NCBI GenBank assembly: GCA_018266755.1
Contig: JAFDZW010000005.1
Coordinates: 1,217,233 to 1,281,232 of the forward strand
Source of the DNA: Bacteroidota bacterium
Lineage (GTDB): Bacteria > Bacteroidota > Ignavibacteria > Palsa-1295
Reading direction: 5' to 3'
Length of the DNA stretch: 64,000 bases
The notes below the pieces were generated by a model, which worked only from the letters and a program-made list of their open reading frames with translations, was not told where the DNA came from and did no database searches. Shown here one piece after another: positions 1 through 64,000 of this stretch (position 1 is the first letter of the stretch; the number at the start of each line of letters is the position of its first letter). The position numbers and the translations under genes were made by a program.

Positions 1-807
1 CTGGTGCCACTTGATCACCGTGGTCTTCGAGAACCAGTTGAGAAAATGATACGTGTAACTGAACGCCACCAGACGCATCACCATAATGCCGATGTTCGAT
101 TCGAACAGAAGTTCGGCAAGCCCCGGATCGTTGTGCCCGACATGCGCAAGACCGAGCGTATTCATCAGATCGAAGTTGAGTCCACCGAACGAGAGATAGC
201 TCGTCTTGACGTAATAACTCAGGCTCCGGTCAAGCTGCGGGCTCGGTGTCATCGTCAGCAGCAGCACCGAACATGCAGCAAAGACGACGAGCGACACGAT
301 CCCGGTCGTGCTTTTATTCTTGAGCGCACCGAAGAGAATGAACGCGCCGGTGAATAACCACACATGGATAATCGATGTGATGAGATTCGCAAATATGACG
401 GTGAACAGATCGTAGTTCGCGCCGATCAATCCGACACCGACCATCAGCGCAACGCCGATCGCCTTTTGCCAATAGGATCTGAAAAGCGTCAGCGCGAGTG
501 CGCTCCCGAACGCACTAAAGCCGAGGATCGCCATCGTATGCATCGGCGCCTGCGTGACGACCCCGCCTTTCGGGATCGTATAGAACACTACCGCGATCGC
601 GGCACAGAAACCGACGAGAAGCAGGTAATCGTACTTCCCTGTTGCAAAATACTGTTTGCGCGAAAGCCAGGGGATCTCGGTGAAGTAGTGCAACGGACCG
701 AGCACGGCGAACGAGAACAAGAAGAGGTGGAACGGTGCGATGAACGCCAGTATGCACGAGACGAGCATCAGCCCGATGTTTACGAGGTCGATGGTGCGGG
801 TGTTCAT
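1..807 (-). CDS. Multi-pass membrane protein, 3' end cut off by the window edge
   Basis: Reading the minus strand from the ATG at 807 gives 269 uninterrupted codons that run off the window start. The product is strongly hydrophobic with about seven or eight predicted membrane segments. The first spans residues 10-35, after MNTRTIDLVNIG, and the next contains GPLHYFTEIPWL. Near the visible end are YTYHFLNWFSKT and IKWH, with conserved-looking His and Trp residues. I recognise the general look of a conserved Bacteroidota integral membrane protein but cannot assign a function. The start is supported by a -7 box eight bases upstream and by the hydrophobic segment that follows. Codon use matches the neighbours, and no overlapping frame is plausible as protein. 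Confidence 0.75.
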   Translation of the reverse strand, partial: MNTRTIDLVNIGLMLVSCILAFIAPFHLFLFSFAVLGPLHYFTEIPWLSRKQYFATGKYDYLLLVGFCAAIAVVFYTIPKGGVVTQAPMHTMAILGFSAFGSALALTLFRSYWQKAIGVALMVGVGLIGANYDLFTVIFANLITSIIHVWLFTGAFILFGALKNKSTTGIVSLVVFAACSVLLLTMTPSPQLDRSLSYYVKTSYLSFGGLNFDLMNTLGLAHVGHNDPGLAELLFESNIGIMVMRLVAFSYTYHFLNWFSKTTVIKWHQ

Positions 808-815
808 TGGTGCGA

Positions 816-823
816 CAAAGATA
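816..823 (-). promoter_or_regulatory. Bacteroidota-type -7 box (TATCTTTG)
   Basis: On the minus strand TATCTTTG fits the TAnnTTTG consensus of the Bacteroidota primary sigma factor. The ATG of the membrane protein begins only eight bases further on, so the transcript would have almost no leader. Confidence 0.5.
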
Positions 824-943
824 CGTCGCAATCCACGGGCAATTGCCGACGCCAGCCGGATCCCTGCTGCCCGGTCTGCACGGTTCTCAACCGGATAACC
901 CGGCATCAACTTCGAAGCCGGATTGGCAGTACGGTTGTTTCGC

Positions 944-2260
944 TCAACGATAGAATACGACTCGGACCGATGGCACTGGCAACGTATCCCAGAGCAAGGG
1001 TCCGAAGACACCAGAATCTCCGTAGTAATTATAGAAGTGGCCATGTGCAGCCGCGAACGACTTCAACGCGGCCTTGAACGCATCGCCGCTCGCCGAACAC
1101 ACGAGTCGGTCGCTGGTCGCTGATTCCACCTTGAGCGAGTACACGCTCAGCGCGATAGTGGAGCCTCCGCCAGACCTCATTGCCTGGCCATAGGAGTCAT
1201 AGCGATAACTCGCAGTGAATTTCATCGCATGCAAGGAGTTGTCTGTTGGGTCAATTGTTCCAGCCACACTCGTTTCCGTGGAGCCCGAGCTACCGCTGGG
1301 ATTGTACGGGTTGCCGTTGCTCTGGGACCAACTATTGTGCGTCTGATACTCAACTGTGCTCCCCCGCCACGAAATGTTCTCGACCAACGGGCCATACCCG
1401 ATTCCGCCACCCGTGTAGATCGGCCCTTCATCGTAGGACAGAGACTTACCGATCACCGCGGTAGAAACCGTGCGGTGTTGGCTCTCATCTGTCACGGTGT
1501 CAACAACGACTCCGTTGAGCATCACCGACACACCCGTGAACGAATGCAAATAGGCTGTGTCCGAAAGATCATGGAGCAGCACTGGATCATCTCGCAGGAC
1601 CAAGTCCCGAGTACTCACAGTCACCGTCGATAGATCCGAGGTGTCCAGAACCGTCAGCTTTACTCGATACCCGCCCGAGATCTTGTACAGGTGCAATATT
1701 CCAGCCGTATCGAAGCTGGAGACCGCACCGGGAGTATCCCCGAATTCCCAATCAAACCGGACACCGTTTGGCAATCGAGGCAGAGACACAGCCCGAAATG
1801 CGAGCATGGACCTGGCAGCGGGGTCCGGCACCGAGTATTCGATCGAAACCGCAGGAGGAGCAGGGATCGAATCCCGTACTTTGAGCGCAAACGTGGTATC
1901 GGTGACGGTGGACCGTGTGATGGTATCGACAAGTGTCACGCGGACACGATAGCGGTTCGGTCGTGGGAAAGCATGCAATAACGGCAATGTGTCGTTCCGG
2001 CGGACAAGCGGGCTTCCATCACCAAAATCCCAGTCTAACTGGTGATGCTGCCCGAAGCCGGGTTCGACCCGCGTGCAAAACAGGACTTCCAACGCATGCT
2101 GAGAATCAGGTACGACAGCCAGACAATGGATCTGCCGAACTTGGTCGTTGGCCGTGCCGTGCTGAAGATTTGGATCGTCCTTTACCTCGAGCAAGCAGCT
2201 CTGAAGGCCGATGAGCAGCATCGTTAGGACGACCCGCGGGGGAGACGAGAGGCTTGGCAT
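944..2260 (-). CDS. PKD-domain lipoprotein
   Basis: A 438-residue exported lipoprotein. The N-terminus is a lipoprotein signal ending in LQSC (acylated Cys about residue 22). Two PKD-like beta-sandwich domains follow, recognised by DWDFGDGSP near residue 77 and DWEFGDTPG near residue 172, each followed by a YRV(R/K)(V/L)T strand typical of PKD repeats. The C-terminal half (about residues 240-438) is rich in Ser, Thr, Gly and Tyr, with no family I recognise. PKD domains usually mediate protein or polysaccharide contacts at the cell surface, so a surface or periplasmic role is inferred. It lies upstream of the truncated membrane protein on the same strand, but that gene has its own putative promoter. 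Confidence 0.85.
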   Translation of the reverse strand: MPSLSSPPRVVLTMLLIGLQSCLLEVKDDPNLQHGTANDQVRQIHCLAVVPDSQHALEVLFCTRVEPGFGQHHQLDWDFGDGSPLVRRNDTLPLLHAFPRPNRYRVRVTLVDTITRSTVTDTTFALKVRDSIPAPPAVSIEYSVPDPAARSMLAFRAVSLPRLPNGVRFDWEFGDTPGAVSSFDTAGILHLYKISGGYRVKLTVLDTSDLSTVTVSTRDLVLRDDPVLLHDLSDTAYLHSFTGVSVMLNGVVVDTVTDESQHRTVSTAVIGKSLSYDEGPIYTGGGIGYGPLVENISWRGSTVEYQTHNSWSQSNGNPYNPSGSSGSTETSVAGTIDPTDNSLHAMKFTASYRYDSYGQAMRSGGGSTIALSVYSLKVESATSDRLVCSASGDAFKAALKSFAAAHGHFYNYYGDSGVFGPLLWDTLPVPSVRVVFYR

Positions 2261-2389
2261 TGCTGTGTGTGTTGGTTATACACAACAGACAACGCTGTTC
2301 GGCTACTCGTTGGGGCACTTCCGCATGACCTCATACAGCTATGGCGCTAGGAGCTATCGCTGTCGGACGAATCGCCTCGCCCTGCGCGC

Positions 2390-3073
2390 TTACTTGTCGT
2401 CTTTCTTCTTGTTGTCGTCGGTATCGAACTGATACTTAAAGCCGAGGTTCACGTGGAAGCCGATGGGCTTACCGTGGTAGCCATCGAGTGTCGGAGCAAC
2501 GGCAGCAGGCAGCGAAGCACGGTTATCCGTGTTGTAGAGGTCGGTCAGGCCGAGATCGAGATCTGCATCAAGTGTAAAGAACAGAATGTCGAGGCCAAGG
2601 CCTCCGCCGACAGCAAGTCCGACAGTCCGATACGCTTTCGATACATCTTTGTTCGTATTGGTATTCGTCGCACTCATCAGGAACGACGGTGTGAGCCCGG
2701 CATGAACGTTGATGTTAAAAAGCTGGTCATGCTCCTTCGTCCCGAGGAGTTTCAGCCCGAAGAGCAAGGGTACGCTGAGATATGATAGATTGTCCTTCGC
2801 GACAAAGTCGGCAGTGGTTTGGCCGTCGTTGTAGTTCGGCACGGTTACCCCATTCTTCTGCATCATATAATGGATGCCCGGTTCGAAGAAGAAGTGGTTA
2901 CCAATGCGTCCGTTCACACCCACGCTCCAGCCGATGAGCGTATTGGCAGAGGCATTCGGCGGATCGGTGGATAGGACGAGTGTATTCACACCAAGTACCG
3001 GGTTGATCATGAACTGGGCGTTGGCGGCGACGGCAGTGGCAACGACAATAGTAAGAGCGATGAGCGTTCTCAT
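2390..3073 (-). CDS. Outer-membrane beta-barrel protein (PorT/OmpW-like porin family)
   Basis: A 227-residue protein with a signal peptide (MRTLIALTIVVATAVAANA, cleavage before QF). Alternating hydrophobic and aromatic strands follow, such as HFFFEPGIHYMM, LSYLSVPLLFGLKL and IGFHVNLGFKYQF. This is the pattern of the small barrels called outer membrane protein beta-barrel domain in Bacteroidota. The final strand is followed by a charged tail (DDNKKKDDK) rather than the usual terminal aromatic residue, which is slightly odd. The gene is monocistronic as far as I can see, between two lipoprotein genes on the same strand. No specific ligand can be inferred. Confidence 0.85.
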   Translation of the reverse strand: MRTLIALTIVVATAVAANAQFMINPVLGVNTLVLSTDPPNASANTLIGWSVGVNGRIGNHFFFEPGIHYMMQKNGVTVPNYNDGQTTADFVAKDNLSYLSVPLLFGLKLLGTKEHDQLFNINVHAGLTPSFLMSATNTNTNKDVSKAYRTVGLAVGGGLGLDILFFTLDADLDLGLTDLYNTDNRASLPAAVAPTLDGYHGKPIGFHVNLGFKYQFDTDDNKKKDDK

Positions 3074-3156
3074 GGTGGCGGTTGATTATTCAAGTCAATA
3101 CAATCCTTCTGCTGCAATTCCAGTGCCAAAAAATCGGTCATCCTCGTCCAAAAACG

Positions 3157-3184
3157 AACACGGCCCCGAATTCGGGGCCATGTT
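3157..3184 (-). terminator. Rho-independent terminator after the lipoprotein gene
   Basis: A near-perfect palindrome (GGCCCCGAATTCGGGGCC core with flanking AACA/TGTT) is followed on the minus strand by a T-rich run (TTCGTTTTTGG). It lies 25 bases beyond the stop codon of the minus-strand lipoprotein gene. Confidence 0.75.
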
Positions 3185-3208
3185 CTGATAATCATTCATG
3201 TGAATACG

Positions 3209-3841
3209 TCACTTGATCGAATAACTCTCAAGCATGATCGAGCCCATCTGATCGAGATCGGCCTCGACGAGCCCAACCCCTTTCGCGAAGTAATACGTGC
3301 CCCCGAGCGTTTCGCTGAGGCCCTGGAAGCTGAAGGAGTAGACGAGATGTAGTACAATGACGTCGTTGTACGTATGTCCGAGGACGGTGATCGACTGCCC
3401 TTGGAGTGAATCGACGTATGTATAGTGTGTTGGGATACCGGTCGAGGTGATATCAAATGACCACCGTGCATTCGGCGTAATGTCAAGCCCCTCGATCTCT
3501 TGCGTACTGATGGCGGGACTGATATTGATGCCGACGAGCTTATTGCCGATCCACCGGGCATAGGCGACCGCGCCGGTGTTGGTCTGGAGTTTCTTCCAGT
3601 CTTTACCGCCGATCACCGAATCCCCGGAGGCAGTCTGGGTATAACTCTGAATGCCGGTATATGTCCAGGTCGATCCTTCGGTCAGCGGGTAGTATGAGTC
3701 GCTGGTATTCTGGTTCGGCGTTTGCGGCGCCGAGAACGGATCACTTGGCGAGTCAGGCGCAGTACTACTATTTGAGCTACATCCGGTTACAATGCCGGCG
3801 CACACGATTGCCGCCAGCATGGCTATATGCTTGATGTTCAT
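3209..3841 (-). CDS. Hypothetical lipoprotein
   Basis: A 210-residue lipoprotein. I chose the ATG at 3841 because it gives a compact lipoprotein signal ([13 protein letters not shown]...GIVTGC, Cys 21). A longer in-frame extension begins with an implausible charged stretch. A Ser/Thr/Pro-rich linker follows (about residues 22-50), then a globular part starting [14 protein letters not shown]. That opening is frequent in Bacteroidota lipoproteins of unknown function that precede all-beta domains. No catalytic motif is visible. It is divergent from carB, and its own terminator lies downstream. Confidence 0.8.
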
Positions 3842-4022
3842 GATTTGTTTTGATGATGATGAATACGGCTCAAATATACACCTGCCTACTTCGACTTCCA
3901 TAGAAAGTGGGCATACGTTGAGAACGACTCGTCACTCCTCGATCTCACCGCTCACGTTGAAATATGACTCATTGGAGAATCTGCATGACCTACTTTCGAT
4001 GATTCGGTGTTCTCTCCGGTCG

Positions 4023-4030
4023 TATTTTTG
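4023..4030 (+). promoter_or_regulatory. carB: Bacteroidota-type -7 box before carB (TATTTTTG)
   Basis: TATTTTTG matches TAnnTTTG and ends seven bases before the carB ATG at 4038, implying a leaderless or nearly leaderless mRNA. I do not see a good Shine-Dalgarno sequence between them. A matching -33 TTTG at ideal spacing is not obvious. Confidence 0.5.
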
Positions 4031-4037
4031 TACGAAT

Positions 4038-5525
4038 ATGCCAAAACGGACAGACATTAAGTCGATCTTGATCATTGGCTCGGGACCTATCGTCATCGGG
4101 CAAGCATGTGAATTCGATTATTCGGGTGCGCAGGCCTGTAAGGTCTTACGCGAAGAAGGTTACCGGGTCATCCTGGTCAACTCCAACCCCGCGACGATCA
4201 TGACCGACCCCGAGATGGCCGATGCCACGTATATCGAACCGATCACGCCGGAATATATCGAGGCCATCATCGCCAAAGAGAAGCCCGACGCCATCCTGCC
4301 GACGATGGGCGGACAAACCGCCCTCAACGCCGCCATGGCCCTGCACCGTCGCGGCACGCTCGAGAAATACGGCGTCGAACTCATCGGCGCGAAGCCCGAC
4401 GCCATCAAGCGCGCCGAGGACCGCGAGGAGTTTATGGAAACGATGCGCTCGATCAACCTCGAAATGGCGCGCGGCGGATTTGTCCATACGGTCGAAGAAG
4501 CGCTCGAGCTCATCGAGATGGTCGGCTTCCCGACCATCATTCGTCCGAGCTTCACGCTTGGCGGGACGGGCGGCGGCATCGCTTATAATCTTGAGGAATT
4601 CAAAGAGGTCGTCCAGAAGGGCTTGGATGCATCGCCGGTGACGCAGGTACTTGTAGAAGAGTCGGTGCTCGGGTGGAAGGAGTACGAGCTCGAGGTGATG
4701 CGCGACCTCGCCGATAACGTCGTGATCATCTGCTCGATCGAGAACTTCGATCCGATGGGTGTGCATACCGGCGACTCGATCACCTGTGCCCCGGCACAGA
4801 CACTCACCGACAAAGAGTATCAGATGATGCGCGACGCCGCCATCAAGATCATCCGCGCCATCGGCGTCGAGACGGGCGGCTCGAACATCCAGTTCGCGCT
4901 CAACCCCGAGAACGGCCGACTGCTCATCATCGAGATGAACCCGCGCGTCTCGCGCTCGTCGGCACTTGCCTCGAAGGCGACCGGCTTCCCGATCGCGAAG
5001 ATCGCCGCAAAGCTCGCGATCGGCTATACGCTCGACGAGATCCCGAACGACATCACCAAGACGACTCCTGCGTCGTTCGAGCCGGTGATCGATTATACGG
5101 TCGTGAAGATCCCACGCTGGGACTTCGAGAAGTTCAAGGGCATCGGCGCATCGAGTTCGCAGCTTGGCGTGCAGATGAAATCCGTCGGCGAGGTGATGGC
5201 ATTCGGCCGCACGTTCAAAGAAGCCTTCCAAAAAGCCATCCGCTCGCTCGAACAAGGCCGCAACGGCTTCGGCGCCGACGGCAAGGACGAGTTCGATATC
5301 GATGCGATGAACGACGCCGAAAAGGCACGCACACTCCTCATCGTCAAAGAGCGCCTCGGCATGCGGCGCTCGGACATGATCTTTACCGTCCGCTACGCGA
5401 TCAAGCTCGGTATGACGAATGCGGAGATCTTCGAGATCACGAAGATCGACCCGTGGTTCATCAACCAACTCGAGCAGATCGTCAGAAGAGAGAACGAGCT
5501 TCGCGCCGCAGCGAAAGCTGCCTAA
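4038..5525 (+). CDS. carB: Carbamoyl-phosphate synthase large subunit, N-terminal half (split CarB)
   Basis: A 495-residue protein matching the first half of CarB, which makes carboxyphosphate and carbamate for pyrimidine and arginine synthesis. It begins [22 protein letters not shown]. The phosphate-binding GGTGGG follows near residue 175, then the metal-binding [16 protein letters not shown], and at the end the oligomerisation-type helical domain ([16 protein letters not shown], then [10 protein letters not shown]). Normal bacterial CarB is about 1,070 residues with two ATP-grasp halves. Here a stop codon follows [11 protein letters not shown], and the next gene is unrelated, so the second ATP-grasp half is not encoded here. 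Naturally split carB is known in some archaea and in Aquifex; that this one works with a separate partner is inference. Confidence 0.93.
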
Positions 5526-5579
5526 GGTCTCCGCGAATGTGCATATATTGATGGTGCCGTTCATAGGCACCATCCGTAT

Positions 5580-6041
5580 ATGCAAAACACATCGTACATT
5601 TTCGATCTCGATAAGTTCTTCGACGGCGGTAACCACTGGCAGGCCGGCTTATATCAACTCATCGAACCGCTGACTGCCGAACAGGCGCTATGGAAACCGG
5701 CACCCGACCGGCACTCCATCTGGGAAGCACTACTTCACGTTAACTTCTGGAAGCAATATGCGATTGCCTATTTGCGCGGCGAAGAAAAGCCGGACGCAAA
5801 TGCAGGCAATTGGGCGATGCCACCCGCTGGCGCCACCGACGCCGACTGGCAGACAGAACTCACACGTACACGGACGTTGCACGAAGGACTCAAGACGGTG
5901 ATCGCCGCTCTCGGGGAGAACATCTCGGATACCGAGTCGAAACCATCGAACTACATCCGCCAGATCATCTGCCACGACGCCTACCACGCCGGACAAATCG
6001 GCCTGCTGCGTGTATTGCAGGGCCTGAAACCGATCGAGTAG
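5580..6041 (+). CDS. DinB-family (YfiT-like four-helix bundle) protein
   Basis: A 153-residue DinB/YfiT-fold protein. It shows the expected spread-out metal-binding histidines: LLHVNFW in the second helix, and HDAYHAGQIGLL in the last conserved helix, where HxxYHxGQ is the family signature. Members are metal-dependent enzymes or thiol transferases (bacillithiol or mycothiol type) of mostly unknown substrate. It starts 54 bases after the carB stop and may be co-transcribed with it. Two other DinB-fold genes lie elsewhere in the window. Confidence 0.88.
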   Translation: MQNTSYIFDLDKFFDGGNHWQAGLYQLIEPLTAEQALWKPAPDRHSIWEALLHVNFWKQYAIAYLRGEEKPDANAGNWAMPPAGATDADWQTELTRTRTLHEGLKTVIAALGENISDTESKPSNYIRQIICHDAYHAGQIGLLRVLQGLKPIE

Positions 6042-6063
6042 TACGGTCGTAGCCTTTCTGCCG

Positions 6064-6231
6064 GTAGTGGCTCAATTTACTTTGTTTACTACACCGTCAT
6101 TCTGAGCGAAGCGAAGAATCCCTCGATGAAACGCAGTAACGCTCCGCCGAATGGATTCTTCGCGACGTGTACGCTGAGCACAGCGAATGCGTTCAGAATG
6201 ACAGTGATATCGTCAGAACCGAGCCACCACC
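6064..6231. repeat. MITE-like palindromic repeat with outer and inner inverted repeats
   Basis: The outer arms are GTAGTGGCTCA at 6064 and GAGCCACCAC ending about 6230. The inner arms are GTCATTCTGAGCG at 6096 and TCAGAATGAC ending about 6202. A central GAAGAATCC...GGATTCTTCGC pair lies between them. The same layout recurs at 34426-34572. It fills most of the gap between the DinB and thioredoxin-like genes and encodes nothing. Confidence 0.75.
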
Positions 6232-6284
6232 CGGCGGCCAGCCATGAAACCCTTTTTCCTTCGATGCGTTAAATTGGGTGAGTA

Positions 6285-6292
6285 TATATTTG
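6285..6292 (+). promoter_or_regulatory. Bacteroidota-type -7 box (TATATTTG)
   Basis: TATATTTG matches TAnnTTTG and lies nine bases before the ATG at 6302 of the thioredoxin-like gene, leaving almost no room for a leader or Shine-Dalgarno sequence. Confidence 0.5.
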
Positions 6293-6301
6293 TTGACACG
6301 T

Positions 6302-6730
6302 ATGAAAAAGAGTTTGATCGGTTTCTCGGCACTGGTTCTGATGCTCGGTGCGCTTACCGCGCAGGCCGAAGTTCATTTTAAAGATCTTTCCTTCAAAGAC
6401 GCACAGGCGCAGGCGAAGAAGGAGCACAAGATCATCATGATCGACTATTACACGAACTGGTGCGGTTGGTGCAAACGGCTCGATAAGGATGTCTATGCCA
6501 AGGACGAAGTCGGCTTCTATGCCGATTCCAATATCGTCTCGCTGAAGTTGAATGCCGAACAAGGCGAAGGCGTGACGCTTGCGCGCGATTCGAAGATCAT
6601 GGGCTACCCGACGATCATTTTTTATAATGAGAACGGCGAAGAGATCCATCGTCAGGTCGGCTATCAGGTCGCGAAAGATTTTCTCGTAACGCTGCATACT
6701 GCCGTCAGCAAGAACAAACACGCGAACTGA
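6302..6730 (+). CDS. Secreted thioredoxin-fold protein (CGWC active site)
   Basis: A 142-residue exported thioredoxin-like protein. A signal peptide (MKKSLIGFSALVLMLGALTAQA) is followed by a thioredoxin domain with the redox motif WCGWC at residues 53-57, the cis-Pro stretch GYPTIIF and a C-terminal helix. The layout resembles the thioredoxin_7/DUF255-like or DsbD C-terminal-like periplasmic reductases that act on cysteine pairs in the envelope. The start at 6302 is chosen because it opens directly into the signal peptide. A hairpin terminator follows 28 bases after the stop, so it is probably monocistronic. Confidence 0.88.
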   Translation: MKKSLIGFSALVLMLGALTAQAEVHFKDLSFKDAQAQAKKEHKIIMIDYYTNWCGWCKRLDKDVYAKDEVGFYADSNIVSLKLNAEQGEGVTLARDSKIMGYPTIIFYNENGEEIHRQVGYQVAKDFLVTLHTAVSKNKHAN

Positions 6731-6758
6731 GACTCGAAACCGAAGGTTTTCTAACATG

Positions 6759-6793
6759 ACGCCGGACGCAACTTTCGCGCCCGGCGTTTTTTT
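6759..6793 (+). terminator. Rho-independent terminator
   Basis: The stem ACGCCGG...CCGGCGT is followed immediately by seven T residues, just after the thioredoxin-like gene. Confidence 0.85.
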
Positions 6794-6887
6794 GTCCGGG
6801 TGACAGATTATTCACCTCGGCAGTTGTAACATCTTCCACCCGAGCGTGTTATTACTCGGAGTGATTCACATTCATCATTCATCGCTT

Positions 6888-7676
6888 ATGGTAGTGTCTT
6901 TTCGTTTCGGTCGTGTGATGTTCTTCTGTGCGGCGCTTGCAGTGCTTGCAACCGCAGCCCATGCACAGATGAGCAAGGTGGTGGCTCTCGTCAAGGGTGA
7001 GATCCATAACCAATCCGGCTCCCCCGTTGCCGACGTTCAGATCCAAGTGTACAAAGGTTCGGAGAAGGTGAACAACACCAAGTCCACCGTCGAAGGCAAG
7101 TTTCAGATGATCCTGCAGCCGGGCACAGATTACAAACTCATCTGCACGAACTCGAAGTATTATTATCTCGAACAGGTGCTCTCGATCCCCGCGCTCGAGA
7201 AGTATAAAGAAGTCCCCGTCAGCGTCTCGATGCGCAGCCTCGAACTCAACTCGCCATTCCCGTTCAGCGATCTTGTGTTCGAGCCGAAAAGCTCGACCGT
7301 ATCACCGAAGGTCACATCGGAGCTGGACATGATCGCCGCGCAGATGAAGCGTAATTCGAAAATTGCGCTGAAGGTTACCGTCTATCCCGATATGGCCGCC
7401 AGCGGTAAGGCAGCCGCCGCTCAGGACGAACTCGCCACCGCGCGTAAGAATGCCATCTCGGGATATTTCCTCGGCAAAGGACTTAGCTCATCTAACGTGA
7501 CGGTCGCTACCTCTACGGCATTCGGCCCGGGGAAGTTCGAGCGCATGGTCACTATGGATGAACCCGCGCCGGCAAAAGGCAAAAAGGCCCCCAAGAAGAA
7601 AAAGGGAAAGGCTCCTGCCCCGGTAAAAATGAAGGTCCCCCAAACGGCTGATGTCGTCATGGAAGTCAACGGCTAA
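6888..7676 (+). CDS. Secreted protein: regulatory-like beta domain plus degenerate OmpA-like domain
   Basis: A 262-residue exported protein. The signal peptide ends ATAAHAQ. A carboxypeptidase-regulatory-like beta-sandwich follows (about residues 28-110: VKGEIHNQSGSPVADVQIQV, then FQMILQPGTDYKL). After it comes an OmpA-C-like segment (FPFSDLVFEPKSS, then DELATARKNAISGYFLGKGL), in which the peptidoglycan-binding Arg position is recognisable but the domain is short. The C-terminus has a Lys/Ala/Pro-rich linker (KGKKAPKKKKGKAPAP). The first half is paralogous to the protein at 47494-47907. A role in anchoring the envelope to peptidoglycan is inferred. The start at 6888 gives a Met-Val-Val-Ser lead into the signal peptide; Met at 6918 is an alternative. 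Confidence 0.78.
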   Translation: MVVSFRFGRVMFFCAALAVLATAAHAQMSKVVALVKGEIHNQSGSPVADVQIQVYKGSEKVNNTKSTVEGKFQMILQPGTDYKLICTNSKYYYLEQVLSIPALEKYKEVPVSVSMRSLELNSPFPFSDLVFEPKSSTVSPKVTSELDMIAAQMKRNSKIALKVTVYPDMAASGKAAAAQDELATARKNAISGYFLGKGLSSSNVTVATSTAFGPGKFERMVTMDEPAPAKGKKAPKKKKGKAPAPVKMKVPQTADVVMEVNG

Positions 7677-7697
7677 GAGCGTTCGATTCTATTTCCG

Positions 7698-7728
7698 AAG
7701 GGCGGCCGTCATGGCTGCCCTTTTTTTT
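7698..7728 (+). terminator. Rho-independent terminator
   Basis: The stem GGGCGGCC-gtcat-GGCTGCCC is followed by eight T residues, 21 bases after the OmpA-like gene. Confidence 0.88.
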
Positions 7729-7764
7729 ATTTGCCCCCTCGAAAGACAACCGCCCGAAGTTTCG

Positions 7765-7800
7765 TTTGACCGTTTTCGCCGGGCGGCTGTTGTAAATTTG
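7765..7800 (+). promoter_or_regulatory. mutS: Putative mutS promoter, Bacteroidota type
   Basis: TTTG at 7765-7768 and TAAATTTG at 7793-7800 resemble the -33/-7 pair of Bacteroidota promoters, with a spacer of 24, slightly longer than usual. The mutS ATG is 31 bases downstream. Confidence 0.45.
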
Positions 7801-7831
7801 CGTTTCGATCATCTTATAGGCACCACACGAC

Positions 7832-10519
7832 ATGGCGCGCGCCAAGGAGACATCCGAGAAACAAACCCCGCTCATGCAGCAATACACCGCGATCAAGTCG
7901 CGGTATCCGGATACGGTGCTGTTCTTTCGCATGGGCGATTTTTTTGAGACCTTCGGTGCGGACGCCGTGATCACGTCGAAGGTGGCCGGCATCACGCTTA
8001 CCAAACGAAATAACGGCGCTGCCGGCGATATCGAACTCGCAGGTTTCCCCCACCACCAGATCGACAACTACCTCCCGAAGATGATCCGGGCCGGGTATCG
8101 CGTTGCCGTCTGCGAGCAGCTCGAGGATCCGAAACTCGCCAAAGGGATCGTCAAACGCGACGTAGTCGAAGTGGTTACGCCTGGAGTACAGCTATCCGAG
8201 AAGCTATTAGAAACCGGACGAAATACGTACGTCGGTGCGATTGTCCACGTCGCGGATCGCGTCGGTCTTGCGTTCGCCGACATATCGACGGGCGAATTTT
8301 CCGCAGGCGAACTTCGCGCGACCGATCTTGGGAATGAACTGGTCTCGCTCGGACTACGTGAGCTGCTGGTGAGCCGGCGTGACAAGAGCGACGTCGAGCA
8401 AGCGGCATACTATTTGATGCTCGACGAGAAGCCGCTCCTGACCGTTCGCGAAGAGTGGGCGTTCCAGGTCGATACTGCCCGAAAGCTGCTCCTCGATCAT
8501 TTCAAGACCCAGTCGCTCAAAGGGTTCGGCCTCGAAGAACTCACACTCGCGACCACTGCCGCCGGGGTGGTGCTCGATTACCTTCGTGAGACAAGGTCCG
8601 CTACGGCCCTCTCGCACCTGACAGCGCTGCGTGTACACAACACGACGACGCAGTTGGTCCTCGATCAATCGACCCGTCGCAATCTCGAAGTGTTCTTTTC
8701 GTTCGAAGGCGACCAGAAAACGGGTTCGCTGTTCGGGGTGCTCAATGAAACAAAAACGGCGATGGGCGAACGGCTGCTCCGCCGCTGGCTTGCGTCGCCG
8801 CTTCGCGACCGAACCGAACTCATACGCCGTCAGGACGCACTTGCACTCACTATTGGGGCAAATACATCGCGCGAAGACCTGCGGCAACTCCTCGCCGAAC
8901 TCGGCGACCTCGAACGGCTTGCGGGGCGATTTGCAAGTGCGCGCCAACTTTCTCCGCGCGATTTCATCTCGCTCAAGCACACACTCTGGCGCATCCCCGA
9001 CATCAAGCAATCGATCGAGACCATTTCGAATTTCGCTGCGCCGACCGACGAAGGTTCGAACCGCAGCGAGTTACTCGAACGAATCGCCTCGGAGCTGAAT
9101 ACGCTTCCCGACCTCGCCGAGCAGATCGACCGAACGATCGACCCGGAAGCCCCCGCTTCGGCAAATGCACTCGGCGTAATCCGTGACGGAGCTCACGCCG
9201 AACTCGACGAATTGCGCAGTCTCTCTCGTTCGAGCAAAACGCATCTCGTCAATATCCAGACTCGCGAACGGGAGCGGACCGGCATCTCCTCGCTCAAAGT
9301 GGACTTCAATAATGTGTTCGGATACTACATCGAAGTATCGAATGCTCATCGTGCAAAGGTCCCGACCGATTACGAACGCAAACAGACCCTCACCTCGAGC
9401 GAACGATACATCACGCCCGAGCTCAAAGAATACGAACAGAAAATTTTCGGCGCCGAAGAGCGAATGGTCTCGATCGAGACGACTCTCGTCGCTCAGCTTC
9501 GAGCCGTCGTGATCGCTCACATGGACGCACTCCAGCAGAATGCGGCGTTGCTTGCTGTGGCTGATGTGATTCAATCGCTTGCAACGATCGCCTCGCGCAG
9601 TTTCTGGGTGCGGCCCGAATTTTCCGACGGCGAGGACCTCGTAATCGACCAAGGGCGGCACCCGGTCGTCGAGCGATCGCTGCCGTTCGGCGAACGCTTC
9701 GTGCCGAACTCGGTGAAGTTCAAAACCGGGTCGAAAGAGTTTTATATTATCACCGGACCGAACATGGCCGGTAAGTCTGTCTTTTTGCGACAGACGGGTA
9801 TTATCGCGCTGCTCGCGCACATCGGTTCGTTCGTCCCGGCGTCAAAATGCAAGATGCCGATTCTCGACCGCATCTTTACACGAGTCGGTGCCGGCGATAA
9901 TCTTTCACGCGGCGAATCGACATTCCTCGTGGAGATGAACGAAGCGGCGAATATTCTCAATAATGCCACGAAAGATTCGCTCTTGCTCTTCGACGAGCTT
10001 GGCCGAGGTACCTCCACGTTCGACGGCCTTTCGATCGCATGGGCGATCAGCGAATATATCCACGATTCCATCCCCGGCGCGAAGACACTCTTCGCAACGC
10101 ACTACCACGAGCTCAACGCGCTCGCCGACCGATTCGAGCATATCGGCAATCTCAAAGTAGAGGTACGCGAAGCCGACGGCAAGGTGCATTTTCTCCATAA
10201 GATCACGAGCGGCTCGGCGGATCACTCGTATGGTATCGAGGTGGCGGCGATGGCGGGAATCCCCCCGGAAGTCATCGACCGTGCCCGCGAGATTGTGCAT
10301 GAACTCGAAGAGACCGAACTGAAGATTGCCGAATCGAATATACAGCGTTCGATTCCGTTTCCACCCGCACGCAAATCGGCACAAACGCAAGAACACGAAC
10401 CAATGCTCGATGAGCACGCAATACAGACGATCGATGAAATTCGCTCGATCGATGTCAATGCGCTCACCCCGTTGGAGGCTCTGGCACGGCTTGCGCAGTG
10501 GAAGCAACGCTTAGACTGA
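7832..10519 (+). CDS. mutS: DNA mismatch repair protein MutS
   Basis: An 895-residue MutS, full length for the family. It binds mispaired bases and, through its ABC-type ATPase, starts mismatch repair with MutL. The N-terminal mismatch-recognition motif is present as GDFFETF near residue 36, keeping the Phe-x-Glu pair. The core and clamp domains follow. The ATPase carries Walker A GPNMAGKS near residue 645 and Walker B LLLFDELGRGTSTFDG near residue 720. The helix-turn-helix end (MAGIPPEVIDRAREIV) and a short dimerisation tail complete the protein. It is flanked upstream by a terminator and downstream by a convergent gene, so it is monocistronic. mutL is not in the window. Confidence 0.98.
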   Translation: MARAKETSEKQTPLMQQYTAIKSRYPDTVLFFRMGDFFETFGADAVITSKVAGITLTKRNNGAAGDIELAGFPHHQIDNYLPKMIRAGYRVAVCEQLEDPKLAKGIVKRDVVEVVTPGVQLSEKLLETGRNTYVGAIVHVADRVGLAFADISTGEFSAGELRATDLGNELVSLGLRELLVSRRDKSDVEQAAYYLMLDEKPLLTVREEWAFQVDTARKLLLDHFKTQSLKGFGLEELTLATTAAGVVLDYLRETRSATALSHLTALRVHNTTTQLVLDQSTRRNLEVFFSFEGDQKTGSLFGVLNETKTAMGERLLRRWLASPLRDRTELIRRQDALALTIGANTSREDLRQLLAELGDLERLAGRFASARQLSPRDFISLKHTLWRIPDIKQSIETISNFAAPTDEGSNRSELLERIASELNTLPDLAEQIDRTIDPEAPASANALGVIRDGAHAELDELRSLSRSSKTHLVNIQTRERERTGISSLKVDFNNVFGYYIEVSNAHRAKVPTDYERKQTLTSSERYITPELKEYEQKIFGAEERMVSIETTLVAQLRAVVIAHMDALQQNAALLAVADVIQSLATIASRSFWVRPEFSDGEDLVIDQGRHPVVERSLPFGERFVPNSVKFKTGSKEFYIITGPNMAGKSVFLRQTGIIALLAHIGSFVPASKCKMPILDRIFTRVGAGDNLSRGESTFLVEMNEAANILNNATKDSLLLFDELGRGTSTFDGLSIAWAISEYIHDSIPGAKTLFATHYHELNALADRFEHIGNLKVEVREADGKVHFLHKITSGSADHSYGIEVAAMAGIPPEVIDRAREIVHELEETELKIAESNIQRSIPFPPARKSAQTQEHEPMLDEHAIQTIDEIRSIDVNALTPLEALARLAQWKQRLD

Positions 10520-10542
10520 TCCTGCGGACGACCGAGACTACA

Positions 10543-12003
10543 CTATTCCTCTTCCTCGTCTTCTGCGTATTCATCGGATTGAATACGACCGGTGACATCT
10601 TTCAAGGCGACCCATTTTTCACTTAGGTACGGAATATATTCGCTCGCGGTAACGAACGTCCAGAGGTACGCAACGATCGAATAGAGCTCGCCGATCGTAA
10701 AGCGGTCGAGATCGAGCGAGATATAGAGCGTCGCAAGGAACATGATCAGCAGCAGAAAACGCAGGATTCCATACCCGCCTGCCTGCAGATTCGAGAAGCG
10801 AATCTCGAGCCCGGAGATGTCGGTATAGTACTTGCGGATCGCTTTGGGGTCCTTGGTCGCAAACGTATTATACTCCTGCTCATGCATGTCGTTGAGCTGC
10901 GACTGAATGCGGGCGATCCGCCGCATATACAACCGGCTGGAGCCGGTGACCAGCAGCACGAGCCCCGATCCGACAAGCGCAAGCCGCCAATCGAAGATCG
11001 CAAGTGCACTGATCGCTCCGACCACGTTAATGATCTGCTCGATGAATTCGGGCAGATTGTATTGGAAGAACTCGATATTCTGCCATGCAAGCGCACTGCG
11101 CCCGGCGATCTTCGAGAGATCCTCGCCTTTATGTAATTGGGTTGCGACGACCGAGCTCGAAAGATCGGCAAACATGCGCGTATACACCTTCGTATCGTAG
11201 ACACGGCGAATTCCGCCGACGATCGAGCTCACGACAAATAGCAACAACCATGGGATCAATGGCAGAATAAACGGCTGAAGGACACGCGGCAACGAGAACG
11301 ATACCGGCTCTTTCTTTCTCTTGCCGATGATCTGACGGCGTTCGCGCGGACGTTTCTTGAACGCTTTTCGAAGCGAGTCGCGCTTCGATTCCTGTGTGCT
11401 CTTGCCGACGAGGGTGCCGCTCTTGACGAGTTTACTGATCGTGTCGCGTGTCCCGAGTGTCTTGAAGAGGTTCTCGGAGAGCACGGGCGGGATCGTGGTA
11501 TCGTCGAGTGCACGGCGAACGGACGAGTCGAAAAACGAACGCTCGAGTTTTCTGATGTTCCGGTCGAGCGATATCTTCAGCGAATCGCGCTTGTGTCGGC
11601 GAAGCCGTTCGCGCGGTGTGGGCTGAGTTCGCTGAAACCGGTGTGGCGTCGGGTGGAAATCGGCAAGGACGACAGGTGTACCGAAGGCGGTGCGTTCATG
11701 CGACGGATATTCCCCGTCGTCTCTCCAGGATGTTTCCTCTGCAAGCGAATCGGCTTCGATCACAGAGTCGCGGCGCGAGAGCGAATCGAGGATCACATCG
11801 CGCAACGAGTCGATCGTTTGCTGCAGGATCGCATTCGTGACGCTGGAGTCGACCTCATTTTCGATCCGATTCGCATCGCGCAGGTCGTCGATCGCCTGAC
11901 CGAAAATATACGGTTCGGCGATGAAGGTCACGTTCTCGACGATCACCAGCGTGAACGCAAGAATAATAGCCCAGCGATATTTCTTAAAGAGTAATCGGAT
12001 CAT
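10543..12003 (-). CDS. ABC-exporter-type transmembrane domain protein without ATPase, with a large charged insert
   Basis: A 486-residue membrane protein resembling the six-helix domain of ABC exporters. TM1 (residues 10-30) leads into YIFGQAIDDL, a typical exporter TM1 end. The remaining segments lie at about 240-460 and include IPWLLLFVVSSIVGGI, YNLPEFIEQIINVVGA, DWRLALVGSGLVLLV and FLLLIMFLATLYISL. The chain ends in an acidic tail (DEEEE) with no Walker A, signature or Walker B motif, and no ATPase gene is adjacent. Residues about 45-235 are a very charged Arg/Asp/Ser-rich insert between TM1 and TM2, not usual in exporters. It starts 11 bases after hutH on the same strand, suggesting an operon. 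A partner ATPase or a non-transport role is open. Confidence 0.75.
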   Translation of the reverse strand: MIRLLFKKYRWAIILAFTLVIVENVTFIAEPYIFGQAIDDLRDANRIENEVDSSVTNAILQQTIDSLRDVILDSLSRRDSVIEADSLAEETSWRDDGEYPSHERTAFGTPVVLADFHPTPHRFQRTQPTPRERLRRHKRDSLKISLDRNIRKLERSFFDSSVRRALDDTTIPPVLSENLFKTLGTRDTISKLVKSGTLVGKSTQESKRDSLRKAFKKRPRERRQIIGKRKKEPVSFSLPRVLQPFILPLIPWLLLFVVSSIVGGIRRVYDTKVYTRMFADLSSSVVATQLHKGEDLSKIAGRSALAWQNIEFFQYNLPEFIEQIINVVGAISALAIFDWRLALVGSGLVLLVTGSSRLYMRRIARIQSQLNDMHEQEYNTFATKDPKAIRKYYTDISGLEIRFSNLQAGGYGILRFLLLIMFLATLYISLDLDRFTIGELYSIVAYLWTFVTASEYIPYLSEKWVALKDVTGRIQSDEYAEDEEEE

Positions 12004-12014
12004 GAGAGGTCGCG

Positions 12015-13529
12015 CTAGCGATCCACGCTCTTCACGAACGACGGTTGTGCAATGAGCCGCTTGACAGCGGCAATATCGATCGATGTATTACGATCTTCTC
12101 CGAGATGCGGCACGACCGAGCGAACGGCCGAATATGCCGCACCGCTGCCCGTACCCGGCTTGAGCGGTGCAAGGAAGTCGATGCCCTGCGCAGCGGCAAG
12201 CATTTCGATCGCGATCACCGTCTCGACGTTATCGACAACCGACTGTAATTTTAAGGCCGCCACCGAACCCATCGAGTTGTGATCTTCCTGATTCGCGCTC
12301 GTCGGGATCGAATCGACGCTCGCAGGATGTGCAAGTACTTTGTTCTCGCTCACAAGCGCAGCGGCGGTGTACTGTGCGATCATCAATCCCGAATGTAACC
12401 CTCCGTGTTCGGTAAGGAATCGGGGCAGCCCGAAGTTCAGTGCACCGTTGACCAATCGCTCGGTACGGCGTTCGCTGATATTCGCAAGTTCGGAAAGACA
12501 GATCGCCAGATAATCGAGCGGCATCGCAACCGGCTCGCCGTGGAAGTTGCCGCCTTCGAGATGCATGCGTTCTTCCGGGATGATCAGCGGATTATCGGTC
12601 GCCGAGTTGATCTCCGTCGACAGGATGCGTTCGACGAATGCGATCGTATCTCGTACCGCGCCATGCACCTGCGGGATGCAGCGCAGGGAATATGCGTCCT
12701 GCACTCGCGAATCGTTCTCCAGATGCGAGGTACGAATCTCGCTGTCCGCCGTCAGACGCAGCATGTGTTCGGCCACAAACCGCTGGCCGGTGTGCGGACG
12801 TGCATCGGAGAGCCCTGCATTGAATGCTTTGTCCGTCGCGCGAAGCGCTTCGAACGACATCGACGCCGCAATATCTGCAAGATCGGCCAACCGCTGTGCC
12901 TTCATAAGTGAAAGCGAACCGAGCGCCGACATCATCTGCGTACCGTTAATCAGTGCGAGACCTTCCTTCGCGCCGAGACGGAGCGGTTCGATACCGAACT
13001 TCGTGAGTGCTTCGGATGCCGGCATCGTACGCTCTCCGACCGTCACATCGCCCTCGCCTGTGAGCGCAAGCGCGAGATGCGACAGTGGTGCAAGATCGCC
13101 CGACGAGCCGACACTTCCGCGCGACGGGATCACCGGTAGAATATCGTGGCGCAGGAATGCGAGCAACTGCTCGATGACCACTTCACGTACGCCCGAATAT
13201 CCTTTCGCCAAGGCATTTGCCCTCAGAAGCAGCATGGCACGCACAACCTCGGGCACAAGCGGCGTACCCGTACCTGCAGAATGCGAACGAAGAAGATTCT
13301 GCTGCAGCGATTCGATATCGGCCCGAGGAATGACGACGTTGGCAAATTCGCCGAACCCGGTCGTAACCCCGTAAATGACTTCGCCGTGTTCAACCCATTC
13401 TTCGACAAGTGCACGCGATGCCCGCACACGGACTCGGGATGCGTCGGAAAGAGCAATTTCGGTGATCTCGCGTCTGGCGACGCGTTCGACGTCGGCGATC
13501 AAAAGGCTGTTGCCGTCAAGAAGTAGCAC
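12015..13529 (-). CDS. hutH: Histidine ammonia-lyase
   Basis: A 504-residue histidase, the normal length, deaminating L-histidine to urocanate. YGVTTGFGEF near residue 53 carries the catalytic Tyr. RSHSAGTG has His83, typical of histidases rather than PAL/TAL. SANQEDHNSMGS near residue 410 carries the histidase Glu. The MIO-cofactor tripeptide, normally Ala-Ser-Gly, is Ser142-Ser143-Gly144 in GSVGSSGDLAPLSH. The start codon is GTG. No hutU, hutI or hutG is in the window; the only operon partner is the ABC-type membrane gene 11 bases downstream. The family assignment is firm; the effect of the Ser at the MIO Ala position is unknown. Confidence 0.95.
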   Translation of the reverse strand: MLLLDGNSLLIADVERVARREITEIALSDASRVRVRASRALVEEWVEHGEVIYGVTTGFGEFANVVIPRADIESLQQNLLRSHSAGTGTPLVPEVVRAMLLLRANALAKGYSGVREVVIEQLLAFLRHDILPVIPSRGSVGSSGDLAPLSHLALALTGEGDVTVGERTMPASEALTKFGIEPLRLGAKEGLALINGTQMMSALGSLSLMKAQRLADLADIAASMSFEALRATDKAFNAGLSDARPHTGQRFVAEHMLRLTADSEIRTSHLENDSRVQDAYSLRCIPQVHGAVRDTIAFVERILSTEINSATDNPLIIPEERMHLEGGNFHGEPVAMPLDYLAICLSELANISERRTERLVNGALNFGLPRFLTEHGGLHSGLMIAQYTAAALVSENKVLAHPASVDSIPTSANQEDHNSMGSVAALKLQSVVDNVETVIAIEMLAAAQGIDFLAPLKPGTGSGAAYSAVRSVVPHLGEDRNTSIDIAAVKRLIAQPSFVKSVDR

Positions 13530-13661
13530 GAGTGCTCGAAGAATCTGAAAGGCTCAAAAGGCGGCACAGAGGCATTGGGTTCCGCCCCGCCCCAGAACTC
13601 CTATTTGTAGAGCTCTACGCCAGAGAAACTATCGCCGTGCATTCCTCGTATATGTAGCTAC

Positions 13662-14525
13662 ATGGATCGAAGAAGGTTTATCACAAGCATGGCAGCAGGA
13701 GCGGCAGTGGCGATGACGACACGTGAAATGGCGGCACAAATTTCCGATATAAAGACCGAGCGCATGCCTGTGGTATTCATGGGTCACGGAAGCCCGATGA
13801 ATACGCTTGAGGATAACGAGTACACTCGCACCTGGCACACGATCGCCGCCTCCATCCCGACGCCGAAGGCCATCCTGTGTATTTCCGCACATTGGCTCAC
13901 GCATGGCACTGCGGTCACCGCAATGGAACACCCGAAAACCATCCACGACTTTTACGGTTTCCCGGAATCGCTCTCGAAGTTCGAATACCCGGCTCCCGGC
14001 TCTCCCGAATGGGCCGCAGAAACCCGCAAGCAAATCCATTCGACCGATGTGATCCTCGACAAACAGGAATGGGGTCTCGATCACGGAACATGGTCGGTGC
14101 TCGCACAGATGTACTCCAAAGCCAACATCCCGGTGTATCAGCTCTCGATCGATTTTTACAAAGGCGGCCAGTATCACTATGATCTCGGCAAAGAACTGCG
14201 CGCACTGCGCGAGCGCGGGGTGCTCATTATGGGCTCGGGGAACGTCGTACATAACCTTCGGCTGATCCGTTGGGAAGGCGGAGCCTACGAGTGGGCAACG
14301 GAATTCGACTCCAAAGTAAAAGAACTGCTCGATAAGGGCGATCATCAATCATTAATCGACTATAAAAACCTCGGGAAAGCCGCCGAACTCTCTGTCCCGA
14401 CACCGGACCACTACTTCCCGCTTCTCTACACGATGGGTGCCGCAGATCAGAAGGATACCCACACCTATTTCAACGAAGGCGCCGACCTCGGTTCGATGTC
14501 GATGCGGTGCGTACTCTGGAAATAG
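13662..14525 (+). CDS. ygiD: YgiD-type extradiol dioxygenase, Tat-exported
   Basis: A 287-residue member of the DODA-type 4,5-extradiol ring-opening dioxygenase family (4,5-DOPA dioxygenase, YgiD). Metal-ligand motifs are visible in order: MGHGSP near residue 41, ISAHWLTHG near 74, and GSGNVVHNLR near 190. The N-terminus MDRRRFITSMAAGAAVAM is a twin-arginine signal, so the enzyme is probably exported folded to the periplasm. The in vivo substrate of bacterial YgiD homologues is uncertain. The gene stands alone, with a short palindrome (ATGTAGCTACAT) directly overlapping its start. Confidence 0.9.
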   Translation: MDRRRFITSMAAGAAVAMTTREMAAQISDIKTERMPVVFMGHGSPMNTLEDNEYTRTWHTIAASIPTPKAILCISAHWLTHGTAVTAMEHPKTIHDFYGFPESLSKFEYPAPGSPEWAAETRKQIHSTDVILDKQEWGLDHGTWSVLAQMYSKANIPVYQLSIDFYKGGQYHYDLGKELRALRERGVLIMGSGNVVHNLRLIRWEGGAYEWATEFDSKVKELLDKGDHQSLIDYKNLGKAAELSVPTPDHYFPLLYTMGAADQKDTHTYFNEGADLGSMSMRCVLWK

Positions 14526-14709
14526 AACCGAACCCGAAAGATTCTTCCATAAAATTAGTGGCGTGGTAAAAAATGGGGAACTTGACCCCAGAAAGGTTAT
14601 ACCCATTCCGTACTTTTTTGAAACAAAAGGCCCCCTATTTTTCGTTTAGGGAGGCTGTATATCGAACGCTATATCGTCTCTATTATTCTACCACTAAACG
14701 GAGTATAAC

Positions 14710-15162
14710 GTGAGCGCACTCGCAGAAGCAATTGAACTCATTCGGCCGCAGGACTCGGAGCGGCTTCTGAGCCGTGAGGCGACGAAATATTTCGTCGTAT
14801 GGTTTTCTGCGCTGACCGTCGTCCTCTACGGTGCCGGTTCGATCGCGTTGTTTCAGTGGGCTGAGAGTTCCTATCGCATCGCCTGCTACGTTGGCATGGG
14901 CTTGTGCACGGTGACGAGCCTCTTTAGCTTCATCCTTACCGAATGGGCCATCGAACACAAGTCGAACGAACTGTTCCTTGGCGTGGCACTCGGCTCGATC
15001 TTCGTACGTCTGTTCACCCTGCTCTTCGCATTCGCCATCGGCGAATTCCTGCTGAAGCTCAATGTCATGGGAATGGTGACGGGCATGTTCGTCGCGTATT
15101 TTTCCTACCTTGTCGTCGAGTTGGCGTATTTTCACAAGAAACAACTCGTACGCGGACAGTAA
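14710..15162 (+). CDS. AtpI-like small membrane protein at the head of the ATP synthase cluster
   Basis: A 150-residue protein with four predicted membrane helices (about residues 28-50, 58-80, 90-112 and 116-138). It starts at a GTG behind GGAG at 14700-14703. Its position directly before atpB (five-base gap) matches AtpI, which helps assemble the c-ring or carries Mg2+ in other bacteria. The sequence itself is weakly conserved, so the call rests mostly on context and topology. A stem-like GCCCCCTA...TAGGGAGGC lies upstream at about 14630-14655. Confidence 0.6.
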   Translation: MSALAEAIELIRPQDSERLLSREATKYFVVWFSALTVVLYGAGSIALFQWAESSYRIACYVGMGLCTVTSLFSFILTEWAIEHKSNELFLGVALGSIFVRLFTLLFAFAIGEFLLKLNVMGMVTGMFVAYFSYLVVELAYFHKKQLVRGQ

Positions 15163-15166
15163 CCCC

Positions 15167-16411
15167 ATGAAGAGAATTTACCTCGTCGCAGCGATCGTCC
15201 TTTCCCTGCTTTCAGGCAGAGCGTTCGCGGCCGACGAGCACCAGAATACCCCTGCCACGGGGAATGCCGTATCGACAGAACAACATCCGGCCGCTGTAAC
15301 TGCGGCCGAGGGGCCGAAGGCAGAAGCCACGGCCACTCCCGAAAAAGAACAAACCGAAGAAGAGCACGAAGCCGATATCTTCACTAACGGCAAACCCGAC
15401 GCTCAGAAGATTTTCGGTCTGGTGCTTGAGCACTTGCACGACACCTACGAGTTGCACTTCTTCAGCGCCAAGGTGCCGCTGCCGATCCTTTTCAAGGACG
15501 ACCAAGGCTTTCATTTCTTCCCGAGCCTCGAAGCACTGGAGCATTCCGGTGAGTACGAAGTAAAGGGCTTGCATGCCCTCGAAGAAGAAAAGAAGCTCTC
15601 GCAGTTCTTCAAGGTTGCCCCGTTCAAGCGTGTCGACGGCAAGCAGATGGGCACATTTTGGGATTTTTCGATCACGGCAAACGTCTTTTGGATGCTGATG
15701 TCGTTTGTCCTCGTCCTCTTGCTTGCAGTCATCGCCGGCAATAAGGCCAAGAAGAACCTCGTTCCGAAAGGCACTCAGAATGTTGTCGAGACGATGGTCG
15801 TCTACGTTCGTGACGAGATCGTCGCCCCGAACATCGAAGGCTCATGGCGCGATCGCTCGCTGCCCTACTTCCTGACAATCTTCCTGTTCATCTTCATGAT
15901 GAACCTCCTGGGTCTCGTGCCGCTGACAAAGACCCCGACGGGTGCAATTGCCGTCACGATGGCGCTGGCACTCTGCACGTTCGTTCTGACCCAGATCGCG
16001 GGTATCCGCGCCATGGGTCTCGGCGAGTATCTGAAGCACTTTACCGGCGGGATGCTGGATATGGACCTTCCGATCGCGATCAAGATCCCGCTGATTGCGA
16101 TCATGACCCCGATCGAAGTGATCGGCCTGTTCACAAAGCCGTTCGCGCTGATGGTTCGTTTGTTCGCGAACATGACGGCAGGCCATATCGTGATCGGCGC
16201 GCTGATCGGCCTCGCGATCTTGTTCCAGTCGGTAATCGTTGGATTTTCGGTGAGCGTGCCGTTCGCACTCTTCATCTATCTGCTAGAGTTGTTAGTCGCA
16301 TTTATTCAGGCGTACGTCTTTACCACCCTCTCGGCAGTGTTCGTCGGCATGATGGCCCACGAGCATCACCATGAGGAGGGCGAGCACCACGCCGAGGCAG
16401 CGGCGCATTAA
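15167..16411 (+). CDS. atpB: ATP synthase F0 subunit a
   Basis: A 414-residue a-subunit, the membrane stator half of the proton channel. The first 21 residues are a cleavable-looking signal. Residues 22-185 form an unusually long, charged extension before the first core helix. The core carries the essential Arg in MVRLFANMTAGHIV near residue 332, and ends with a helix pair and a His/Glu-rich tail (HEHHHEEGEHHAEAAAH). A long N-terminal extension with signal sequence is seen in Bacteroidota AtpB proteins. The start at 15167 is chosen because it opens the signal peptide and lies five bases after the previous stop. Confidence 0.95.
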   Translation: MKRIYLVAAIVLSLLSGRAFAADEHQNTPATGNAVSTEQHPAAVTAAEGPKAEATATPEKEQTEEEHEADIFTNGKPDAQKIFGLVLEHLHDTYELHFFSAKVPLPILFKDDQGFHFFPSLEALEHSGEYEVKGLHALEEEKKLSQFFKVAPFKRVDGKQMGTFWDFSITANVFWMLMSFVLVLLLAVIAGNKAKKNLVPKGTQNVVETMVVYVRDEIVAPNIEGSWRDRSLPYFLTIFLFIFMMNLLGLVPLTKTPTGAIAVTMALALCTFVLTQIAGIRAMGLGEYLKHFTGGMLDMDLPIAIKIPLIAIMTPIEVIGLFTKPFALMVRLFANMTAGHIVIGALIGLAILFQSVIVGFSVSVPFALFIYLLELLVAFIQAYVFTTLSAVFVGMMAHEHHHEEGEHHAEAAAH

Positions 16412-16540
16412 GCGCCACCGCCGGCAACGCCGCCCCGAAGGGTGACGCTCTGCGGGGACGGGAGCCCGAATGGGCAGGAAATTGTTATTGAAAATCAGTA
16501 GTAGTATTCACGTTATTATTATAGCAGAAGGATCACAACC

Positions 16541-16768
16541 ATGACCCCATCCGCATTCGCATATATGGCAGCAGGACTTGGCGCAGCGCTCGCAGTCGTT
16601 GGTGCCGGCCTCGGTATCGGTAAGCTCGCTACGGCCGCCCTTGAGGCATCGGGCCGTCAGCCGGAGTTCGCCGGCGGTATCCGTACGACGATGATCATCG
16701 CCGCCGCCCTTATCGAAGGTGTCACGCTGTTCGCGCTCGTTATCTGCATTATCCTCGCAGGTAAGTAA
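16541..16768 (+). CDS. atpE: ATP synthase F0 subunit c
   Basis: A 75-residue hairpin of two membrane helices. Helix 1 contains the glycine-rich AVVGAGLGIGKLA, the polar loop reads SGRQPEF, and helix 2 has the ion-binding Glu in AAALIEGVTLF. The Gln and Ser/Thr ligands that mark sodium-binding c-rings are not evident, so proton coupling is inferred. A strong hairpin follows 29 bases after the stop (16798-16832). Confidence 0.97.
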   Translation: MTPSAFAYMAAGLGAALAVVGAGLGIGKLATAALEASGRQPEFAGGIRTTMIIAAALIEGVTLFALVICIILAGK

Positions 16769-16797
16769 GCGAACCCCGCTTCGGTTTTGAAGGAAAT

Positions 16798-16832
16798 AGA
16801 CGCTCGGGGTTTCGCGTAAACCCTGAGCGTCT
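16798..16832 (+). terminator. Hairpin between atpE and atpF (attenuator or mRNA end-protecting stem)
   Basis: AGACGCTCGGGGTTT pairs with AAACCCTGAGCGTCT across a short CGCGT loop, one mismatch in 15. Downstream is only the weak T-rich GTGTGTTTTC, and the operon continues on the same strand. Partial termination or a processing/stabilising stem that raises atpE mRNA is likely, given that more c subunits than other subunits are needed. Confidence 0.6.
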
Positions 16833-16908
16833 GTGTGTTTTCAACGAGGTGTCCCGGCGGCTCGCCCCTGCGTGCCCACGGGTTGCCACATCTACACGTT
16901 CTACCGCT

Positions 16909-17400
16909 ATGCTCGAGATCAATCCGGGATTATCGATCTGGACCTTCATCATTTTCGGCGCCCTCCTGCTGCTCCTGAGCCGCATGGCATGGAAGCCGAT
17001 CCTCAATTCACTCCGGACCCGCGAGAAAGCCATCGCGGACTCGCTCGCCAAGGCCGAACAGGTCCAACTCGAGGCCGAGCGCATGATTGCAGAGAACGAG
17101 CGCCAGCGCAAGATCAACGAAGAAGAGATCCAGCGCCAGTTGCGCGAGGGAAAAGAGTATGCAGAGCGTATGCGTGCCGAGCTCACTGCAAAAGCGCAGG
17201 ACGAGGCTCGCAAGATGCTCGAAGCCGCCAAGGCTCAGATCGAACGCGATACCAAGACGGCGATCGCCCAGCTTCGCAACGAGGCGGCCGACCTCGCCAT
17301 TGCCGCTGCCGGCAAACTGCTCGACGAATCGATGGACAATGCGAAGCATCGTCAGGTCGTCGAGAAGTTCATCTCGCAGATCCCCAGCCAGCAGAACTAA
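16909..17400 (+). CDS. atpF: ATP synthase F0 subunit b
   Basis: A 163-residue b-subunit: one N-terminal membrane helix (LSIWTFIIFGALLLLLSRMAW) and then a long charged coiled coil (LAKAEQVQLEAERMIAENER onward) that forms the peripheral stalk. The start at 16909 (MLEINPG) is chosen over an upstream in-frame Met because it gives the usual short lead into the helix. It ends nine bases before atpH. Confidence 0.95.
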   Translation: MLEINPGLSIWTFIIFGALLLLLSRMAWKPILNSLRTREKAIADSLAKAEQVQLEAERMIAENERQRKINEEEIQRQLREGKEYAERMRAELTAKAQDEARKMLEAAKAQIERDTKTAIAQLRNEAADLAIAAAGKLLDESMDNAKHRQVVEKFISQIPSQQN

Positions 17401-17409
17401 TACCGCACC

Positions 17410-17964
17410 ATGGACAGCCGCATCAGCCAACGCTACGCCATCGCTCTGATGGATATCGGCACCCAAAAGAAGGTCGTCGATACCCTCGCGAAGGATATGG
17501 CAATGATTCTCGATACGTTGCACGGCTCGTCGGAGCTTCGCTCCATGCTGTCGTCGCCGGTGATCCGCCCGGATATTAAGCGCAAGGTCCTCGACGAGAT
17601 TTTCGGCTCACGCGTCTCGAAGGATGTCATCGTCTTCGTGGACCTGTTGATTCGCAAAGGCCGTGCCTCGCTGCTGGCGGGCGTCGCAGAAGAATTTCAG
17701 AAGCTGCTCGATACCGATACCGGTGTAGTGAACGCCGATATCACCAGCGCAAGCGAGCTCGACGAGAAGGAACGCAATGCCATTGTCACGAAGCTGCATA
17801 CAATGGTGAAGCTCACGGTACGTGCGCGCTTTCACGTCGATGCGTCGATCCGTGGCGGCTTCGTCGCCAAAGTCGGCGATACGCTCATCGACGCAAGCTT
17901 GCAGCACCAGCTCGAGAATCTTCGCGAGGAGTGGAAACAAGCCACCTTCACGCACGTGAACTGA
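17410..17964 (+). CDS. atpH: ATP synthase F1 subunit delta
   Basis: A 184-residue delta (OSCP) subunit linking the b stalk to the F1 head. The N-terminal helical domain begins ISQRYAIALMDIG. The C-terminal part has the family-typical VDASIRGGFVAKVGDTLIDASL followed by LENLREEW. It lies nine bases after atpF and three bases before the next gene, so the cluster is clearly co-transcribed here. Confidence 0.95.
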   Translation: MDSRISQRYAIALMDIGTQKKVVDTLAKDMAMILDTLHGSSELRSMLSSPVIRPDIKRKVLDEIFGSRVSKDVIVFVDLLIRKGRASLLAGVAEEFQKLLDTDTGVVNADITSASELDEKERNAIVTKLHTMVKLTVRARFHVDASIRGGFVAKVGDTLIDASLQHQLENLREEWKQATFTHVN

Positions 17965-17967
17965 GGA

Positions 17968-18753
17968 ATGAATCGTCATTCCCGTCTTGTGCGCAATTGT
18001 TCGGCAGCACTGGCTCTTGCCCTTGCTGCCACCTTGTTCATTGACCCGGCATTGCTGAACGCTCAGCAAGCGCCGAAAAAGAAGAAGCGAAAGAAGTCCC
18101 ACTTCCATCTGTCGGTCGATTCCGCGGCGCATTTTTTGCCCTCGCGTAGTTTCGGCCCGCACACAGTCGGGGGATATTTCTTCCCCGACAGAAAAGGGGC
18201 GACCTGGACGATCCTGACGGTGCAAACCGTTCTTAACGACTCCACAAAGGTCGTGCGCCGGGACTCGGTAATCAACCGCGAAGTGGTTGTCGATACCGCT
18301 TCGTATTCGCTTCAGGGGCTGCCGCTGATCAAGTGCCAAGACCGTGCCTACAAACCGCACGGAACAGACACGGCAACCACCGATGTGTTCTACTACGTAG
18401 ACGACTCGGTGGCGATGACGGTGTTCAACAACTCCGTCTCGCATCAGCTCAATAAGATCTTTTTAGTGTCGCCGCTCGAGATCGGCAACCGGTGGCACGA
18501 TAAATACGGCGATTCGGTCCAGACTGTAATCGCCGGGTACGCAGATTCGGTCATCACACCGATGGGCCGATTCGATAGCGTGCTGGTCACGTTGACTCGG
18601 ATGGGTCATGCGGACCTGCGAAAGTTTTTTGCTCGTGGTTATGGCGTCGTCAAGACGATCTTCCGTTCTCCGGGGCCGTCCGGACACGGGATCATCATCA
18701 TCGAAGCAACGATGACCGAGTGCCGACGCCCCGACACGCGCAGTGACGAATAA
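17968..18753 (+). CDS. Secreted protein of unknown function inside the ATP synthase cluster
   Basis: A 261-residue protein with a signal peptide (SAALALALAATLFIDPALLNAQQ) followed by a strongly basic stretch (APKKKKRKKSHFHLS). The rest is a beta-rich domain with strands such as VQTVLNDSTKVV, TTDVFYYVDD and SVQTVIAGYADSVI. I do not recognise the fold. It resembles the uncharacterised exported proteins common in this genome rather than any ATP synthase subunit. It begins three bases after atpH and ends 24 bases before atpA, so it must be transcribed with them. A role in ATP synthase assembly is possible only as a guess. Confidence 0.8.
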   Translation: MNRHSRLVRNCSAALALALAATLFIDPALLNAQQAPKKKKRKKSHFHLSVDSAAHFLPSRSFGPHTVGGYFFPDRKGATWTILTVQTVLNDSTKVVRRDSVINREVVVDTASYSLQGLPLIKCQDRAYKPHGTDTATTDVFYYVDDSVAMTVFNNSVSHQLNKIFLVSPLEIGNRWHDKYGDSVQTVIAGYADSVITPMGRFDSVLVTLTRMGHADLRKFFARGYGVVKTIFRSPGPSGHGIIIIEATMTECRRPDTRSDE

Positions 18754-18777
18754 CGAACAACAGAAGCAAAACGAACT

Positions 18778-20322
<1,545 letters not shown>

Positions 20323-20427
20323 GTGTGTATGACGGTCAGCGCTGCGCACGCAGTGCTGACCGGAACGTGCAACTTGCCTCGGCGAAGCGGGTTAACCTCT
20401 ACGGACACCATTCCATCGTAGACGGAC

Positions 20428-21534
20428 ATGATTCGATTTCTCAGGCAGGTCATCGGCACGGTTGTTCTTTCTCAACTTCTTGTATCCGTCGGCGTTAGCC
20501 AGAGTAAAGACTCGAGCCTCGTGTTCCCTCGGACCGAAACATCCGCTGCCACCTCGGACGATCACAATCATCCGAGACTCGGCGCCATTGTAAGTGCCGG
20601 AATCGGACCGTTCTCGACGTTCGATCGTGACGGCCACTACCACACCGAGCTGCACCCGACTCTCGGCTTCGACTTCTTAGCCGAACCCGACGGCGTATTG
20701 CACTTTCTGCTCGGAGGCCGGCTCGGGTTTTCCGATCCGCTCTTTGCAGAGGCATCGTTCGGGATGCGGTTTCCGTTGCACGAGAATTCGGACCGGACGC
20801 TGAGCGTCTATACCGACCTATCGCTGCTCTTCTACGCCGATACGAACCATGCGCATCCGCCCGGACCGGGCATTCGCGCTGCGCTTGGAGCGCGCACAAG
20901 CGGCGAGCTCGACCTCGAGTACCGCCTTGCCGGCGAATGGCGCGGTACGAAATCGACTTCGGTCGATGGCGACCGAACCAGAAGCTTGTGGTGGGTCGGC
21001 GCCGAAGTATCGGTCGCGTTCTCACTGGTCGGCGCTTCGCAGTTGCCGACACGCAAAGACTCGATACGTGCGGCAGTGCAGTATATCGCGACGCCGGACG
21101 AAATGGAGCAGCTTGAACGCGTCTCGTCGCGCGCCAGGCTCGACGACTGGTTAGAACACTTCTGGAAACGACGCGACCCCACGCCGGACACGTACCTCAA
21201 CGAGGCACGGCTCGAATACGAACGGCGCGTGGCACTCGCAAACGAGAGTTATTCGCGCCCGAAGCGCATGGGCGTGACCACCGACCCCGGGCGAGTGCTC
21301 GTGATCTACGGCAAACCGAGTGAGATCGAATCGGTCACGTCGGCAGCCGACGAGCAGGCCGAGTACCAGATGTGGATCTATCTGCGCCGTATTCCGGCTG
21401 CGCCGATCGCCGTATTTCTGTTTCGCACCGATATGCCGCGAGGATGGCATCAGGTGTACTCGAACGTCCCCGGCGAACTGACCGGCGTCTATCCGTCGGG
21501 ATTACCCGAGCGGTTCAATCGATGGGTACAATGA
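20428..21534 (+). CDS. GWxTD-domain secreted protein between atpA and atpG
   Basis: A 368-residue exported protein. The signal peptide (QVIGTVVLSQLLVSVGVSQ) is followed by a barrel-like region to about residue 200. The C-terminal GWxTD domain is recognised by RMGVTTDPGRVLVIYGKPSEIE near residue 283, preceded by LDDWLEHFWKRRDPTP. GWxTD domains occur in FCB-group envelope proteins of unknown function. Its position between atpA and atpG, 105 bases after one and 50 before the other, places a second non-subunit gene within the cluster. Confidence 0.8.
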   Translation: MIRFLRQVIGTVVLSQLLVSVGVSQSKDSSLVFPRTETSAATSDDHNHPRLGAIVSAGIGPFSTFDRDGHYHTELHPTLGFDFLAEPDGVLHFLLGGRLGFSDPLFAEASFGMRFPLHENSDRTLSVYTDLSLLFYADTNHAHPPGPGIRAALGARTSGELDLEYRLAGEWRGTKSTSVDGDRTRSLWWVGAEVSVAFSLVGASQLPTRKDSIRAAVQYIATPDEMEQLERVSSRARLDDWLEHFWKRRDPTPDTYLNEARLEYERRVALANESYSRPKRMGVTTDPGRVLVIYGKPSEIESVTSAADEQAEYQMWIYLRRIPAAPIAVFLFRTDMPRGWHQVYSNVPGELTGVYPSGLPERFNRWVQ

Positions 21535-21584
21535 AGACAAGAGTGTTGATCGAGTTCTATCAAACGAGAGTGTTTCGTTAATCT

Positions 21585-22496
21585 ATGGCAACTCTACGAG
21601 AGATACGACGCCGCATTACCGGCGTGAAGGCAATGTCGAAGATCACGCAGGCGATGAAGCTCGTCGCCGCAGCGAAACTTCGCCGTGCGCAGGATGCGAT
21701 GATCGCAGCGCGTCCGTATTCGAAGGCGCTCACACAATTGCTGCACGATCTGCTCTCGAACTCGGGCGACGAGATCGCAAAGTCACCCGTTCTCTTCGGC
21801 CGCAAGCTCGAAGATCCGTCGCAGGAGCGCGTACTGTTGCTCATCGTATCGAGCGATCGCGGTTCCGCCGGCGCATTCAACGCCAACATCTTTCGTTTTG
21901 CCGAGGCCCGCATCCGCGACCTGTACGCCGAGCACAAAGCATCCGGGCGCCTCGGGATTATCTCGATCGGCCGACGCTCGACCGATTACTTCTCGAAACG
22001 CGGTTACAACATGGTCGAGAAGCACGTCGGCGTGTTCACCAAGTTGGAGTTTTCGCTCGTCGAGCATCTGGTTACGAAAGTCACCGATCTCTTCAACGAA
22101 GCCGAATACGATCGCGTCGAGATCATCTACAACGAGTTTAAGTCGGTGATCGCACAGCGGCAGGTTGCCGACCGCGTGCTGCCGCTGCTCGAAATGCAGC
22201 AGCTCATCGAAGCTCAGCACGGCCGTGCATCGCATGATTATATCTACGAGCCGGATCCGTCCGATATCCTCGAGGTGCTCGTCCCGCGTCAGCTCGAAAC
22301 GCAGATCTGGAAGGCGCTCCTCGAATCCAACGCCGCTGAACAAGGCGCGCGTATGACAGCAATGGATTCCGCTACCAAGAACGCGAAAGACCTCATCCAT
22401 ACCCTACAGCTCGGCTACAACAAAGCGCGTCAGGCTGCCATCACGAAGGAAATTCTCGAAATCGTCGGTGGTGCCGAAGCGCTCTCCCAAGGGTAA
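21585..22496 (+). CDS. atpG: ATP synthase F1 subunit gamma
   Basis: A 303-residue gamma subunit, the rotating central shaft. The N-terminal helix (MATLREIRRRITGVKAMSKI) and C-terminal helix (LIHTLQLGYNKARQAAITKEILEIVGG) that form the coiled coil are both intact, with a Rossmann-like middle (LLLIVSSDRGSAGAFN). It closes the cluster; a terminator follows about 50 bases later. Confidence 0.97.
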   Translation: MATLREIRRRITGVKAMSKITQAMKLVAAAKLRRAQDAMIAARPYSKALTQLLHDLLSNSGDEIAKSPVLFGRKLEDPSQERVLLLIVSSDRGSAGAFNANIFRFAEARIRDLYAEHKASGRLGIISIGRRSTDYFSKRGYNMVEKHVGVFTKLEFSLVEHLVTKVTDLFNEAEYDRVEIIYNEFKSVIAQRQVADRVLPLLEMQQLIEAQHGRASHDYIYEPDPSDILEVLVPRQLETQIWKALLESNAAEQGARMTAMDSATKNAKDLIHTLQLGYNKARQAAITKEILEIVGGAEALSQG

Positions 22497-22535
22497 ACTG
22501 GGATTTATGGGATGTTTGGGATTCCTGGGATGACA
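22495..22535 (+). repeat. Short TGGGAT-rich direct repeat, copy 1
   Basis: AAACTGGGATTTATGGGAT continues with two further TGGGAT-like units, starting at the atpG stop codon. A close copy lies at 38633-38659 upstream of ileS. Confidence 0.5.
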
Positions 22536-22549
22536 GGAGTCTCTTTCGA

Positions 22550-22575
22550 AAGGGTGACCGCTTGGTCACCCTTTT
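22550..22575 (+). terminator. Rho-independent terminator after the ATP synthase cluster
   Basis: AAGGGTGACC-gctt-GGTCACCCTTTTT is a perfect stem with a T run, 54 bases after the atpG stop. Confidence 0.9.
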
Positions 22576-22597
22576 TGCTTTGAACATACAAAGAAAT

Positions 22598-22624
22598 GTC
22601 ATTCCGAACGAGTGAGGAATCTGG
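22598..22624. repeat. Half copy of the GTCATTC palindromic repeat
   Basis: GTCATTCCGAACGAGTGAGG resembles the left arm of the palindromic repeats at 6096, 34459 and 50852, but no right arm follows before the yggS gene. Confidence 0.4.
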
Positions 22625-22675
22625 GAAGGCAGCATGTGCAAGGTTGCGAATCCACTCCCTGTCCCGAGTGTTGAG

Positions 22676-23347
22676 ATGCCAATGAATCTACGCGAAAATC
22701 TCCTGCACACCGAAGAACGCATCCTCCACGCTTGCGCGCGTTCAGGCCGCAAGCGCGAGGATGTGACGCTCGTTGCCGTGACCAAAACGCATCCGGTCGA
22801 AATCGTACGCGAAGCATACGACCTCGGCCTTCGCGACTTCGGCGAGAACCGCGTGCAGGAAATGCTCTCCAAGACCGAATCTCTCCCTTCCGATATTCGC
22901 TGGCATCTCATCGGCCTACTTCAATCGAACAAGGCCAAGTATATCGCGCCATTCGTGCACATGGTGCATTCGATCGAATCGGTCTCGACAGCGCGCGAAC
23001 TCTCGAAGCGAGCAGAGCAACATGCACGCACCATAGAAATACTCATCGAAGTGAACGTCAGTGGCGAGGAGTCGAAGTCGGGTATTGCACCCATCCATCT
23101 GCCGTCGTTCTTGGTTGAGTTGCAAACAGCGGCGCCGGCACTGAAAGTGAAGGGTCTCATGACCGTCGCGCCATACGAGGAGAATCCCGAACGCACACGC
23201 CCCGTCTTTGCGCGCTTGCGCGAGCTTGCCGCCGCGCACTCCCTTCCCCACCTCTCGATGGGGATGACCAACGACTTTGAAGTAGCCATCGAAGAAGGCG
23301 CAACGCTCATCCGCGTGGGTAGTGCGCTGTTTGGCGAGCGTGCGTAG
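22676..23347 (+). CDS. yggS: YggS-family PLP homeostasis protein
   Basis: A 223-residue YggS/PROSC protein, a single-domain PLP-binding barrel that buffers pyridoxal phosphate. The PLP Lys lies in VAVTKTHP, followed by GLRDFGENRVQEM, WHLIGLLQSNKAKYI, and the phosphate-binding end LSMGMTNDFEVAIEEGATLIRVGSALFGER. Initiation may be at 22676 (MPMNLRE) or 22682; the longer in-frame extension has no homology-like content. No proC or cell-division genes are adjacent, unlike in many bacteria. Confidence 0.95.
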   Translation: MPMNLRENLLHTEERILHACARSGRKREDVTLVAVTKTHPVEIVREAYDLGLRDFGENRVQEMLSKTESLPSDIRWHLIGLLQSNKAKYIAPFVHMVHSIESVSTARELSKRAEQHARTIEILIEVNVSGEESKSGIAPIHLPSFLVELQTAAPALKVKGLMTVAPYEENPERTRPVFARLRELAAAHSLPHLSMGMTNDFEVAIEEGATLIRVGSALFGERA

Positions 23348-23479
23348 GCACACCGACTCTCTCTTTTATCTGGAACACTGGGTGCACTGTTGCGTAGGCC
23401 GACGCACGGTAGTCCGATTATGGTCAGTACCGCGATAGATCATCTCCATTTTGTCGCCGACAACCAAACGAATATCACA

Positions 23480-23950
23480 ATGACAAACAAGTATAGTCAA
23501 TGGTCACCCCTATTATTACGACTCGCCGTCGGCTTCGGAGCGATGGCTCATGGTTGGGCGAAATTGAGTCGGGGGCCGGCAGGCTTTGAAAAACTACTCA
23601 CGCAGATCGGCATTCCGTTTCCACACTTCACCTCCTGGGTCGTAACGATCGCAGAACTTACGTGCGGATTCGCAATTCTCGTCGGTGCGTTCGAACTTGT
23701 CGCAGCACTTGTGCTAATCGTCACCATGCTCGTTGCGATGTTCACCGTGCAAATCCACTACGGTTTCAGTTCGGTGAACACGATCGGATTAACGCCGGAA
23801 GGACCGTTATTCGGCCCGCCGGGGTACGAGATCAACCTCCTCTACATCGCGAGTCTCGTTTCGATTATTCTTACCGGTCCGGGTACACTCTCCATGGGTT
23901 CGCTGTTGCGAAGGTTGTTCAATCGGACAAGAGCCGCCGACACACTCTAA
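23480..23950 (+). CDS. DoxX-family membrane protein
   Basis: A 156-residue DoxX-type protein with four predicted membrane helices. It has the family-typical LLLRLAVGFGAMAHGWAKL opening and a loop with IGIPFPHFTSWVVTIAELTCG. DoxX proteins are small quinone-linked or redox-stress membrane proteins of mostly unknown function. I chose the Met at 23480 because it is close to the first helix; an upstream in-frame Met at 23420 is possible. Confidence 0.85.
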   Translation: MTNKYSQWSPLLLRLAVGFGAMAHGWAKLSRGPAGFEKLLTQIGIPFPHFTSWVVTIAELTCGFAILVGAFELVAALVLIVTMLVAMFTVQIHYGFSSVNTIGLTPEGPLFGPPGYEINLLYIASLVSIILTGPGTLSMGSLLRRLFNRTRAADTL

Positions 23951-23962
23951 TCGATTTTCTCG

Positions 23963-24415
23963 ATGATCACCGGACTGTACGAAACGCACCTCTTTGTCGA
24001 AGACCTCGAACGGTCGGTCGATTTCTACAAGAATGTCCTCGGGCTCGGGCAATGCTATTACGAAGCCGCGAGAAGAGTCGCATTCTTTTGGATCGGAACA
24101 CCACAAGAGGCGATGCTCGGCGTATGGGAGAAACCCAAAGAAGCGGTTCAGCCTCGACACTTCGCCTTCCGATGCGATCTCGATGACGTTCTACACCGAT
24201 CCGTTGACTTTCTCAACGCACGGGGACTGCGGCCATACAATTTCCTCAACGACGGGACAGAACGCCCGATGGTCTTTGCCTGGATGCCGGCCTTGTCGAT
24301 CTACTTCACCGATCCCGACGGGCATGAGTTGGAGTTCATTGCGATTCTCGAAGGCAATCCACAACCAGAGTTGGGGATTGTATCTTACGAAGAATGGCTC
24401 CGAGCCCAACCCTGA
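23963..24415 (+). CDS. VOC (glyoxalase/extradiol dioxygenase fold) protein
   Basis: A 150-residue vicinal-oxygen-chelate protein made of two beta-alpha-beta-beta-beta modules. Candidate metal ligands are the His in LYETHLFVEDL, the His in RHFAFRCDL and the Glu in DPDGHELEFIAI. These match a divalent-metal site such as in fosfomycin-resistance or glyoxalase-like enzymes, but the substrate cannot be deduced. It starts 12 bases after the DoxX stop, so the two probably form an operon. Confidence 0.85.
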   Translation: MITGLYETHLFVEDLERSVDFYKNVLGLGQCYYEAARRVAFFWIGTPQEAMLGVWEKPKEAVQPRHFAFRCDLDDVLHRSVDFLNARGLRPYNFLNDGTERPMVFAWMPALSIYFTDPDGHELEFIAILEGNPQPELGIVSYEEWLRAQP

Positions 24416-24533
24416 CGAGCTACGCGAATCACTCGATAGCGCAGGTACTGCGTTGTTCGGGGAGCGGGGATGAACCGGACGCAAAGGAACGAATCGAATT
24501 CTACGTCGGTACTCAATAAAGGAAAGGTGTATC

Positions 24534-24728
24534 ATGGAGCAAACTCAACCATTCAAAGCCGAAGCACACAAACTTATTGATTCGCTTCCCGAGGGAGCGG
24601 ACTGGAGCGATCTCTTATACGAGATCTATGTCCGCCAAGAGATCGAAAGAGGTATTGCCGATCTCGAGGCCGGACGTTATCAAGAGCATGAAGAAGTGAA
24701 AGCAAAGTTCGGCATTTCCCCACGTTGA
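24534..24728 (+). CDS. Putative antitoxin of a RelE/ParE-type pair
   Basis: A 64-residue acidic protein with features of small antitoxins: an N-terminal helical region (AEAHKLIDSLPEGADWSDLLYEIYVRQEIERGI) and a C-terminal tail (LEAGRYQEHEEVKAKFGI) of the kind that wraps a toxin. AAAGG precedes the ATG. It lies 17 bases upstream of a RelE/ParE-family gene. Confidence 0.8.
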   Translation: MEQTQPFKAEAHKLIDSLPEGADWSDLLYEIYVRQEIERGIADLEAGRYQEHEEVKAKFGISPR

Positions 24729-24745
24729 TCAATCGCTGACTGACC

Positions 24746-25024
24746 ATGCGAGTCATTTGGTCCGATCTCGCGATTCGCCGCTTGGAAGAGATTCGTTCGT
24801 TTATCGCTGCTGATGCTCCGGCAACCGCAGAGAGTATCGTTCGGCGACTAATCGGTTCAACTGAACGATTGACCGATTTTCCTCACGCAGGTAGAGTCGT
24901 CCCCGAATATTCTGCCAAAGATATCCGCGAGATCATTGATCCCCCATATCGAATCCTCTATCGCGTGTTCCGCGAGCGTATTGAAATAATCAGTGTCATT
25001 CATTCGAGACAGATGCTGAAGTGA
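24746..25024 (+). CDS. RelE/ParE-family toxin
   Basis: A 92-residue RelE/ParE superfamily protein: WSDLAIRRLEEIRSFIA, then LTDFPHAGRVVPEY, then IIDPPYRILYRVFRERIEIISVIHSRQ. The PYRILYRV and IHSRQ segments are typical of ParE-like toxins. Whether it attacks gyrase or mRNA cannot be told from sequence alone. With the preceding gene it makes a type II toxin-antitoxin unit. Confidence 0.88.
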   Translation: MRVIWSDLAIRRLEEIRSFIAADAPATAESIVRRLIGSTERLTDFPHAGRVVPEYSAKDIREIIDPPYRILYRVFRERIEIISVIHSRQMLK

Positions 25025-25135
25025 GGCTGACACCGCCAACCCAGGCGCGACTTCCGGCCGGTCTTCGTGTTCTCCTCATTGTGCCCCTATGTTGTGTCGC
25101 ACTCCGGAGCAACATAGCGCTGTTCGAGAATTATC

Positions 25136-26266
25136 ATGCAACATACTATAACGATGCTACAAGCAAATTGTCGGCTGATCGCGCTGCTCCTCGTGCTTAC
25201 ACCGACCGGCGCAATGGCGCAGACGAACGGTCAACTCGCGATCACTTCATACGACAAAAGCCAAGCGTACTATTTCTGCGATTCGGTCGGACAGACATCC
25301 GGCCAAAATGTCATCTTCGCATTAGTGAACCTGACACCCGGAAGTGACTTGATCATTGATTCATTCCGGTATGAGTGTGACCGATCGGTGTTCGACGTCA
25401 CAGGGATCGACACGCTCCATAATTTTGACGTCGGCGCGGTAACAACCCAGGTTGCATACTACACACCACATCGGATCGGAAGCGATACGCTTCGCATTAC
25501 CGCTTATTATGGAGCATACTCCGCCAATGCGAGCATTGTTTGTCACGCAATTGATGCTCCACCAATATCTTTCTACGGTGTCGAGAACGTCGACCAAGAT
25601 CTTGGATTTGGTATCAAGCTTGGTGTGTCGGATGAGATACTGACTCAAGACACTCTTCACGACGAATTTTTGGATATGACGGTGAGCGATACGCCCATCA
25701 ATCTGCGCAAGTATTGTATGAACCCCAAGATAGTGATTCGCACATGCGGAGAACGGACGATCGATCGGATCTATCGTGTTGGCGACACGACGGAAATATC
25801 ACTGAGTGGGATACCACCGCTGCCGTACACAATGCACTCGCAGTCAGCGCTTGTACTTTCGTATAGCCTGACGCCAAAAATTCCGGGCAACACGCCGCAC
25901 TATCTCGTAATACACACGACGGATGGCGACAATCTTGTGTGGAGTTTCGAGTACCGCGTGCGAGAGAACAATGCAGTCTCGACCGAAACTGGCGCTGCAA
26001 GTGTACCCCCAGTCGTCGCGTATCCAAATCCCGTGCGATCAGGAAGCTCAGTACGCCTCAGTCTCGGTGAAAGATTCGCCGATAAAGCCGGTATCAAGAT
26101 CTTCGACGCAAAGGGAGTGCTTGTCTCCGATCTGGGCCAACACGTCATTACTTCGAACTCCGAAGTAGAGAATATCGGTATTCCAACGCTTTCCGCCGGA
26201 AGCTATCTCTTGCTCATACAACAATCGAGCAGAATTGAAGCAGTTGAGTTGATAGTCACGAACTAA
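25136..26266 (+). CDS. T9SS-exported protein of unknown function
   Basis: A 376-residue protein with an N-terminal signal (LIALLLVLTPTGAMAQ) and a C-terminal T9SS sorting domain starting VVAYPNPVRSGSSV, with the usual IFDAKGVLVSDLG and LSAGSYLLLIQ strands. The middle, from about residue 30 to 285, is beta-rich and not recognised; it contains several Cys and resembles proteins with repeats of short immunoglobulin-like strands. The start at 25136 (MQHTITM) could also be the Met six codons later. Confidence 0.85.
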   Translation: MQHTITMLQANCRLIALLLVLTPTGAMAQTNGQLAITSYDKSQAYYFCDSVGQTSGQNVIFALVNLTPGSDLIIDSFRYECDRSVFDVTGIDTLHNFDVGAVTTQVAYYTPHRIGSDTLRITAYYGAYSANASIVCHAIDAPPISFYGVENVDQDLGFGIKLGVSDEILTQDTLHDEFLDMTVSDTPINLRKYCMNPKIVIRTCGERTIDRIYRVGDTTEISLSGIPPLPYTMHSQSALVLSYSLTPKIPGNTPHYLVIHTTDGDNLVWSFEYRVRENNAVSTETGAASVPPVVAYPNPVRSGSSVRLSLGERFADKAGIKIFDAKGVLVSDLGQHVITSNSEVENIGIPTLSAGSYLLLIQQSSRIEAVELIVTN

Positions 26267-26324
26267 CTCCTTCTGACTGCTTCAGGACGCCCGGCGGCGC
26301 TGATGCTTGCGGAATCGCTCGAAG

Positions 26325-27332
26325 CTATCTTGGTCGCGGGTCACGCACAACAGTAAAATCCAGTATCTGACCGTTTCGTGCGACCTTCAACTGCACCGGC
26401 ACCCCTGTACCTCCTGCGAATTTCTTATATGCATCGTAGAACGTGAGGTCCATTGACGATTCACCGTCGATTTGAATGATTATGTCATTTTGCTTGATGC
26501 CAGCACGTTCTGCAGCGCCTCCCGTGTTCAACTGGGTCACGAACGGATAAAAGTGCCTCCCGTTGGTCGATTGGATGGCATAGAAGATACCGATCAATCC
26601 GCTCGGAATCACGATTGAATCCTTCTGCCTCGTTGCCTTTGGGATTCGAGCGCACAACACGTTGATCAGATCTTGAAACGACATCAGGTAGTTTGCCAGA
26701 TCGGTCCAGATGATCCCATTCCCCATCCAGATCTGGCTATGAGTGTGGCCATCGTAGATCGCTACACTGGAGATCCAGTAGTAATCACCGTCTGGGCCAT
26801 GATAAATCGGAGAGGTTGTCGGGATGGTGCCGGCGTCACTCAATGAGCGGGCGATCACCGTAGGATCAAGATCGCGCCACGAGACCGGAGGTTGTACCTC
26901 GTAGCCCAATTCGCTGTGTCCGACGACGATTTTCCGTTCCGAGTCGAATACGGGCAATGTGATGCTGCGCTGAGGTATCCGAGTCTTGTGATACTCTCCT
27001 CGAAGATCCACGGTTACGATGAAATCGGCCGAATCCGGCACTCGTGTATATTGGTAGCCCCCCAATTCCAGAGCATTACGCAGATAGAATGCTGGCACAG
27101 CCTGATCAATCAGGCTTCGGTCAGGCAGCGTATCATCGGATGGCTGGATGCAAAACGTCAGCAAAGAATCGAAATGCGGATTCGCACTCTGATACTCCAT
27201 GATGACGGGAGGTGTGTACGGTCGGATGCGGTCTCCGGATCGCTTGGTTGGAGCACATGACCACACCAAAACCGACGCTAGGCAGCACAGTGTTCGAAAT
27301 GCCCGTTTATCACGTACGTAAAGTCGTCGCAT
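26325..27332 (-). CDS. PDZ-domain lipoprotein
   Basis: A 335-residue exported lipoprotein (signal ending LVWSC, Cys about 26). The middle carries a DUF4136-like region (PDSADFIVTVDLRGEYHK, with YDGHTHSQIWMGNG). A C-terminal PDZ domain covers about residues 240-332 (RHFYPFVTQLNTGGAAERAGIKQNDIIIQIDGES). PDZ domains bind protein C-termini, and this one resembles the RseP/DegP class. No protease domain is present, so a scaffold or sensor role is inferred. It is convergent with the T9SS gene and divergent from the RecA-fold gene. Confidence 0.85.
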   Translation of the reverse strand: MRRLYVRDKRAFRTLCCLASVLVWSCAPTKRSGDRIRPYTPPVIMEYQSANPHFDSLLTFCIQPSDDTLPDRSLIDQAVPAFYLRNALELGGYQYTRVPDSADFIVTVDLRGEYHKTRIPQRSITLPVFDSERKIVVGHSELGYEVQPPVSWRDLDPTVIARSLSDAGTIPTTSPIYHGPDGDYYWISSVAIYDGHTHSQIWMGNGIIWTDLANYLMSFQDLINVLCARIPKATRQKDSIVIPSGLIGIFYAIQSTNGRHFYPFVTQLNTGGAAERAGIKQNDIIIQIDGESSMDLTFYDAYKKFAGGTGVPVQLKVARNGQILDFTVVRDPRPR

Positions 27333-27559
27333 CAGAGATTAAAGCTTCGGGACACTACTGACGTTCATGGGTAATTCAAAGCCTCGAATTAGTGAATTGT
27401 TCCGTCCGGGTCATCTTTCCTTCCGAGTCGGACCCTAATTGCGATCTTGACCTCGACTTTGCCCAGAACATTCACCTGAACATTTTTTGCTTGTTATATG
27501 AACATAAATAGCAATTCAATGTTTGAATAGTATGCTTAAACATATCTTTTTTAACAAAT

Positions 27560-28342
27560 ATGAACGCCCCTGCAACATCTAACTCCTTTAGTTTCAACCC
27601 AAACGACTTGGTGCTCATCATTGGGGATTCGATGGGTGCCAATTGCCCTGAAAGCGTGCGATTCGCGCATGAACTGGCGACGAGCGGCGAGTTCGGCGGC
27701 GTGCTGCACATCAACACATTTCAGCGGCCGAAGAAACATACGCGCTGCATTCACCAGACGCTCGACACCGATGCCAGTATCTCCGGCGGCATCGACGGCT
27801 TGCACTTCGTCACGAACACAGCGGGCGAACTGCAGTATATCGATAACCTCATCGATCGGTTGATCGCCAGGGAAGGTCTTGCAACGATCGTGATCAACTC
27901 GTGGGAGATGTCTGCCGGCAATTCGCGCCAGCGCGAACGATTGCTGTTCCAGATCCAACACTGGCTCTGCGAGCTCGAGCTCACGGTGATCATCTATGCG
28001 CAAGAGAGCAAGGCGATCCCGCGTGCGGGCTACATCAACCGAGGCGGCTTCGGCAAACTCGCAGGAATCGCCGACCGTGTCATCCTCCAACTCGAAGCGG
28101 AGAACGAGCATGCTGCATCGACGGATGCACCAGAGGTCGAAGCTCCCAAGCAAGCGAGTGAACCAGTCGCCGAAGCATCAAACGATGCGATCAGCCCGCG
28201 TCAACTTCGCCCGGCCGTGGGGGTGCGTTTCGAACATAATCGCGGCAGTCTGCGAGCGGCGAGATCGGTGGGTGTGCACAACAATGTTGGCGAATATCAA
28301 GGGGTTACGGACCGAATTAAGGAGTTCGCGGAGGCGGCGTGA
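27560..28342 (+). CDS. RecA-fold protein with degenerate Walker A motif
   Basis: A 260-residue protein whose order of motifs follows the RecA/DnaB ATPase core. VLIIGDSMGANCPES occupies the P-loop position without the GKS/T; GLATIVINSWEM is a Walker-B-like strand. LTVIIYAQESKAIPRAGYIN matches the sensor/loop region, and GGFGKLAGIADRVILQLE the final core strands. Residues about 185-220 are a low-complexity Ala/Glu/Pro linker. The missing Lys suggests no normal ATP hydrolysis. The preceding 227 bp (27333-27559) is clearly AT-richer than the rest. The function is unknown; it could be a DNA-repair or regulatory RecA paralogue. Confidence 0.65.
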   Translation: MNAPATSNSFSFNPNDLVLIIGDSMGANCPESVRFAHELATSGEFGGVLHINTFQRPKKHTRCIHQTLDTDASISGGIDGLHFVTNTAGELQYIDNLIDRLIAREGLATIVINSWEMSAGNSRQRERLLFQIQHWLCELELTVIIYAQESKAIPRAGYINRGGFGKLAGIADRVILQLEAENEHAASTDAPEVEAPKQASEPVAEASNDAISPRQLRPAVGVRFEHNRGSLRAARSVGVHNNVGEYQGVTDRIKEFAEAA

Positions 28343-28369
28343 GGCGGCAGTGCAAGCGCTCCTCCCGAT

Positions 28370-28471
28370 GTCATTGCGAGCGACGAGAAGCAATCTGGAA
28401 TAGTGAACATAGTGGCAATCTCGAGCTCTTAGATTGCTTCGTCGTCGCTTCGCGACTTCCTCGCAATGACA
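28370..28471. repeat. Diverged palindromic repeat (GTCATTGCGAG type)
   Basis: The left arm GTCATTGCGAGCGACGAG and the right arm CTTCCTCGCAATGACA are inverted, with an inner AGCAATCT...AGATTGCT pair. It is related in plan to the GTCATTCTGAG repeats elsewhere in the window but has a different core. Confidence 0.65.
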
Positions 28472-28555
28472 GGCGTAGGCTGCATCGGATTTGGAATTCA
28501 GCACTCAAAATTCCCATCGCCGTATTTTCGTACTCATTACAATCAGCTACGACTA

Positions 28556-29017
28556 ATGCCTCTTTCTCCGTTAGACATTAAGAAGAAGGAATTCGAACAG
28601 AAGATGCGCGGCTATGACGTCGATCAGGTCCGTGCGTTTCTTGACGAGGTCGCGCAGGAGTTCGAGTTGGCGATCCGCGATCAGTACCAGATCGAGGACG
28701 AATTCGAAGCGATGAAGAAGAAGCTCGATCATTATCTCTCGCTCGAAGGCACGCTCGAAAAGACACTGCTGGCGGCACAACAGACGGCGATCAAGATGGA
28801 GGACAACGCCAAAAAAGAGGCGGAGCTGCTACTTGGCGAAGCGCGGCTCGAACGCGACAAGATGCTCAAAGATGTGCCGCTCGAGATCGAACGCGCTCGC
28901 GGCGAGGTCACGCGCCTTCGCGCCGAGTACGATTCGACGCTGGTGCGGATGCGCTCGCTGCTCGCCGGTTTCTCGACCTTTCTCGATTCGATGTCGAAGG
29001 AGACATCGAGTCAATAG
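28556..29017 (+). CDS. DivIVA-domain coiled-coil protein
   Basis: A 153-residue protein with the DivIVA N-terminal signature (SPLDIKKKEFEQKMRGYDVDQVRAFLDEV) at residues 3-32, followed by a long coiled coil to the end. DivIVA-like proteins bind curved membrane at poles and septa and recruit division factors. The start at 28556 is chosen because the DivIVA signature begins directly after it. The C-terminal anchor seen in Gram-positive DivIVA is absent. It is followed 14 bases later by a nuclease-like lipoprotein gene. Confidence 0.88.
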   Translation: MPLSPLDIKKKEFEQKMRGYDVDQVRAFLDEVAQEFELAIRDQYQIEDEFEAMKKKLDHYLSLEGTLEKTLLAAQQTAIKMEDNAKKEAELLLGEARLERDKMLKDVPLEIERARGEVTRLRAEYDSTLVRMRSLLAGFSTFLDSMSKETSSQ

Positions 29018-29031
29018 CAACCCAGATCATC

Positions 29032-29508
29032 ATGAAGCTTGCCCTGCTCGTTATCATCGCCACTGCCCTGTTCGTCGGGTGTTCGAACACATCCACGAGC
29101 CCGGTAACGCAATACGTCGAGGTGGACCCGCTGCTCGATTCGGCGACGGTCGTCACGGTGCACCGGGTGGTTGACGGCGACACGTTCGATTTTCTCATCG
29201 GCCGCGACACGATCGACATCCGCATCCTCGGGATGGATGCATTCGAGACGCGTCACGGCGCCCGCCTCGATTCGCAAGCCGCTCGTGCCGGTATCTCAGT
29301 CGACTCCGCCTACGCTCGAGGTCTTCGGGCCAAGGCATTTGCCGATTCGTTGCTTTCCGGGCAGAAGGCGCTCTTGACCCGCGATTTTTCCGAGCCGAAT
29401 TTCGATACCTATAATCGGCTCCTGCGGAATGTCTATTATTACGATGGGACCAAGACGAAAAAATATTCCGATCTGCTCATCCAAATGGGCCTGGCTCTTG
29501 TAGATTAG
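29032..29508 (+). CDS. Thermonuclease (SNase)-like lipoprotein
   Basis: A 158-residue exported lipoprotein (signal ending LFVGC, Cys 17). The staphylococcal-nuclease OB-fold is recognised by VVDGDTFDF, then IRILGMDAFETRH, with the Arg and Glu of the active site, and TYNRLLRNVYYY in place of the usual YGRLLAYVY. It is shorter than typical nucleases, with the last helix compressed to LLIQMGLALVD. Nuclease activity on envelope-side DNA is plausible but inferred. Confidence 0.82.
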   Translation: MKLALLVIIATALFVGCSNTSTSPVTQYVEVDPLLDSATVVTVHRVVDGDTFDFLIGRDTIDIRILGMDAFETRHGARLDSQAARAGISVDSAYARGLRAKAFADSLLSGQKALLTRDFSEPNFDTYNRLLRNVYYYDGTKTKKYSDLLIQMGLALVD

Positions 29509-29543
29509 CTGTCTGACGGCTCGAATACCGGGTCGAAATGTGA

Positions 29544-29575
29544 TTTGGATTCGGAAGGAAACTTCCCTATCTTTG
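29544..29575 (+). promoter_or_regulatory. Bacteroidota-type promoter (TTTG-N20-TATCTTTG)
   Basis: TTTG at 29544-29547 and TATCTTTG at 29568-29575 are separated by 20 bases, a textbook match to the -33/-7 promoter of Bacteroidota. It lies 30 bases upstream of the first cytochrome gene. Confidence 0.65.
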
Positions 29576-29605
29576 CAGTTCATTCATTCATCGTTCATTC
29601 ATTTC

Positions 29606-30229
29606 ATGAAACACCTGATTTACTCTACGTTGACACTATCCGCTGCAGCACTGCTGACGCTCGCAAGCTGCAAGTCCGATATGAAGTCGGAGAACAAGGG
29701 CGGCGCAGATTCATCGAAGGCAACTGCCGCAGTAATGTCGCCGGTCGAGCGGGGCAAGTATCTCGTCACGATCGCAAGCTGTAACGACTGCCATACGCCG
29801 ATGAAGATGGGCCCGAGCGGTCCGGCACCGGACATGAGCCGCATGCTCTCCGGTCATCCGGAAGGTATGGCAATGCCGCCGGCACCGAAGATGGATATGC
29901 CGTGGATGGTCTCGGGCGCATGGACAATGACAGCCTGGAGCGGCCCGTTCGGCACGACCTTTACCGCAAACCTGACGCCGGATTCGACGACGGGTCTCGG
30001 CAAGTGCAGCGAGGCGGATTTCATCAAGATCTTCAAGACCGGAATGATGTTCGGCATCAACCGGCCGATCATGCCGCCGATGCCGGTGGAATATGTGAAG
30101 CAGATGTCGGACGACGATCTCAAAGCGGTCTACGCCTATCTGCGGACGATCCCGCCGGTGAAGAATAAAGTACCGGATTACATGCCGCCGAAGGGCGCGA
30201 TGGCAATGGGCGGCGCACCGAAAAAGTAG
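29606..30229 (+). CDS. Monohaem cytochrome c lipoprotein, copy 1
   Basis: A 207-residue exported lipoprotein (signal ending LTLASC, Cys 22) with one haem-binding motif CNDCH near residue 62. The repeated Met-rich segments (PEGMAMPPAPKMDMPWM and PIMPPMP) can supply the axial Met. It is 60-65% similar by eye to the protein encoded directly downstream. Placement on the periplasmic membrane face fits electron transfer, but donor and acceptor are unknown. The Met at 29606 is used because it opens the signal peptide. Confidence 0.9.
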   Translation: MKHLIYSTLTLSAAALLTLASCKSDMKSENKGGADSSKATAAVMSPVERGKYLVTIASCNDCHTPMKMGPSGPAPDMSRMLSGHPEGMAMPPAPKMDMPWMVSGAWTMTAWSGPFGTTFTANLTPDSTTGLGKCSEADFIKIFKTGMMFGINRPIMPPMPVEYVKQMSDDDLKAVYAYLRTIPPVKNKVPDYMPPKGAMAMGGAPKK

Positions 30230-30253
30230 CCTCGTCATACGAAGCCGATCATC

Positions 30254-30294
30254 AAAACACCCCGTGGGATGCAGACGTATCGCGGGGTGTTTTG
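30254..30294 (+). terminator. Rho-independent terminator between the two cytochrome genes
   Basis: AAAACACCCCG...CGGGGTGTTTT forms a strong stem with T-rich flanks on both strands, directly after the first cytochrome gene. Confidence 0.8.
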
Positions 30295-30335
30295 TTCTCC
30301 GAGTCCGAATCGGGTCCGAAGTGTCACATCAGCCT

Positions 30336-30343
30336 TATTTTTG
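30336..30343 (+). promoter_or_regulatory. Bacteroidota-type -7 box before cytochrome copy 2 (TATTTTTG)
   Basis: TATTTTTG matches TAnnTTTG and lies 35 bases upstream of the second cytochrome ATG. A convincing -33 element is not seen. Confidence 0.4.
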
Positions 30344-30378
30344 TTGTCAACTGAAGTATCTAATTCAAATCACGAACG

Positions 30379-31017
30379 ATGCTACACTCCATTCGAATCA
30401 TTACGATCGGCACCCTTTTGGCCGGCCTCGTCATCGGTTGCGGCAAGAAGAACGAATCGGAACCTGGCAAGCCTGCCGAAACCTCGGTGGCAGCAGCTTC
30501 CGGCTCGCCGGTTGAACGCGGGAAATATCTGGTCGAGACGCTCGGCGGCTGCAATGATTGTCATACGCCTTGGAAGATGGGCGAAAAAAGTCCTGGGCCG
30601 GATATGACGAAAATGCTCTCAGGTAGTCCGGAAGGGTTGAAAATGCCACCTGCATTTCTGACTCCGCCGTGGGGATGGGCCGGATCGATTTCAATGACGG
30701 CATTCGCCGGACCGTGGGGTATTTCCTATGCGGCGAACCTGACGCCGGATCCTGAAACCGGACTTGGGAAATGGACCGAGGCAGATTTCATCAAGGCGAT
30801 GCGTACCGGGGTTGGGTCGCATAACCGACCGATCATGCCGCCGATGCCATGGCAGGCCCTCGGGAAGGCCAGCGATGACGACCTGAAAGCGATCTTCGCC
30901 TATTTACACTCCATACCAGCAGTAAAGAACAGAGTACCGGATTTTGAAACGGTCGGAGTTACGAGAACACTGGGTGGCCCGATTCCGGCACCGCCGCCAA
31001 TGGCACCGCCCAAATAG
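30379..31017 (+). CDS. Monohaem cytochrome c lipoprotein, copy 2
   Basis: A 212-residue lipoprotein (signal ending GLVIGC, Cys 21) with CNDCH near residue 59. The same order of motifs as in copy 1 follows: GSPEGLKMPP, PWGWAG, ANLTPDPETGLGKW, RPIMPPMPW and SDDDLKAIFAYL. It evidently arose by tandem duplication but has its own promoter-like box and follows a terminator, so the two copies can be expressed separately. The end is Pro-rich (PIPAPPPMAPPK). Confidence 0.9.
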   Translation: MLHSIRIITIGTLLAGLVIGCGKKNESEPGKPAETSVAAASGSPVERGKYLVETLGGCNDCHTPWKMGEKSPGPDMTKMLSGSPEGLKMPPAFLTPPWGWAGSISMTAFAGPWGISYAANLTPDPETGLGKWTEADFIKAMRTGVGSHNRPIMPPMPWQALGKASDDDLKAIFAYLHSIPAVKNRVPDFETVGVTRTLGGPIPAPPPMAPPK

Positions 31018-31030
31018 CGGATGATGTGAT

Positions 31031-31630
31031 CTAATTAACCTGCTTCTGCGATTCACTCGCTCCAGCAGGTTCAACAGTCACCGGCTTCCGGAGCAGCATT
31101 GAAAGGACAAGGATCGAAACGCCAACCGTTACCGCGGAATCGGCGATATTGAAGACCGGCCACCAGTTCGTCTTATATCCAAAATCGAGGAAGTCGACGA
31201 CGTGGCCATAAAAGAGTCGCTCCTCCCCGAAGATGACACCATAGAAGCATCGGTCGATCAGATTCCCGATCGCACCGCCCATGATCATCACGAGCCCAAG
31301 CCGATCCCATTTATGCAGCTTCGACCCGTTTCGCTCGAGGTAGACGAAGATCGCGATTGCTGCGATCCCCGAGAAAATGGAAAAGAATACCTTCAGCGCC
31401 GGGAAGTTGATGCCGAATGCAATACCGGGATTCTCGACGTAAGTGATTCGAAGAATATCGTCAATAAATGGTTTTGACGAATGCAACGGCATCCCGGGAA
31501 AGCCAAATACGGAAGCCCCCTTGATCAGAAGCTTTGTCAATTGATCGACAACGACAATCGCGGCCGTTACCCAGTAAAGATGTTTGGAGAACGAACGCGT
31601 CGATGCTTCCGGGATCTGAGTATCGCTCAC
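31031..31630 (-). CDS. lspA: Lipoprotein signal peptidase (signal peptidase II)
   Basis: A 199-residue four-helix membrane protease that cleaves the signal before the lipid-modified Cys of lipoproteins. The catalytic Asp pair is visible in GNLIDRCFYG and FNIADSAV, and the first helix has VVDQLTKLLIK. It begins with GTG at 31630, overlapping the stop codon of the upstream DksA-like gene (GTGA), so translation is probably coupled. Many lipoprotein genes in this window are likely substrates. Confidence 0.96.
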   Translation of the reverse strand: MSDTQIPEASTRSFSKHLYWVTAAIVVVDQLTKLLIKGASVFGFPGMPLHSSKPFIDDILRITYVENPGIAFGINFPALKVFFSIFSGIAAIAIFVYLERNGSKLHKWDRLGLVMIMGGAIGNLIDRCFYGVIFGEERLFYGHVVDFLDFGYKTNWWPVFNIADSAVTVGVSILVLSMLLRKPVTVEPAGASESQKQVN

Positions 31631-32313
31631 TCGACCACTTCCTCTGGCGGCACGCCGTACTCGCTAACGCTAAACTTCTTGGCCTGCGTCTTATTCTTGC
31701 ACGAGACGTGCTTTTGGGTGATCGGCACCGCCATCAAACGCGGCTTCTCAATGAGTTCGCCACAGACGACACAGATACCATAGATTCCGCGATCGATTCG
31801 CTCCAGAGCTTCGTCAAGCTTCTTGATAAAATCGGACGTGCGCTGCGCCTGCAAATACTGTTTTTCGCGCTCCATTGCATCGGAGCCCTGCTCGGCGGTA
31901 TGCAATGCGAACGACTGGTTCTCAGCCTCGTACTCGCCCGATGTATCGAGGAGCTGCTGGCTGATGATATCGAATTCTTCTTTCGCCTCGTCACGCTGCT
32001 TGAGGATTTCTTTGCGGAAAAAATCGAGATCTTTCGCACCGTAACGGACCTTTGCGTTAGCGATAACGTCGTTATCGTTCGCAGTAAGTTTTACCGGTGG
32101 GGCAGATGACTTGTTGGTTTTCTTGGTATCAGGCACAGGCTTTTTAGGGGCAACAGGTTTCTTTGTGGATGCCTTCGCCACTGCCTTTGCTTTCGACGGA
32201 GCTTTCGCTGGCTTCACGGCAGACTTTTTCGGCTTCGGGGCAGCCTTTTTTGCGACTGTCTTCTTAGCCGGTTTTGTTTTTGCTGCCGTGTGTTTCTTGA
32301 CAGACTTCGCCAT
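31627..32313 (-). CDS. DksA/TraR-type zinc-finger protein with Lys-rich N-terminus
   Basis: A 228-residue protein. Residues 1-70 are a Lys/Ala/Pro-rich, histone-H1-like tail. A coiled-coil domain follows, then a DksA/TraR C4-type finger (GICVVCGELIEKPRLMAVP near residue 185). The second metal pair is HVSC rather than CxxC, giving Cys-Cys-His-Cys ligands. DksA proteins bind RNA polymerase and modulate transcription with ppGpp; the basic tail suggests DNA binding. The start at 32313 follows AAGGAGG. The gene shares four bases with lspA. Confidence 0.88.
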   Translation of the reverse strand: MAKSVKKHTAAKTKPAKKTVAKKAAPKPKKSAVKPAKAPSKAKAVAKASTKKPVAPKKPVPDTKKTNKSSAPPVKLTANDNDVIANAKVRYGAKDLDFFRKEILKQRDEAKEEFDIISQQLLDTSGEYEAENQSFALHTAEQGSDAMEREKQYLQAQRTSDFIKKLDEALERIDRGIYGICVVCGELIEKPRLMAVPITQKHVSCKNKTQAKKFSVSEYGVPPEEVVE

Positions 32314-32446
32314 AAACGTCCTCCTTCGAACGAAAAGGTATGTGGGGGCTATAGTTAGGCGTAAACGCCTAAAATTAAGGCGGTACAACAATCCGAAAGG
32401 GAAAAAACTCCCTGCTATTTTGTGCCCCCGATTTGCACTTGGCCTG

Positions 32447-34045
32447 CTAATTAACAACAACCAATGTTGTCAATAGAACCTTGGCTCCCGAGACGACTCG
32501 ACATTGATACAAGCCGGTCGCCAGTGTGCCTCGCTCGAGAACGATCGTATTCCCTACCCCCGTGACAGGCCGATGCAAAACCTCGGTACCGATCGAATTG
32601 ACAAGCGTAACGGATGTTCCGGAAGATCCATCGAGAAAGCCTTCGGGAAGTACGATCGATGTCCGAACAATAAACGGATTCGGATATGCCATGACCCGTG
32701 TGCTATGAACGGTCTGACTCGGAACACCGCTCGTCACCCCATATTCACCGACCCACACATCGAGAAACCCGTGGTTCGATGTCACATCCCCATTTGTCGA
32801 AGCTGTCGAGCCGCAGAATAACACACTCTGAACCCGCTGGGCCAGACTGTATGCGACATCCGAATCTCCGCCGCCAAGCGATACCTGCCATTGCAACGCG
32901 CCGGCTGCATCAGTCTTGACAAGCCATGCATCCGGCGGTCCGAGAGTCTTCGTGACGTCACCGTCAAGGCTGGATGCATATCCTGCGAATGCCAGACCAT
33001 GATCGGGTGTCGTTTCGATCACGTCGGTTGCTGCGTCGTCGTCACTGCCGCCATAGCACTTCGTCCAGAGTTTTGTCCCGTTCTGGTCGAGTTTTACGAG
33101 GAAGCAATCCGGGAGGGTATCGTTACTGTGGTTATCCGACACATCGCCATTGAAACTCGTCGTGTAGCCGATGATTGCATACCCCTTGTCACTCGTTTGG
33201 ACCACGGCATCCCCCTCTTCATCCAACGTACCGCCGATGAGCTTCTGCCACTGTGGAGCACCTGTACTTCCGAGCTTTACGACCCACAGATCGGTCGAGC
33301 CATGATTTGCTGCAAAGGTGCCGGTCGCGGAATAAGTGTAACCCGAAAAGATAAATCCCCCATCGCTCGTCGTCTTGATGTCATATGCTTCATCGTCATC
33401 GGTACCACCGTACGTTCGTTGCCAGTCGATCGAACCGGCGGAGCTGAGTTTCACGACCCATGCGTCGTACCCACCGAAATGTGTCTGAGTCCGAAGGTCG
33501 CCGTTGGTCGAATTTGACGTGCCACAGACAATCAGTCCGTGATCTGATGTTTCGGAAATCGAATAGAACTCGTCGTCAGTTTGACCGCCGAAATTATGGA
33601 TCCAGGTAATATTCCCTAGCGAGTCGAGTTTTGCAACGAACCCGTCGTACACACCCGCATTCGCAGTAAAATCGCCGTCGTCGGAGCCGCTGTAACCTGC
33701 GACCGCATAGCCGCCGTCGCTCGTCTGAATAACACGAACGATCTGGTCTTCGAACGTCCCTCCGAGCGACCGCTGCCATTGCACGTTGTGATTGGCATCC
33801 ATCTTGACGATCCATCCGTCAGGGACATCTGACGAACCATGGTGACCGTTGACGTCGCCGTCACTCGACGCAGTATACCCTGCGACAATCATACCGCCAT
33901 CGCGAGTCGCGACGATCGAAGTTGCTTCATCATAGCCTGTTCCGCCGAGGGTGCGTTGCCAAACAAGCGACATATTGCTCTGTGCCGATGAAGAGGCAGT
34001 GAAGAGCCCAAGGAATGCAATTACGAGAACTGACTTCTTGCTCAT
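32447..34045 (-). CDS. T9SS-exported beta-propeller-like repeat protein
   Basis: A 532-residue secreted protein. After a signal peptide (FLGLFTASSSAQ) come about seven repeats of 55-60 residues, each with a (V/W)Q(R/K)xxGG segment, a DGGxxxxGYT segment and a (D/A)xW(V/I)VKL strand. This is the pattern of the SBBP/delta-60-like propeller repeats. A T9SS sorting domain (VMAYPNPFIVRTSIVLPEG) closes the protein. Repeats of this type usually serve as adhesive or scaffold surfaces. It stands alone on the minus strand, with a 608-bp gap upstream. Confidence 0.9.
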   Translation of the reverse strand: MSKKSVLVIAFLGLFTASSSAQSNMSLVWQRTLGGTGYDEATSIVATRDGGMIVAGYTASSDGDVNGHHGSSDVPDGWIVKMDANHNVQWQRSLGGTFEDQIVRVIQTSDGGYAVAGYSGSDDGDFTANAGVYDGFVAKLDSLGNITWIHNFGGQTDDEFYSISETSDHGLIVCGTSNSTNGDLRTQTHFGGYDAWVVKLSSAGSIDWQRTYGGTDDDEAYDIKTTSDGGFIFSGYTYSATGTFAANHGSTDLWVVKLGSTGAPQWQKLIGGTLDEEGDAVVQTSDKGYAIIGYTTSFNGDVSDNHSNDTLPDCFLVKLDQNGTKLWTKCYGGSDDDAATDVIETTPDHGLAFAGYASSLDGDVTKTLGPPDAWLVKTDAAGALQWQVSLGGGDSDVAYSLAQRVQSVLFCGSTASTNGDVTSNHGFLDVWVGEYGVTSGVPSQTVHSTRVMAYPNPFIVRTSIVLPEGFLDGSSGTSVTLVNSIGTEVLHRPVTGVGNTIVLERGTLATGLYQCRVVSGAKVLLTTLVVVN

Positions 34046-34653
34046 GACGAGATGCGCGAATTGTGTTAGATTCCGGTACGTCTAACGGGGGTAGGTATGA
34101 ATTCAACAGCGCAGCCCGACGATGGGTTTACGCATCATTTCTCACGTCAGCCAGCCCCGTCTGAGTGGTACCCATCTGAAAAATTAGGTCTGTAAGTCCT
34201 TATTCCCTCAACAACATGATTGTGCACACACACGCTTGACTGAGTACCTTGCCGGAGGTATGCTGGTGGGCGGTAGTGGCGTATAAGACATGTCAGATCG
34301 ATGCTGCATTGTGCATCCCCGAATATAGGTGCCAGTCAAATCGTACACAAGATACACATTGTATTGAACAATGTCAAGGTGCCCATCGATAAGTTAATCG
34401 TTCGGGCACCTACTCGAATATTCGGGTAGTGGCTTAGTTTGATATGGTATAAGGAACTGTCATTCTGAGCAACGCGAAGAATCCCTTTGGCGGAGCCTCA
34501 CAGGGTTTCATCAAGCGATTCTTCCCTTCACTCAGAATTACTATTGAAGAACAGTCTGAACTGAGCCACTACTACGATTCGCCGAGTGAAACCAATGAGA
34601 GATCTCCCCTGTAGTTTAATGATCCATCGCACGTCACTCATTCAACACGTCCT
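34046..34653. other. Long intergenic region between divergent genes
   Basis: No credible ORF is present in these 608 bp. It holds a MITE-like repeat at 34426-34572, a stem AGGTGCCC...GGGCACCT at about 34377-34411, and a small hairpin ACATTG...CAATGT at 34356-34374. Promoters of both flanking genes must lie here, but I cannot place them. Confidence 0.5.
34426..34572. repeat. MITE-like palindromic repeat, second full copy
   Basis: The outer arms are GTAGTGGCTTAGTTT at 34426 and GAACTGAGCCACTAC ending at 34572. The inner arms are GTCATTCTGAGC at 34459 and CTCAGAATTAC ending at 34541. The central GCGAAGAATCCC...GATTCTTC pair is kept. This is the same architecture as 6064-6231. Confidence 0.78.
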
Positions 34654-35199
34654 ATGAAGATCATCATGTCATTATCCCTGCTGCTGGCGCTCAATATTGC
34701 AAGTGTTTCTGCGCAAACTGAGCAGGGTCGGTTCGGCCTTTCTGGGAGTATCAGCGGGAGCGTCCGTCACGATTCGAACGGAGGTTCGGGAGATTACAGT
34801 ATTTCTCTTTCACCCGGTGGCTTGTATTTCGTTGCAGACGCACTCGCCCTCACACCGAGCGTTTCATTTGGATACGAGCACCTTCCCCCAAGTCGCTACC
34901 TATCGGGCTCAGCTACCCTCGGACTTACCTATTACTTCGGTAAGGAGGAGCTGAAGCCACTGGTGTCGTGTGCACTCGGGACGTCGCATTCCAACGATCG
35001 AGTTGGTAAGGCTACATACATCGAAGATCATTGGATGTTTCGTGCAGAAGGGGGCGTCGCCTGGTTCGTAAAGAATTCCGTCGCGCTTACCGGAACACTT
35101 CGGTACGAATTCACGGACACGTACCAATCGAGCTTTTATATTTATGACATGAATGTCCTCCGATTACTCATCGGAGTAACATACATCTGGCCCAAATAA
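34654..35199 (+). CDS. Small outer-membrane beta-barrel protein
   Basis: A 181-residue exported protein (signal MKIIMSLSLLLALNIASVSAQ) made almost entirely of short amphipathic strands. They alternate aromatic and glycine residues (FGLSGSISGSV, LTPSVSFGYEHL, GLTYYFGKEEL, LRYEFTDTYQ). The strand pattern fits an 8-stranded OMP_b-brl-type barrel. The C-terminus VTYIW is near-terminal aromatic, as expected for barrels. It is convergent with ileS, with a gap of only 10 bases. The function is unknown. Confidence 0.82.
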   Translation: MKIIMSLSLLLALNIASVSAQTEQGRFGLSGSISGSVRHDSNGGSGDYSISLSPGGLYFVADALALTPSVSFGYEHLPPSRYLSGSATLGLTYYFGKEELKPLVSCALGTSHSNDRVGKATYIEDHWMFRAEGGVAWFVKNSVALTGTLRYEFTDTYQSSFYIYDMNVLRLLIGVTYIWPK

Positions 35200-35209
35200 C
35201 ACGGCTCAC

Positions 35210-38200
35210 TTACACCCTCGCAATGCTCACCTTTGCCGTGAGTTCTCCAAGGTCGATATCGGTGCCGTCACTGGCACCATCGTTCGAGATCGTGGCGGCA
35301 AGCGTTTCCTGCGAGATGTAATCCTTGTGCTTTGCAAGTGCGTCGGCAAGCTCGGCAGGCGCGCCACCGACAGCGATCGTAATGCGATCGGTCACTTCGA
35401 AGCCCGAGTCCTTGCGCAAGTTCTGGATGCGGTTGACGAACTCGCGTGCCAAACCTTCTGAAAGGAGTTCGGCCGTGAGATGTGTGTCGAGCGCCACCGT
35501 CACCCCGCCTTCACTTGAGACGAGCCAGCCTTGCACGTCCTGTGCAGTGACGTCGATCTCGCCGCGTTCGACACGTACCTTCTCGCCATCAATGTCGAAT
35601 TCGATGAACATCTGTTGCTCGTAGCGCGTGATCTCCTCATCGGTCATGGTACCGATGCGTGCGGCAACAGACTTCATCTGCTTGCCGAGACGTGCGCCGA
35701 GTGCTTTGAAGTTCGCCTTTGCCTTTCGCTGGATCACGTCGCTGTCGCCGAAGAGCACATATTCGACGTGCTTGACATTCACCTCATCAAGCACGATGTC
35801 TTCAACCTTGCGCAGCTCTTCGATATCGTAGCGGTTCGCACACGGAATGAGTACGCGCTCGAGCGGCTGACGCACTTTCAGCTTTGCACGCTCGCGCATT
35901 TGGCGCACGAGCGAAGAAATAGTCTGCGCCTTCGCCATGCGGGTCTCGAGCTTGCTGTCGATCAGCGCATCATTCGGCGTTGGGTACAGTTCGAGATGTA
36001 CGGAGTCGCCTCCACTCAACGAGCGATAGAGCGTGTCCGACATGAACGGAGCGATCGGAGCCATCAGCTTCGCGACCGTTACCAAGCACTCACGCAACGT
36101 ATCGTAGGCCGCTTGCTTATCCGCATTCATCTCGCCTTTCCAGAAACGGCGACGCGAACGGCGGATGTACCAGTTCGATAGTTCTTCGATGACGAATTCC
36201 TGAATCGCACGTGCCGGCTTCGTGAGCTCGTACGAATCCATGTACGAAGCACAATCCTTCACCAGCGAATTCAGCTTTGAAAGGATCCACCGGTCCATCT
36301 CGTTGCGAGTGTTCGCAGATGCGGTCGACTGGCTTGCATAGCTGTCAATGTTGGCATAGAGCGCGAAGAAGCCGTAGGTGTTGAGCAGCGTCCCGAAGAA
36401 CTTGCGCTCGATATCAGCAACGTCGGCCGCATCGAAGAGCTTCGGCTTCCACGGCACGCTCGAGGCGAGCAGATACCAACGAACGGCATCAACGCCGTAG
36501 GTGCGTATGACCTCGAACGGGTCGACGACATTTCCGCGAGACTTCGACATCTTCTGCCCGTTCTTATCGAGCAGCATGTCGTTGACGATCACATTCTTGT
36601 ATGCCGGCTTGCCGAAGAGGAACGTGTTGATCGCATGCAACGTGTAGAACCAGCCTCGAGTCTGGTCGATACCTTCACTGATGAAGTCGGCCGGATACGC
36701 CTTTTCGAAGAGCTCTTTGTTCTCGAACGGATAGTGATACTGCGCGAACGGCATCGAGCCGGAATCGAACCACACGTCGATGACATCCGGTACACGCCGA
36801 AGTGTCACTAATGAGGAATCTGGAAGTCGTCCGAGAAAGATTATGCCGTCGATCCCCGGCTTATGCGGATCAAAGTTCTTAAGATCTTCCGACTTAACAC
36901 GAGTGGGGTGAACCTTGGTGGGGTCAGGATCCTCAAGATATGCCTCCAACTCCAGTCGCACTGGGATTCTTTCAGTCGGTTCTGCGCCCGTCGCAGTACC
37001 TGCCATACGTTCGAGATGCCATTCTAGCCACGCAGGATTTCTGATTTCCGCTTGAAGGGTGTGTTTTTCAAGGAAGTCCTCATATTTGCCAACACAAAGC
37101 CTGATCTCACCGTCAACTGATTCCCAGATAGGCAATGGAGTCCCCCAGTATCTCTCTCTTGAGATTCCCCAATCCTTCAGTTCAGCTAGCCAGTTGCCGA
37201 ATCGGCCTTCACCAATCTCGGGCGGCTGCCAGTTGATCGTTTTGTTCTTTGTCGATAGCTCTTCGCGATAGTCCGTCACGCGGATATACCAAGACTCACG
37301 TGCGTAATACATAAGCGCTGTATCGCAGCGCCAGCAGAACGGATAAGTATGCTCAATCGTCTCCTTGCGGTAGAGCATCCCCCTATTCTTCAACTCCTCA
37401 ATGATCTTGGGGTCTGCATCTTTGAAGAATACTCCCTTGTAAGGCGAATCAAGAACTATCTCGCCTGAACCATTCACAGAAATCACTATGGGAAAATTTT
37501 TAGCCCTTGCGATGCGGTAGTCGTCATCTCCAAATGCCGGAGCTTGGTGCACAATGCCCGTTCCATCTTCAGTGGTTACATACTTGTCCGCTACAACAAT
37601 ATGATGCGGGCGCATCACGCGGGTACCGTCAGGTAGTACGAGACCATCTGCACTCTCTGATGTTTGGTACTCGTACGGTAATTTATAGTCGAAGAGCGGT
37701 TCATACTCCGCGCCCTCGAGGTCTTTGCCCATGGTGCGAGCAACGATCTCCGTCTCGCCTTCAAGCTTACCGATGAGTGCTTCGGCGAGGACGAGGCGTT
37801 CGGACTTGTCCTTGCGTTTGTTGATGACGGTGACGTATTCGACATCTGGATGCACGGCCAGCGCGACGTTCGCCAGCAGCGTCCAGGGCGTGGTCGTCCA
37901 AGCGAGGAAGAACTCTTCTTCGGCGACGTTCTTGCGTCGGAATTTCACAAAGACCGACGGGTCCTTCGCGGTGTCATAGCCCAGCGCTACCTCGTGCGAC
38001 GAGAGGGCTGTCTCGCAGCGCGGGCAGTATGGTTGGATCTTGTAGCCTTTGTAGATCTTGCCGCCGTCCCAGAATTTCTTGAGCGCCCACCAGATCGACT
38101 CGACATAGTCGGGTGTGCAGGTGATATACGGGTGTTCCATATCCACCCAGTAGGCCATGCGCTCGGTGAGCGCCTGCCAGCCACCTTCGCGGGCAATGTT

Positions 38201-38578
38201 CTCATACACCGACTCGCGGCAGAGCTCGTTGAACTTCGCGATTCCATATTCTTCGATCTCATGCTTATGACGGAAGCCGAGCTGCTTTTCGATCGCCAGC
38301 TCGACCGGAAGGCCGTGGGTATCCCATCCGCCTTTGCGCTCGACGCGGAAGCCGCGCATCGTCTTGTAGCGGCAAATCGTATCCTTAATGGTACGCGACC
38401 ACACGTGATGGATGCCGGGCATGCCATTGACGGTGGGCGGTCCCTCATAGAACGAGAAGACGGGCGCGCCGGAGCGCTCGCCGATCGAACGACGGAAAAT
38501 GTCATGCGTCTTCCAGTGTTGCAGGACAAGATGTTCGCGTTCGTCAGCCGAAACCGAGGTTCGTAGTTCAGGATACAT
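35210..38578 (-). CDS. ileS: Isoleucyl-tRNA synthetase
   Basis: A 1,122-residue IleRS, the long archaeal/Bacteroidota type, charging tRNA(Ile). The HIGH-type motif appears as GIHHVW near residue 45. Metal-binding Cys pairs occur in CPRCETALSSHE and CWRCDTALMYY. The editing domain lies between, and the KMSKS motif is intact in GQKMSKSRGNVVDPFEV near residue 680. A C-terminal tRNA-binding domain follows. By hand count, roughly 36790-37690 is nearer 50% GC than the flanks, which are in the mid 50s. The gene is likely monocistronic, with a TGGGAT repeat upstream. Confidence 0.98.
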   Translation of the reverse strand: MYPELRTSVSADEREHLVLQHWKTHDIFRRSIGERSGAPVFSFYEGPPTVNGMPGIHHVWSRTIKDTICRYKTMRGFRVERKGGWDTHGLPVELAIEKQLGFRHKHEIEEYGIAKFNELCRESVYENIAREGGWQALTERMAYWVDMEHPYITCTPDYVESIWWALKKFWDGGKIYKGYKIQPYCPRCETALSSHEVALGYDTAKDPSVFVKFRRKNVAEEEFFLAWTTTPWTLLANVALAVHPDVEYVTVINKRKDKSERLVLAEALIGKLEGETEIVARTMGKDLEGAEYEPLFDYKLPYEYQTSESADGLVLPDGTRVMRPHHIVVADKYVTTEDGTGIVHQAPAFGDDDYRIARAKNFPIVISVNGSGEIVLDSPYKGVFFKDADPKIIEELKNRGMLYRKETIEHTYPFCWRCDTALMYYARESWYIRVTDYREELSTKNKTINWQPPEIGEGRFGNWLAELKDWGISRERYWGTPLPIWESVDGEIRLCVGKYEDFLEKHTLQAEIRNPAWLEWHLERMAGTATGAEPTERIPVRLELEAYLEDPDPTKVHPTRVKSEDLKNFDPHKPGIDGIIFLGRLPDSSLVTLRRVPDVIDVWFDSGSMPFAQYHYPFENKELFEKAYPADFISEGIDQTRGWFYTLHAINTFLFGKPAYKNVIVNDMLLDKNGQKMSKSRGNVVDPFEVIRTYGVDAVRWYLLASSVPWKPKLFDAADVADIERKFFGTLLNTYGFFALYANIDSYASQSTASANTRNEMDRWILSKLNSLVKDCASYMDSYELTKPARAIQEFVIEELSNWYIRRSRRRFWKGEMNADKQAAYDTLRECLVTVAKLMAPIAPFMSDTLYRSLSGGDSVHLELYPTPNDALIDSKLETRMAKAQTISSLVRQMRERAKLKVRQPLERVLIPCANRYDIEELRKVEDIVLDEVNVKHVEYVLFGDSDVIQRKAKANFKALGARLGKQMKSVAARIGTMTDEEITRYEQQMFIEFDIDGEKVRVERGEIDVTAQDVQGWLVSSEGGVTVALDTHLTAELLSEGLAREFVNRIQNLRKDSGFEVTDRITIAVGGAPAELADALAKHKDYISQETLAATISNDGASDGTDIDLGELTAKVSIARV

Positions 38579-38632
38579 GAAATCGTATAAAAACTGTGAG
38601 TTTTGATAACGCAGGGACGGGTAGGGAAATTC

Positions 38633-38659
38633 AAACTGGGATTTGTGGGATTGATGGGA
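38633..38659 (-). repeat. Short TGGGAT-rich direct repeat, copy 2
   Basis: AAACTGGGATTTGTGGGATTG continues with a third TGGGA unit and closely matches the repeat at 22495-22535. It lies in the ileS upstream region. Confidence 0.5.
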
Positions 38660-38745
38660 CGAATCGGATGATGTTCGCAGCGTGGATAACCGCTTTGATG
38701 GTCGAACGTCTGAAACTTGAGCTTTGGTAGTCGTATCAAAATGCT

Positions 38746-39198
38746 ATGGATCAACTTTCGTATTCTGTTTCGTACATATTGCAGAACTGCCATGCCATCT
38801 ACAACCGCAATCTTGGGGGCATTTCGCATACCGATAGTATCCGGTCGTTGCCGGGCGGGGGTAATTGCATCAATTGGATCGCCGGTCACCTGGTCGTCAG
38901 CCGCGACTCGTTTCGCCGACAGCTTGGGTTGCCGCTCGTGATACCGGAATCCTTCAAGGATCTTTATAAACGCGGGTCGGAGAACATCACACCTGCAAAT
39001 GCGGTGGACATCGAGGAGATCAAAGGAATGTATAATGCAAACCTGGACGGCATTATCGAAGCCCTGCCCAATGCTTCGCTACAACCAAATGCCGAACCGT
39101 ACGATACGCTCCTTTTTCTTTGCTTCCATGAGTCGTATCACGTCGGCCAGTTGGGGTTGGCTCGCCGAACACTGGGCTTCGAGGGCACGATCAAATAG
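38746..39198 (+). CDS. DinB-family four-helix-bundle protein
   Basis: A 150-residue DinB-fold protein. Its metal-type histidines are in WIAGHLVVSRDSF near residue 48 and in CFHESYHVGQLGLARR near residue 128, matching the HxxYHxGQ signature. The length is normal for the family. It is divergent from ileS and is followed by a terminator-like stem at 39215-39255. The substrate is unknown; DNA-damage-inducible and thiol-transferase members are known. Confidence 0.85.
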   Translation: MDQLSYSVSYILQNCHAIYNRNLGGISHTDSIRSLPGGGNCINWIAGHLVVSRDSFRRQLGLPLVIPESFKDLYKRGSENITPANAVDIEEIKGMYNANLDGIIEALPNASLQPNAEPYDTLLFLCFHESYHVGQLGLARRTLGFEGTIK

Positions 39199-39214
39199 GG
39201 GGATCTGCACAGTA

Positions 39215-39255
39215 CATGGGCCGGGAAAAGCGTACCCGCCGCGATCCCGGCCCAT
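39215..39255 (+). terminator. Terminator-like stem in a convergent gap
   Basis: CATGGGCCGGGA...TCCCGGCCCATG is a perfect 12-bp stem with T-rich CTGTTTGTTT after it. It lies between the DinB gene and the T9SS protein gene and can serve the plus strand. Confidence 0.7.
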
Positions 39256-39290
39256 GCTGTTTGTTTGGCGCTGCATCCGCAGCGTCGCAC

Positions 39291-40202
39291 TCACTTCACG
39301 ACCAGACGCTGTGTCTCGGTGATCGTACCGGTCTGCACGCGGAGCAAGTAGACACCTGGATGCAAACTATCGACGTCAAAGGCAATCGAGATCGGTGTCC
39401 CCGCCTGGATCTGCCCTTGATAGAGTTGTTTGACCAGAATTCCCATCACATCGTAGAGCCCGACATCGATATTTGTCGACGCATCCGAGGATATCTTGAA
39501 CTGTGTCGTCGCACCGGAGGCAACCGGATTCGGCGTCACGGCCGACACATCCACATCGATCAGGGGCGCAGAGATTCCGTGGTGTGTGGTCGTCGTCGTA
39601 TCGTCGCCGCACGTCATGCGAACGGTTGTCAGGATCGTGATCTCGGCTCGTCCGATCTGCACGATCTCGATCGACAGATCGACCGATTGCTTCACGAGCG
39701 AATCGATCAGGTCCTTCAGCGAATCGGCCGTCACCTTCTTCAGAGAATCCGATATCGTCGTGTCATGCGACGACTTCGCAAGCCTCCATTGAGCGACGAG
39801 TGAATCGATCTTCACACTGTTACTGTCGAGCAGCGCGAGGTCGGTCTTGATAAGAGCGGCAGTATCCGATGGCAGGAGCGTTAGGAAATATGCAAAGCAC
39901 GAATCGCTGAGACCGAAGGGATTATGCCCCTTCTCGAGTCCGGGCGGTACGGTTTTGACCGAATCGTCCGCGTCATGATCTCCTCTGGTCGAGTCGGACG
40001 GATTTTGATGATGGTGGGTGGAATCGCTGGGGTTTCCGTCGTCGTCGTCCTCGCGATCGTTATCACCATGCTCGTCATGGTGATGCTTGGACCACCCGAG
40101 GTGTCGACCGTGATCGTGATGGGGGTCGGCTTGGGAAGTACTGATACTCCCCATCGATAGAATCAGTAAAGCACAAAAACCAAATAGATAGAATTTTCTC
40201 AT
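39291..40202 (-). CDS. His/Asp-rich T9SS-exported protein
   Basis: A 303-residue secreted protein. After the signal, residues about 25-80 form a low-complexity His/Asp/Glu-rich stretch (DPHHDHGRHLG, SKHHHDEHGDN, DREDDDDGN), a plausible metal-binding tail. A helical region follows (about 85-190), whose heptad-like Leu/Ser pattern resembles Spy/CpxP-type periplasmic helices. A T9SS sorting domain (VTPNPVASGATTQF) ends the protein. No enzyme motif is visible. It stands alone on the minus strand. Confidence 0.82.
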   Translation of the reverse strand: MRKFYLFGFCALLILSMGSISTSQADPHHDHGRHLGWSKHHHDEHGDNDREDDDDGNPSDSTHHHQNPSDSTRGDHDADDSVKTVPPGLEKGHNPFGLSDSCFAYFLTLLPSDTAALIKTDLALLDSNSVKIDSLVAQWRLAKSSHDTTISDSLKKVTADSLKDLIDSLVKQSVDLSIEIVQIGRAEITILTTVRMTCGDDTTTTTHHGISAPLIDVDVSAVTPNPVASGATTQFKISSDASTNIDVGLYDVMGILVKQLYQGQIQAGTPISIAFDVDSLHPGVYLLRVQTGTITETQRLVVK

Positions 40203-40417
40203 TGGAGTGATCTTGTCAGTGAGTGTACAATATCACGTCCGGGGTGGAAGTCAGGCATACTGATGAACGCACAAGGTTGCCCGGCGGTGACAAACACGCG
40301 TAAAATATATGGGCAGCCAACGAGGTTGTCGCTTCTACGACGACCAAATACTCGTAACCCTCCGGCGAGAGAACCGTACAGTAATATCCTGAAGTTACAA
40401 TACCTATAGATACCACC

Positions 40418-40894
40418 ATGACGACAGAGAAGGCAACATTTGGCGCAGGATGTTTTTGGGGAGTCGAAGCGACCTTTCGTCAGATTCCGGGCGTTCTTTC
40501 GACGCAAGTCGGTTATTGCGGCGGCAAAACAGACCATCCGACATACGAGGATGTATGCTCGGACGAGACCGGCCATGCCGAGGTCGTCGAGGTGACATAC
40601 GACCCGACACGGGTTGACTATAACACCTTATTACAGGTCTTCTGGGAGAACCACAACCCTACGACGCTAAACCGCCAGGGCCCGGATATCGGCACACAAT
40701 ACCGCTCGGCGATCTTCTACCACAGCCCGCAACAGCAGGCTGCAGCAGAAGCATCGAAGAACGCTATGAATGCAAGCGGTAAATTCCGCAATCCGATCGT
40801 GACCGAGATCACCCCCGCCGCGGCATTCTGGCGCGCGGAGGAATACCATCAGCAGTATCTCGAAAAGCGGGGCCTCTCGAGCTGCCATATCTGA
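40418..40894 (+). CDS. msrA: Peptide methionine sulfoxide reductase MsrA
   Basis: A 158-residue MsrA that reduces Met-S-sulfoxide. The catalytic Cys is in [11 protein letters not shown] near residue 12; GYCGG and the C-terminal SSCHI hold candidate resolving cysteines. The conserved [22 protein letters not shown] and EEYHQQYL segments are all present. It has no signal peptide, so it is cytoplasmic, and it is convergent with an arylsulfotransferase-like gene. Confidence 0.97.
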
Positions 40895-40912
40895 GCGCCG
40901 ACACCAAGTGTT

Positions 40913-42754
40913 CTATCGCGTCAGCAACACGGGTGCGCTCACTGGCACACCTGTAGCCGACACGATTCGGACAAAGTATGCACCGGCGGCAAGCCCTTGC
41001 ATATTTAAAGGGTTCGAATGCTCACCTGCGGATACCGTCCCTTCGAAGAGGGAGTTGAGTTTTCGACCGAGGCCATCATAGAGCGCAATATTCACTGGGC
41101 CGTCAACCGTCGTCGTGAATCGGATTTGTGCGAAATCATGAACCGGGTTCGGGGTACATTCGATGCGTGCGCCGGTCGCCATCGCTGTCTGCAATGAGAT
41201 CCCGAGGTTCCCTGAATGGACGTACTCATCCGGGAATTTGTATGCCCGGTAGCTGCATACAGCGCTGTCCATCGTCAGCTCAAATACGGTGCGATTGAAC
41301 GGTCCGACTTCGGTGACGGCGATGCCTCGGTTTTGCCCCCACCCGATGAGCGTATTTCCATTGTCGAGCCGTTGCACCGAGCCCATGGCAAATGTAAAGA
41401 TCGGAGGGTCATGACGGAATTCCCATATCTGCTTTGCGGTCTTGGCCACAGTATCGAGCGTGTATTCGACCGCCCGACTAAACACTCCGCCGCTATTATG
41501 GTAGTCGCCATTGTCGAAGAGCAGATACGTCCCGAGCGGAGTACTACGGATACTATGCTGATGCGAGAAGCCGACCGAATCTCCGGACACCGTGAACTGA
41601 TTGTTCTTCCCACCAAATCTCCAGATGATCGCACCGGTTGCCCGATCGATCTTCGTGATCTCGTCGAGATGGCGTGAGGTCAGGAGCAGATTTCCATCGT
41701 TATCAAGGTCGATACCGTTCATGTGGCAAAAGTCCACCGGCATCGGGCCGGTATTCTGCTCGTGCTCTATATCGGTGATCTTGAAGTGATCGAGTGCGCG
41801 CCATTCGAAAATGAGATTTCCGTCTTTATCGAACTCCTGAATAAGGTTATCCATGACGATCGCATTGCTATCTCCGCCTTCGACGATCGTGCGGAGGTCC
41901 ATCGGTATCGGATCGACGGCGATGAGATCATAACTCCCATCGGGGTGGAAGCGAAGTTCATGCGGATCCGTCTGATATCCGTTTGCGGCAGAAAGTGTAT
42001 CGAACCGAGTGTACTGAGAATCTAAGATGTAATATGTCGAGGTCGGCGCGTTAAAAAACGAATAGGTATTGTTCGGATGCGCCACAAAATCATAGACCGG
42101 CCCGAACCCCGGCTGACGCGAGAACAATACGCTTGCCTGTTTATCGAGTATCATGAGATACGGCAATGTCTGCGTGCCACCTGCGCCGATACTCGCGAGA
42201 TAGAGTCTGCCATCCGACGGATCGTCGTCATTAATGACCGTCAACAATGGCAACCCCTGCACTGCTGCATCGATCCCCTGTTGCTGGACGGGCGGATGCA
42301 ATAGCAGATCTGTCATCGGGTCGTCACTATGCCATGCGTGATTGAATGTGCCTTCTGCTGAGCGCACTGTAAAGCTCATTGACTGTGGGACAATCTTTCC
42401 CCCGTCGTCCGTCGGCAGTGCCATCCATCTGACAGTGACGCTTTCACCAAGTGCGAAGGGGCGATCGGGTGTAAAGATCACCGTTTTGTGGTCGGCAGAA
42501 AGCTTCAGGGCCCCTGTATAGAGACCGCCTCGTGAACCCGTGACTGTGATCGCAGCCGTATTCGTAATCGGCCCGCGAATCGCCGAAGCGAAGGATAGTC
42601 CGATCGCCGTATGTGGACTTGCGAATTTCGAACCATCCATCGGGTAGCTGCGAAGAAATGACGACGTTACCGATTGAGGGTTAGGATGAGACTGGGCCGA
42701 AGCTCCGCCCGCAACGATCAGTGCCGCAAGCAGCATTGTAAAAAAGGTGTTCAT
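40913..42754 (-). CDS. Arylsulfotransferase-fold T9SS protein, paralogue 1
   Basis: A 613-residue secreted protein. The signal peptide is followed by an Ig-like SbsA/Big_5 domain (PMDGSKFASPHTAIGLSF). An arylsulfotransferase-type (ASST) propeller comes next, with VDFCHMNGIDLDNDGN, SRHLDEITKIDRATG, GFSHQHSIR, FSRAVEYTLD and VQRLDNGNTLIGWG. A T9SS sorting domain beginning CTPNPVHDFAQIRF closes the chain. The His residues in DFCHMN and SHQH and the Arg in SRAVEY align with positions known to matter in E. coli AssT. Sulfate transfer between phenols is the family activity, but the true substrate is unknown. The start is the ATG at 42754; an in-frame TTG two codons upstream is rejected. Confidence 0.88.
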   Translation of the reverse strand: MNTFFTMLLAALIVAGGASAQSHPNPQSVTSSFLRSYPMDGSKFASPHTAIGLSFASAIRGPITNTAAITVTGSRGGLYTGALKLSADHKTVIFTPDRPFALGESVTVRWMALPTDDGGKIVPQSMSFTVRSAEGTFNHAWHSDDPMTDLLLHPPVQQQGIDAAVQGLPLLTVINDDDPSDGRLYLASIGAGGTQTLPYLMILDKQASVLFSRQPGFGPVYDFVAHPNNTYSFFNAPTSTYYILDSQYTRFDTLSAANGYQTDPHELRFHPDGSYDLIAVDPIPMDLRTIVEGGDSNAIVMDNLIQEFDKDGNLIFEWRALDHFKITDIEHEQNTGPMPVDFCHMNGIDLDNDGNLLLTSRHLDEITKIDRATGAIIWRFGGKNNQFTVSGDSVGFSHQHSIRSTPLGTYLLFDNGDYHNSGGVFSRAVEYTLDTVAKTAKQIWEFRHDPPIFTFAMGSVQRLDNGNTLIGWGQNRGIAVTEVGPFNRTVFELTMDSAVCSYRAYKFPDEYVHSGNLGISLQTAMATGARIECTPNPVHDFAQIRFTTTVDGPVNIALYDGLGRKLNSLFEGTVSAGEHSNPLNMQGLAAGAYFVRIVSATGVPVSAPVLLTR

Positions 42755-42956
42755 GTTCAAAACGAGTAAGAGACAACCGACACATTTGGGTAGGATGTGC
42801 CGAGAATATTATTTCAGTACTACACACACACAAGGGGAAGATAGTGCAAATTCTACTACACGATTCTCACTATAAAGGTTTACAGATTTCATCCGTATAC
42901 CGTGACGACCGAATTTTTATCGTAAAATGTCAGTGCCCACCAACCGTCGACTGTTG

Positions 42957-44798
42957 CTATTTCACAACGAGCAATTGCTGGGTCGCGACTACCGCACCGT
43001 TATACCGAAGCCGTAATTCGTACACACCATTCGCGAGTGAGCGGGCATCCAACGATACGTCTCCGGACTGGCCCACAAATTCCCGATCAAGAATATCCCC
43101 CATGCTTCGCCCGAGCGCATCGAACAAGGAAATTTGTACATGACCGGGATTTGGGAGAGCGATCGAGATGCGCGCCGTCGAACGGATCGGGTTCGGCGTA
43201 CAAACGATCGATGTAGAAGCTTCCGTTTGCACAGTCGCAGCGGCAAGCGAAGAAATCTTATTATATGTAGAATCGAATTTATAGGCTCGGTAGCTATAAT
43301 TGGAGCTATCGAGCACCATCTCGAATTGCGTAGCGCCAACCGGATCCACCTCCGTCACCGATGCGTCGTCGCACGCACCCCAGCCGATGAATGTATTGCC
43401 GTTCGGCAGCCGCTGAACATAGCCCATCGCGAAACCGTATAGGTCGGGATTATGCCTGAACGACCATACAAGTGTCGCCGTCTTGTTCACTGCATCAAGT
43501 TCAAATTCGGCTGCACGGCTGTACGATGGCATGTGTATCCGGAAGTTACCGTTGTCGAACATGGTGATATGTCCGTTGGGGAGCCGTCGAACTGCATGTT
43601 GATGCGAGAACGGCGTCGTATCGCCGACAAATACGAACTGATTGTGAAGCCCTCCCCAACGCCACATCAGATCGCCGGTTTGACGGTCGATTTTAGTAAT
43701 CTCGTCCATGTGCCGCGAAGAGAGGATGATATTACTATCGCTATCGAACTCGATGGCGTTCGAGTGACAAAAGTCGATCGTATGTTCGGCGAGGTTCTCA
43801 TGAGTGGCATCGGTGACGTTGAAATGATCAAGCGCACGCCATTGGAATACAAGGTTCTTATCCTCATCGAACTCCTGGATAACCGGACACAGCACGATGG
43901 CGGCAGTATCGCCTCCTTGATAATACCGGCTTACATCCATCGTCACGTAATCACCGGCAAGAATCAGATAATCGCCGTCCGGTGTGATCCGAAACTCGTG
44001 ACCGTCGGTGACATACCCATTCGTCGCGCGGATACTATCGATCGGATTAAATGCGCTATCGAGCACATAGAATGCTTCGGCTACGGCATCAAAGTACGAA
44101 TACCGACCATCTCCGAGCGGCTTGAAATCGTTGAAATAATGAGGTGTACCGTCGAATGCTGTTACGACCTGACCGTCCTTATCGAGGACAAAGCGAAACG
44201 CACCGACCTGCGAACTTACACCGAACCGATAATTCGTCATATAGACATTTCCGTCATACGGCTGCATGTCGGTCTTAACATTAAGTCCCGGCCAATCGCC
44301 GGGGACGGAAGTGAGCGGCCTCGTACTTACTCCCTTCCCGGTCGAGTGCCGCTTGTGCAGCATGCGTTCGAGAATGGGGTCATCGCTATGATATGACGAG
44401 TCCGGGACGACGGTCGCATGTGCGACAGTGAATGTAAGATCGAATGGATCGGTATGTTCCCCCTTGGTTGTCCGAAGCGTGCCGATATGAACGGTGATTC
44501 GTTCGCCGGTCCCGAACGATGCTATCGGCGAGATGATAAGGGTACGCAGATTCTTCGAAAGCTTCGTGTAAAATGCATATAGCTTCCCGTGTGGGCTGAG
44601 TACCCTGACGCTATCCTGAACGACAGAATGAAAATCGATCGAGGTAGAGTATGTGATTCCAATTGTCGTGGAAGCCGGTATGCTTGTTGATCCGGTACTG
44701 GGATAGGAATTCACAACGTGTGCCGGCGAAGCGACAACGCTCCCTGCGACAAGCAGACTACCGACGAATGCAACAAATTCGAAGTATATACGTCTCAT
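42957..44798 (-). CDS. Arylsulfotransferase-fold T9SS protein, paralogue 2
   Basis: A 613-residue paralogue with the same order of parts: signal, Ig-like domain (YPSTGSTSIPASTTIGITY), ASST propeller and T9SS sorting domain (CTPNPIRSTARISI). The propeller shows IDFCHSNAIEFDSDSN, SRHMDEITKIDRQTGDL, PFSHQHAVR, YSRAAEFELD and VQRLPNGNTFIGWG. The key His, His and Arg positions are kept. The start at 44798 is used because it opens the signal peptide; the in-frame extension upstream lacks signal character. The gap to paralogue 1 is about 200 bases. Confidence 0.88.
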   Translation of the reverse strand: MRRIYFEFVAFVGSLLVAGSVVASPAHVVNSYPSTGSTSIPASTTIGITYSTSIDFHSVVQDSVRVLSPHGKLYAFYTKLSKNLRTLIISPIASFGTGERITVHIGTLRTTKGEHTDPFDLTFTVAHATVVPDSSYHSDDPILERMLHKRHSTGKGVSTRPLTSVPGDWPGLNVKTDMQPYDGNVYMTNYRFGVSSQVGAFRFVLDKDGQVVTAFDGTPHYFNDFKPLGDGRYSYFDAVAEAFYVLDSAFNPIDSIRATNGYVTDGHEFRITPDGDYLILAGDYVTMDVSRYYQGGDTAAIVLCPVIQEFDEDKNLVFQWRALDHFNVTDATHENLAEHTIDFCHSNAIEFDSDSNIILSSRHMDEITKIDRQTGDLMWRWGGLHNQFVFVGDTTPFSHQHAVRRLPNGHITMFDNGNFRIHMPSYSRAAEFELDAVNKTATLVWSFRHNPDLYGFAMGYVQRLPNGNTFIGWGACDDASVTEVDPVGATQFEMVLDSSNYSYRAYKFDSTYNKISSLAAATVQTEASTSIVCTPNPIRSTARISIALPNPGHVQISLFDALGRSMGDILDREFVGQSGDVSLDARSLANGVYELRLRYNGAVVATQQLLVVK

Positions 44799-44916
44799 GA
44801 TCAGTACAGCTACAAGTGAATCGCAACGCGATCGTCTGCCACCATGAGACGGGCAGCAGCTACACAGGTTTAAAGAAAATTGACACCCATACAACTATTA
44901 TTCTCGCTTAGTACCT

Positions 44917-45453
44917 ATGGCCACTGATCACGTAAATCAACTTCGATATCCGATCGGACAATTTGACAAGGCGCCGAAGTATAGCCTCAACGAACGTCAG
45001 AAACACATCGAAATTCTTCGGACGCTGCCGGAGCTGATTCGTAAGTCTGTCAGCGGATTGAGGACGCCTCAACTCGATACGCCATATAGAGATGGCGGAT
45101 GGCGTGTGCGGCAGGTTGTGCACCACCTCGCTGATAGTCACATGAACGGGTTTATCCGGCATCGCCTCGCGCTGACGGAAGAAGAACCGACAATCCGCCC
45201 TTATATCGAGTCGGCATGGTCAGAGCTTCCAGACGCTGAGGCCGATGTTTCGTTATCGCTGACGTTACTCGAAGGTTTGCACCAACGGTGGTCCACTATG
45301 CTGGACAGGCTCACAGCGGAGCAATTCGAGCGGACCTATATCCACCCCGAATCAGGGAAATGGACACTCGAACAAAGCGTTGCAAATTATGCCTGGCATT
45401 CGTTGCATCACGTTGCCCACATCACGTCGTTGCGCACACGAAACGGGTGGTGA
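44917..45453 (+). CDS. YfiT/DinB-type metal-binding protein
   Basis: A 178-residue YfiT-like DinB-fold protein, close to the Bacillus YfiT (putative metal-dependent hydrolase or bacillithiol transferase) by its opening (LRYPIGQFDKAPKYS) and its Met/His pattern. Metal-type histidines are in VRQVVHHLADSHMNGF and WHSLHHVAHITSL. It sits between two arylsulfotransferase-like genes, divergent from one and directly abutting the other (stop codons adjacent at 45453/45454). Confidence 0.9.
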   Translation: MATDHVNQLRYPIGQFDKAPKYSLNERQKHIEILRTLPELIRKSVSGLRTPQLDTPYRDGGWRVRQVVHHLADSHMNGFIRHRLALTEEEPTIRPYIESAWSELPDAEADVSLSLTLLEGLHQRWSTMLDRLTAEQFERTYIHPESGKWTLEQSVANYAWHSLHHVAHITSLRTRNGW

Positions 45454-47277
45454 TTACTTCACGATCATTACCGACGAGTACTGCATCTCACCGCCGGAGC
45501 TGAGCTGGAGATAATAGCTGCCTGCAGGAATATGTCGTGCATCGATCGTAGCAGAATAGGATCCCTCACTGAGATTTTCGTGTGCGATCGATGCGACCGG
45601 CCTGCCGAGGAGATCGAATAGCGTCACGTCGATCGGTGATGTGTGTGCCACAGAAAAGCGCACTTCCGCACTCTCTCGAACGGGATTCGGATAGCATTGC
45701 ATCGTACTTGATAGCGATACATCTGCTGTCTTCCGTACAGCAGACTGAAGATACCCGACAGGATACTTATACGCACGATAACTGTAATTGCCACTGTCCA
45801 TCGACATTTCAAATACGGTTCGGTTGAAGGGCCCGACTTCCGTCACTGCAACATTTGCACAGGCCCCCCAGCCGATAAGCGTGTTGCCGTTCGGCAAGCG
45901 CTGTACATATCCCATCGCGTACCCGTATGTGAGTGGCTGGTGCCGAAATTCCCATACCTGCGACGCGACCTTGTTTACCTGATCGAGTTTGTATTCGACG
46001 GCTCGACTGAACGTTGCACCATGCTGGTGATAATTTCCATTATCGAACAGCGTATAGGTACCGGTCGGTACATATCGGATCGCATGCTGATGCGAAAATC
46101 CGGTCGTATCGAACCGAAACGTAAATTCGTTGTGCTTGCCGCCCCACCGCCATATGATCTCACCGGTTTGACGATTGACCTTGGTGATCTCATCCATATG
46201 GCGGCACGAGAGGAGCAGGTTACCATCGGTATCGATCTCAATCGCGTTCATATGGCAATAATCGACGATAGGGCCGGACAACGACTCGTTTTCAATATCG
46301 GTCAATTGATAGTGATCAAGCCCTCGCCACTCCCAGATAAGATTATTTCCCTTGTCGAATTCCTGCACCACATTATCGATGACGGTTGCATTACTATCCG
46401 CCCCCGGAAAGACCGGTCGCATATCCTTCTTGAAGTAGTGCAGGGCGATCACATAGTAACTGCCATCCGCATTATAGCGGAAGTCATGGCCATCCATATC
46501 ATATCCGTTGGCCGCACGCAGTGTATCGGTCACATTCATGTTCGAATCGAGTACCACGAATGTCGAGGTGGGCGAATCGAAGTATGTGTATCTCCCGTTC
46601 GAATGCGGCTTGAAATCCAGGATCACATGCGAATCACTCGTTTGAGCATAGAGTATGCTCCCCTGTTTGTCGAGCACCATCCGATACGTCTCTCCCTGCG
46701 TTTGTACGAATTTGAAATTCGCCATGTACAACTTGCCGTCGGACGGATCGTCGTCGTTATCAACGGTAAGCAGCGGAAATCCCTGAGGGGTCGGGGTGAG
46801 ATCGGCTGAGCGATCGTAGCGAAAACCACCCGCACGTGCACGGACGGCCATCTGCGTGATCGGATCGTCGCCGGTGTAGTTCAACTCTGTCGGTGCGCTT
46901 GCCTCTTCGGTGACAAAGTTTGTGGTGTATGCATCGGAATGGCCACTTGTCGCATATGCCAACGGACCAACGGCGAGCGTCACATGCTCATTCGTATGAA
47001 AGGGCTGTGCCGGTGTAAAGATCAGCGTCTTCGCATCCGCCGAAAGCCGGACGGACCCCGCAGAGACACGACCTCCGGCCCCTCTCACAACGATCGAACC
47101 AACATCAAGAGCCTGCTTGTCGATCGGACGCGGATATACGATTGCGATGGACGTCCGAACACTCACTTGCTGTGCACCGGCAATCGGATACACGGCACGA
47201 ATTGCCGTCTGCGCTTCAGTACTGCGTCCGAAGAGTATTGCACACAATGCCAAAACGATCGATGGGAGAAAACGCAT
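45454..47277 (-). CDS. Arylsulfotransferase-fold T9SS protein, paralogue 3
   Basis: A 607-residue paralogue with the same domain order as the two neighbouring ones: signal, Ig-like domain, ASST propeller, T9SS sorting domain. The propeller shows VDYCHMNAIEIDTDGN, SCRHMDEITKVNRQTGEI, GFSHQHAIR, FSRAVEYKLD and VQRLPNGNTLIGWG; the sorting domain starts CYPNPVRESAEVRF. Paralogues 1 and 3 look slightly closer to each other (VTEVGPFNRTVFE shared) than either does to paralogue 2. It shares no base with the abutting YfiT-like gene. Confidence 0.88.
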   Translation of the reverse strand: MRFLPSIVLALCAILFGRSTEAQTAIRAVYPIAGAQQVSVRTSIAIVYPRPIDKQALDVGSIVVRGAGGRVSAGSVRLSADAKTLIFTPAQPFHTNEHVTLAVGPLAYATSGHSDAYTTNFVTEEASAPTELNYTGDDPITQMAVRARAGGFRYDRSADLTPTPQGFPLLTVDNDDDPSDGKLYMANFKFVQTQGETYRMVLDKQGSILYAQTSDSHVILDFKPHSNGRYTYFDSPTSTFVVLDSNMNVTDTLRAANGYDMDGHDFRYNADGSYYVIALHYFKKDMRPVFPGADSNATVIDNVVQEFDKGNNLIWEWRGLDHYQLTDIENESLSGPIVDYCHMNAIEIDTDGNLLLSCRHMDEITKVNRQTGEIIWRWGGKHNEFTFRFDTTGFSHQHAIRYVPTGTYTLFDNGNYHQHGATFSRAVEYKLDQVNKVASQVWEFRHQPLTYGYAMGYVQRLPNGNTLIGWGACANVAVTEVGPFNRTVFEMSMDSGNYSYRAYKYPVGYLQSAVRKTADVSLSSTMQCYPNPVRESAEVRFSVAHTSPIDVTLFDLLGRPVASIAHENLSEGSYSATIDARHIPAGSYYLQLSSGGEMQYSSVMIVK

Positions 47278-47401
47278 AAATGTGGTGCTATTGGGACTAG
47301 ACACAGCCGTCGATACACTGTTTCAAAAAAAGACACCTGACTTGGGGGAAGACAGGGCGAACATACCTTTTATAAGACACCGCTCAGGGGCGGTTTGTAA
47401 C

Positions 47402-47429
47402 AAAAAAAACGCGCCCCTTTCGGAGCGCG
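47402..47429 (-). terminator. Rho-independent terminator on the minus strand
   Basis: On the minus strand CGCGCTCC-gaaag-GGGCGCG is followed by eight T residues. It lies 65 bases beyond the stop codon of the small secreted-protein gene that ends at 47494. Confidence 0.85.
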
Positions 47430-47493
47430 CCTTCATCATACATCATCTCTAAAGGACAGACCAATTAGTTTCGGTGTGAAAATTCTGTTTTTC

Positions 47494-47907
47494 TTACTTA
47501 TTCTCGCCGAGTGCATTCTTCTGAGCACTTACGAGCGTCACGGTGAAATTCTTGTTGAGATCCGAAGTCTTCGCAACTTCCGGCGTCTCGACCATTTCAT
47601 CCTTCGTGACGATGTTCTCGCCTTCGAGGTGTACCCAGTACTTCTTGCCGGGCTGCAGGACTACGAGGTACTTCCCGCTCTCGCTATTCGAGACGCTACC
47701 GGTGATCTCGATGGCCTTATTGCCGATCTCGCGTACACTGACACGAACCGAATGCGCCTTGCCAGTCTGATCGGCTCTGACCGTTCCGCGCAAGAGCACG
47801 ACGGCCTTATTGAACTGCGCTTCGGCGTTCGAAGCGAACAGCATAACGATCATGGCCCCAACGAGTGCAAAGAGTGTCTGCTTTCCGGTTTGCGTCTTCA
47901 TGTTCAT
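47494..47907 (-). CDS. Small secreted regulatory-like beta-domain protein
   Basis: A 137-residue exported protein with signal MNMKTQTGKQTLFALVGAM...SNAEA. A single beta-sandwich follows (VLLRGTVRADQTGKAHSVRVSV, then YLVVLQPGKKYWVHLEG). It is clearly paralogous to the first half of the OmpA-like protein at 6888-7676, with the shared LQPGxxY and (V/L)xL(V/R)(K/R)G segments. No OmpA part is present. The gene is monocistronic with its own terminator. The function is unknown. Confidence 0.8.
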   Translation of the reverse strand: MNMKTQTGKQTLFALVGAMIVMLFASNAEAQFNKAVVLLRGTVRADQTGKAHSVRVSVREIGNKAIEITGSVSNSESGKYLVVLQPGKKYWVHLEGENIVTKDEMVETPEVAKTSDLNKNFTVTLVSAQKNALGENK

Positions 47908-48086
47908 GATTTTGTCTATTTTTATATTCATCTGCTGGGGCGATACTGTAATTGGTGACAAAAAGCGTGCCAAATCTATTCAATAACCGTAATTTAATAT
48001 AATATCAATAATTTACAGTATATTAACAAGGCAGTATAACGAATGAACAGCTGAATCCGTGACAGAAATCGGCTAATATTTTCTAA

Positions 48087-48923
48087 TTACTGCGGCATCT
48101 TTATTTTTACGTTCATTCCGGAGGTATTTTCTTTTGCCTGAGAGTACTCGATCTCAAGTGTCTGCAAACCGGAGGTAGCACGGATCAGTGTCGGGAGGGT
48201 AAACTGAGAATCATCGATCGTGTTGCCACTATAGTGTACATCGAGATCGGGGTGTCGAAGGTCGAGTGCGCTCAGATCGAGAATGCCATTCCATCGCTGG
48301 TAGGATACAAGTCTGATCCCCGTGCTGCTGGTGCGATAGGTCACCGCCTCGGTGCAGTTTTCACCCGGGCGACAAATGACGAGCCGGGAGCGATCGCGAT
48401 CGATCGTTTGTGTCTTGGCAGCCGTGAGTTCATCTTCTGTCAGGCGGACAGGTGAAATGCCAAAGACAAGATCGTTCAGCAGCGTCAGCGAAAGCCCTTT
48501 CATCCCGGTCAGCTTCTCTAACGTCTTCGGATCCGGACGGCCTTGGTAGTGTTCGCCTTCGATCGCATTATAGAAATTAAACTCGTTCGACGAACCCAAA
48601 AACTTCGCCGCGGTGATACCGAACGGACCGCTGATGACCATGCTGAGTGAATCGCCCCCTGCATTCGCACGTTTCGAGCGTAGCGTGAACTGCCCGCTCT
48701 GCGATGACTCCCCGTCTCGCAGTGTAATCGTCCCCTCGGCGTAGAGTGTCTGACAAATGCCTGCGATTCGGCAGAGTTCGTCGTTCACGCGGCGGACATC
48801 CTCTGCTGTCGTTGGCTTCGTTTCGGCTGGGGTGTTCACCTTCGACGACGTCGTGGTAGTAGACGTACTCGTACATGCCGCCAGGGTTGCAGATAGAAGA
48901 AGAATTAGTAGTAATCTACTCAT
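48087..48923 (-). CDS. DUF4292/LolA-LolB-fold lipoprotein
   Basis: A 278-residue lipoprotein (signal ending TLAAC, Cys 17). A Thr/Ser-rich linker is followed by a beta-sheet domain with the pattern of the DUF4292/LolB-like fold (YAEGTITLRDGESSQSGQFTL, then FGITAAKFLGSSNEFNFYNAIEG). Members of this fold handle lipids or lipoproteins at the outer membrane. The start is the ATG at 48923 rather than the TTG just before it. An AT-rich gap of about 180 bp lies downstream. Confidence 0.8.
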   Translation of the reverse strand: MSRLLLILLLSATLAACTSTSTTTTSSKVNTPAETKPTTAEDVRRVNDELCRIAGICQTLYAEGTITLRDGESSQSGQFTLRSKRANAGGDSLSMVISGPFGITAAKFLGSSNEFNFYNAIEGEHYQGRPDPKTLEKLTGMKGLSLTLLNDLVFGISPVRLTEDELTAAKTQTIDRDRSRLVICRPGENCTEAVTYRTSSTGIRLVSYQRWNGILDLSALDLRHPDLDVHYSGNTIDDSQFTLPTLIRATSGLQTLEIEYSQAKENTSGMNVKIKMPQ

Positions 48924-49001
48924 CAATACTGTTTACTCTGTTCGGGCAGGGAGAGTTTCAAACACAGTTCTGTAATGAAACTGCAGGATGTCTATCACAT
49001 G

Positions 49002-49733
49002 CTACCTCACCACACGATACCGCTCGTGCGCCGTTTTCTCATGCAACGCTTCGTAGTGCCACCACTCGCTCTGGAGCTGGATGAAGCCCGCACGCTGCAT
49101 GATCCGGCGCAGCAACAATCGATTGGCATATTGTGCCGGCGTAAGCTTCTTGCTCCTGAGATTCTCCGATTCAAACCGAGGCGAAGCAAGCGGCGTAAAT
49201 GCGTCGAAGCCGGTCCCCATATCGAGTTGGTTTCCCTGCTCGTCGGCGAGCGTGAGGTCGAGCGCTAACCCAAGCGAATGAAGCGACACGCATTTCGGGT
49301 ACGCAACATATTTCGAGCGCGGTGTCCCCTTCACCGCCTGCCAGAGCTTTTCCTGAACGTACTGCGGACGATACGCATCGAAAATCACAAATTCCCACCC
49401 AGGATGTTCCGATCGAAGTATCTCACAGGCTTTCTCGAATTTCTGATATGCAATTTCTCGGACGATGCACGCAGCAGAGGTGTCGAGTATTCGTCCGCAG
49501 AAGTTATTTGACGATGCATACCGCTTATCGATCTTGACGTTCGATAACGCTGAAAGATCATCGAAACCAGCGGGTGGTGGTGCCTTCGCGATCGTCGGCG
49601 CCGGCGTTCGCTCGACACGCACCGCTCCGGCATTATGAAGACGGATCGGAAGCCCGAGCACGAATACAGCAGCCGCCACGCAAGCGGCGACACGCACTAC
49701 CGAAGGGGTGGGATCGTAGAACTGTGGCTCCAC
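49002..49733 (-). CDS. VanX-type D-Ala-D-Ala dipeptidase-like protein (M15), membrane-anchored
   Basis: A 243-residue M15-family metallopeptidase. Its zinc motif is SLHSLGLALD near residue 152, with FDAYRP upstream and EWWHYE at the end, as in VanX/DdpX. Residues 14-30 form a hydrophobic segment (VAACVAAAVFVLGLPI), so it is probably tethered and periplasmic, unlike cytoplasmic VanX. A role in peptidoglycan turnover is therefore more likely than vancomycin resistance; no vanH or vanA neighbour is present. Initiation is at GTG. It is divergent from the radical SAM gene. Confidence 0.88.
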   Translation of the reverse strand: MEPQFYDPTPSVVRVAACVAAAVFVLGLPIRLHNAGAVRVERTPAPTIAKAPPPAGFDDLSALSNVKIDKRYASSNNFCGRILDTSAACIVREIAYQKFEKACEILRSEHPGWEFVIFDAYRPQYVQEKLWQAVKGTPRSKYVAYPKCVSLHSLGLALDLTLADEQGNQLDMGTGFDAFTPLASPRFESENLRSKKLTPAQYANRLLLRRIMQRAGFIQLQSEWWHYEALHEKTAHERYRVVR

Positions 49734-49797
49734 GGCGACCTAACACCGGCGACGAGCGAGAAAGTGCGCCGGGATTGTTATATTGTATGACACGACC

Positions 49798-50841
49798 ATG
49801 AGCACCACCCGCGGCACATCGCTGAACTTGCCCAACCGTTTCGATGCCCAGCGCCTCGAGGCGTTCGACGATGGCTGGGATCAGCCCGAGCCGGAATTTC
49901 CTCTGCCGCAGGTCCCGACAGAGTTCTACGAGGACCGCTCGAAGTCGATCATCTCGACCAACGACAGCCCGGACGTTCCGATGGAAGCATCGATCAACCC
50001 ATACCGCGGCTGCGAACATGGATGCGCGTATTGCTATGCTCGGCCGTCTCATGAATATCTCGGCTTCAACTCCGCCATCGATTTCGAGTCCAAGATTATG
50101 GTCAAGAAGCAAGCGGCCGAATTGCTGCGCGCACGATTCGAAAAGAACTGGAAGCCGCAAACGATCATGCTCTCCGGCAATACGGATTGCTATCAGCCTG
50201 CCGAGCGGCATTTCAAGATCACGCGAAGTCTGCTCGAAGTCCTACTCGAGTTTCGCAACCCGGTGGCCATCGTTACGAAGAACGCGCTTGTTACGCGCGA
50301 CATCGATATCCTCTCGGAGCTGGCAACACTCGGTCTCGTACACGTCGTGCTCTCGGTCACGACACTCGACCTCGAACTCTCGCGTCAGCTCGAACCGAGG
50401 ACTGCGACCCCAGAGCGGAAACTTGCGGCGATAAAGAAACTCACGGAGGCGGGCATTCCCGTCGGTGTTCTCAACGCACCGATCATCCCTGGTCTCAACG
50501 ATCTCGAAATGCCCCGCATCCTTGAAGCTGCGAAGGCAAACGGCGCATCGATGGCAAGCTACCAGATTGTGAGGCTCTCATATGGCTTGCGAGATATCTT
50601 CAAAGACTGGCTCGAACAGCATCGTCCGCTCGAAGCCGCGAAGGTTCTTAAGCGGATCGAGATGGTCAGAGGAGGTGCACTCACCGACTCACGCTTCGGC
50701 GCGCGAATGAACGGCGAAGGTGCGTATGCTGATTACATCAAGCAGCAGTTCAGAGTGCATGTCACGAAGTATGGGCTTAACTGTGACATACCGGAGTTGC
50801 GGACCGACCTCTTCAGGATCCCAGGGACACTGTTCGGATAA
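49798..50841 (+). CDS. PA0069-family radical SAM protein
   Basis: A 347-residue radical SAM enzyme of the PA0069/SPL-like group. The iron-sulfur motif is CEHGCAYCYARPSHEYLGF near residue 65, with Cys-x3-Cys-x2-Cys spacing. The order of conserved segments (INPYRGCEHG, ALVTRDIDIL, APIIPGLND) matches this family. Members are often annotated as spore-photolyase-like DNA repair, but their real reaction is unproven. I use the ATG at 49798 rather than an in-frame TTG 15 bases upstream. Confidence 0.92.
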   Translation: MSTTRGTSLNLPNRFDAQRLEAFDDGWDQPEPEFPLPQVPTEFYEDRSKSIISTNDSPDVPMEASINPYRGCEHGCAYCYARPSHEYLGFNSAIDFESKIMVKKQAAELLRARFEKNWKPQTIMLSGNTDCYQPAERHFKITRSLLEVLLEFRNPVAIVTKNALVTRDIDILSELATLGLVHVVLSVTTLDLELSRQLEPRTATPERKLAAIKKLTEAGIPVGVLNAPIIPGLNDLEMPRILEAAKANGASMASYQIVRLSYGLRDIFKDWLEQHRPLEAAKVLKRIEMVRGGALTDSRFGARMNGEGAYADYIKQQFRVHVTKYGLNCDIPELRTDLFRIPGTLFG

Positions 50842-50851
50842 GTACTATTAC

Positions 50852-50940
50852 GTCATTCTGAGCGAAGCGAAGAATCCCTTCAGGCTGGCCGAGCATGCCG
50901 AGTTCACCGAAAGGGATTCTTCGCTTCGCTCAAAATGACA
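50852..50940. repeat. Near-perfect GTCATTCTGAG palindromic repeat (inner part only)
   Basis: The arms of about 31 bases are almost perfectly inverted: GTCATTCTGAGCGAAGCGAA at the left and TTCGCTTCGCTCAAAATGAC at the right. The loop is about 27 bases. The outer GTAGTGGC arms of the copies at 6064 and 34426 are absent. It lies between a radical SAM gene and a convergent T9SS gene. Confidence 0.78.
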
Positions 50941-50955
50941 GTTGTTTAAAATAAA

Positions 50956-50980
50956 ACACCCGCTCGAATTGAGCGGGTGT
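50956..50980 (-). terminator. Rho-independent terminator (bidirectional stem)
   Basis: ACACCCGCTC-gaatt-GAGCGGGTGT is a perfect 10-bp stem. The minus strand continues TTTATTTTAAAC, so it can end the minus-strand T9SS gene at 51028. Confidence 0.8.
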
Positions 50981-51027
50981 GTCAGAAGAGTTATGATACT
51001 CTCGTCGAAATACCTTCTCTGGGCGGA

Positions 51028-51546
51028 TTATTTCGTGAGAACCATCTTGCGCGTCTTGACGAAGTTTCCAGCTTCAAGACGGTAGATATAGGTCCCCGAC
51101 GGAATGTTCTCCGCTTGGAATACGTATTCGTACTTTCCAGCGCCCATCGACTCGGCATTGATCGGTCGCGCTACTTCCTCACCAAGGAGGTTCATGATCT
51201 TGAGCGTCACTTTCTGAGGCTCAGCGATCGAGAAGCGGATCGTCGTTGACGGGTTGAATGGGTTCGGGAAGTTCTGCTCGAGATCGTAACCATCCGGGCC
51301 TGCAATCGGAGTCACATCGCTGGTGAGGTTCATGGAATGCCAGAAACCTTGGCCAACAGCGTATTGCGAACCCGAGACCAGACCGATGACCGGCTGACCG
51401 ATAGTCCCATTCATAGAATAGGTACTGTTCGATGCAGGGCCACCGCCCGAACCGATCACGCTCGACTGGATCGAGTATTGCGCGAAAGCGCTTGCGGCGC
51501 TCAACGCAATACAGGCTCCTGCGATCAGTAATCCTCGAATGTTCAT
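51028..51546 (-). CDS. Small T9SS-exported protein
   Basis: A 172-residue secreted protein with a signal ending SAASAFAQ. A short Gly/Ser-rich strand region follows (VIGSGGGPASNSTYSM, IGQPVIGLVSGSQYAVGQGFW). A classical T9SS sorting domain (LEQNFPNPFNPSTTIRFSIAE, ending VKTRKMVLTK) occupies most of the second half. The passenger is only about 70 residues, which is short for T9SS cargo. No function is recognisable. Confidence 0.88.
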   Translation of the reverse strand: MNIRGLLIAGACIALSAASAFAQYSIQSSVIGSGGGPASNSTYSMNGTIGQPVIGLVSGSQYAVGQGFWHSMNLTSDVTPIAGPDGYDLEQNFPNPFNPSTTIRFSIAEPQKVTLKIMNLLGEEVARPINAESMGAGKYEYVFQAENIPSGTYIYRLEAGNFVKTRKMVLTK

Positions 51547-52112
51547 TCTTTAGTTTTCCCTTCGAATTAGTGTTTCGTCGAGAGAGAGTTCACTCAAATA
51601 TACAAACTTCCCGTGCCTATTGTTTCAATTTCTGGAAAATAGATTGACAAATATGACGTTTACGGGGATTCCAGCCCATTTTCAGGGGTGCCCGCCGACC
51701 CACGAATAATGAAAAGCCCGAAGAATAATATGGAGGTCCCCCCTAAAAACAGTAGGACGAACTCTTAGTCCGTCCCCCGAATTCGCAACGCGAATGAGCA
51801 TACCCCCACTCACCCGTCGTTCCGCCTCCTCCTCTCACACCCTACCTTATCGAAAACAAACTATAAGCATGCGTCAAAAAAAAATTGCGTACGATCCCAC
51901 AGAGCGACCCGAAACTTATTCTATCAACGCACGTTAGTATGACTCCAATGCGATCACGCAATCATATCGCGAATTGTATGTACACGAAGTGGGCATGTTG
52001 TTGCATGCACCCAGTCTTCGGCGAATGCGGTATGATCATTTTGTAGTCTAATTCCATCGACACAATTTTCCAGATCAAGCCCTTCGCCAGCCGCGAAGGG
52101 CTTTTTGTTTTT
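51547..52112 (+). promoter_or_regulatory. Long untranslated leader or unidentified ncRNA ending in a terminator
   Basis: These 566 bases hold no credible ORF. A TTGACA at 51644-51649 could be a -35-like element. Hairpins are seen at about 51752-51774 (GGAC...GTCC) and 51990-52012 (TGGGCATG...CATGCACCCA). The stretch closes with a strong terminator at 52078-52112 that touches the next ATG. It does not match SAM, cobalamin, T-box, tmRNA, RNase P or 6S signatures that I know. Confidence 0.35.
52078..52112 (+). terminator. Rho-independent terminator directly before the SAT-like gene
   Basis: AGCCCTTCGC-cagcc-GCGAAGGGCT is followed by TTTTTGTTTTT. The next gene's first possible ATG (52113) begins at the end of the T run, so no promoter fits between them. 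Confidence 0.85.
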
Positions 52113-52664
52113 ATGCCTACTGAACCAACCACCATGACCAACCTGCGTACGACAACAGCACTTCCCCCGCTGCCGCGCGAACTGGCGATCAAGCCTGCGC
52201 GCGTCGAGTGGTTCTTTTCGCTCACGCTCGACTGGCTCTTTCCGGAACGTCTCGGCGAACCGTTCGAGCCGCGTCTGTTTGCGATGCGCATGCAGCGGCT
52301 GCGCTCCGATCTCGAGTCCATGCTCGGAGTCATCGGGTACAGCGAATCCGACGCCCGCCGCGTGAGCGCGATTTTCTTCGAAGGGATTGAGGAGCTACGG
52401 CACGCTCTCCGTCGCGATGCCGTACGTATTGTCGCCGACGACCCGACCCAGGGATCGCTCGCCGGAGTGCTGCGCCATTCACAGGTGTTTCGTGTACGGG
52501 CCGCCGACACGATCGCTCACGAACTTGCGAAACTGCATGTTCCGATCCTGCCATTCGTCATTGCTCGCCGGACCGAACGACGCACAGGTCTGCCTGTGGC
52601 ATTCGGGAGGGATGTACAACCTGCATCGAACACTACTTCACCCTCTGTCATCGAAACGTTATGA
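52113..52664 (+). CDS. Orphan serine acetyltransferase N-terminal domain (CysE-like, lacking the catalytic repeats)
   Basis: A 183-residue protein. Residues about 45-165 resemble the helical N-terminal part of serine O-acetyltransferases (EELRHALRRDAVRIVADDPTQ, then ADTIAHELAKLHVPILPFV, then TERRTGLPV). In full enzymes this last part is followed by the left-handed hexapeptide helix with the catalytic His. Here the protein ends about 20 residues later. The stop overlaps the start of the thioesterase gene (ATGA). Whether this is a truncated pseudogene or a recruited domain is unclear. The start may be 52113 or 52134. Confidence 0.55.
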   Translation: MPTEPTTMTNLRTTTALPPLPRELAIKPARVEWFFSLTLDWLFPERLGEPFEPRLFAMRMQRLRSDLESMLGVIGYSESDARRVSAIFFEGIEELRHALRRDAVRIVADDPTQGSLAGVLRHSQVFRVRAADTIAHELAKLHVPILPFVIARRTERRTGLPVAFGRDVQPASNTTSPSVIETL

Positions 52665-53077
52665 AGAAGTTACTCAACATGAAGATCTGTATGGGCAAGG
52701 ACATCGGCATTCATGGCAACATGTTTGGCGGCATCCTCATGGCCTGGATCGACGAGGCCGCTGCAGCATTCGCTACTGAATACTGTTCCACTCCGAACAT
52801 GGTGACGCTGCGCGTCGGTGAACTCCTGTTCAAGAAACCGCTCAAAGCCGGTTCGCACGTGCGTATTTACGGCGAGGTCTCGCGTCTCGGGACGACATCG
52901 ATCACACTACAGATCGAAGTGAACCGCTATAATCTCTATAGCGGCGAGGAGACTTCCGTATGCAGCACGTCGATGGTATTCGTGCGAATTGACGATGAGG
53001 GTAACCCAACCCCCATTGGGGAAAGTGTTAGACGGAGGCATGAGGAGTTGGGTACCGCGACATTAACTACCGAATAG
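52661..53077 (+). CDS. Hotdog-fold acyl-CoA thioesterase (YciA-type)
   Basis: A 138-residue hotdog-fold protein. The active-site region GNMFGGILMAWIDEAAAAFA near residue 20 has the catalytic Asp. MVTLRVGELLFKKPLKAGSHVRIYGEV and ITLQIEVNRYNL are the second and third strands typical of YciA-like acyl-CoA thioesterases. The ATG overlaps the preceding stop by four bases, so it is translationally coupled to the SAT-like gene. The acyl substrate is unknown. Confidence 0.9.
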   Translation: MKKLLNMKICMGKDIGIHGNMFGGILMAWIDEAAAAFATEYCSTPNMVTLRVGELLFKKPLKAGSHVRIYGEVSRLGTTSITLQIEVNRYNLYSGEETSVCSTSMVFVRIDDEGNPTPIGESVRRRHEELGTATLTTE

Positions 53078-53120
53078 GATTCGCTGACTGCAAATGACCG
53101 GGCACTGACTACAGTCGGTG

Positions 53121-53711
53121 CTACGTATTTTGCAACCGCTTTTTCAACGCCTCGTACCGTTCATCCCCCAAGGCCCGCACGAGTGGTGTCTTTAGGTAAT
53201 CGAGCAAATTCGTATGCGTTGCGGCTCCTTGCTTGCGGCCGCCTTCACATTCTGCTTCTTCAACGTAGCACATGTAATACTCGCCCTCCTCTTGCTCGGG
53301 ATAGATTCGGATGGGAAACAAGTGGCAGGAGATCGGCTTCGGATAATCCTTCACTTCGCCGTTGAAGTATGCCGTCTGGATGGCACACTGGGCGATGTCG
53401 CCGGTCCAGTGAACGAAGACGCACTCGTTGTGCCCGACGGTCGTGATGGTGAACGTGCCGTCGATGTTTCGTTGCCAGAGTCCCTTCTCGGCGATCGTCT
53501 CTAATGCAACATCGGGCAGGCGGTGCTTCACAAGCGGAAAGACGCTCTCGACGATCTCGATCTCCTGCTCAAGGATCGGCGCGCCGAGTCCGCCGGGCAT
53601 GGTGCAACAGGCGCCTTTGCAGACGTTGAGGTCGCAGGCGAACTCCGTCGTTGCAATATCGGTATCGACGGCGAGGATCGCGTTGTCAGGATAGATCGGA
53701 AGTTGAAGCAA
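53121..53711 (-). CDS. DUF3109-family cysteine-cluster protein
   Basis: A 196-residue protein of the DUF3109 family with a cysteine cluster: FACDLNVCKGACCTMPGG near residue 25, then CVFVHW, CAIQTAYFNG and CHLFPIRI. The pattern suggests a bound metal or iron-sulfur centre, as in the YkgJ-type zinc/iron-chelating domains. No reaction is known. The start is TTG at 53711, since no in-frame ATG precedes the conserved part; this start is uncertain. The gene is convergent with the thioesterase gene. Confidence 0.88.
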   Translation of the reverse strand: MLQLPIYPDNAILAVDTDIATTEFACDLNVCKGACCTMPGGLGAPILEQEIEIVESVFPLVKHRLPDVALETIAEKGLWQRNIDGTFTITTVGHNECVFVHWTGDIAQCAIQTAYFNGEVKDYPKPISCHLFPIRIYPEQEEGEYYMCYVEEAECEGGRKQGAATHTNLLDYLKTPLVRALGDERYEALKKRLQNT

Positions 53712-53849
53712 TGAGTTGGTTGCTGGTTAGTCGTTGATAGCAGAAGGAGAATGGGGGCAAATAAGGTTTCCTAAGAATTGAGATCATAGACGAAAGCGAC
53801 AAACCTCGTCACAGGAATACCGATCGGGAGAGGAGGATCACATGAAGAA

Positions 53850-55292
53850 CTATCGGACAATGATTTTCCCAGCGCAACATTCGAGCTCGTAGTACTGAAG
53901 CAGTACCTCGTATACTCCAGCCGGCATTTGACTTACATCTAGATCTGCGGTGCCTTCAGCCGAAAGCACTCCCTGGGCAACTTCTCGGCCAAGAATGTCG
54001 AATACATGATAGGGGTTTGAGCGATCGATCGATGAGATATGCACCATCCGGTCCGCCGGATTCGGATAGACATAAGTATAGTATTGAATCTTTTCAACAA
54101 CATCAACGTGCGATAATACAGAACTGCTTCGCGCCAAGATCGAGAAGCTGTGATTCGTAACAGGACTAAAACTGGCCACGAGATGTTCGTCACCTGTCAT
54201 TGTCAACCCCCAACATGAGAAGGGTGTGTAGCTCGTATCGATGACGATCGTATCGCATCGCCAGGACGCTCCTCGATCGGTACTCACGAGCAGATTATGA
54301 TTACTAAACCCGCCGGCGTATATCGTGTCGCGGTCGAGGTCCGTTGTCATCGTAACATCGTTTATCTTGATCGTTGGAAAGACGAATGGTTGTTCCCAAC
54401 TCTTTCCACCATCAGTCGAACGCATGATCATTCCGTATCCTCCGCTCGGATCGACGGTATCGCTCGGCCAATGCCTCCCATAGGCCAAGATAGTGTCACC
54501 CGCGGTAAAGGTACAATTCACAAGGTCGTTATAGTATTTAGGGTCCGATACCGAATCGAATATTAATGCCGTCGAATCGACCGTTTGAAAATTGTCGTAG
54601 GTCGTGTATATTTGCCCTCTGCCATACCGGAAAAAACGGAATTCACCATGACCAAACGATCGGCAGGAGCACAAATTGTAATATCCGGGCTTGGTTCGAT
54701 CGGTCCATGTGTTTCCGCCATCAGTGGTCGTAAAGATCTCGCTGTCGAGCTCTATCCCAACGACAATCCCGGTCAATGAATCGGAAAAGTCAATATCGGC
54801 AAGCTGATGCTGCACCGGGAACGGCATCAGCTTCCAACTTTGCCCGCCGTCGGTTGTTTTCACCACGAACCCATTGTCGGCAATGCCGACGGCACAGAGG
54901 GGGTCGACTTGCTGGACCTTTGTGAACCCAAAATTTGTGAGCCACATAGGATATTGGATGTCGAACGACTGTTCTTTCCACGACGCGCCCCCATCCTCGC
55001 TTCGGAACATTGTCAGCCGTTTGTCTACATACTGGTTCGGGTCCGTCGTCACAATGGCCGCTGCCGTACAAATATTTCCTTTGCAGGAAACCGAGGTAAA
55101 GCACACAAGCGAGTCGAGATGACCGCTCGGGGAAACCCACGAATCAGTATGCGTAACATGCCATAGGAGTTGCGCTCTGGCAATTGGTGTACCATTCAAG
55201 AAAGTCAGTGCCAACACACAAGTGGCAAGACTTCCAAACACAAATCGTCGGACTGCTGATTTAGTCACACCCTTGCAGAAAACATGTATCAT
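53850..55292 (-). CDS. T9SS-exported YCF48/BNR-repeat protein
   Basis: A 480-residue secreted protein. The signal (FVFGSLATCVLALTFLNGTPIARAQ) is followed by repeats with the bacterial-neuraminidase/YCF48 Asp-box: SEDGGASWKEQ, TTDGGQSWKLM, TTDGGNTWTDR, STDGGKSWEQP and STDRGASWRCD. A T9SS sorting domain (VYPNPADRMVHIS) ends the protein. Such propellers typically bind partners rather than cleave sugars. The start at 55292 lies within the end of the upstream Cys-rich gene (32-base overlap). Confidence 0.88.
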   Translation of the reverse strand: MIHVFCKGVTKSAVRRFVFGSLATCVLALTFLNGTPIARAQLLWHVTHTDSWVSPSGHLDSLVCFTSVSCKGNICTAAAIVTTDPNQYVDKRLTMFRSEDGGASWKEQSFDIQYPMWLTNFGFTKVQQVDPLCAVGIADNGFVVKTTDGGQSWKLMPFPVQHQLADIDFSDSLTGIVVGIELDSEIFTTTDGGNTWTDRTKPGYYNLCSCRSFGHGEFRFFRYGRGQIYTTYDNFQTVDSTALIFDSVSDPKYYNDLVNCTFTAGDTILAYGRHWPSDTVDPSGGYGMIMRSTDGGKSWEQPFVFPTIKINDVTMTTDLDRDTIYAGGFSNHNLLVSTDRGASWRCDTIVIDTSYTPFSCWGLTMTGDEHLVASFSPVTNHSFSILARSSSVLSHVDVVEKIQYYTYVYPNPADRMVHISSIDRSNPYHVFDILGREVAQGVLSAEGTADLDVSQMPAGVYEVLLQYYELECCAGKIIVR

Positions 55293-55881
55293 ACGAGTAT
55301 CCCCATGGTCCTGTCCATGTCTGTCCAACAGTGGTCACACCCCAATCCGAGAAGGCCGGACAGTCGGCAGTATTGATCATATTTGTTGAACAATTCGACA
55401 ATATGAGATGGCCGGAATTATCGTGACAAATATCGCAAGTCCGTTGACAGTACCCTTCCCCAGCGCACATCCTGCACTCGGGATAGGTTGAACCGTCCTG
55501 AACGAGTACAACCTTTATGCACTGTCCAGTAAAAATCGAAACCGTTGTGATTACTTGTTCCGAACACGGTCGACCGCCGGCTAACGTAGTATAAATATCT
55601 TGGCGTACATCGTCGAGCAAGTCCAACCAATTGATACTATTGCAACTTGAATTCCAATGGGCAGGATCAGGTGCATAATCTTCAATGTAGTATTGCTGCA
55701 CCCCACTGACTATTCGATAGCAATAGTGATAAGTGACCCAACAACTTGTGCCAGGAATTACAAGCGTGGCCACATTTGGCCCACCCCACGTCACCCCGGT
55801 GGGTGCGATATCAGTCGGGCACTGAGCACTCGCGCTCCTGCCTATGCACAAGGTGAACACAAGAACAAAGACGGAAACCAA
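55261..55881 (-). CDS. Secreted cysteine-rich protein of unknown function
   Basis: A 206-residue exported protein. The signal-like stretch VSVFVLVFTLCIGRSASA is followed by a chain with about 14 Cys residues (QCPTDIAP, YHYCYRIVSG, CRMCAGEGYCQRTCDICHDN). This could form disulfides or bind metal. The domain is not recognised. The only in-frame start I see is a TTG at 55881 with no clear ribosome site, so the start is uncertain. Its end overlaps the next gene by 32 bases, suggesting co-expression. Confidence 0.65.
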   Translation of the reverse strand: MVSVFVLVFTLCIGRSASAQCPTDIAPTGVTWGGPNVATLVIPGTSCWVTYHYCYRIVSGVQQYYIEDYAPDPAHWNSSCNSINWLDLLDDVRQDIYTTLAGGRPCSEQVITTVSIFTGQCIKVVLVQDGSTYPECRMCAGEGYCQRTCDICHDNSGHLILSNCSTNMINTADCPAFSDWGVTTVGQTWTGPWGYSYDTCFLQGCD

Positions 55882-56249
55882 ACGATCTACAGAACTGAAA
55901 AACCTTACATAAGCAGTCGCTGAGTGTTTGAGTGTTTGAGTGTTTGAGTGTATGAAGATTTATTCATATGCTTGATGAGGTGTTGATGAACAGTTGCCAT
56001 GGAAGTAATCAGTATCTTGACTGGCAATAGTCAAGACTCTTCATCTCTTATTCTTGGAACAAATTCCTGGAACAGCAAAACAGTTCCGAATCATGGACGC
56101 TAATATTCGCAACCTTATTGGACTAGTGAGCATGGCCCATAGGAACGTCACCGTTCGTTCATACGCCAAATCATCAATGTCATGCAAGTGTAGTTTTTGT
56201 CTGAATATCTTGAATCAATTCCCTCCGAATATCCTTATACAATAGCAAT
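55882..56249. other. Intergenic region with a tandem repeat and a hairpin
   Basis: These 368 bases contain no credible gene. The octamer GAGTGTTT occurs three times at 55922-55945, followed by a variant GAGTGTAT. A perfect inverted repeat TCTTGACT-ggcaat-AGTCAAGA spans 56015-56036. A promoter for xerC should be here but is not clear. Confidence 0.5.
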
Positions 56250-57182
56250 ATGGCATCTCGCTATTCCACCACATTTGCCGGCTGGCTAGAGCAGTTTCTC
56301 GATCATATCGCACATGAACGAGGGGCCAGCGAACTGACCCTTGGCACGTATCGCGCCGACCTTGAAGAATTTTCCCGGATCGTAGAGAACGAAGAGCTCG
56401 AACTCTCGGGCACGCATGCTGACCTGCAGGTTATCCGAGCCTACCTGGCGGTGCTCGCCGAACAGGAGTCGCGAACGGGCAAACCGATCGCCCGCGCATC
56501 GATCTCACGCAAGCTCTCGACGCTTCGTTCGATGATCCGCTTTCTCGTTAATCGAGGCATCTTCGAATTCAATGCTGCCCGCCTGGTCAAAACACCGAAG
56601 GGCGAACGTAGGCTGCCGACGGTGGTCAGCGAACGTGCTGCCGATGCGGCGCTCGGTGCACCGGATCTTTCCACACCGGAAGGAAATCGCGATGCCGCGA
56701 TCCTCGAACTTCTCTATTCCAGCGGTCTGCGGCGTGCGGAGCTTGCTGGCATAGATATTGCTGATATCGATCTCAAGAAGAGAACCGTGAGGGTCATGGG
56801 AAAAGGCCACAAAGTTCGGATCGTCCCGGTCGGCACCAAGGCCGCCGCCGCGATCGAACGATATCTCGGACACAGAAACGAGTTCGGCGACACACGCGAC
56901 CCATCTGCCTTGTTTCTGCTTGCCGACGGTCGTCGGCTCTCGCCAGGGATGGTATATCACATCGTACGCAAGTATTTCAAGGGCAACGAGCTTTCGCGCT
57001 CGCATCCGCACATGCTCCGTCACTCCTGCGCCACACATTTGCTCGATCACGGCGCCGAGATCCGCGCCGTACAGGAAGTGCTCGGCCACGCCTCGCTCCG
57101 CACGACGCAGCGATATACCCATCTCACTGTCGATCGGCTGAAGAGCGCATACGATAGTGCTCATCCGAGAAGTGGCAAGTGA
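56250..57182 (+). CDS. xerC: Tyrosine recombinase, XerC/XerD type
   Basis: A 310-residue site-specific recombinase resolving chromosome dimers at dif. The N-terminal SAM-like domain covers residues about 5-100. The catalytic residues are the Arg in SSGLRRAELAGI, the Lys in RVMGKGHKVRIVPV, the HxxR in HMLRHSCATHLL, the His in LGHASLRTTQ and the Tyr in RYTHLTVDRL. It sits directly before hpf, as the Bacteroidota xerC gene often does; XerC versus XerD cannot be settled by sequence alone here. Confidence 0.95.
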   Translation: MASRYSTTFAGWLEQFLDHIAHERGASELTLGTYRADLEEFSRIVENEELELSGTHADLQVIRAYLAVLAEQESRTGKPIARASISRKLSTLRSMIRFLVNRGIFEFNAARLVKTPKGERRLPTVVSERAADAALGAPDLSTPEGNRDAAILELLYSSGLRRAELAGIDIADIDLKKRTVRVMGKGHKVRIVPVGTKAAAAIERYLGHRNEFGDTRDPSALFLLADGRRLSPGMVYHIVRKYFKGNELSRSHPHMLRHSCATHLLDHGAEIRAVQEVLGHASLRTTQRYTHLTVDRLKSAYDSAHPRSGK

Positions 57183-57259
57183 ATCATTTTAGGGTCCCGA
57201 GCCGTAGGCAAAGGACCAACTATTACAATTCGATCTTACTATACAAAGGAGATAGTAAC

Positions 57260-57586
57260 ATGAAGATCCAAATATCGAACAGACACGAGACCGCTCATCC
57301 GCAGATCAAGACGATGATCGAACAAGAGCTCGAGAGCCTTGCAACCCGCTATGACATCATCCTCGGTGCCGATGTCATACTGGACCACGAGGGCAAAAAC
57401 GGAGCAACGACAATGTCCGCAGAAATCAATCTGAAAATCAAGGGCCAGTTACTCACCGCATCGGAGAAATCGGAGAAAATAGAAAAATCGATCGATCTCG
57501 CCGTGCGCTCGCTCGAAAAGCAGCTCAAGCGTCACAAAGAAACACATTATTCCAGTCAGGACCGAAGCTTTACGCCGAAAGTGTGA
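57260..57586 (+). CDS. hpf: Ribosome hibernation promoting factor (short HPF/RaiA family)
   Basis: A 108-residue HPF/YfiA-type protein (MKIQISNRHETAHPQIKTMI, then VDLAVRSLEKQLKRHKE-like C-terminal helix) that binds the 30S A/P site in slow growth and inactivates ribosomes. It is the short type, without the dimerisation domain of long HPF. The start at 57260 follows AAAGGAG, and an in-frame upstream extension lacks similarity. It follows xerC by 77 bases and ends before a clear terminator. Confidence 0.88.
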   Translation: MKIQISNRHETAHPQIKTMIEQELESLATRYDIILGADVILDHEGKNGATTMSAEINLKIKGQLLTASEKSEKIEKSIDLAVRSLEKQLKRHKETHYSSQDRSFTPKV

Positions 57587-57621
57587 TCGGGCTCGACGCC
57601 ACAACCAATCAGTATTACAAC

Positions 57622-57652
57622 GAACAGCCCCGCATGGGGCTGTTCTATTTAC
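57622..57652 (+). terminator. Rho-independent terminator after hpf
   Basis: GAACAGCCCC-gcat-GGGGCTGTTC is a perfect 10-bp stem followed by TATTTA, 36 bases after the hpf stop. Confidence 0.8.
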
Positions 57653-57673
57653 AGAACCTATCAACTCAGTATC

Positions 57674-59728
57674 CTACCGAACGATCGTGATCCCGGCGCT
57701 TGCGTCGATCACCGATGATACCACTCGCAGACGATACGCACCCGGCGCGATCATATTGACATCGATCTCGCACGGATGCGATGCCGTTACTTCGGTCTCC
57801 TTCGAGAGGACGGTCTTCCCAAGCTGATCGACTAACTCAATACGCACCTCGCCGATCGAACGATCCGAGATCAGCATGACCGATGTTGCCGCGGGGTTCG
57901 GTGTAATACTCAGTTTTGGCGGCTTGCCGGTGAGCAGATAGTTCGACAAAATGAATGCGCCGCATTGCGTCGGGAGTGTTACGTTCACTGCATACGGGTG
58001 CGGGCCCGCATACAAATACTCACAAGGCAGCGGAGATTGCACTACCTGCAGTGAATCGAAAAATACGTTGCCGGAACCACGTGGGTCGTACATCACCGTA
58101 AACTCGGCATATCCGAGGATCACACCCGAGGTTACATTCGACAGATGCAGTTTCGATCGGCCTGTCCATTGTTCGCCCGCAATATCGAGCGGTGAACCGG
58201 TGACAGAGAATGAACCAAGATATTGAAGCACCGGATCGTAGCGGAGCACGAGTTCAACTTCGCGTTGAGATGTAATGCCCGCAAGCGTTATCGGCACGTA
58301 GACGGTCCCGCCGATGGTGTCGTTTGTCTGATCGACCGAGCTCACACTAAATGGCGCCGAGGGCTTCACACCGCCGAGCAGTTGCACCGTATCGAACGAA
58401 CCATCGGATAGGTGGAGAACCATCTGGGTCGCCGAACCGCCCGCGACCGGATTAAGCGTGACCAGCACCGAATCGCCGGATGTTGTCGCGGCGGAGTAAG
58501 CCGAGGAGTCCTGAAAGGTCATTTGTGAAATGGTCGGTTGTGTACAGCCATACCCACGGAAGTGCAGAACACGTTGTAACGGTTGGTCGCACTGCAAGAT
58601 CGAGTCGCCGATGAACAGGCTGTCTTCGGTCAGAACAATGCCGCCCGCTCTGCCTGTCTGCGGAAATGGGAGTGAATCCCCGCCACTATTGAACGTCCCC
58701 CATACCGATCCGTCAGTACTATCGACGGCAAACACGATATTGTCATTTGCAGCGACGACATAGCGAGTATCCCAATGACTGCCCGGTCCGCCAATGGACT
58801 TCCAGGTGACCCCGTGATCCAGCGATCGGAGTACTCCTCGAAGACTGGTCTGCGCATAGAGCGCATTCTGCGATGCAGAAATGCTGCCGCAGAGCATCAA
58901 CTGTTGTACTGTAAACTTCCTCTGCCAGGTAACGCCCTGATCGCTCGTGGTAAAGATGCATGCAGAATCTCCATTCGGAAAATTCGACCATACGCCCGAT
59001 TCGTTGATGAGGCATATCCGTTTCGGATCGCAAGAATCTGCCGCAAACGAATAGCAATCGACATAAGTAGAAGTCGGTGCTGCCGTCCATGTCGCACCTC
59101 GATCGTTCGACACGACAAGTTGGTTGTAACTCGCTGCAGAAGGAACGGTGAGAACCGACGGATCCTCCATGATCATATAACAGGTAGAACCTTGTGCCCA
59201 ACGACCGTAGATGATCGGGTGGTTAACCCCGACATTCGTATTCGTCCATGTCAGTCCGCCGTCTCGTGATATATAGAGCCCACTGCTCCCCATCGGGGCC
59301 GCGATCTCGTTGGCAGAGCCAAGAAAGAATGCTGTATACACCCCGTCGGCAGATTGTTTCGGGATCGGGGCATGTATCCATGTGATGCCACCATCGTGGG
59401 TGACATAGACATCCTGTCCGCTTGCGATGACGCAATCAACCGCACTGAACAAATCAATATCGCCTACCCCGCCCCAAACCGGTACAACCGGGGTACGTTT
59501 GGTCCACGTCTTCCCAAGGTCGGATGAAACGAACAAATCATAGATGCCAACCCACAGGTTTCCGTCCTTGAAGGCCATCGCCCCGCCGGGATATATCTGC
59601 GGAAAACCGAATCCCGGATCAAGCAAGCCCGGAGCGAGATTACGCCACTGCGCAGTTCCGCTGCCTGCGAACAGCAATATCAGCGCGAGGATCGGGAACA
59701 ACCGTACCGTATGCAGAGGCCTTGTCAT
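57674..59728 (-). CDS. Large T9SS-exported BNR/cohesin-like protein
   Basis: A 684-residue secreted protein. After a signal (FPILALILLFAGSGTAQ) come Asp-box repeats (SSDLGKTWTKR, THDGGITWIHA, SRDGGLTWTNT, SNDRGATWTAA, TSDQGVTWQRK). A beta-domain with cohesin-like strands follows (VYVPITLAGITSQREVELVLRYDP) near residue 490. The C-terminus is a T9SS sorting domain (ITPNPAATSVMLIS). It resembles the propeller at 53850-55292 in its first half. A role in adhesion or surface assembly is inferred. Confidence 0.88.
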   Translation of the reverse strand: MTRPLHTVRLFPILALILLFAGSGTAQWRNLAPGLLDPGFGFPQIYPGGAMAFKDGNLWVGIYDLFVSSDLGKTWTKRTPVVPVWGGVGDIDLFSAVDCVIASGQDVYVTHDGGITWIHAPIPKQSADGVYTAFFLGSANEIAAPMGSSGLYISRDGGLTWTNTNVGVNHPIIYGRWAQGSTCYMIMEDPSVLTVPSAASYNQLVVSNDRGATWTAAPTSTYVDCYSFAADSCDPKRICLINESGVWSNFPNGDSACIFTTSDQGVTWQRKFTVQQLMLCGSISASQNALYAQTSLRGVLRSLDHGVTWKSIGGPGSHWDTRYVVAANDNIVFAVDSTDGSVWGTFNSGGDSLPFPQTGRAGGIVLTEDSLFIGDSILQCDQPLQRVLHFRGYGCTQPTISQMTFQDSSAYSAATTSGDSVLVTLNPVAGGSATQMVLHLSDGSFDTVQLLGGVKPSAPFSVSSVDQTNDTIGGTVYVPITLAGITSQREVELVLRYDPVLQYLGSFSVTGSPLDIAGEQWTGRSKLHLSNVTSGVILGYAEFTVMYDPRGSGNVFFDSLQVVQSPLPCEYLYAGPHPYAVNVTLPTQCGAFILSNYLLTGKPPKLSITPNPAATSVMLISDRSIGEVRIELVDQLGKTVLSKETEVTASHPCEIDVNMIAPGAYRLRVVSSVIDASAGITIVR

Positions 59729-60025
59729 CGGATCATTTGTTCAACGTAACTACTACTTCTTGCCCACGGGTAAAAATACACACTTATAGATACACAGTCC
59801 TAATGAAAAACAATTCACCATCTGCATCGTGCGCTTTGCAAGACGACTTCCTGTCCACGCATCGAAATACCCTTCGACTCGGCAAACAATCATCGTGGCA
59901 CGCTTTATGTGTGCTGCACTCCCATCATAAATAACTATTCATCGAACATGCACACAACTTTGCACGCACTGTCGGGTTGCTTTAGTAGGACCACTACCTA
60001 CTACCATCCAAAAGGAGAATATGGT

Positions 60026-60172
60026 ATGAACAAATTCGCTCACTTCTTCCTCGTCGGCTTCGCCGTTGCCGTCATGACGCTTGTTGCCGCCCTCGCGCTG
60101 AGCAACCGTCTCACAGCTCGTTCGTCCGAGACAGCGCCCCACTCGGGTGTATCCAGCCTCGAGACACGCTAA
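60026..60172 (+). CDS. Small single-span membrane protein
   Basis: A 48-residue protein with one membrane helix (FFLVGFAVAVMTLVAALAL) and a short polar tail. The ATG at 60026 is preceded by a strong AAAGGAG at 60011-60017. A second ATG at 60021 reads straight into a stop, so it is not used. It is 67 bases upstream of the VWA protein gene and probably shares its transcript. No family is recognised. Confidence 0.7.
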   Translation: MNKFAHFFLVGFAVAVMTLVAALALSNRLTARSSETAPHSGVSSLETR

Positions 60173-60239
60173 CGATCAGGAGTCGTAGAACGACTCCAGC
60201 ATATCAATCCACAATCACTGCATCAGAAGGAGACTTCAT

Positions 60240-62354
60240 ATGAAGCTGATCAAACACGCCCTTGCGGCAGGAATCGTTGCCGCAACGTTCGCACTCTGCC
60301 TCGCGATCACGATCGCTGCGCCGTTTCGCAACCCGGATCCGGGCAAGATCGACGCAACCGTAACGGTCGCAAATACCCACACGCCGTTGGTACATGCAGA
60401 AGTCCGCATCGTCGAAATAACACGAGTTGCCTTCACGGATACCGGTGGCGTTGCTCATTTCATCCACGTTCGGCCGGGCACATACACCGTAATCGCAATC
60501 GTGATCGGCAGCGAGCCCGATACACTTACCAACGTCACGGTCGAACCCGGAAGAACGACTACAATCGCATTCCGCCTTCTGCCTTCATTGAAGAAGAAAA
60601 GCGTCGATCAGATCGTCGCACTCTCGCCGGGACTCGTGCGTGACAACACGAATGCCGGTTTCTCCGTACACGGGGCTCGTGGTGATCAGAACTCTGTTCG
60701 GCTCAATAGTATTGGAACCGCACATATATCTCCTCTGTCGATCTCAGAGGTTAATACTTCCACAGCCGGCGGCGACGCATCGAAGGGTGGCTACATTGGC
60801 GGAGAGATCAACGCACACTCGAAGCGGTCGTCGACACCTCAGTATCTGCCCCCGACTCCGGAACTACATGACTCCTACATCGATCTATCACATTCTCAAA
60901 ATAGTTATAACACTGCCGAGTATACGAACTTCCGCGAGAACGAATTCAAAGACGTCGCGCAAGAACCGCTCTCGACATTCTCGATTGACGTCGATGGCGC
61001 ATCGTACAGCAACATCCGTCACTTCATCACGAGCGGACAGATGCCGCCGAAGGATCTCGTTCGCATCGAGGAGATGGTCAACTACTTCAAATATGACTAT
61101 CCCCAACCGAAGGGCGACGAACCGTTCTCCATCACGACCGAGATCGGCGCATGTCCCTGGAAGCCGGCACACCGACTGGTGCTCGTTGGTTTGCATGGCA
61201 AAGAGATTGACAAAGAGTCCGCTCCGCCTGCCAACCTCACATTCCTCCTCGATGTCTCCGGTTCGATGATGCCGGAAGAACGGTTACCATTATTGCAGAA
61301 AGCATTTCATCTGCTGGTGAACGAGCTTCGTCCGCAGGACCGCGTCGCCATCGTAGCATACGCTGGCGCACCGGGGCTTGTCCTGCCGTCGACAACCGGT
61401 GAGCACAAAGACCGAATTCTCGATGCCCTCGATCGTCTCACTGCCGGAGGTTCGACCGCCGGAGGAGCCGGCATTCAACTCGCATACAAGATTGCGAAGG
61501 AGAACTTCCGGAAAGATTATAACAACCGCGTAATCCTCGCGACCGACGGCGATTTCAATGTGGGAATTTCCAACACCGGCGATCTCGTCCGTTTCATCGA
61601 AGATCAACGCTCGAGCGGGATCTATCTCACCACGATCGGTGTCGGCACGGATAATTATAAAGATGCTCGTCTGAAGGAGCTTGCCGACAAAGGCAACGGC
61701 AACTACTACTACCTCGACAATCTGCTCGAGGCCAAGAAAGTATTTGTCACGCAACTCGGCGGGACGCTCAATGCCATTGCAAAAGATGTAAAAATCCAGA
61801 TCGAATTCAATCCGCAGCACATACAAGGATATCGTCTCATCGGGTATGAAAGCCGCATCCTTGCGAAAGAAGACTTCAACAATGATAAGAAGGATGCGGG
61901 CGAGCTCGGCTCGGGGCACACCGTCACGGCGCTCTATGAGATCATTCCCGCCGGTGAGAAGTCCGATGAACTGCACAGTGTCGATTCGCTTCGCTATCAG
62001 CACACAACGGTACCGATTGCGTCAACAAAAAGCGATGAATTGATGATGGTAAAATTCCGATATAAACGACCGGACGATTCGACAAGCAGACTCATCGAAC
62101 ATCCGCTCGTTGACACTCCGGCAGCAACAAATTCGAGTAACAGCACGCCGACGGCGCCCCGGAATTTACACTGGGCAACGACTGTCGCAGAATTCGGTAT
62201 GATCCTGCGCGACTCCAAGTTCAAAGGCAACTCGCGCATCGCAGATGTGCTCGTCGATGCTCGCGCAGCAAAAGGAGCAGACGCAGAAGGCTACCGCGCC
62301 GAGTTTATCAAACTCGTCGAGATGTGCCAACTTCTCGATAAAGCTTCGAACTAA
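60240..62354 (+). CDS. YfbK-family VWA protein fused to a regulatory-like domain and a TonB-plug-like segment
   Basis: A 704-residue exported protein. Residues 1-30 are a signal or anchor. Residues 38-112 are a carboxypeptidase-regulatory-like beta domain (VTVANTHTPLVHAEVRI). Residues 121-195 resemble a TonB-receptor plug (SVDQIVALSPGLVRD, FSVHGARGDQNSVRLNSIG, GGYIGGEINAHSKR). A YfbK N-terminal domain covers 228-320. The VWA domain (333-510) has MIDAS motif DVSGSMM and ATDGDFNVG, and a DUF3520-like tail ends the protein. VWA binds partner proteins through a metal. The plug has no barrel after it, so it cannot be a receptor; its role is unknown. Confidence 0.85.
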   Translation: MKLIKHALAAGIVAATFALCLAITIAAPFRNPDPGKIDATVTVANTHTPLVHAEVRIVEITRVAFTDTGGVAHFIHVRPGTYTVIAIVIGSEPDTLTNVTVEPGRTTTIAFRLLPSLKKKSVDQIVALSPGLVRDNTNAGFSVHGARGDQNSVRLNSIGTAHISPLSISEVNTSTAGGDASKGGYIGGEINAHSKRSSTPQYLPPTPELHDSYIDLSHSQNSYNTAEYTNFRENEFKDVAQEPLSTFSIDVDGASYSNIRHFITSGQMPPKDLVRIEEMVNYFKYDYPQPKGDEPFSITTEIGACPWKPAHRLVLVGLHGKEIDKESAPPANLTFLLDVSGSMMPEERLPLLQKAFHLLVNELRPQDRVAIVAYAGAPGLVLPSTTGEHKDRILDALDRLTAGGSTAGGAGIQLAYKIAKENFRKDYNNRVILATDGDFNVGISNTGDLVRFIEDQRSSGIYLTTIGVGTDNYKDARLKELADKGNGNYYYLDNLLEAKKVFVTQLGGTLNAIAKDVKIQIEFNPQHIQGYRLIGYESRILAKEDFNNDKKDAGELGSGHTVTALYEIIPAGEKSDELHSVDSLRYQHTTVPIASTKSDELMMVKFRYKRPDDSTSRLIEHPLVDTPAATNSSNSTPTAPRNLHWATTVAEFGMILRDSKFKGNSRIADVLVDARAAKGADAEGYRAEFIKLVEMCQLLDKASN

Positions 62355-62370
62355 GGGCAATATCACAATC

Positions 62371-62410
62371 ACGATCGGTGAAGCATGCATAGCATTGCTT
62401 CACCGATCGT
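62371..62410 (+). terminator. Long perfect stem, probable terminator
   Basis: ACGATCGGTGAAGCA pairs perfectly over 15 bases with TGCTTCACCGATCGT, ten-base loop, followed by TTTATAG, right after the VWA gene stop. Confidence 0.75.
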
Positions 62411-62492
62411 TTATAGATAGGTCTCCATTACATAACTTGCGGTGCTTCGAGCCAATTGTCGAGGCAGAAGCGCTCGTGGGCAATAGAGCACA

Positions 62493-62717
62493 TTACTTTG
62501 TTGGTGCCGCTCCTCGCTTCTGGCCCATGATCGTATAGCCGAAGAGCGGGGCCAATACACAGAAATTAACGACGCCGGCAAGGACGGGAATAATCCCGAT
62601 CACGCCGACGATCGTGCCAGCTGTTCCCATGAAGCCGATATACATCAGGTATGCACCGAGCGCGATGCGAACGAGTCGCCCGATCGGGCTACGCATGAAC
62701 GTGACGAAGCCACCCAT
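62493..62717 (-). CDS. DUF2892-family small membrane protein
   Basis: A 74-residue protein with two membrane helices (about residues 15-35 and 36-60) and the DUF2892 pattern (RSPIGRLVRIALGAYLMYIG, then GIIPVLAGVVNFCVLAPLFGY). The Cys in NFCVLAPL is typical of this family, which includes the membrane part of the YgaP rhodanese. No rhodanese part is present. The function is unknown. It is convergent with the VWA gene. Confidence 0.9.
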   Translation of the reverse strand: MGGFVTFMRSPIGRLVRIALGAYLMYIGFMGTAGTIVGVIGIIPVLAGVVNFCVLAPLFGYTIMGQKRGAAPTK

Positions 62718-62973
62718 AGTCGTAGTTGGTTTATGTTAAGACTACCGATCCCCTCTGCAAGATGCGTGCCGTTATGATTTTGGAATATTGTCTGTGCGGA
62801 CTGCGCAATGCCAAATCTTTTAACTACCGTAAAGCTGTCAGTTAGCCCCGAACACCCTAAAACCAGCCATTGATGCCGCCTCGTAAGAATCTTACGGTAG
62901 CGAACCTTGAGGGCACAAAAATTGCTTATTTTAACGGTACGATAATGTCTTTAGAATTTCTCTCTGAACGACT

Positions 62974-64000
62974 ATGAGTACAGCTATTCGCAACATCGCG
63001 CTTGTCGGCCATGCCACAAGCGGAAAAACAACACTGGCAGAAGGCTTACTATTTGCCGCGGGGGCGACAAGCCGCCGCGGCAAAATATCCGATGGTTCGA
63101 CCGTGAGCGACTATCATCCCGATGAGATCGCTCGACAACATTCCATCAATACCTGTCTGCTCTCCTTCGCTACCGACTCCACAAAGATCAATCTGCTCGA
63201 TACGCCCGGTTATGCCGATTTCACCGGTGAGGTGCGCTCGGCCCTGCACGTGGCGGATACCGCACTGATCAATGTGAATGCCGTCGGTGGCGTCGAGATC
63301 GGAACGGACCTGGCGTGGGACTTCTGTACCCATGACGAAAACTCCGTCATCTTCGTCGTGAACAAACTCGATTCTCCCGAAGCACATTGGGACGATATCG
63401 TCGAGGAAATGAAGCACCACTTCGGCCATGAGGTCGTGGTCGCACAATTCCCGTATAAGACCGGTGCGAGCTTCCATCAGATCATCGATCTCTTGAAGAT
63501 GAAAATGCTCACCTTCAAGACCGATGGCTCCGGTAATTATACCGAAGAGGATATCCCGGCAGACGTCCGCGAAAAGGCGGAACAGCTTCATAAGGAGTTG
63601 GTCGAGATCGTCGCAGAGTCCGACGATACGTTGATGGACGAGTTCTTTGCCAACGACGGCGTACTGACGGAGGAGCATTTCTCGGGCGGCATCCACGAAT
63701 CGCTGGCGCACCGAAAGCTCTTCCCGATCCTCTGTGCAGCATCGGAGCCGAACATCGGTGTGAAGCGCGTGCTCGAGTTTATTGTCACGAATGCACCGGC
63801 ACCGGAAGATCATATTGCCGACGTCCGCGGCGTAAACCCAGAGACGAAGCAGGAGGTCAGCCTCAACACCGCACCGAAGGATGCAACAACTGCATTTATC
63901 TTCAAGACTGTCAGTGAAGCCCATCTCGGCGATCTGTCGTTCTTCCGTGTCTATCATGGCACGCTGCACCATGGGCAGGATCTCGTGAACGAATCGAACG
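62974..64000 (+). CDS. EF-G-like translational GTPase, 3' end cut off by the window edge
   Basis: The first 342 codons of an EF-G-family GTPase. The G1 loop is GHATSGKTTLAEG near residue 12, the G3 motif LDTPGYADF near 75, and the G4 motif NKLDSPEAHW near 125. The lack of the canonical AHVDAGKTT loop and the short insert after it point to the EF-G2-type branch, which is not the main translocase in organisms that also have fusA. Its start MSTAIRNIALVG is clear. The remaining domains lie outside the window. Confidence 0.9.
   Translation, partial: MSTAIRNIALVGHATSGKTTLAEGLLFAAGATSRRGKISDGSTVSDYHPDEIARQHSINTCLLSFATDSTKINLLDTPGYADFTGEVRSALHVADTALINVNAVGGVEIGTDLAWDFCTHDENSVIFVVNKLDSPEAHWDDIVEEMKHHFGHEVVVAQFPYKTGASFHQIIDLLKMKMLTFKTDGSGNYTEEDIPADVREKAEQLHKELVEIVAESDDTLMDEFFANDGVLTEEHFSGGIHESLAHRKLFPILCAASEPNIGVKRVLEFIVTNAPAPEDHIADVRGVNPETKQEVSLNTAPKDATTAFIFKTVSEAHLGDLSFFRVYHGTLHHGQDLVNESN

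Follow-up and report, generated by a model that had tools for sequence, protein, structure and literature searches.

Three arylsulfotransferase paralogues with T9SS sorting domains in an Ignavibacteria genome: probable extracellular, PAPS-independent sulfotransferases

Three neighbouring arylsulfotransferase (ASST) genes of a Bacteroidota bacterium (class Ignavibacteria) probably encode PAPS-independent sulfotransferases of the AssT/Cpz4 class that work outside the cell and, judging from their sequences, would act by a ping-pong mechanism and take sulfuryl groups from exogenous aryl sulfates. This kind of enzyme is already known, and its predicted delivery to the surface by T9SS follows the habit of the lineage. 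The genes lie in a stretch of 64,000 nucleotides (the window) of contig JAFDZW010000005.1, and their open reading frames are intact and uninterrupted, with the ends that a first, sequence-only reading of the window had given them:

40913..42754, minus strand: ASST paralogue 1, 613 aa; signal peptide, Big_5-like domain, ASST propeller, T9SS type A sorting domain
42957..44798, minus strand: ASST paralogue 2, 613 aa; architecture as paralogue 1
45454..47277, minus strand: ASST paralogue 3, 607 aa; architecture as paralogue 1

Architecture and export

The architecture that the sequence-only reading ascribed to all three proteins (signal, Ig-like domain, ASST propeller, T9SS sorting domain) is borne out by Pfam and NCBIfam, with the signal peptides called by eye only. 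The ASST domain PF05935 is matched far above cut-off in each (E 4e-35 to 9e-25), PF14269 is matched by all three as well (E about 1e-25), and the Ig-like domain Big_5 scores above cut-off in paralogues 2 and 3 and slightly below it in paralogue 1. Measured against paralogue 1 over the full length, paralogue 2 has 39% and paralogue 3 has 45% identity; when only the propeller is compared, with paralogue 3 as the reference, the values are 59% for paralogue 1 and 53% for paralogue 2. No other gene of the genome (3.55 Mb, rated 100% complete) matches PF05935. A search upstream of the three genes for a Bacteroidetes-type promoter motif found none.

The sorting domains of paralogues 1, 2 and 3 score 28.6, 24.4 and 35.5 bits against TIGR04183 (cut-off 23), while the Por_Secre_tail match of paralogue 2 falls below Pfam's own cut-off. 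The genome has sprA, which encodes the T9SS translocon (a 2452-aa frame with a SprA_N match of 173.9 bits), together with at least 150 sorting domains, a lower bound, since 150 of 233 candidates were scored. T9SS delivery, which had been read as something special to these proteins, is therefore routine: no difference was seen between the three ASSTs and other type A cargo, and theirs are three of the at least 150 such domains. Nor is it a peculiarity of the locus. Por_Secre_tail is matched by 48 and TIGR04183 by 49 of 59 related ASSTs (E 0.01), a set that counts these three, so that export by T9SS is the rule among the relatives. The three proteins would be exported by Sec and then carried over the outer membrane by T9SS through their C-terminal domains, to a predicted extracellular or surface location.

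Closest known enzymes and the catalytic residues

The closest solved relative of the three ASSTs is Cpz4 of the Streptomyces caprazamycin pathway, not AssT. Paralogue 3 was modelled with AlphaFold (pLDDT 79.7, pTM 0.71), and a fold search with the model retrieves Cpz4 as the best PDB match (9kf6, E 2.2e-29; the identity of 9kf4-9kf6 as Cpz4 is taken from the fold library), followed by AssT (3elq, E 3.3e-18). A sequence search of PDB returns the same ranking, with E about 1e-39 for Cpz4 when a profile is used. TM-scores by query length are moderate (0.51 to Cpz4, 0.46 to AssT), as would fit a differing arrangement of domains round a common propeller, and identity in the structural alignments is low (23% and about 14%).

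Each of these enzymes resembles the three ASSTs in part. Cpz4 (9kf4, 9kf6) has the propeller and the catalytic His, Asn and Arg positions in common with them, but its 472-residue chain has no matched T9SS domain and its host is a different kind of organism. In AssT of uropathogenic E. coli CFT073 (3elq) an N-terminal Ig-like domain precedes the propeller, as it does here, although that domain is PF17425 in AssT and Big_5 in the three ASSTs. Unlike them, AssT is periplasmic, has an essential C418-C424 disulfide and Thr501 and is encoded next to dsbL/dsbI; the positions of Cys418 and Cys424 are occupied by His and Arg in the three ASSTs, and no DsbA-family match was found among the neighbouring genes scanned. 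AdpST was also considered for comparison and set aside as a PAPS-dependent enzyme.

For AssT, histidine sulfation and a ping-pong mechanism are established (PMC13426309). The AssT sequence of the E. coli CFT073 record was aligned with 63 homologues, taken from the window and from relatives; positions are numbered by the 607-aa paralogue 3. (The record, L055:33858-35654, contains an unreadable codon that leaves precursor residue 172 as X.) Five sulfuryl-binding residues of AssT, the nucleophile among them, are matched by identical residues in all three paralogues: H252 by H264 (conserved in 62 of 63 homologues), H356 by H342 (63/63), N358 by N344 (63/63), R374 by R359 (61/63) and the nucleophile H436 by H398 (62/63). 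The nucleophile, whose location by alignment to AssT the sequence-only reading had proposed as a check, is thus found in paralogue 3, with equivalents in paralogues 1 and 2:

46084..46086, minus strand: codon of H398 of paralogue 3, aligned with the AssT nucleophile His436

The same reading had picked out the His of DFCHMN-type and SHQH segments and the Arg of SRAVEY-type segments as key AssT positions. In substance it was right, and two of its assignments need correction. In SHQH it is the last His that is equivalent to the nucleophile; the first is variable (His in 25/63). The SRAVEY Arg (R425) aligns with the Arg of YSRFVEY in AssT and is conserved in 60/63, but it is absent from the listed active-site residues of AssT, and the equivalent of R374 sits instead in an S(S/C)RH segment. 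A further listed active-site residue, Thr501, corresponds to Met455 here (Met in 48/63, Thr in 2/63); we did not treat it as defining for the wider ASST class.

When the 342 propeller columns are ranked by conservation, all five catalytic sites are in the top 22 (P about 7e-7, rising to about 4e-6 with the unconserved T501 counted as a sixth site); these P values assume columns to be independent draws and serve as a guide only. This conservation bears on the idea that the proteins are propellers that have lost catalysis and serve for structure or binding. In favour of it, many beta-propellers are binding proteins, and surface-exposed propeller lipoproteins also appear in the PDB fold search, but such a role is very unlikely for propellers whose catalytic residues belong to the best-conserved columns of the family. 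Because these residues are identical in all three paralogues and retained in 61 to 63 of 63 homologues, the three proteins are, on sequence grounds, far likelier to be active PAPS-independent sulfotransferases than structural propellers. One catalytic residue is lost in each of four of the 63 homologues, and in one of these the loss is of the nucleophile: L038:11923-13725, the fourth ASST of a relative's tandem array, has its nucleophilic His replaced by Arg and is likely an inactive copy.

Donors, acceptors and gene neighbourhood

We infer that the three ASSTs are active and share the ping-pong chemistry of AssT. An aryl sulfate would first hand its sulfuryl group to the propeller His (H398 of paralogue 3), with release of the phenol, and in the second half-reaction the His would pass the group to a hydroxyl acceptor. 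Candidate acceptors are phenolics or, as for Cpz4, sugar hydroxyls; Cpz4 uses aryl sulfates as sulfuryl donors and favours sugar hydroxyls as acceptors (PMC13426309). The caprazamycin pathway makes its own aryl sulfate donor first, through the PAPS-dependent Cpz8 (PMC6731281; PMC4257720), a dedicated internal supply with no equivalent found in this genome. PAPS-dependent sulfotransferases of families PF00685 and PF13469 are absent from all 13 genomes of the family, and the type III polyketide synthase domain PF02797, present in 11 of those 13, is missing from this one. Given the absence of PAPS-dependent enzymes in the families searched, the three ASSTs most likely draw on aryl sulfates of the cell's surroundings as donors.

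A nutritional role, raised by the sequence-only reading as sulfate scavenging, is disfavoured. Enzymes outside the cell could reach sulfate esters in the environment, but the ASST reaction shifts sulfate onto another acceptor without releasing it, and searches of the genome found neither a type I sulfatase (PF00884) nor a PAPS reductase, the latter search matching in 14 of 14 control genomes. The sole APS kinase match was rejected as P-loop similarity in a frame that by eye resembles shikimate kinase-dehydroquinate synthase. As nothing detected would free or assimilate sulfate, scavenging is highly improbable.

A narrower version of the explanation that we prefer fixes the acceptor: the ASSTs would sulfate sugar hydroxyls of the cell's own polysaccharide or glycolipid and so produce a charged coat. 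The preference of Cpz4, the closest solved relative, points this way, as does a sorting domain that would put the enzyme at or past the outer membrane. On the other hand, the Cpz4-type donor supply (PAPS-dependent sulfotransferase plus type III polyketide) was not found in the genome, and no glycan-synthesis genes recur in the annotated gene clusters shared around the ASSTs of relatives. We consider sulfation of the cell's own glycans less likely than not. The neighbours that do recur in relatives (BNR/sortilin-like propellers, S-adenosylmethionine synthetase, a transketolase-like protein, amidase, ABC transporter) were considered and show no coherent sulfation theme. BNR/sortilin-like propeller proteins stand in or beside the ASST groups of three relatives (L034:10168-12267, L046:2116-4287, L053:3594-5282).

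In the window itself, the genes next to or between the ASSTs are as follows:

40418..40894, plus strand: MsrA, peptide methionine sulfoxide reductase, a syntenic neighbour of the ASSTs
44917..45453, plus strand: YfiT-family bacillithiol transferase gene (NF009807, 236.6 bits, cut-off 160)
47494..47973, minus strand: small secreted-looking protein of no known family, 52-56% identical to neighbours in L024 and L043

The interleaving of ASST genes with YfiT had been taken as meaningful and appears to be a matter of neighbourhood. In a genome from another genus of the family (G002), a homologue of the radical SAM gene of the window, MsrA and YfiT stand in a row on one strand, and two ASSTs with a protein like that at 47494..47973 stand on the opposite strand. 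We rejected a functional link of the ASSTs with YfiT or MsrA, which this synteny marks as mere neighbours; YfiT probably takes no part in sulfotransfer. Two other genomes of the family also have the small secreted-looking protein beside their ASSTs; it has no convincing Pfam or NCBIfam match.

Three further genes nearby may be recorded. A T9SS sorting-domain protein beside MsrA (39291-40202, minus strand) has a His/Asp-rich, possibly metal-binding N-terminal region (HHDHGRH...HHHDEHGDNDREDDDD). A second gene of the DinB superfamily (38746-39198, plus strand; PF12867 weak and below cut-off) lies about 6 kb from the YfiT gene. A lipoprotein at 48087-48926 (minus strand) resembles LolB1_Flavo at 40.6 bits, under the cut-off of 50, and is also found near an ASST in L024.

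Distribution and significance

A full-length ASST profile is swamped by matches to the sorting domain, so the distribution was redone with the propeller alone. With the propeller profile, matches turn up in 11 of the family's 13 genomes and, across the class, in 110 of 293, often several in one genome. Related ASSTs come from uncultured Bacteroidota, Ignavibacteriota, Calditrichota, KSB1 and Verrucomicrobiota assemblies. In a quick tree (SH-aLRT support only) the three window copies group with a copy from the same genus (support 97), and other genera have tandem groups of their own, up to four copies in one stretch. It would appear that the three copies arose through gene duplication within the lineage, and they probably differ in acceptor or donor preference.

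A broader proposal, which we consider unlikely, is that the lineage as a whole maintains an expanded extracellular set for sulfuryl exchange. Such a set would recycle aryl sulfates that the environment or neighbours supply, either to decorate the cell's own surface or for exchange within the community, in cells that cannot make PAPS-dependent sulfate esters of their own.

No paper combining "arylsulfotransferase" and "T9SS" was found in the open literature searched, which omits most subscription papers. What most bacterial ASSTs act on in nature, and to what end, is unknown (PMC13426309). Bacteria with several apparently intact, exported ASSTs and without the usual PAPS-dependent enzymes would be a good place to seek the physiological role of this class, and their ASSTs may be a source of new sulfation biocatalysts.
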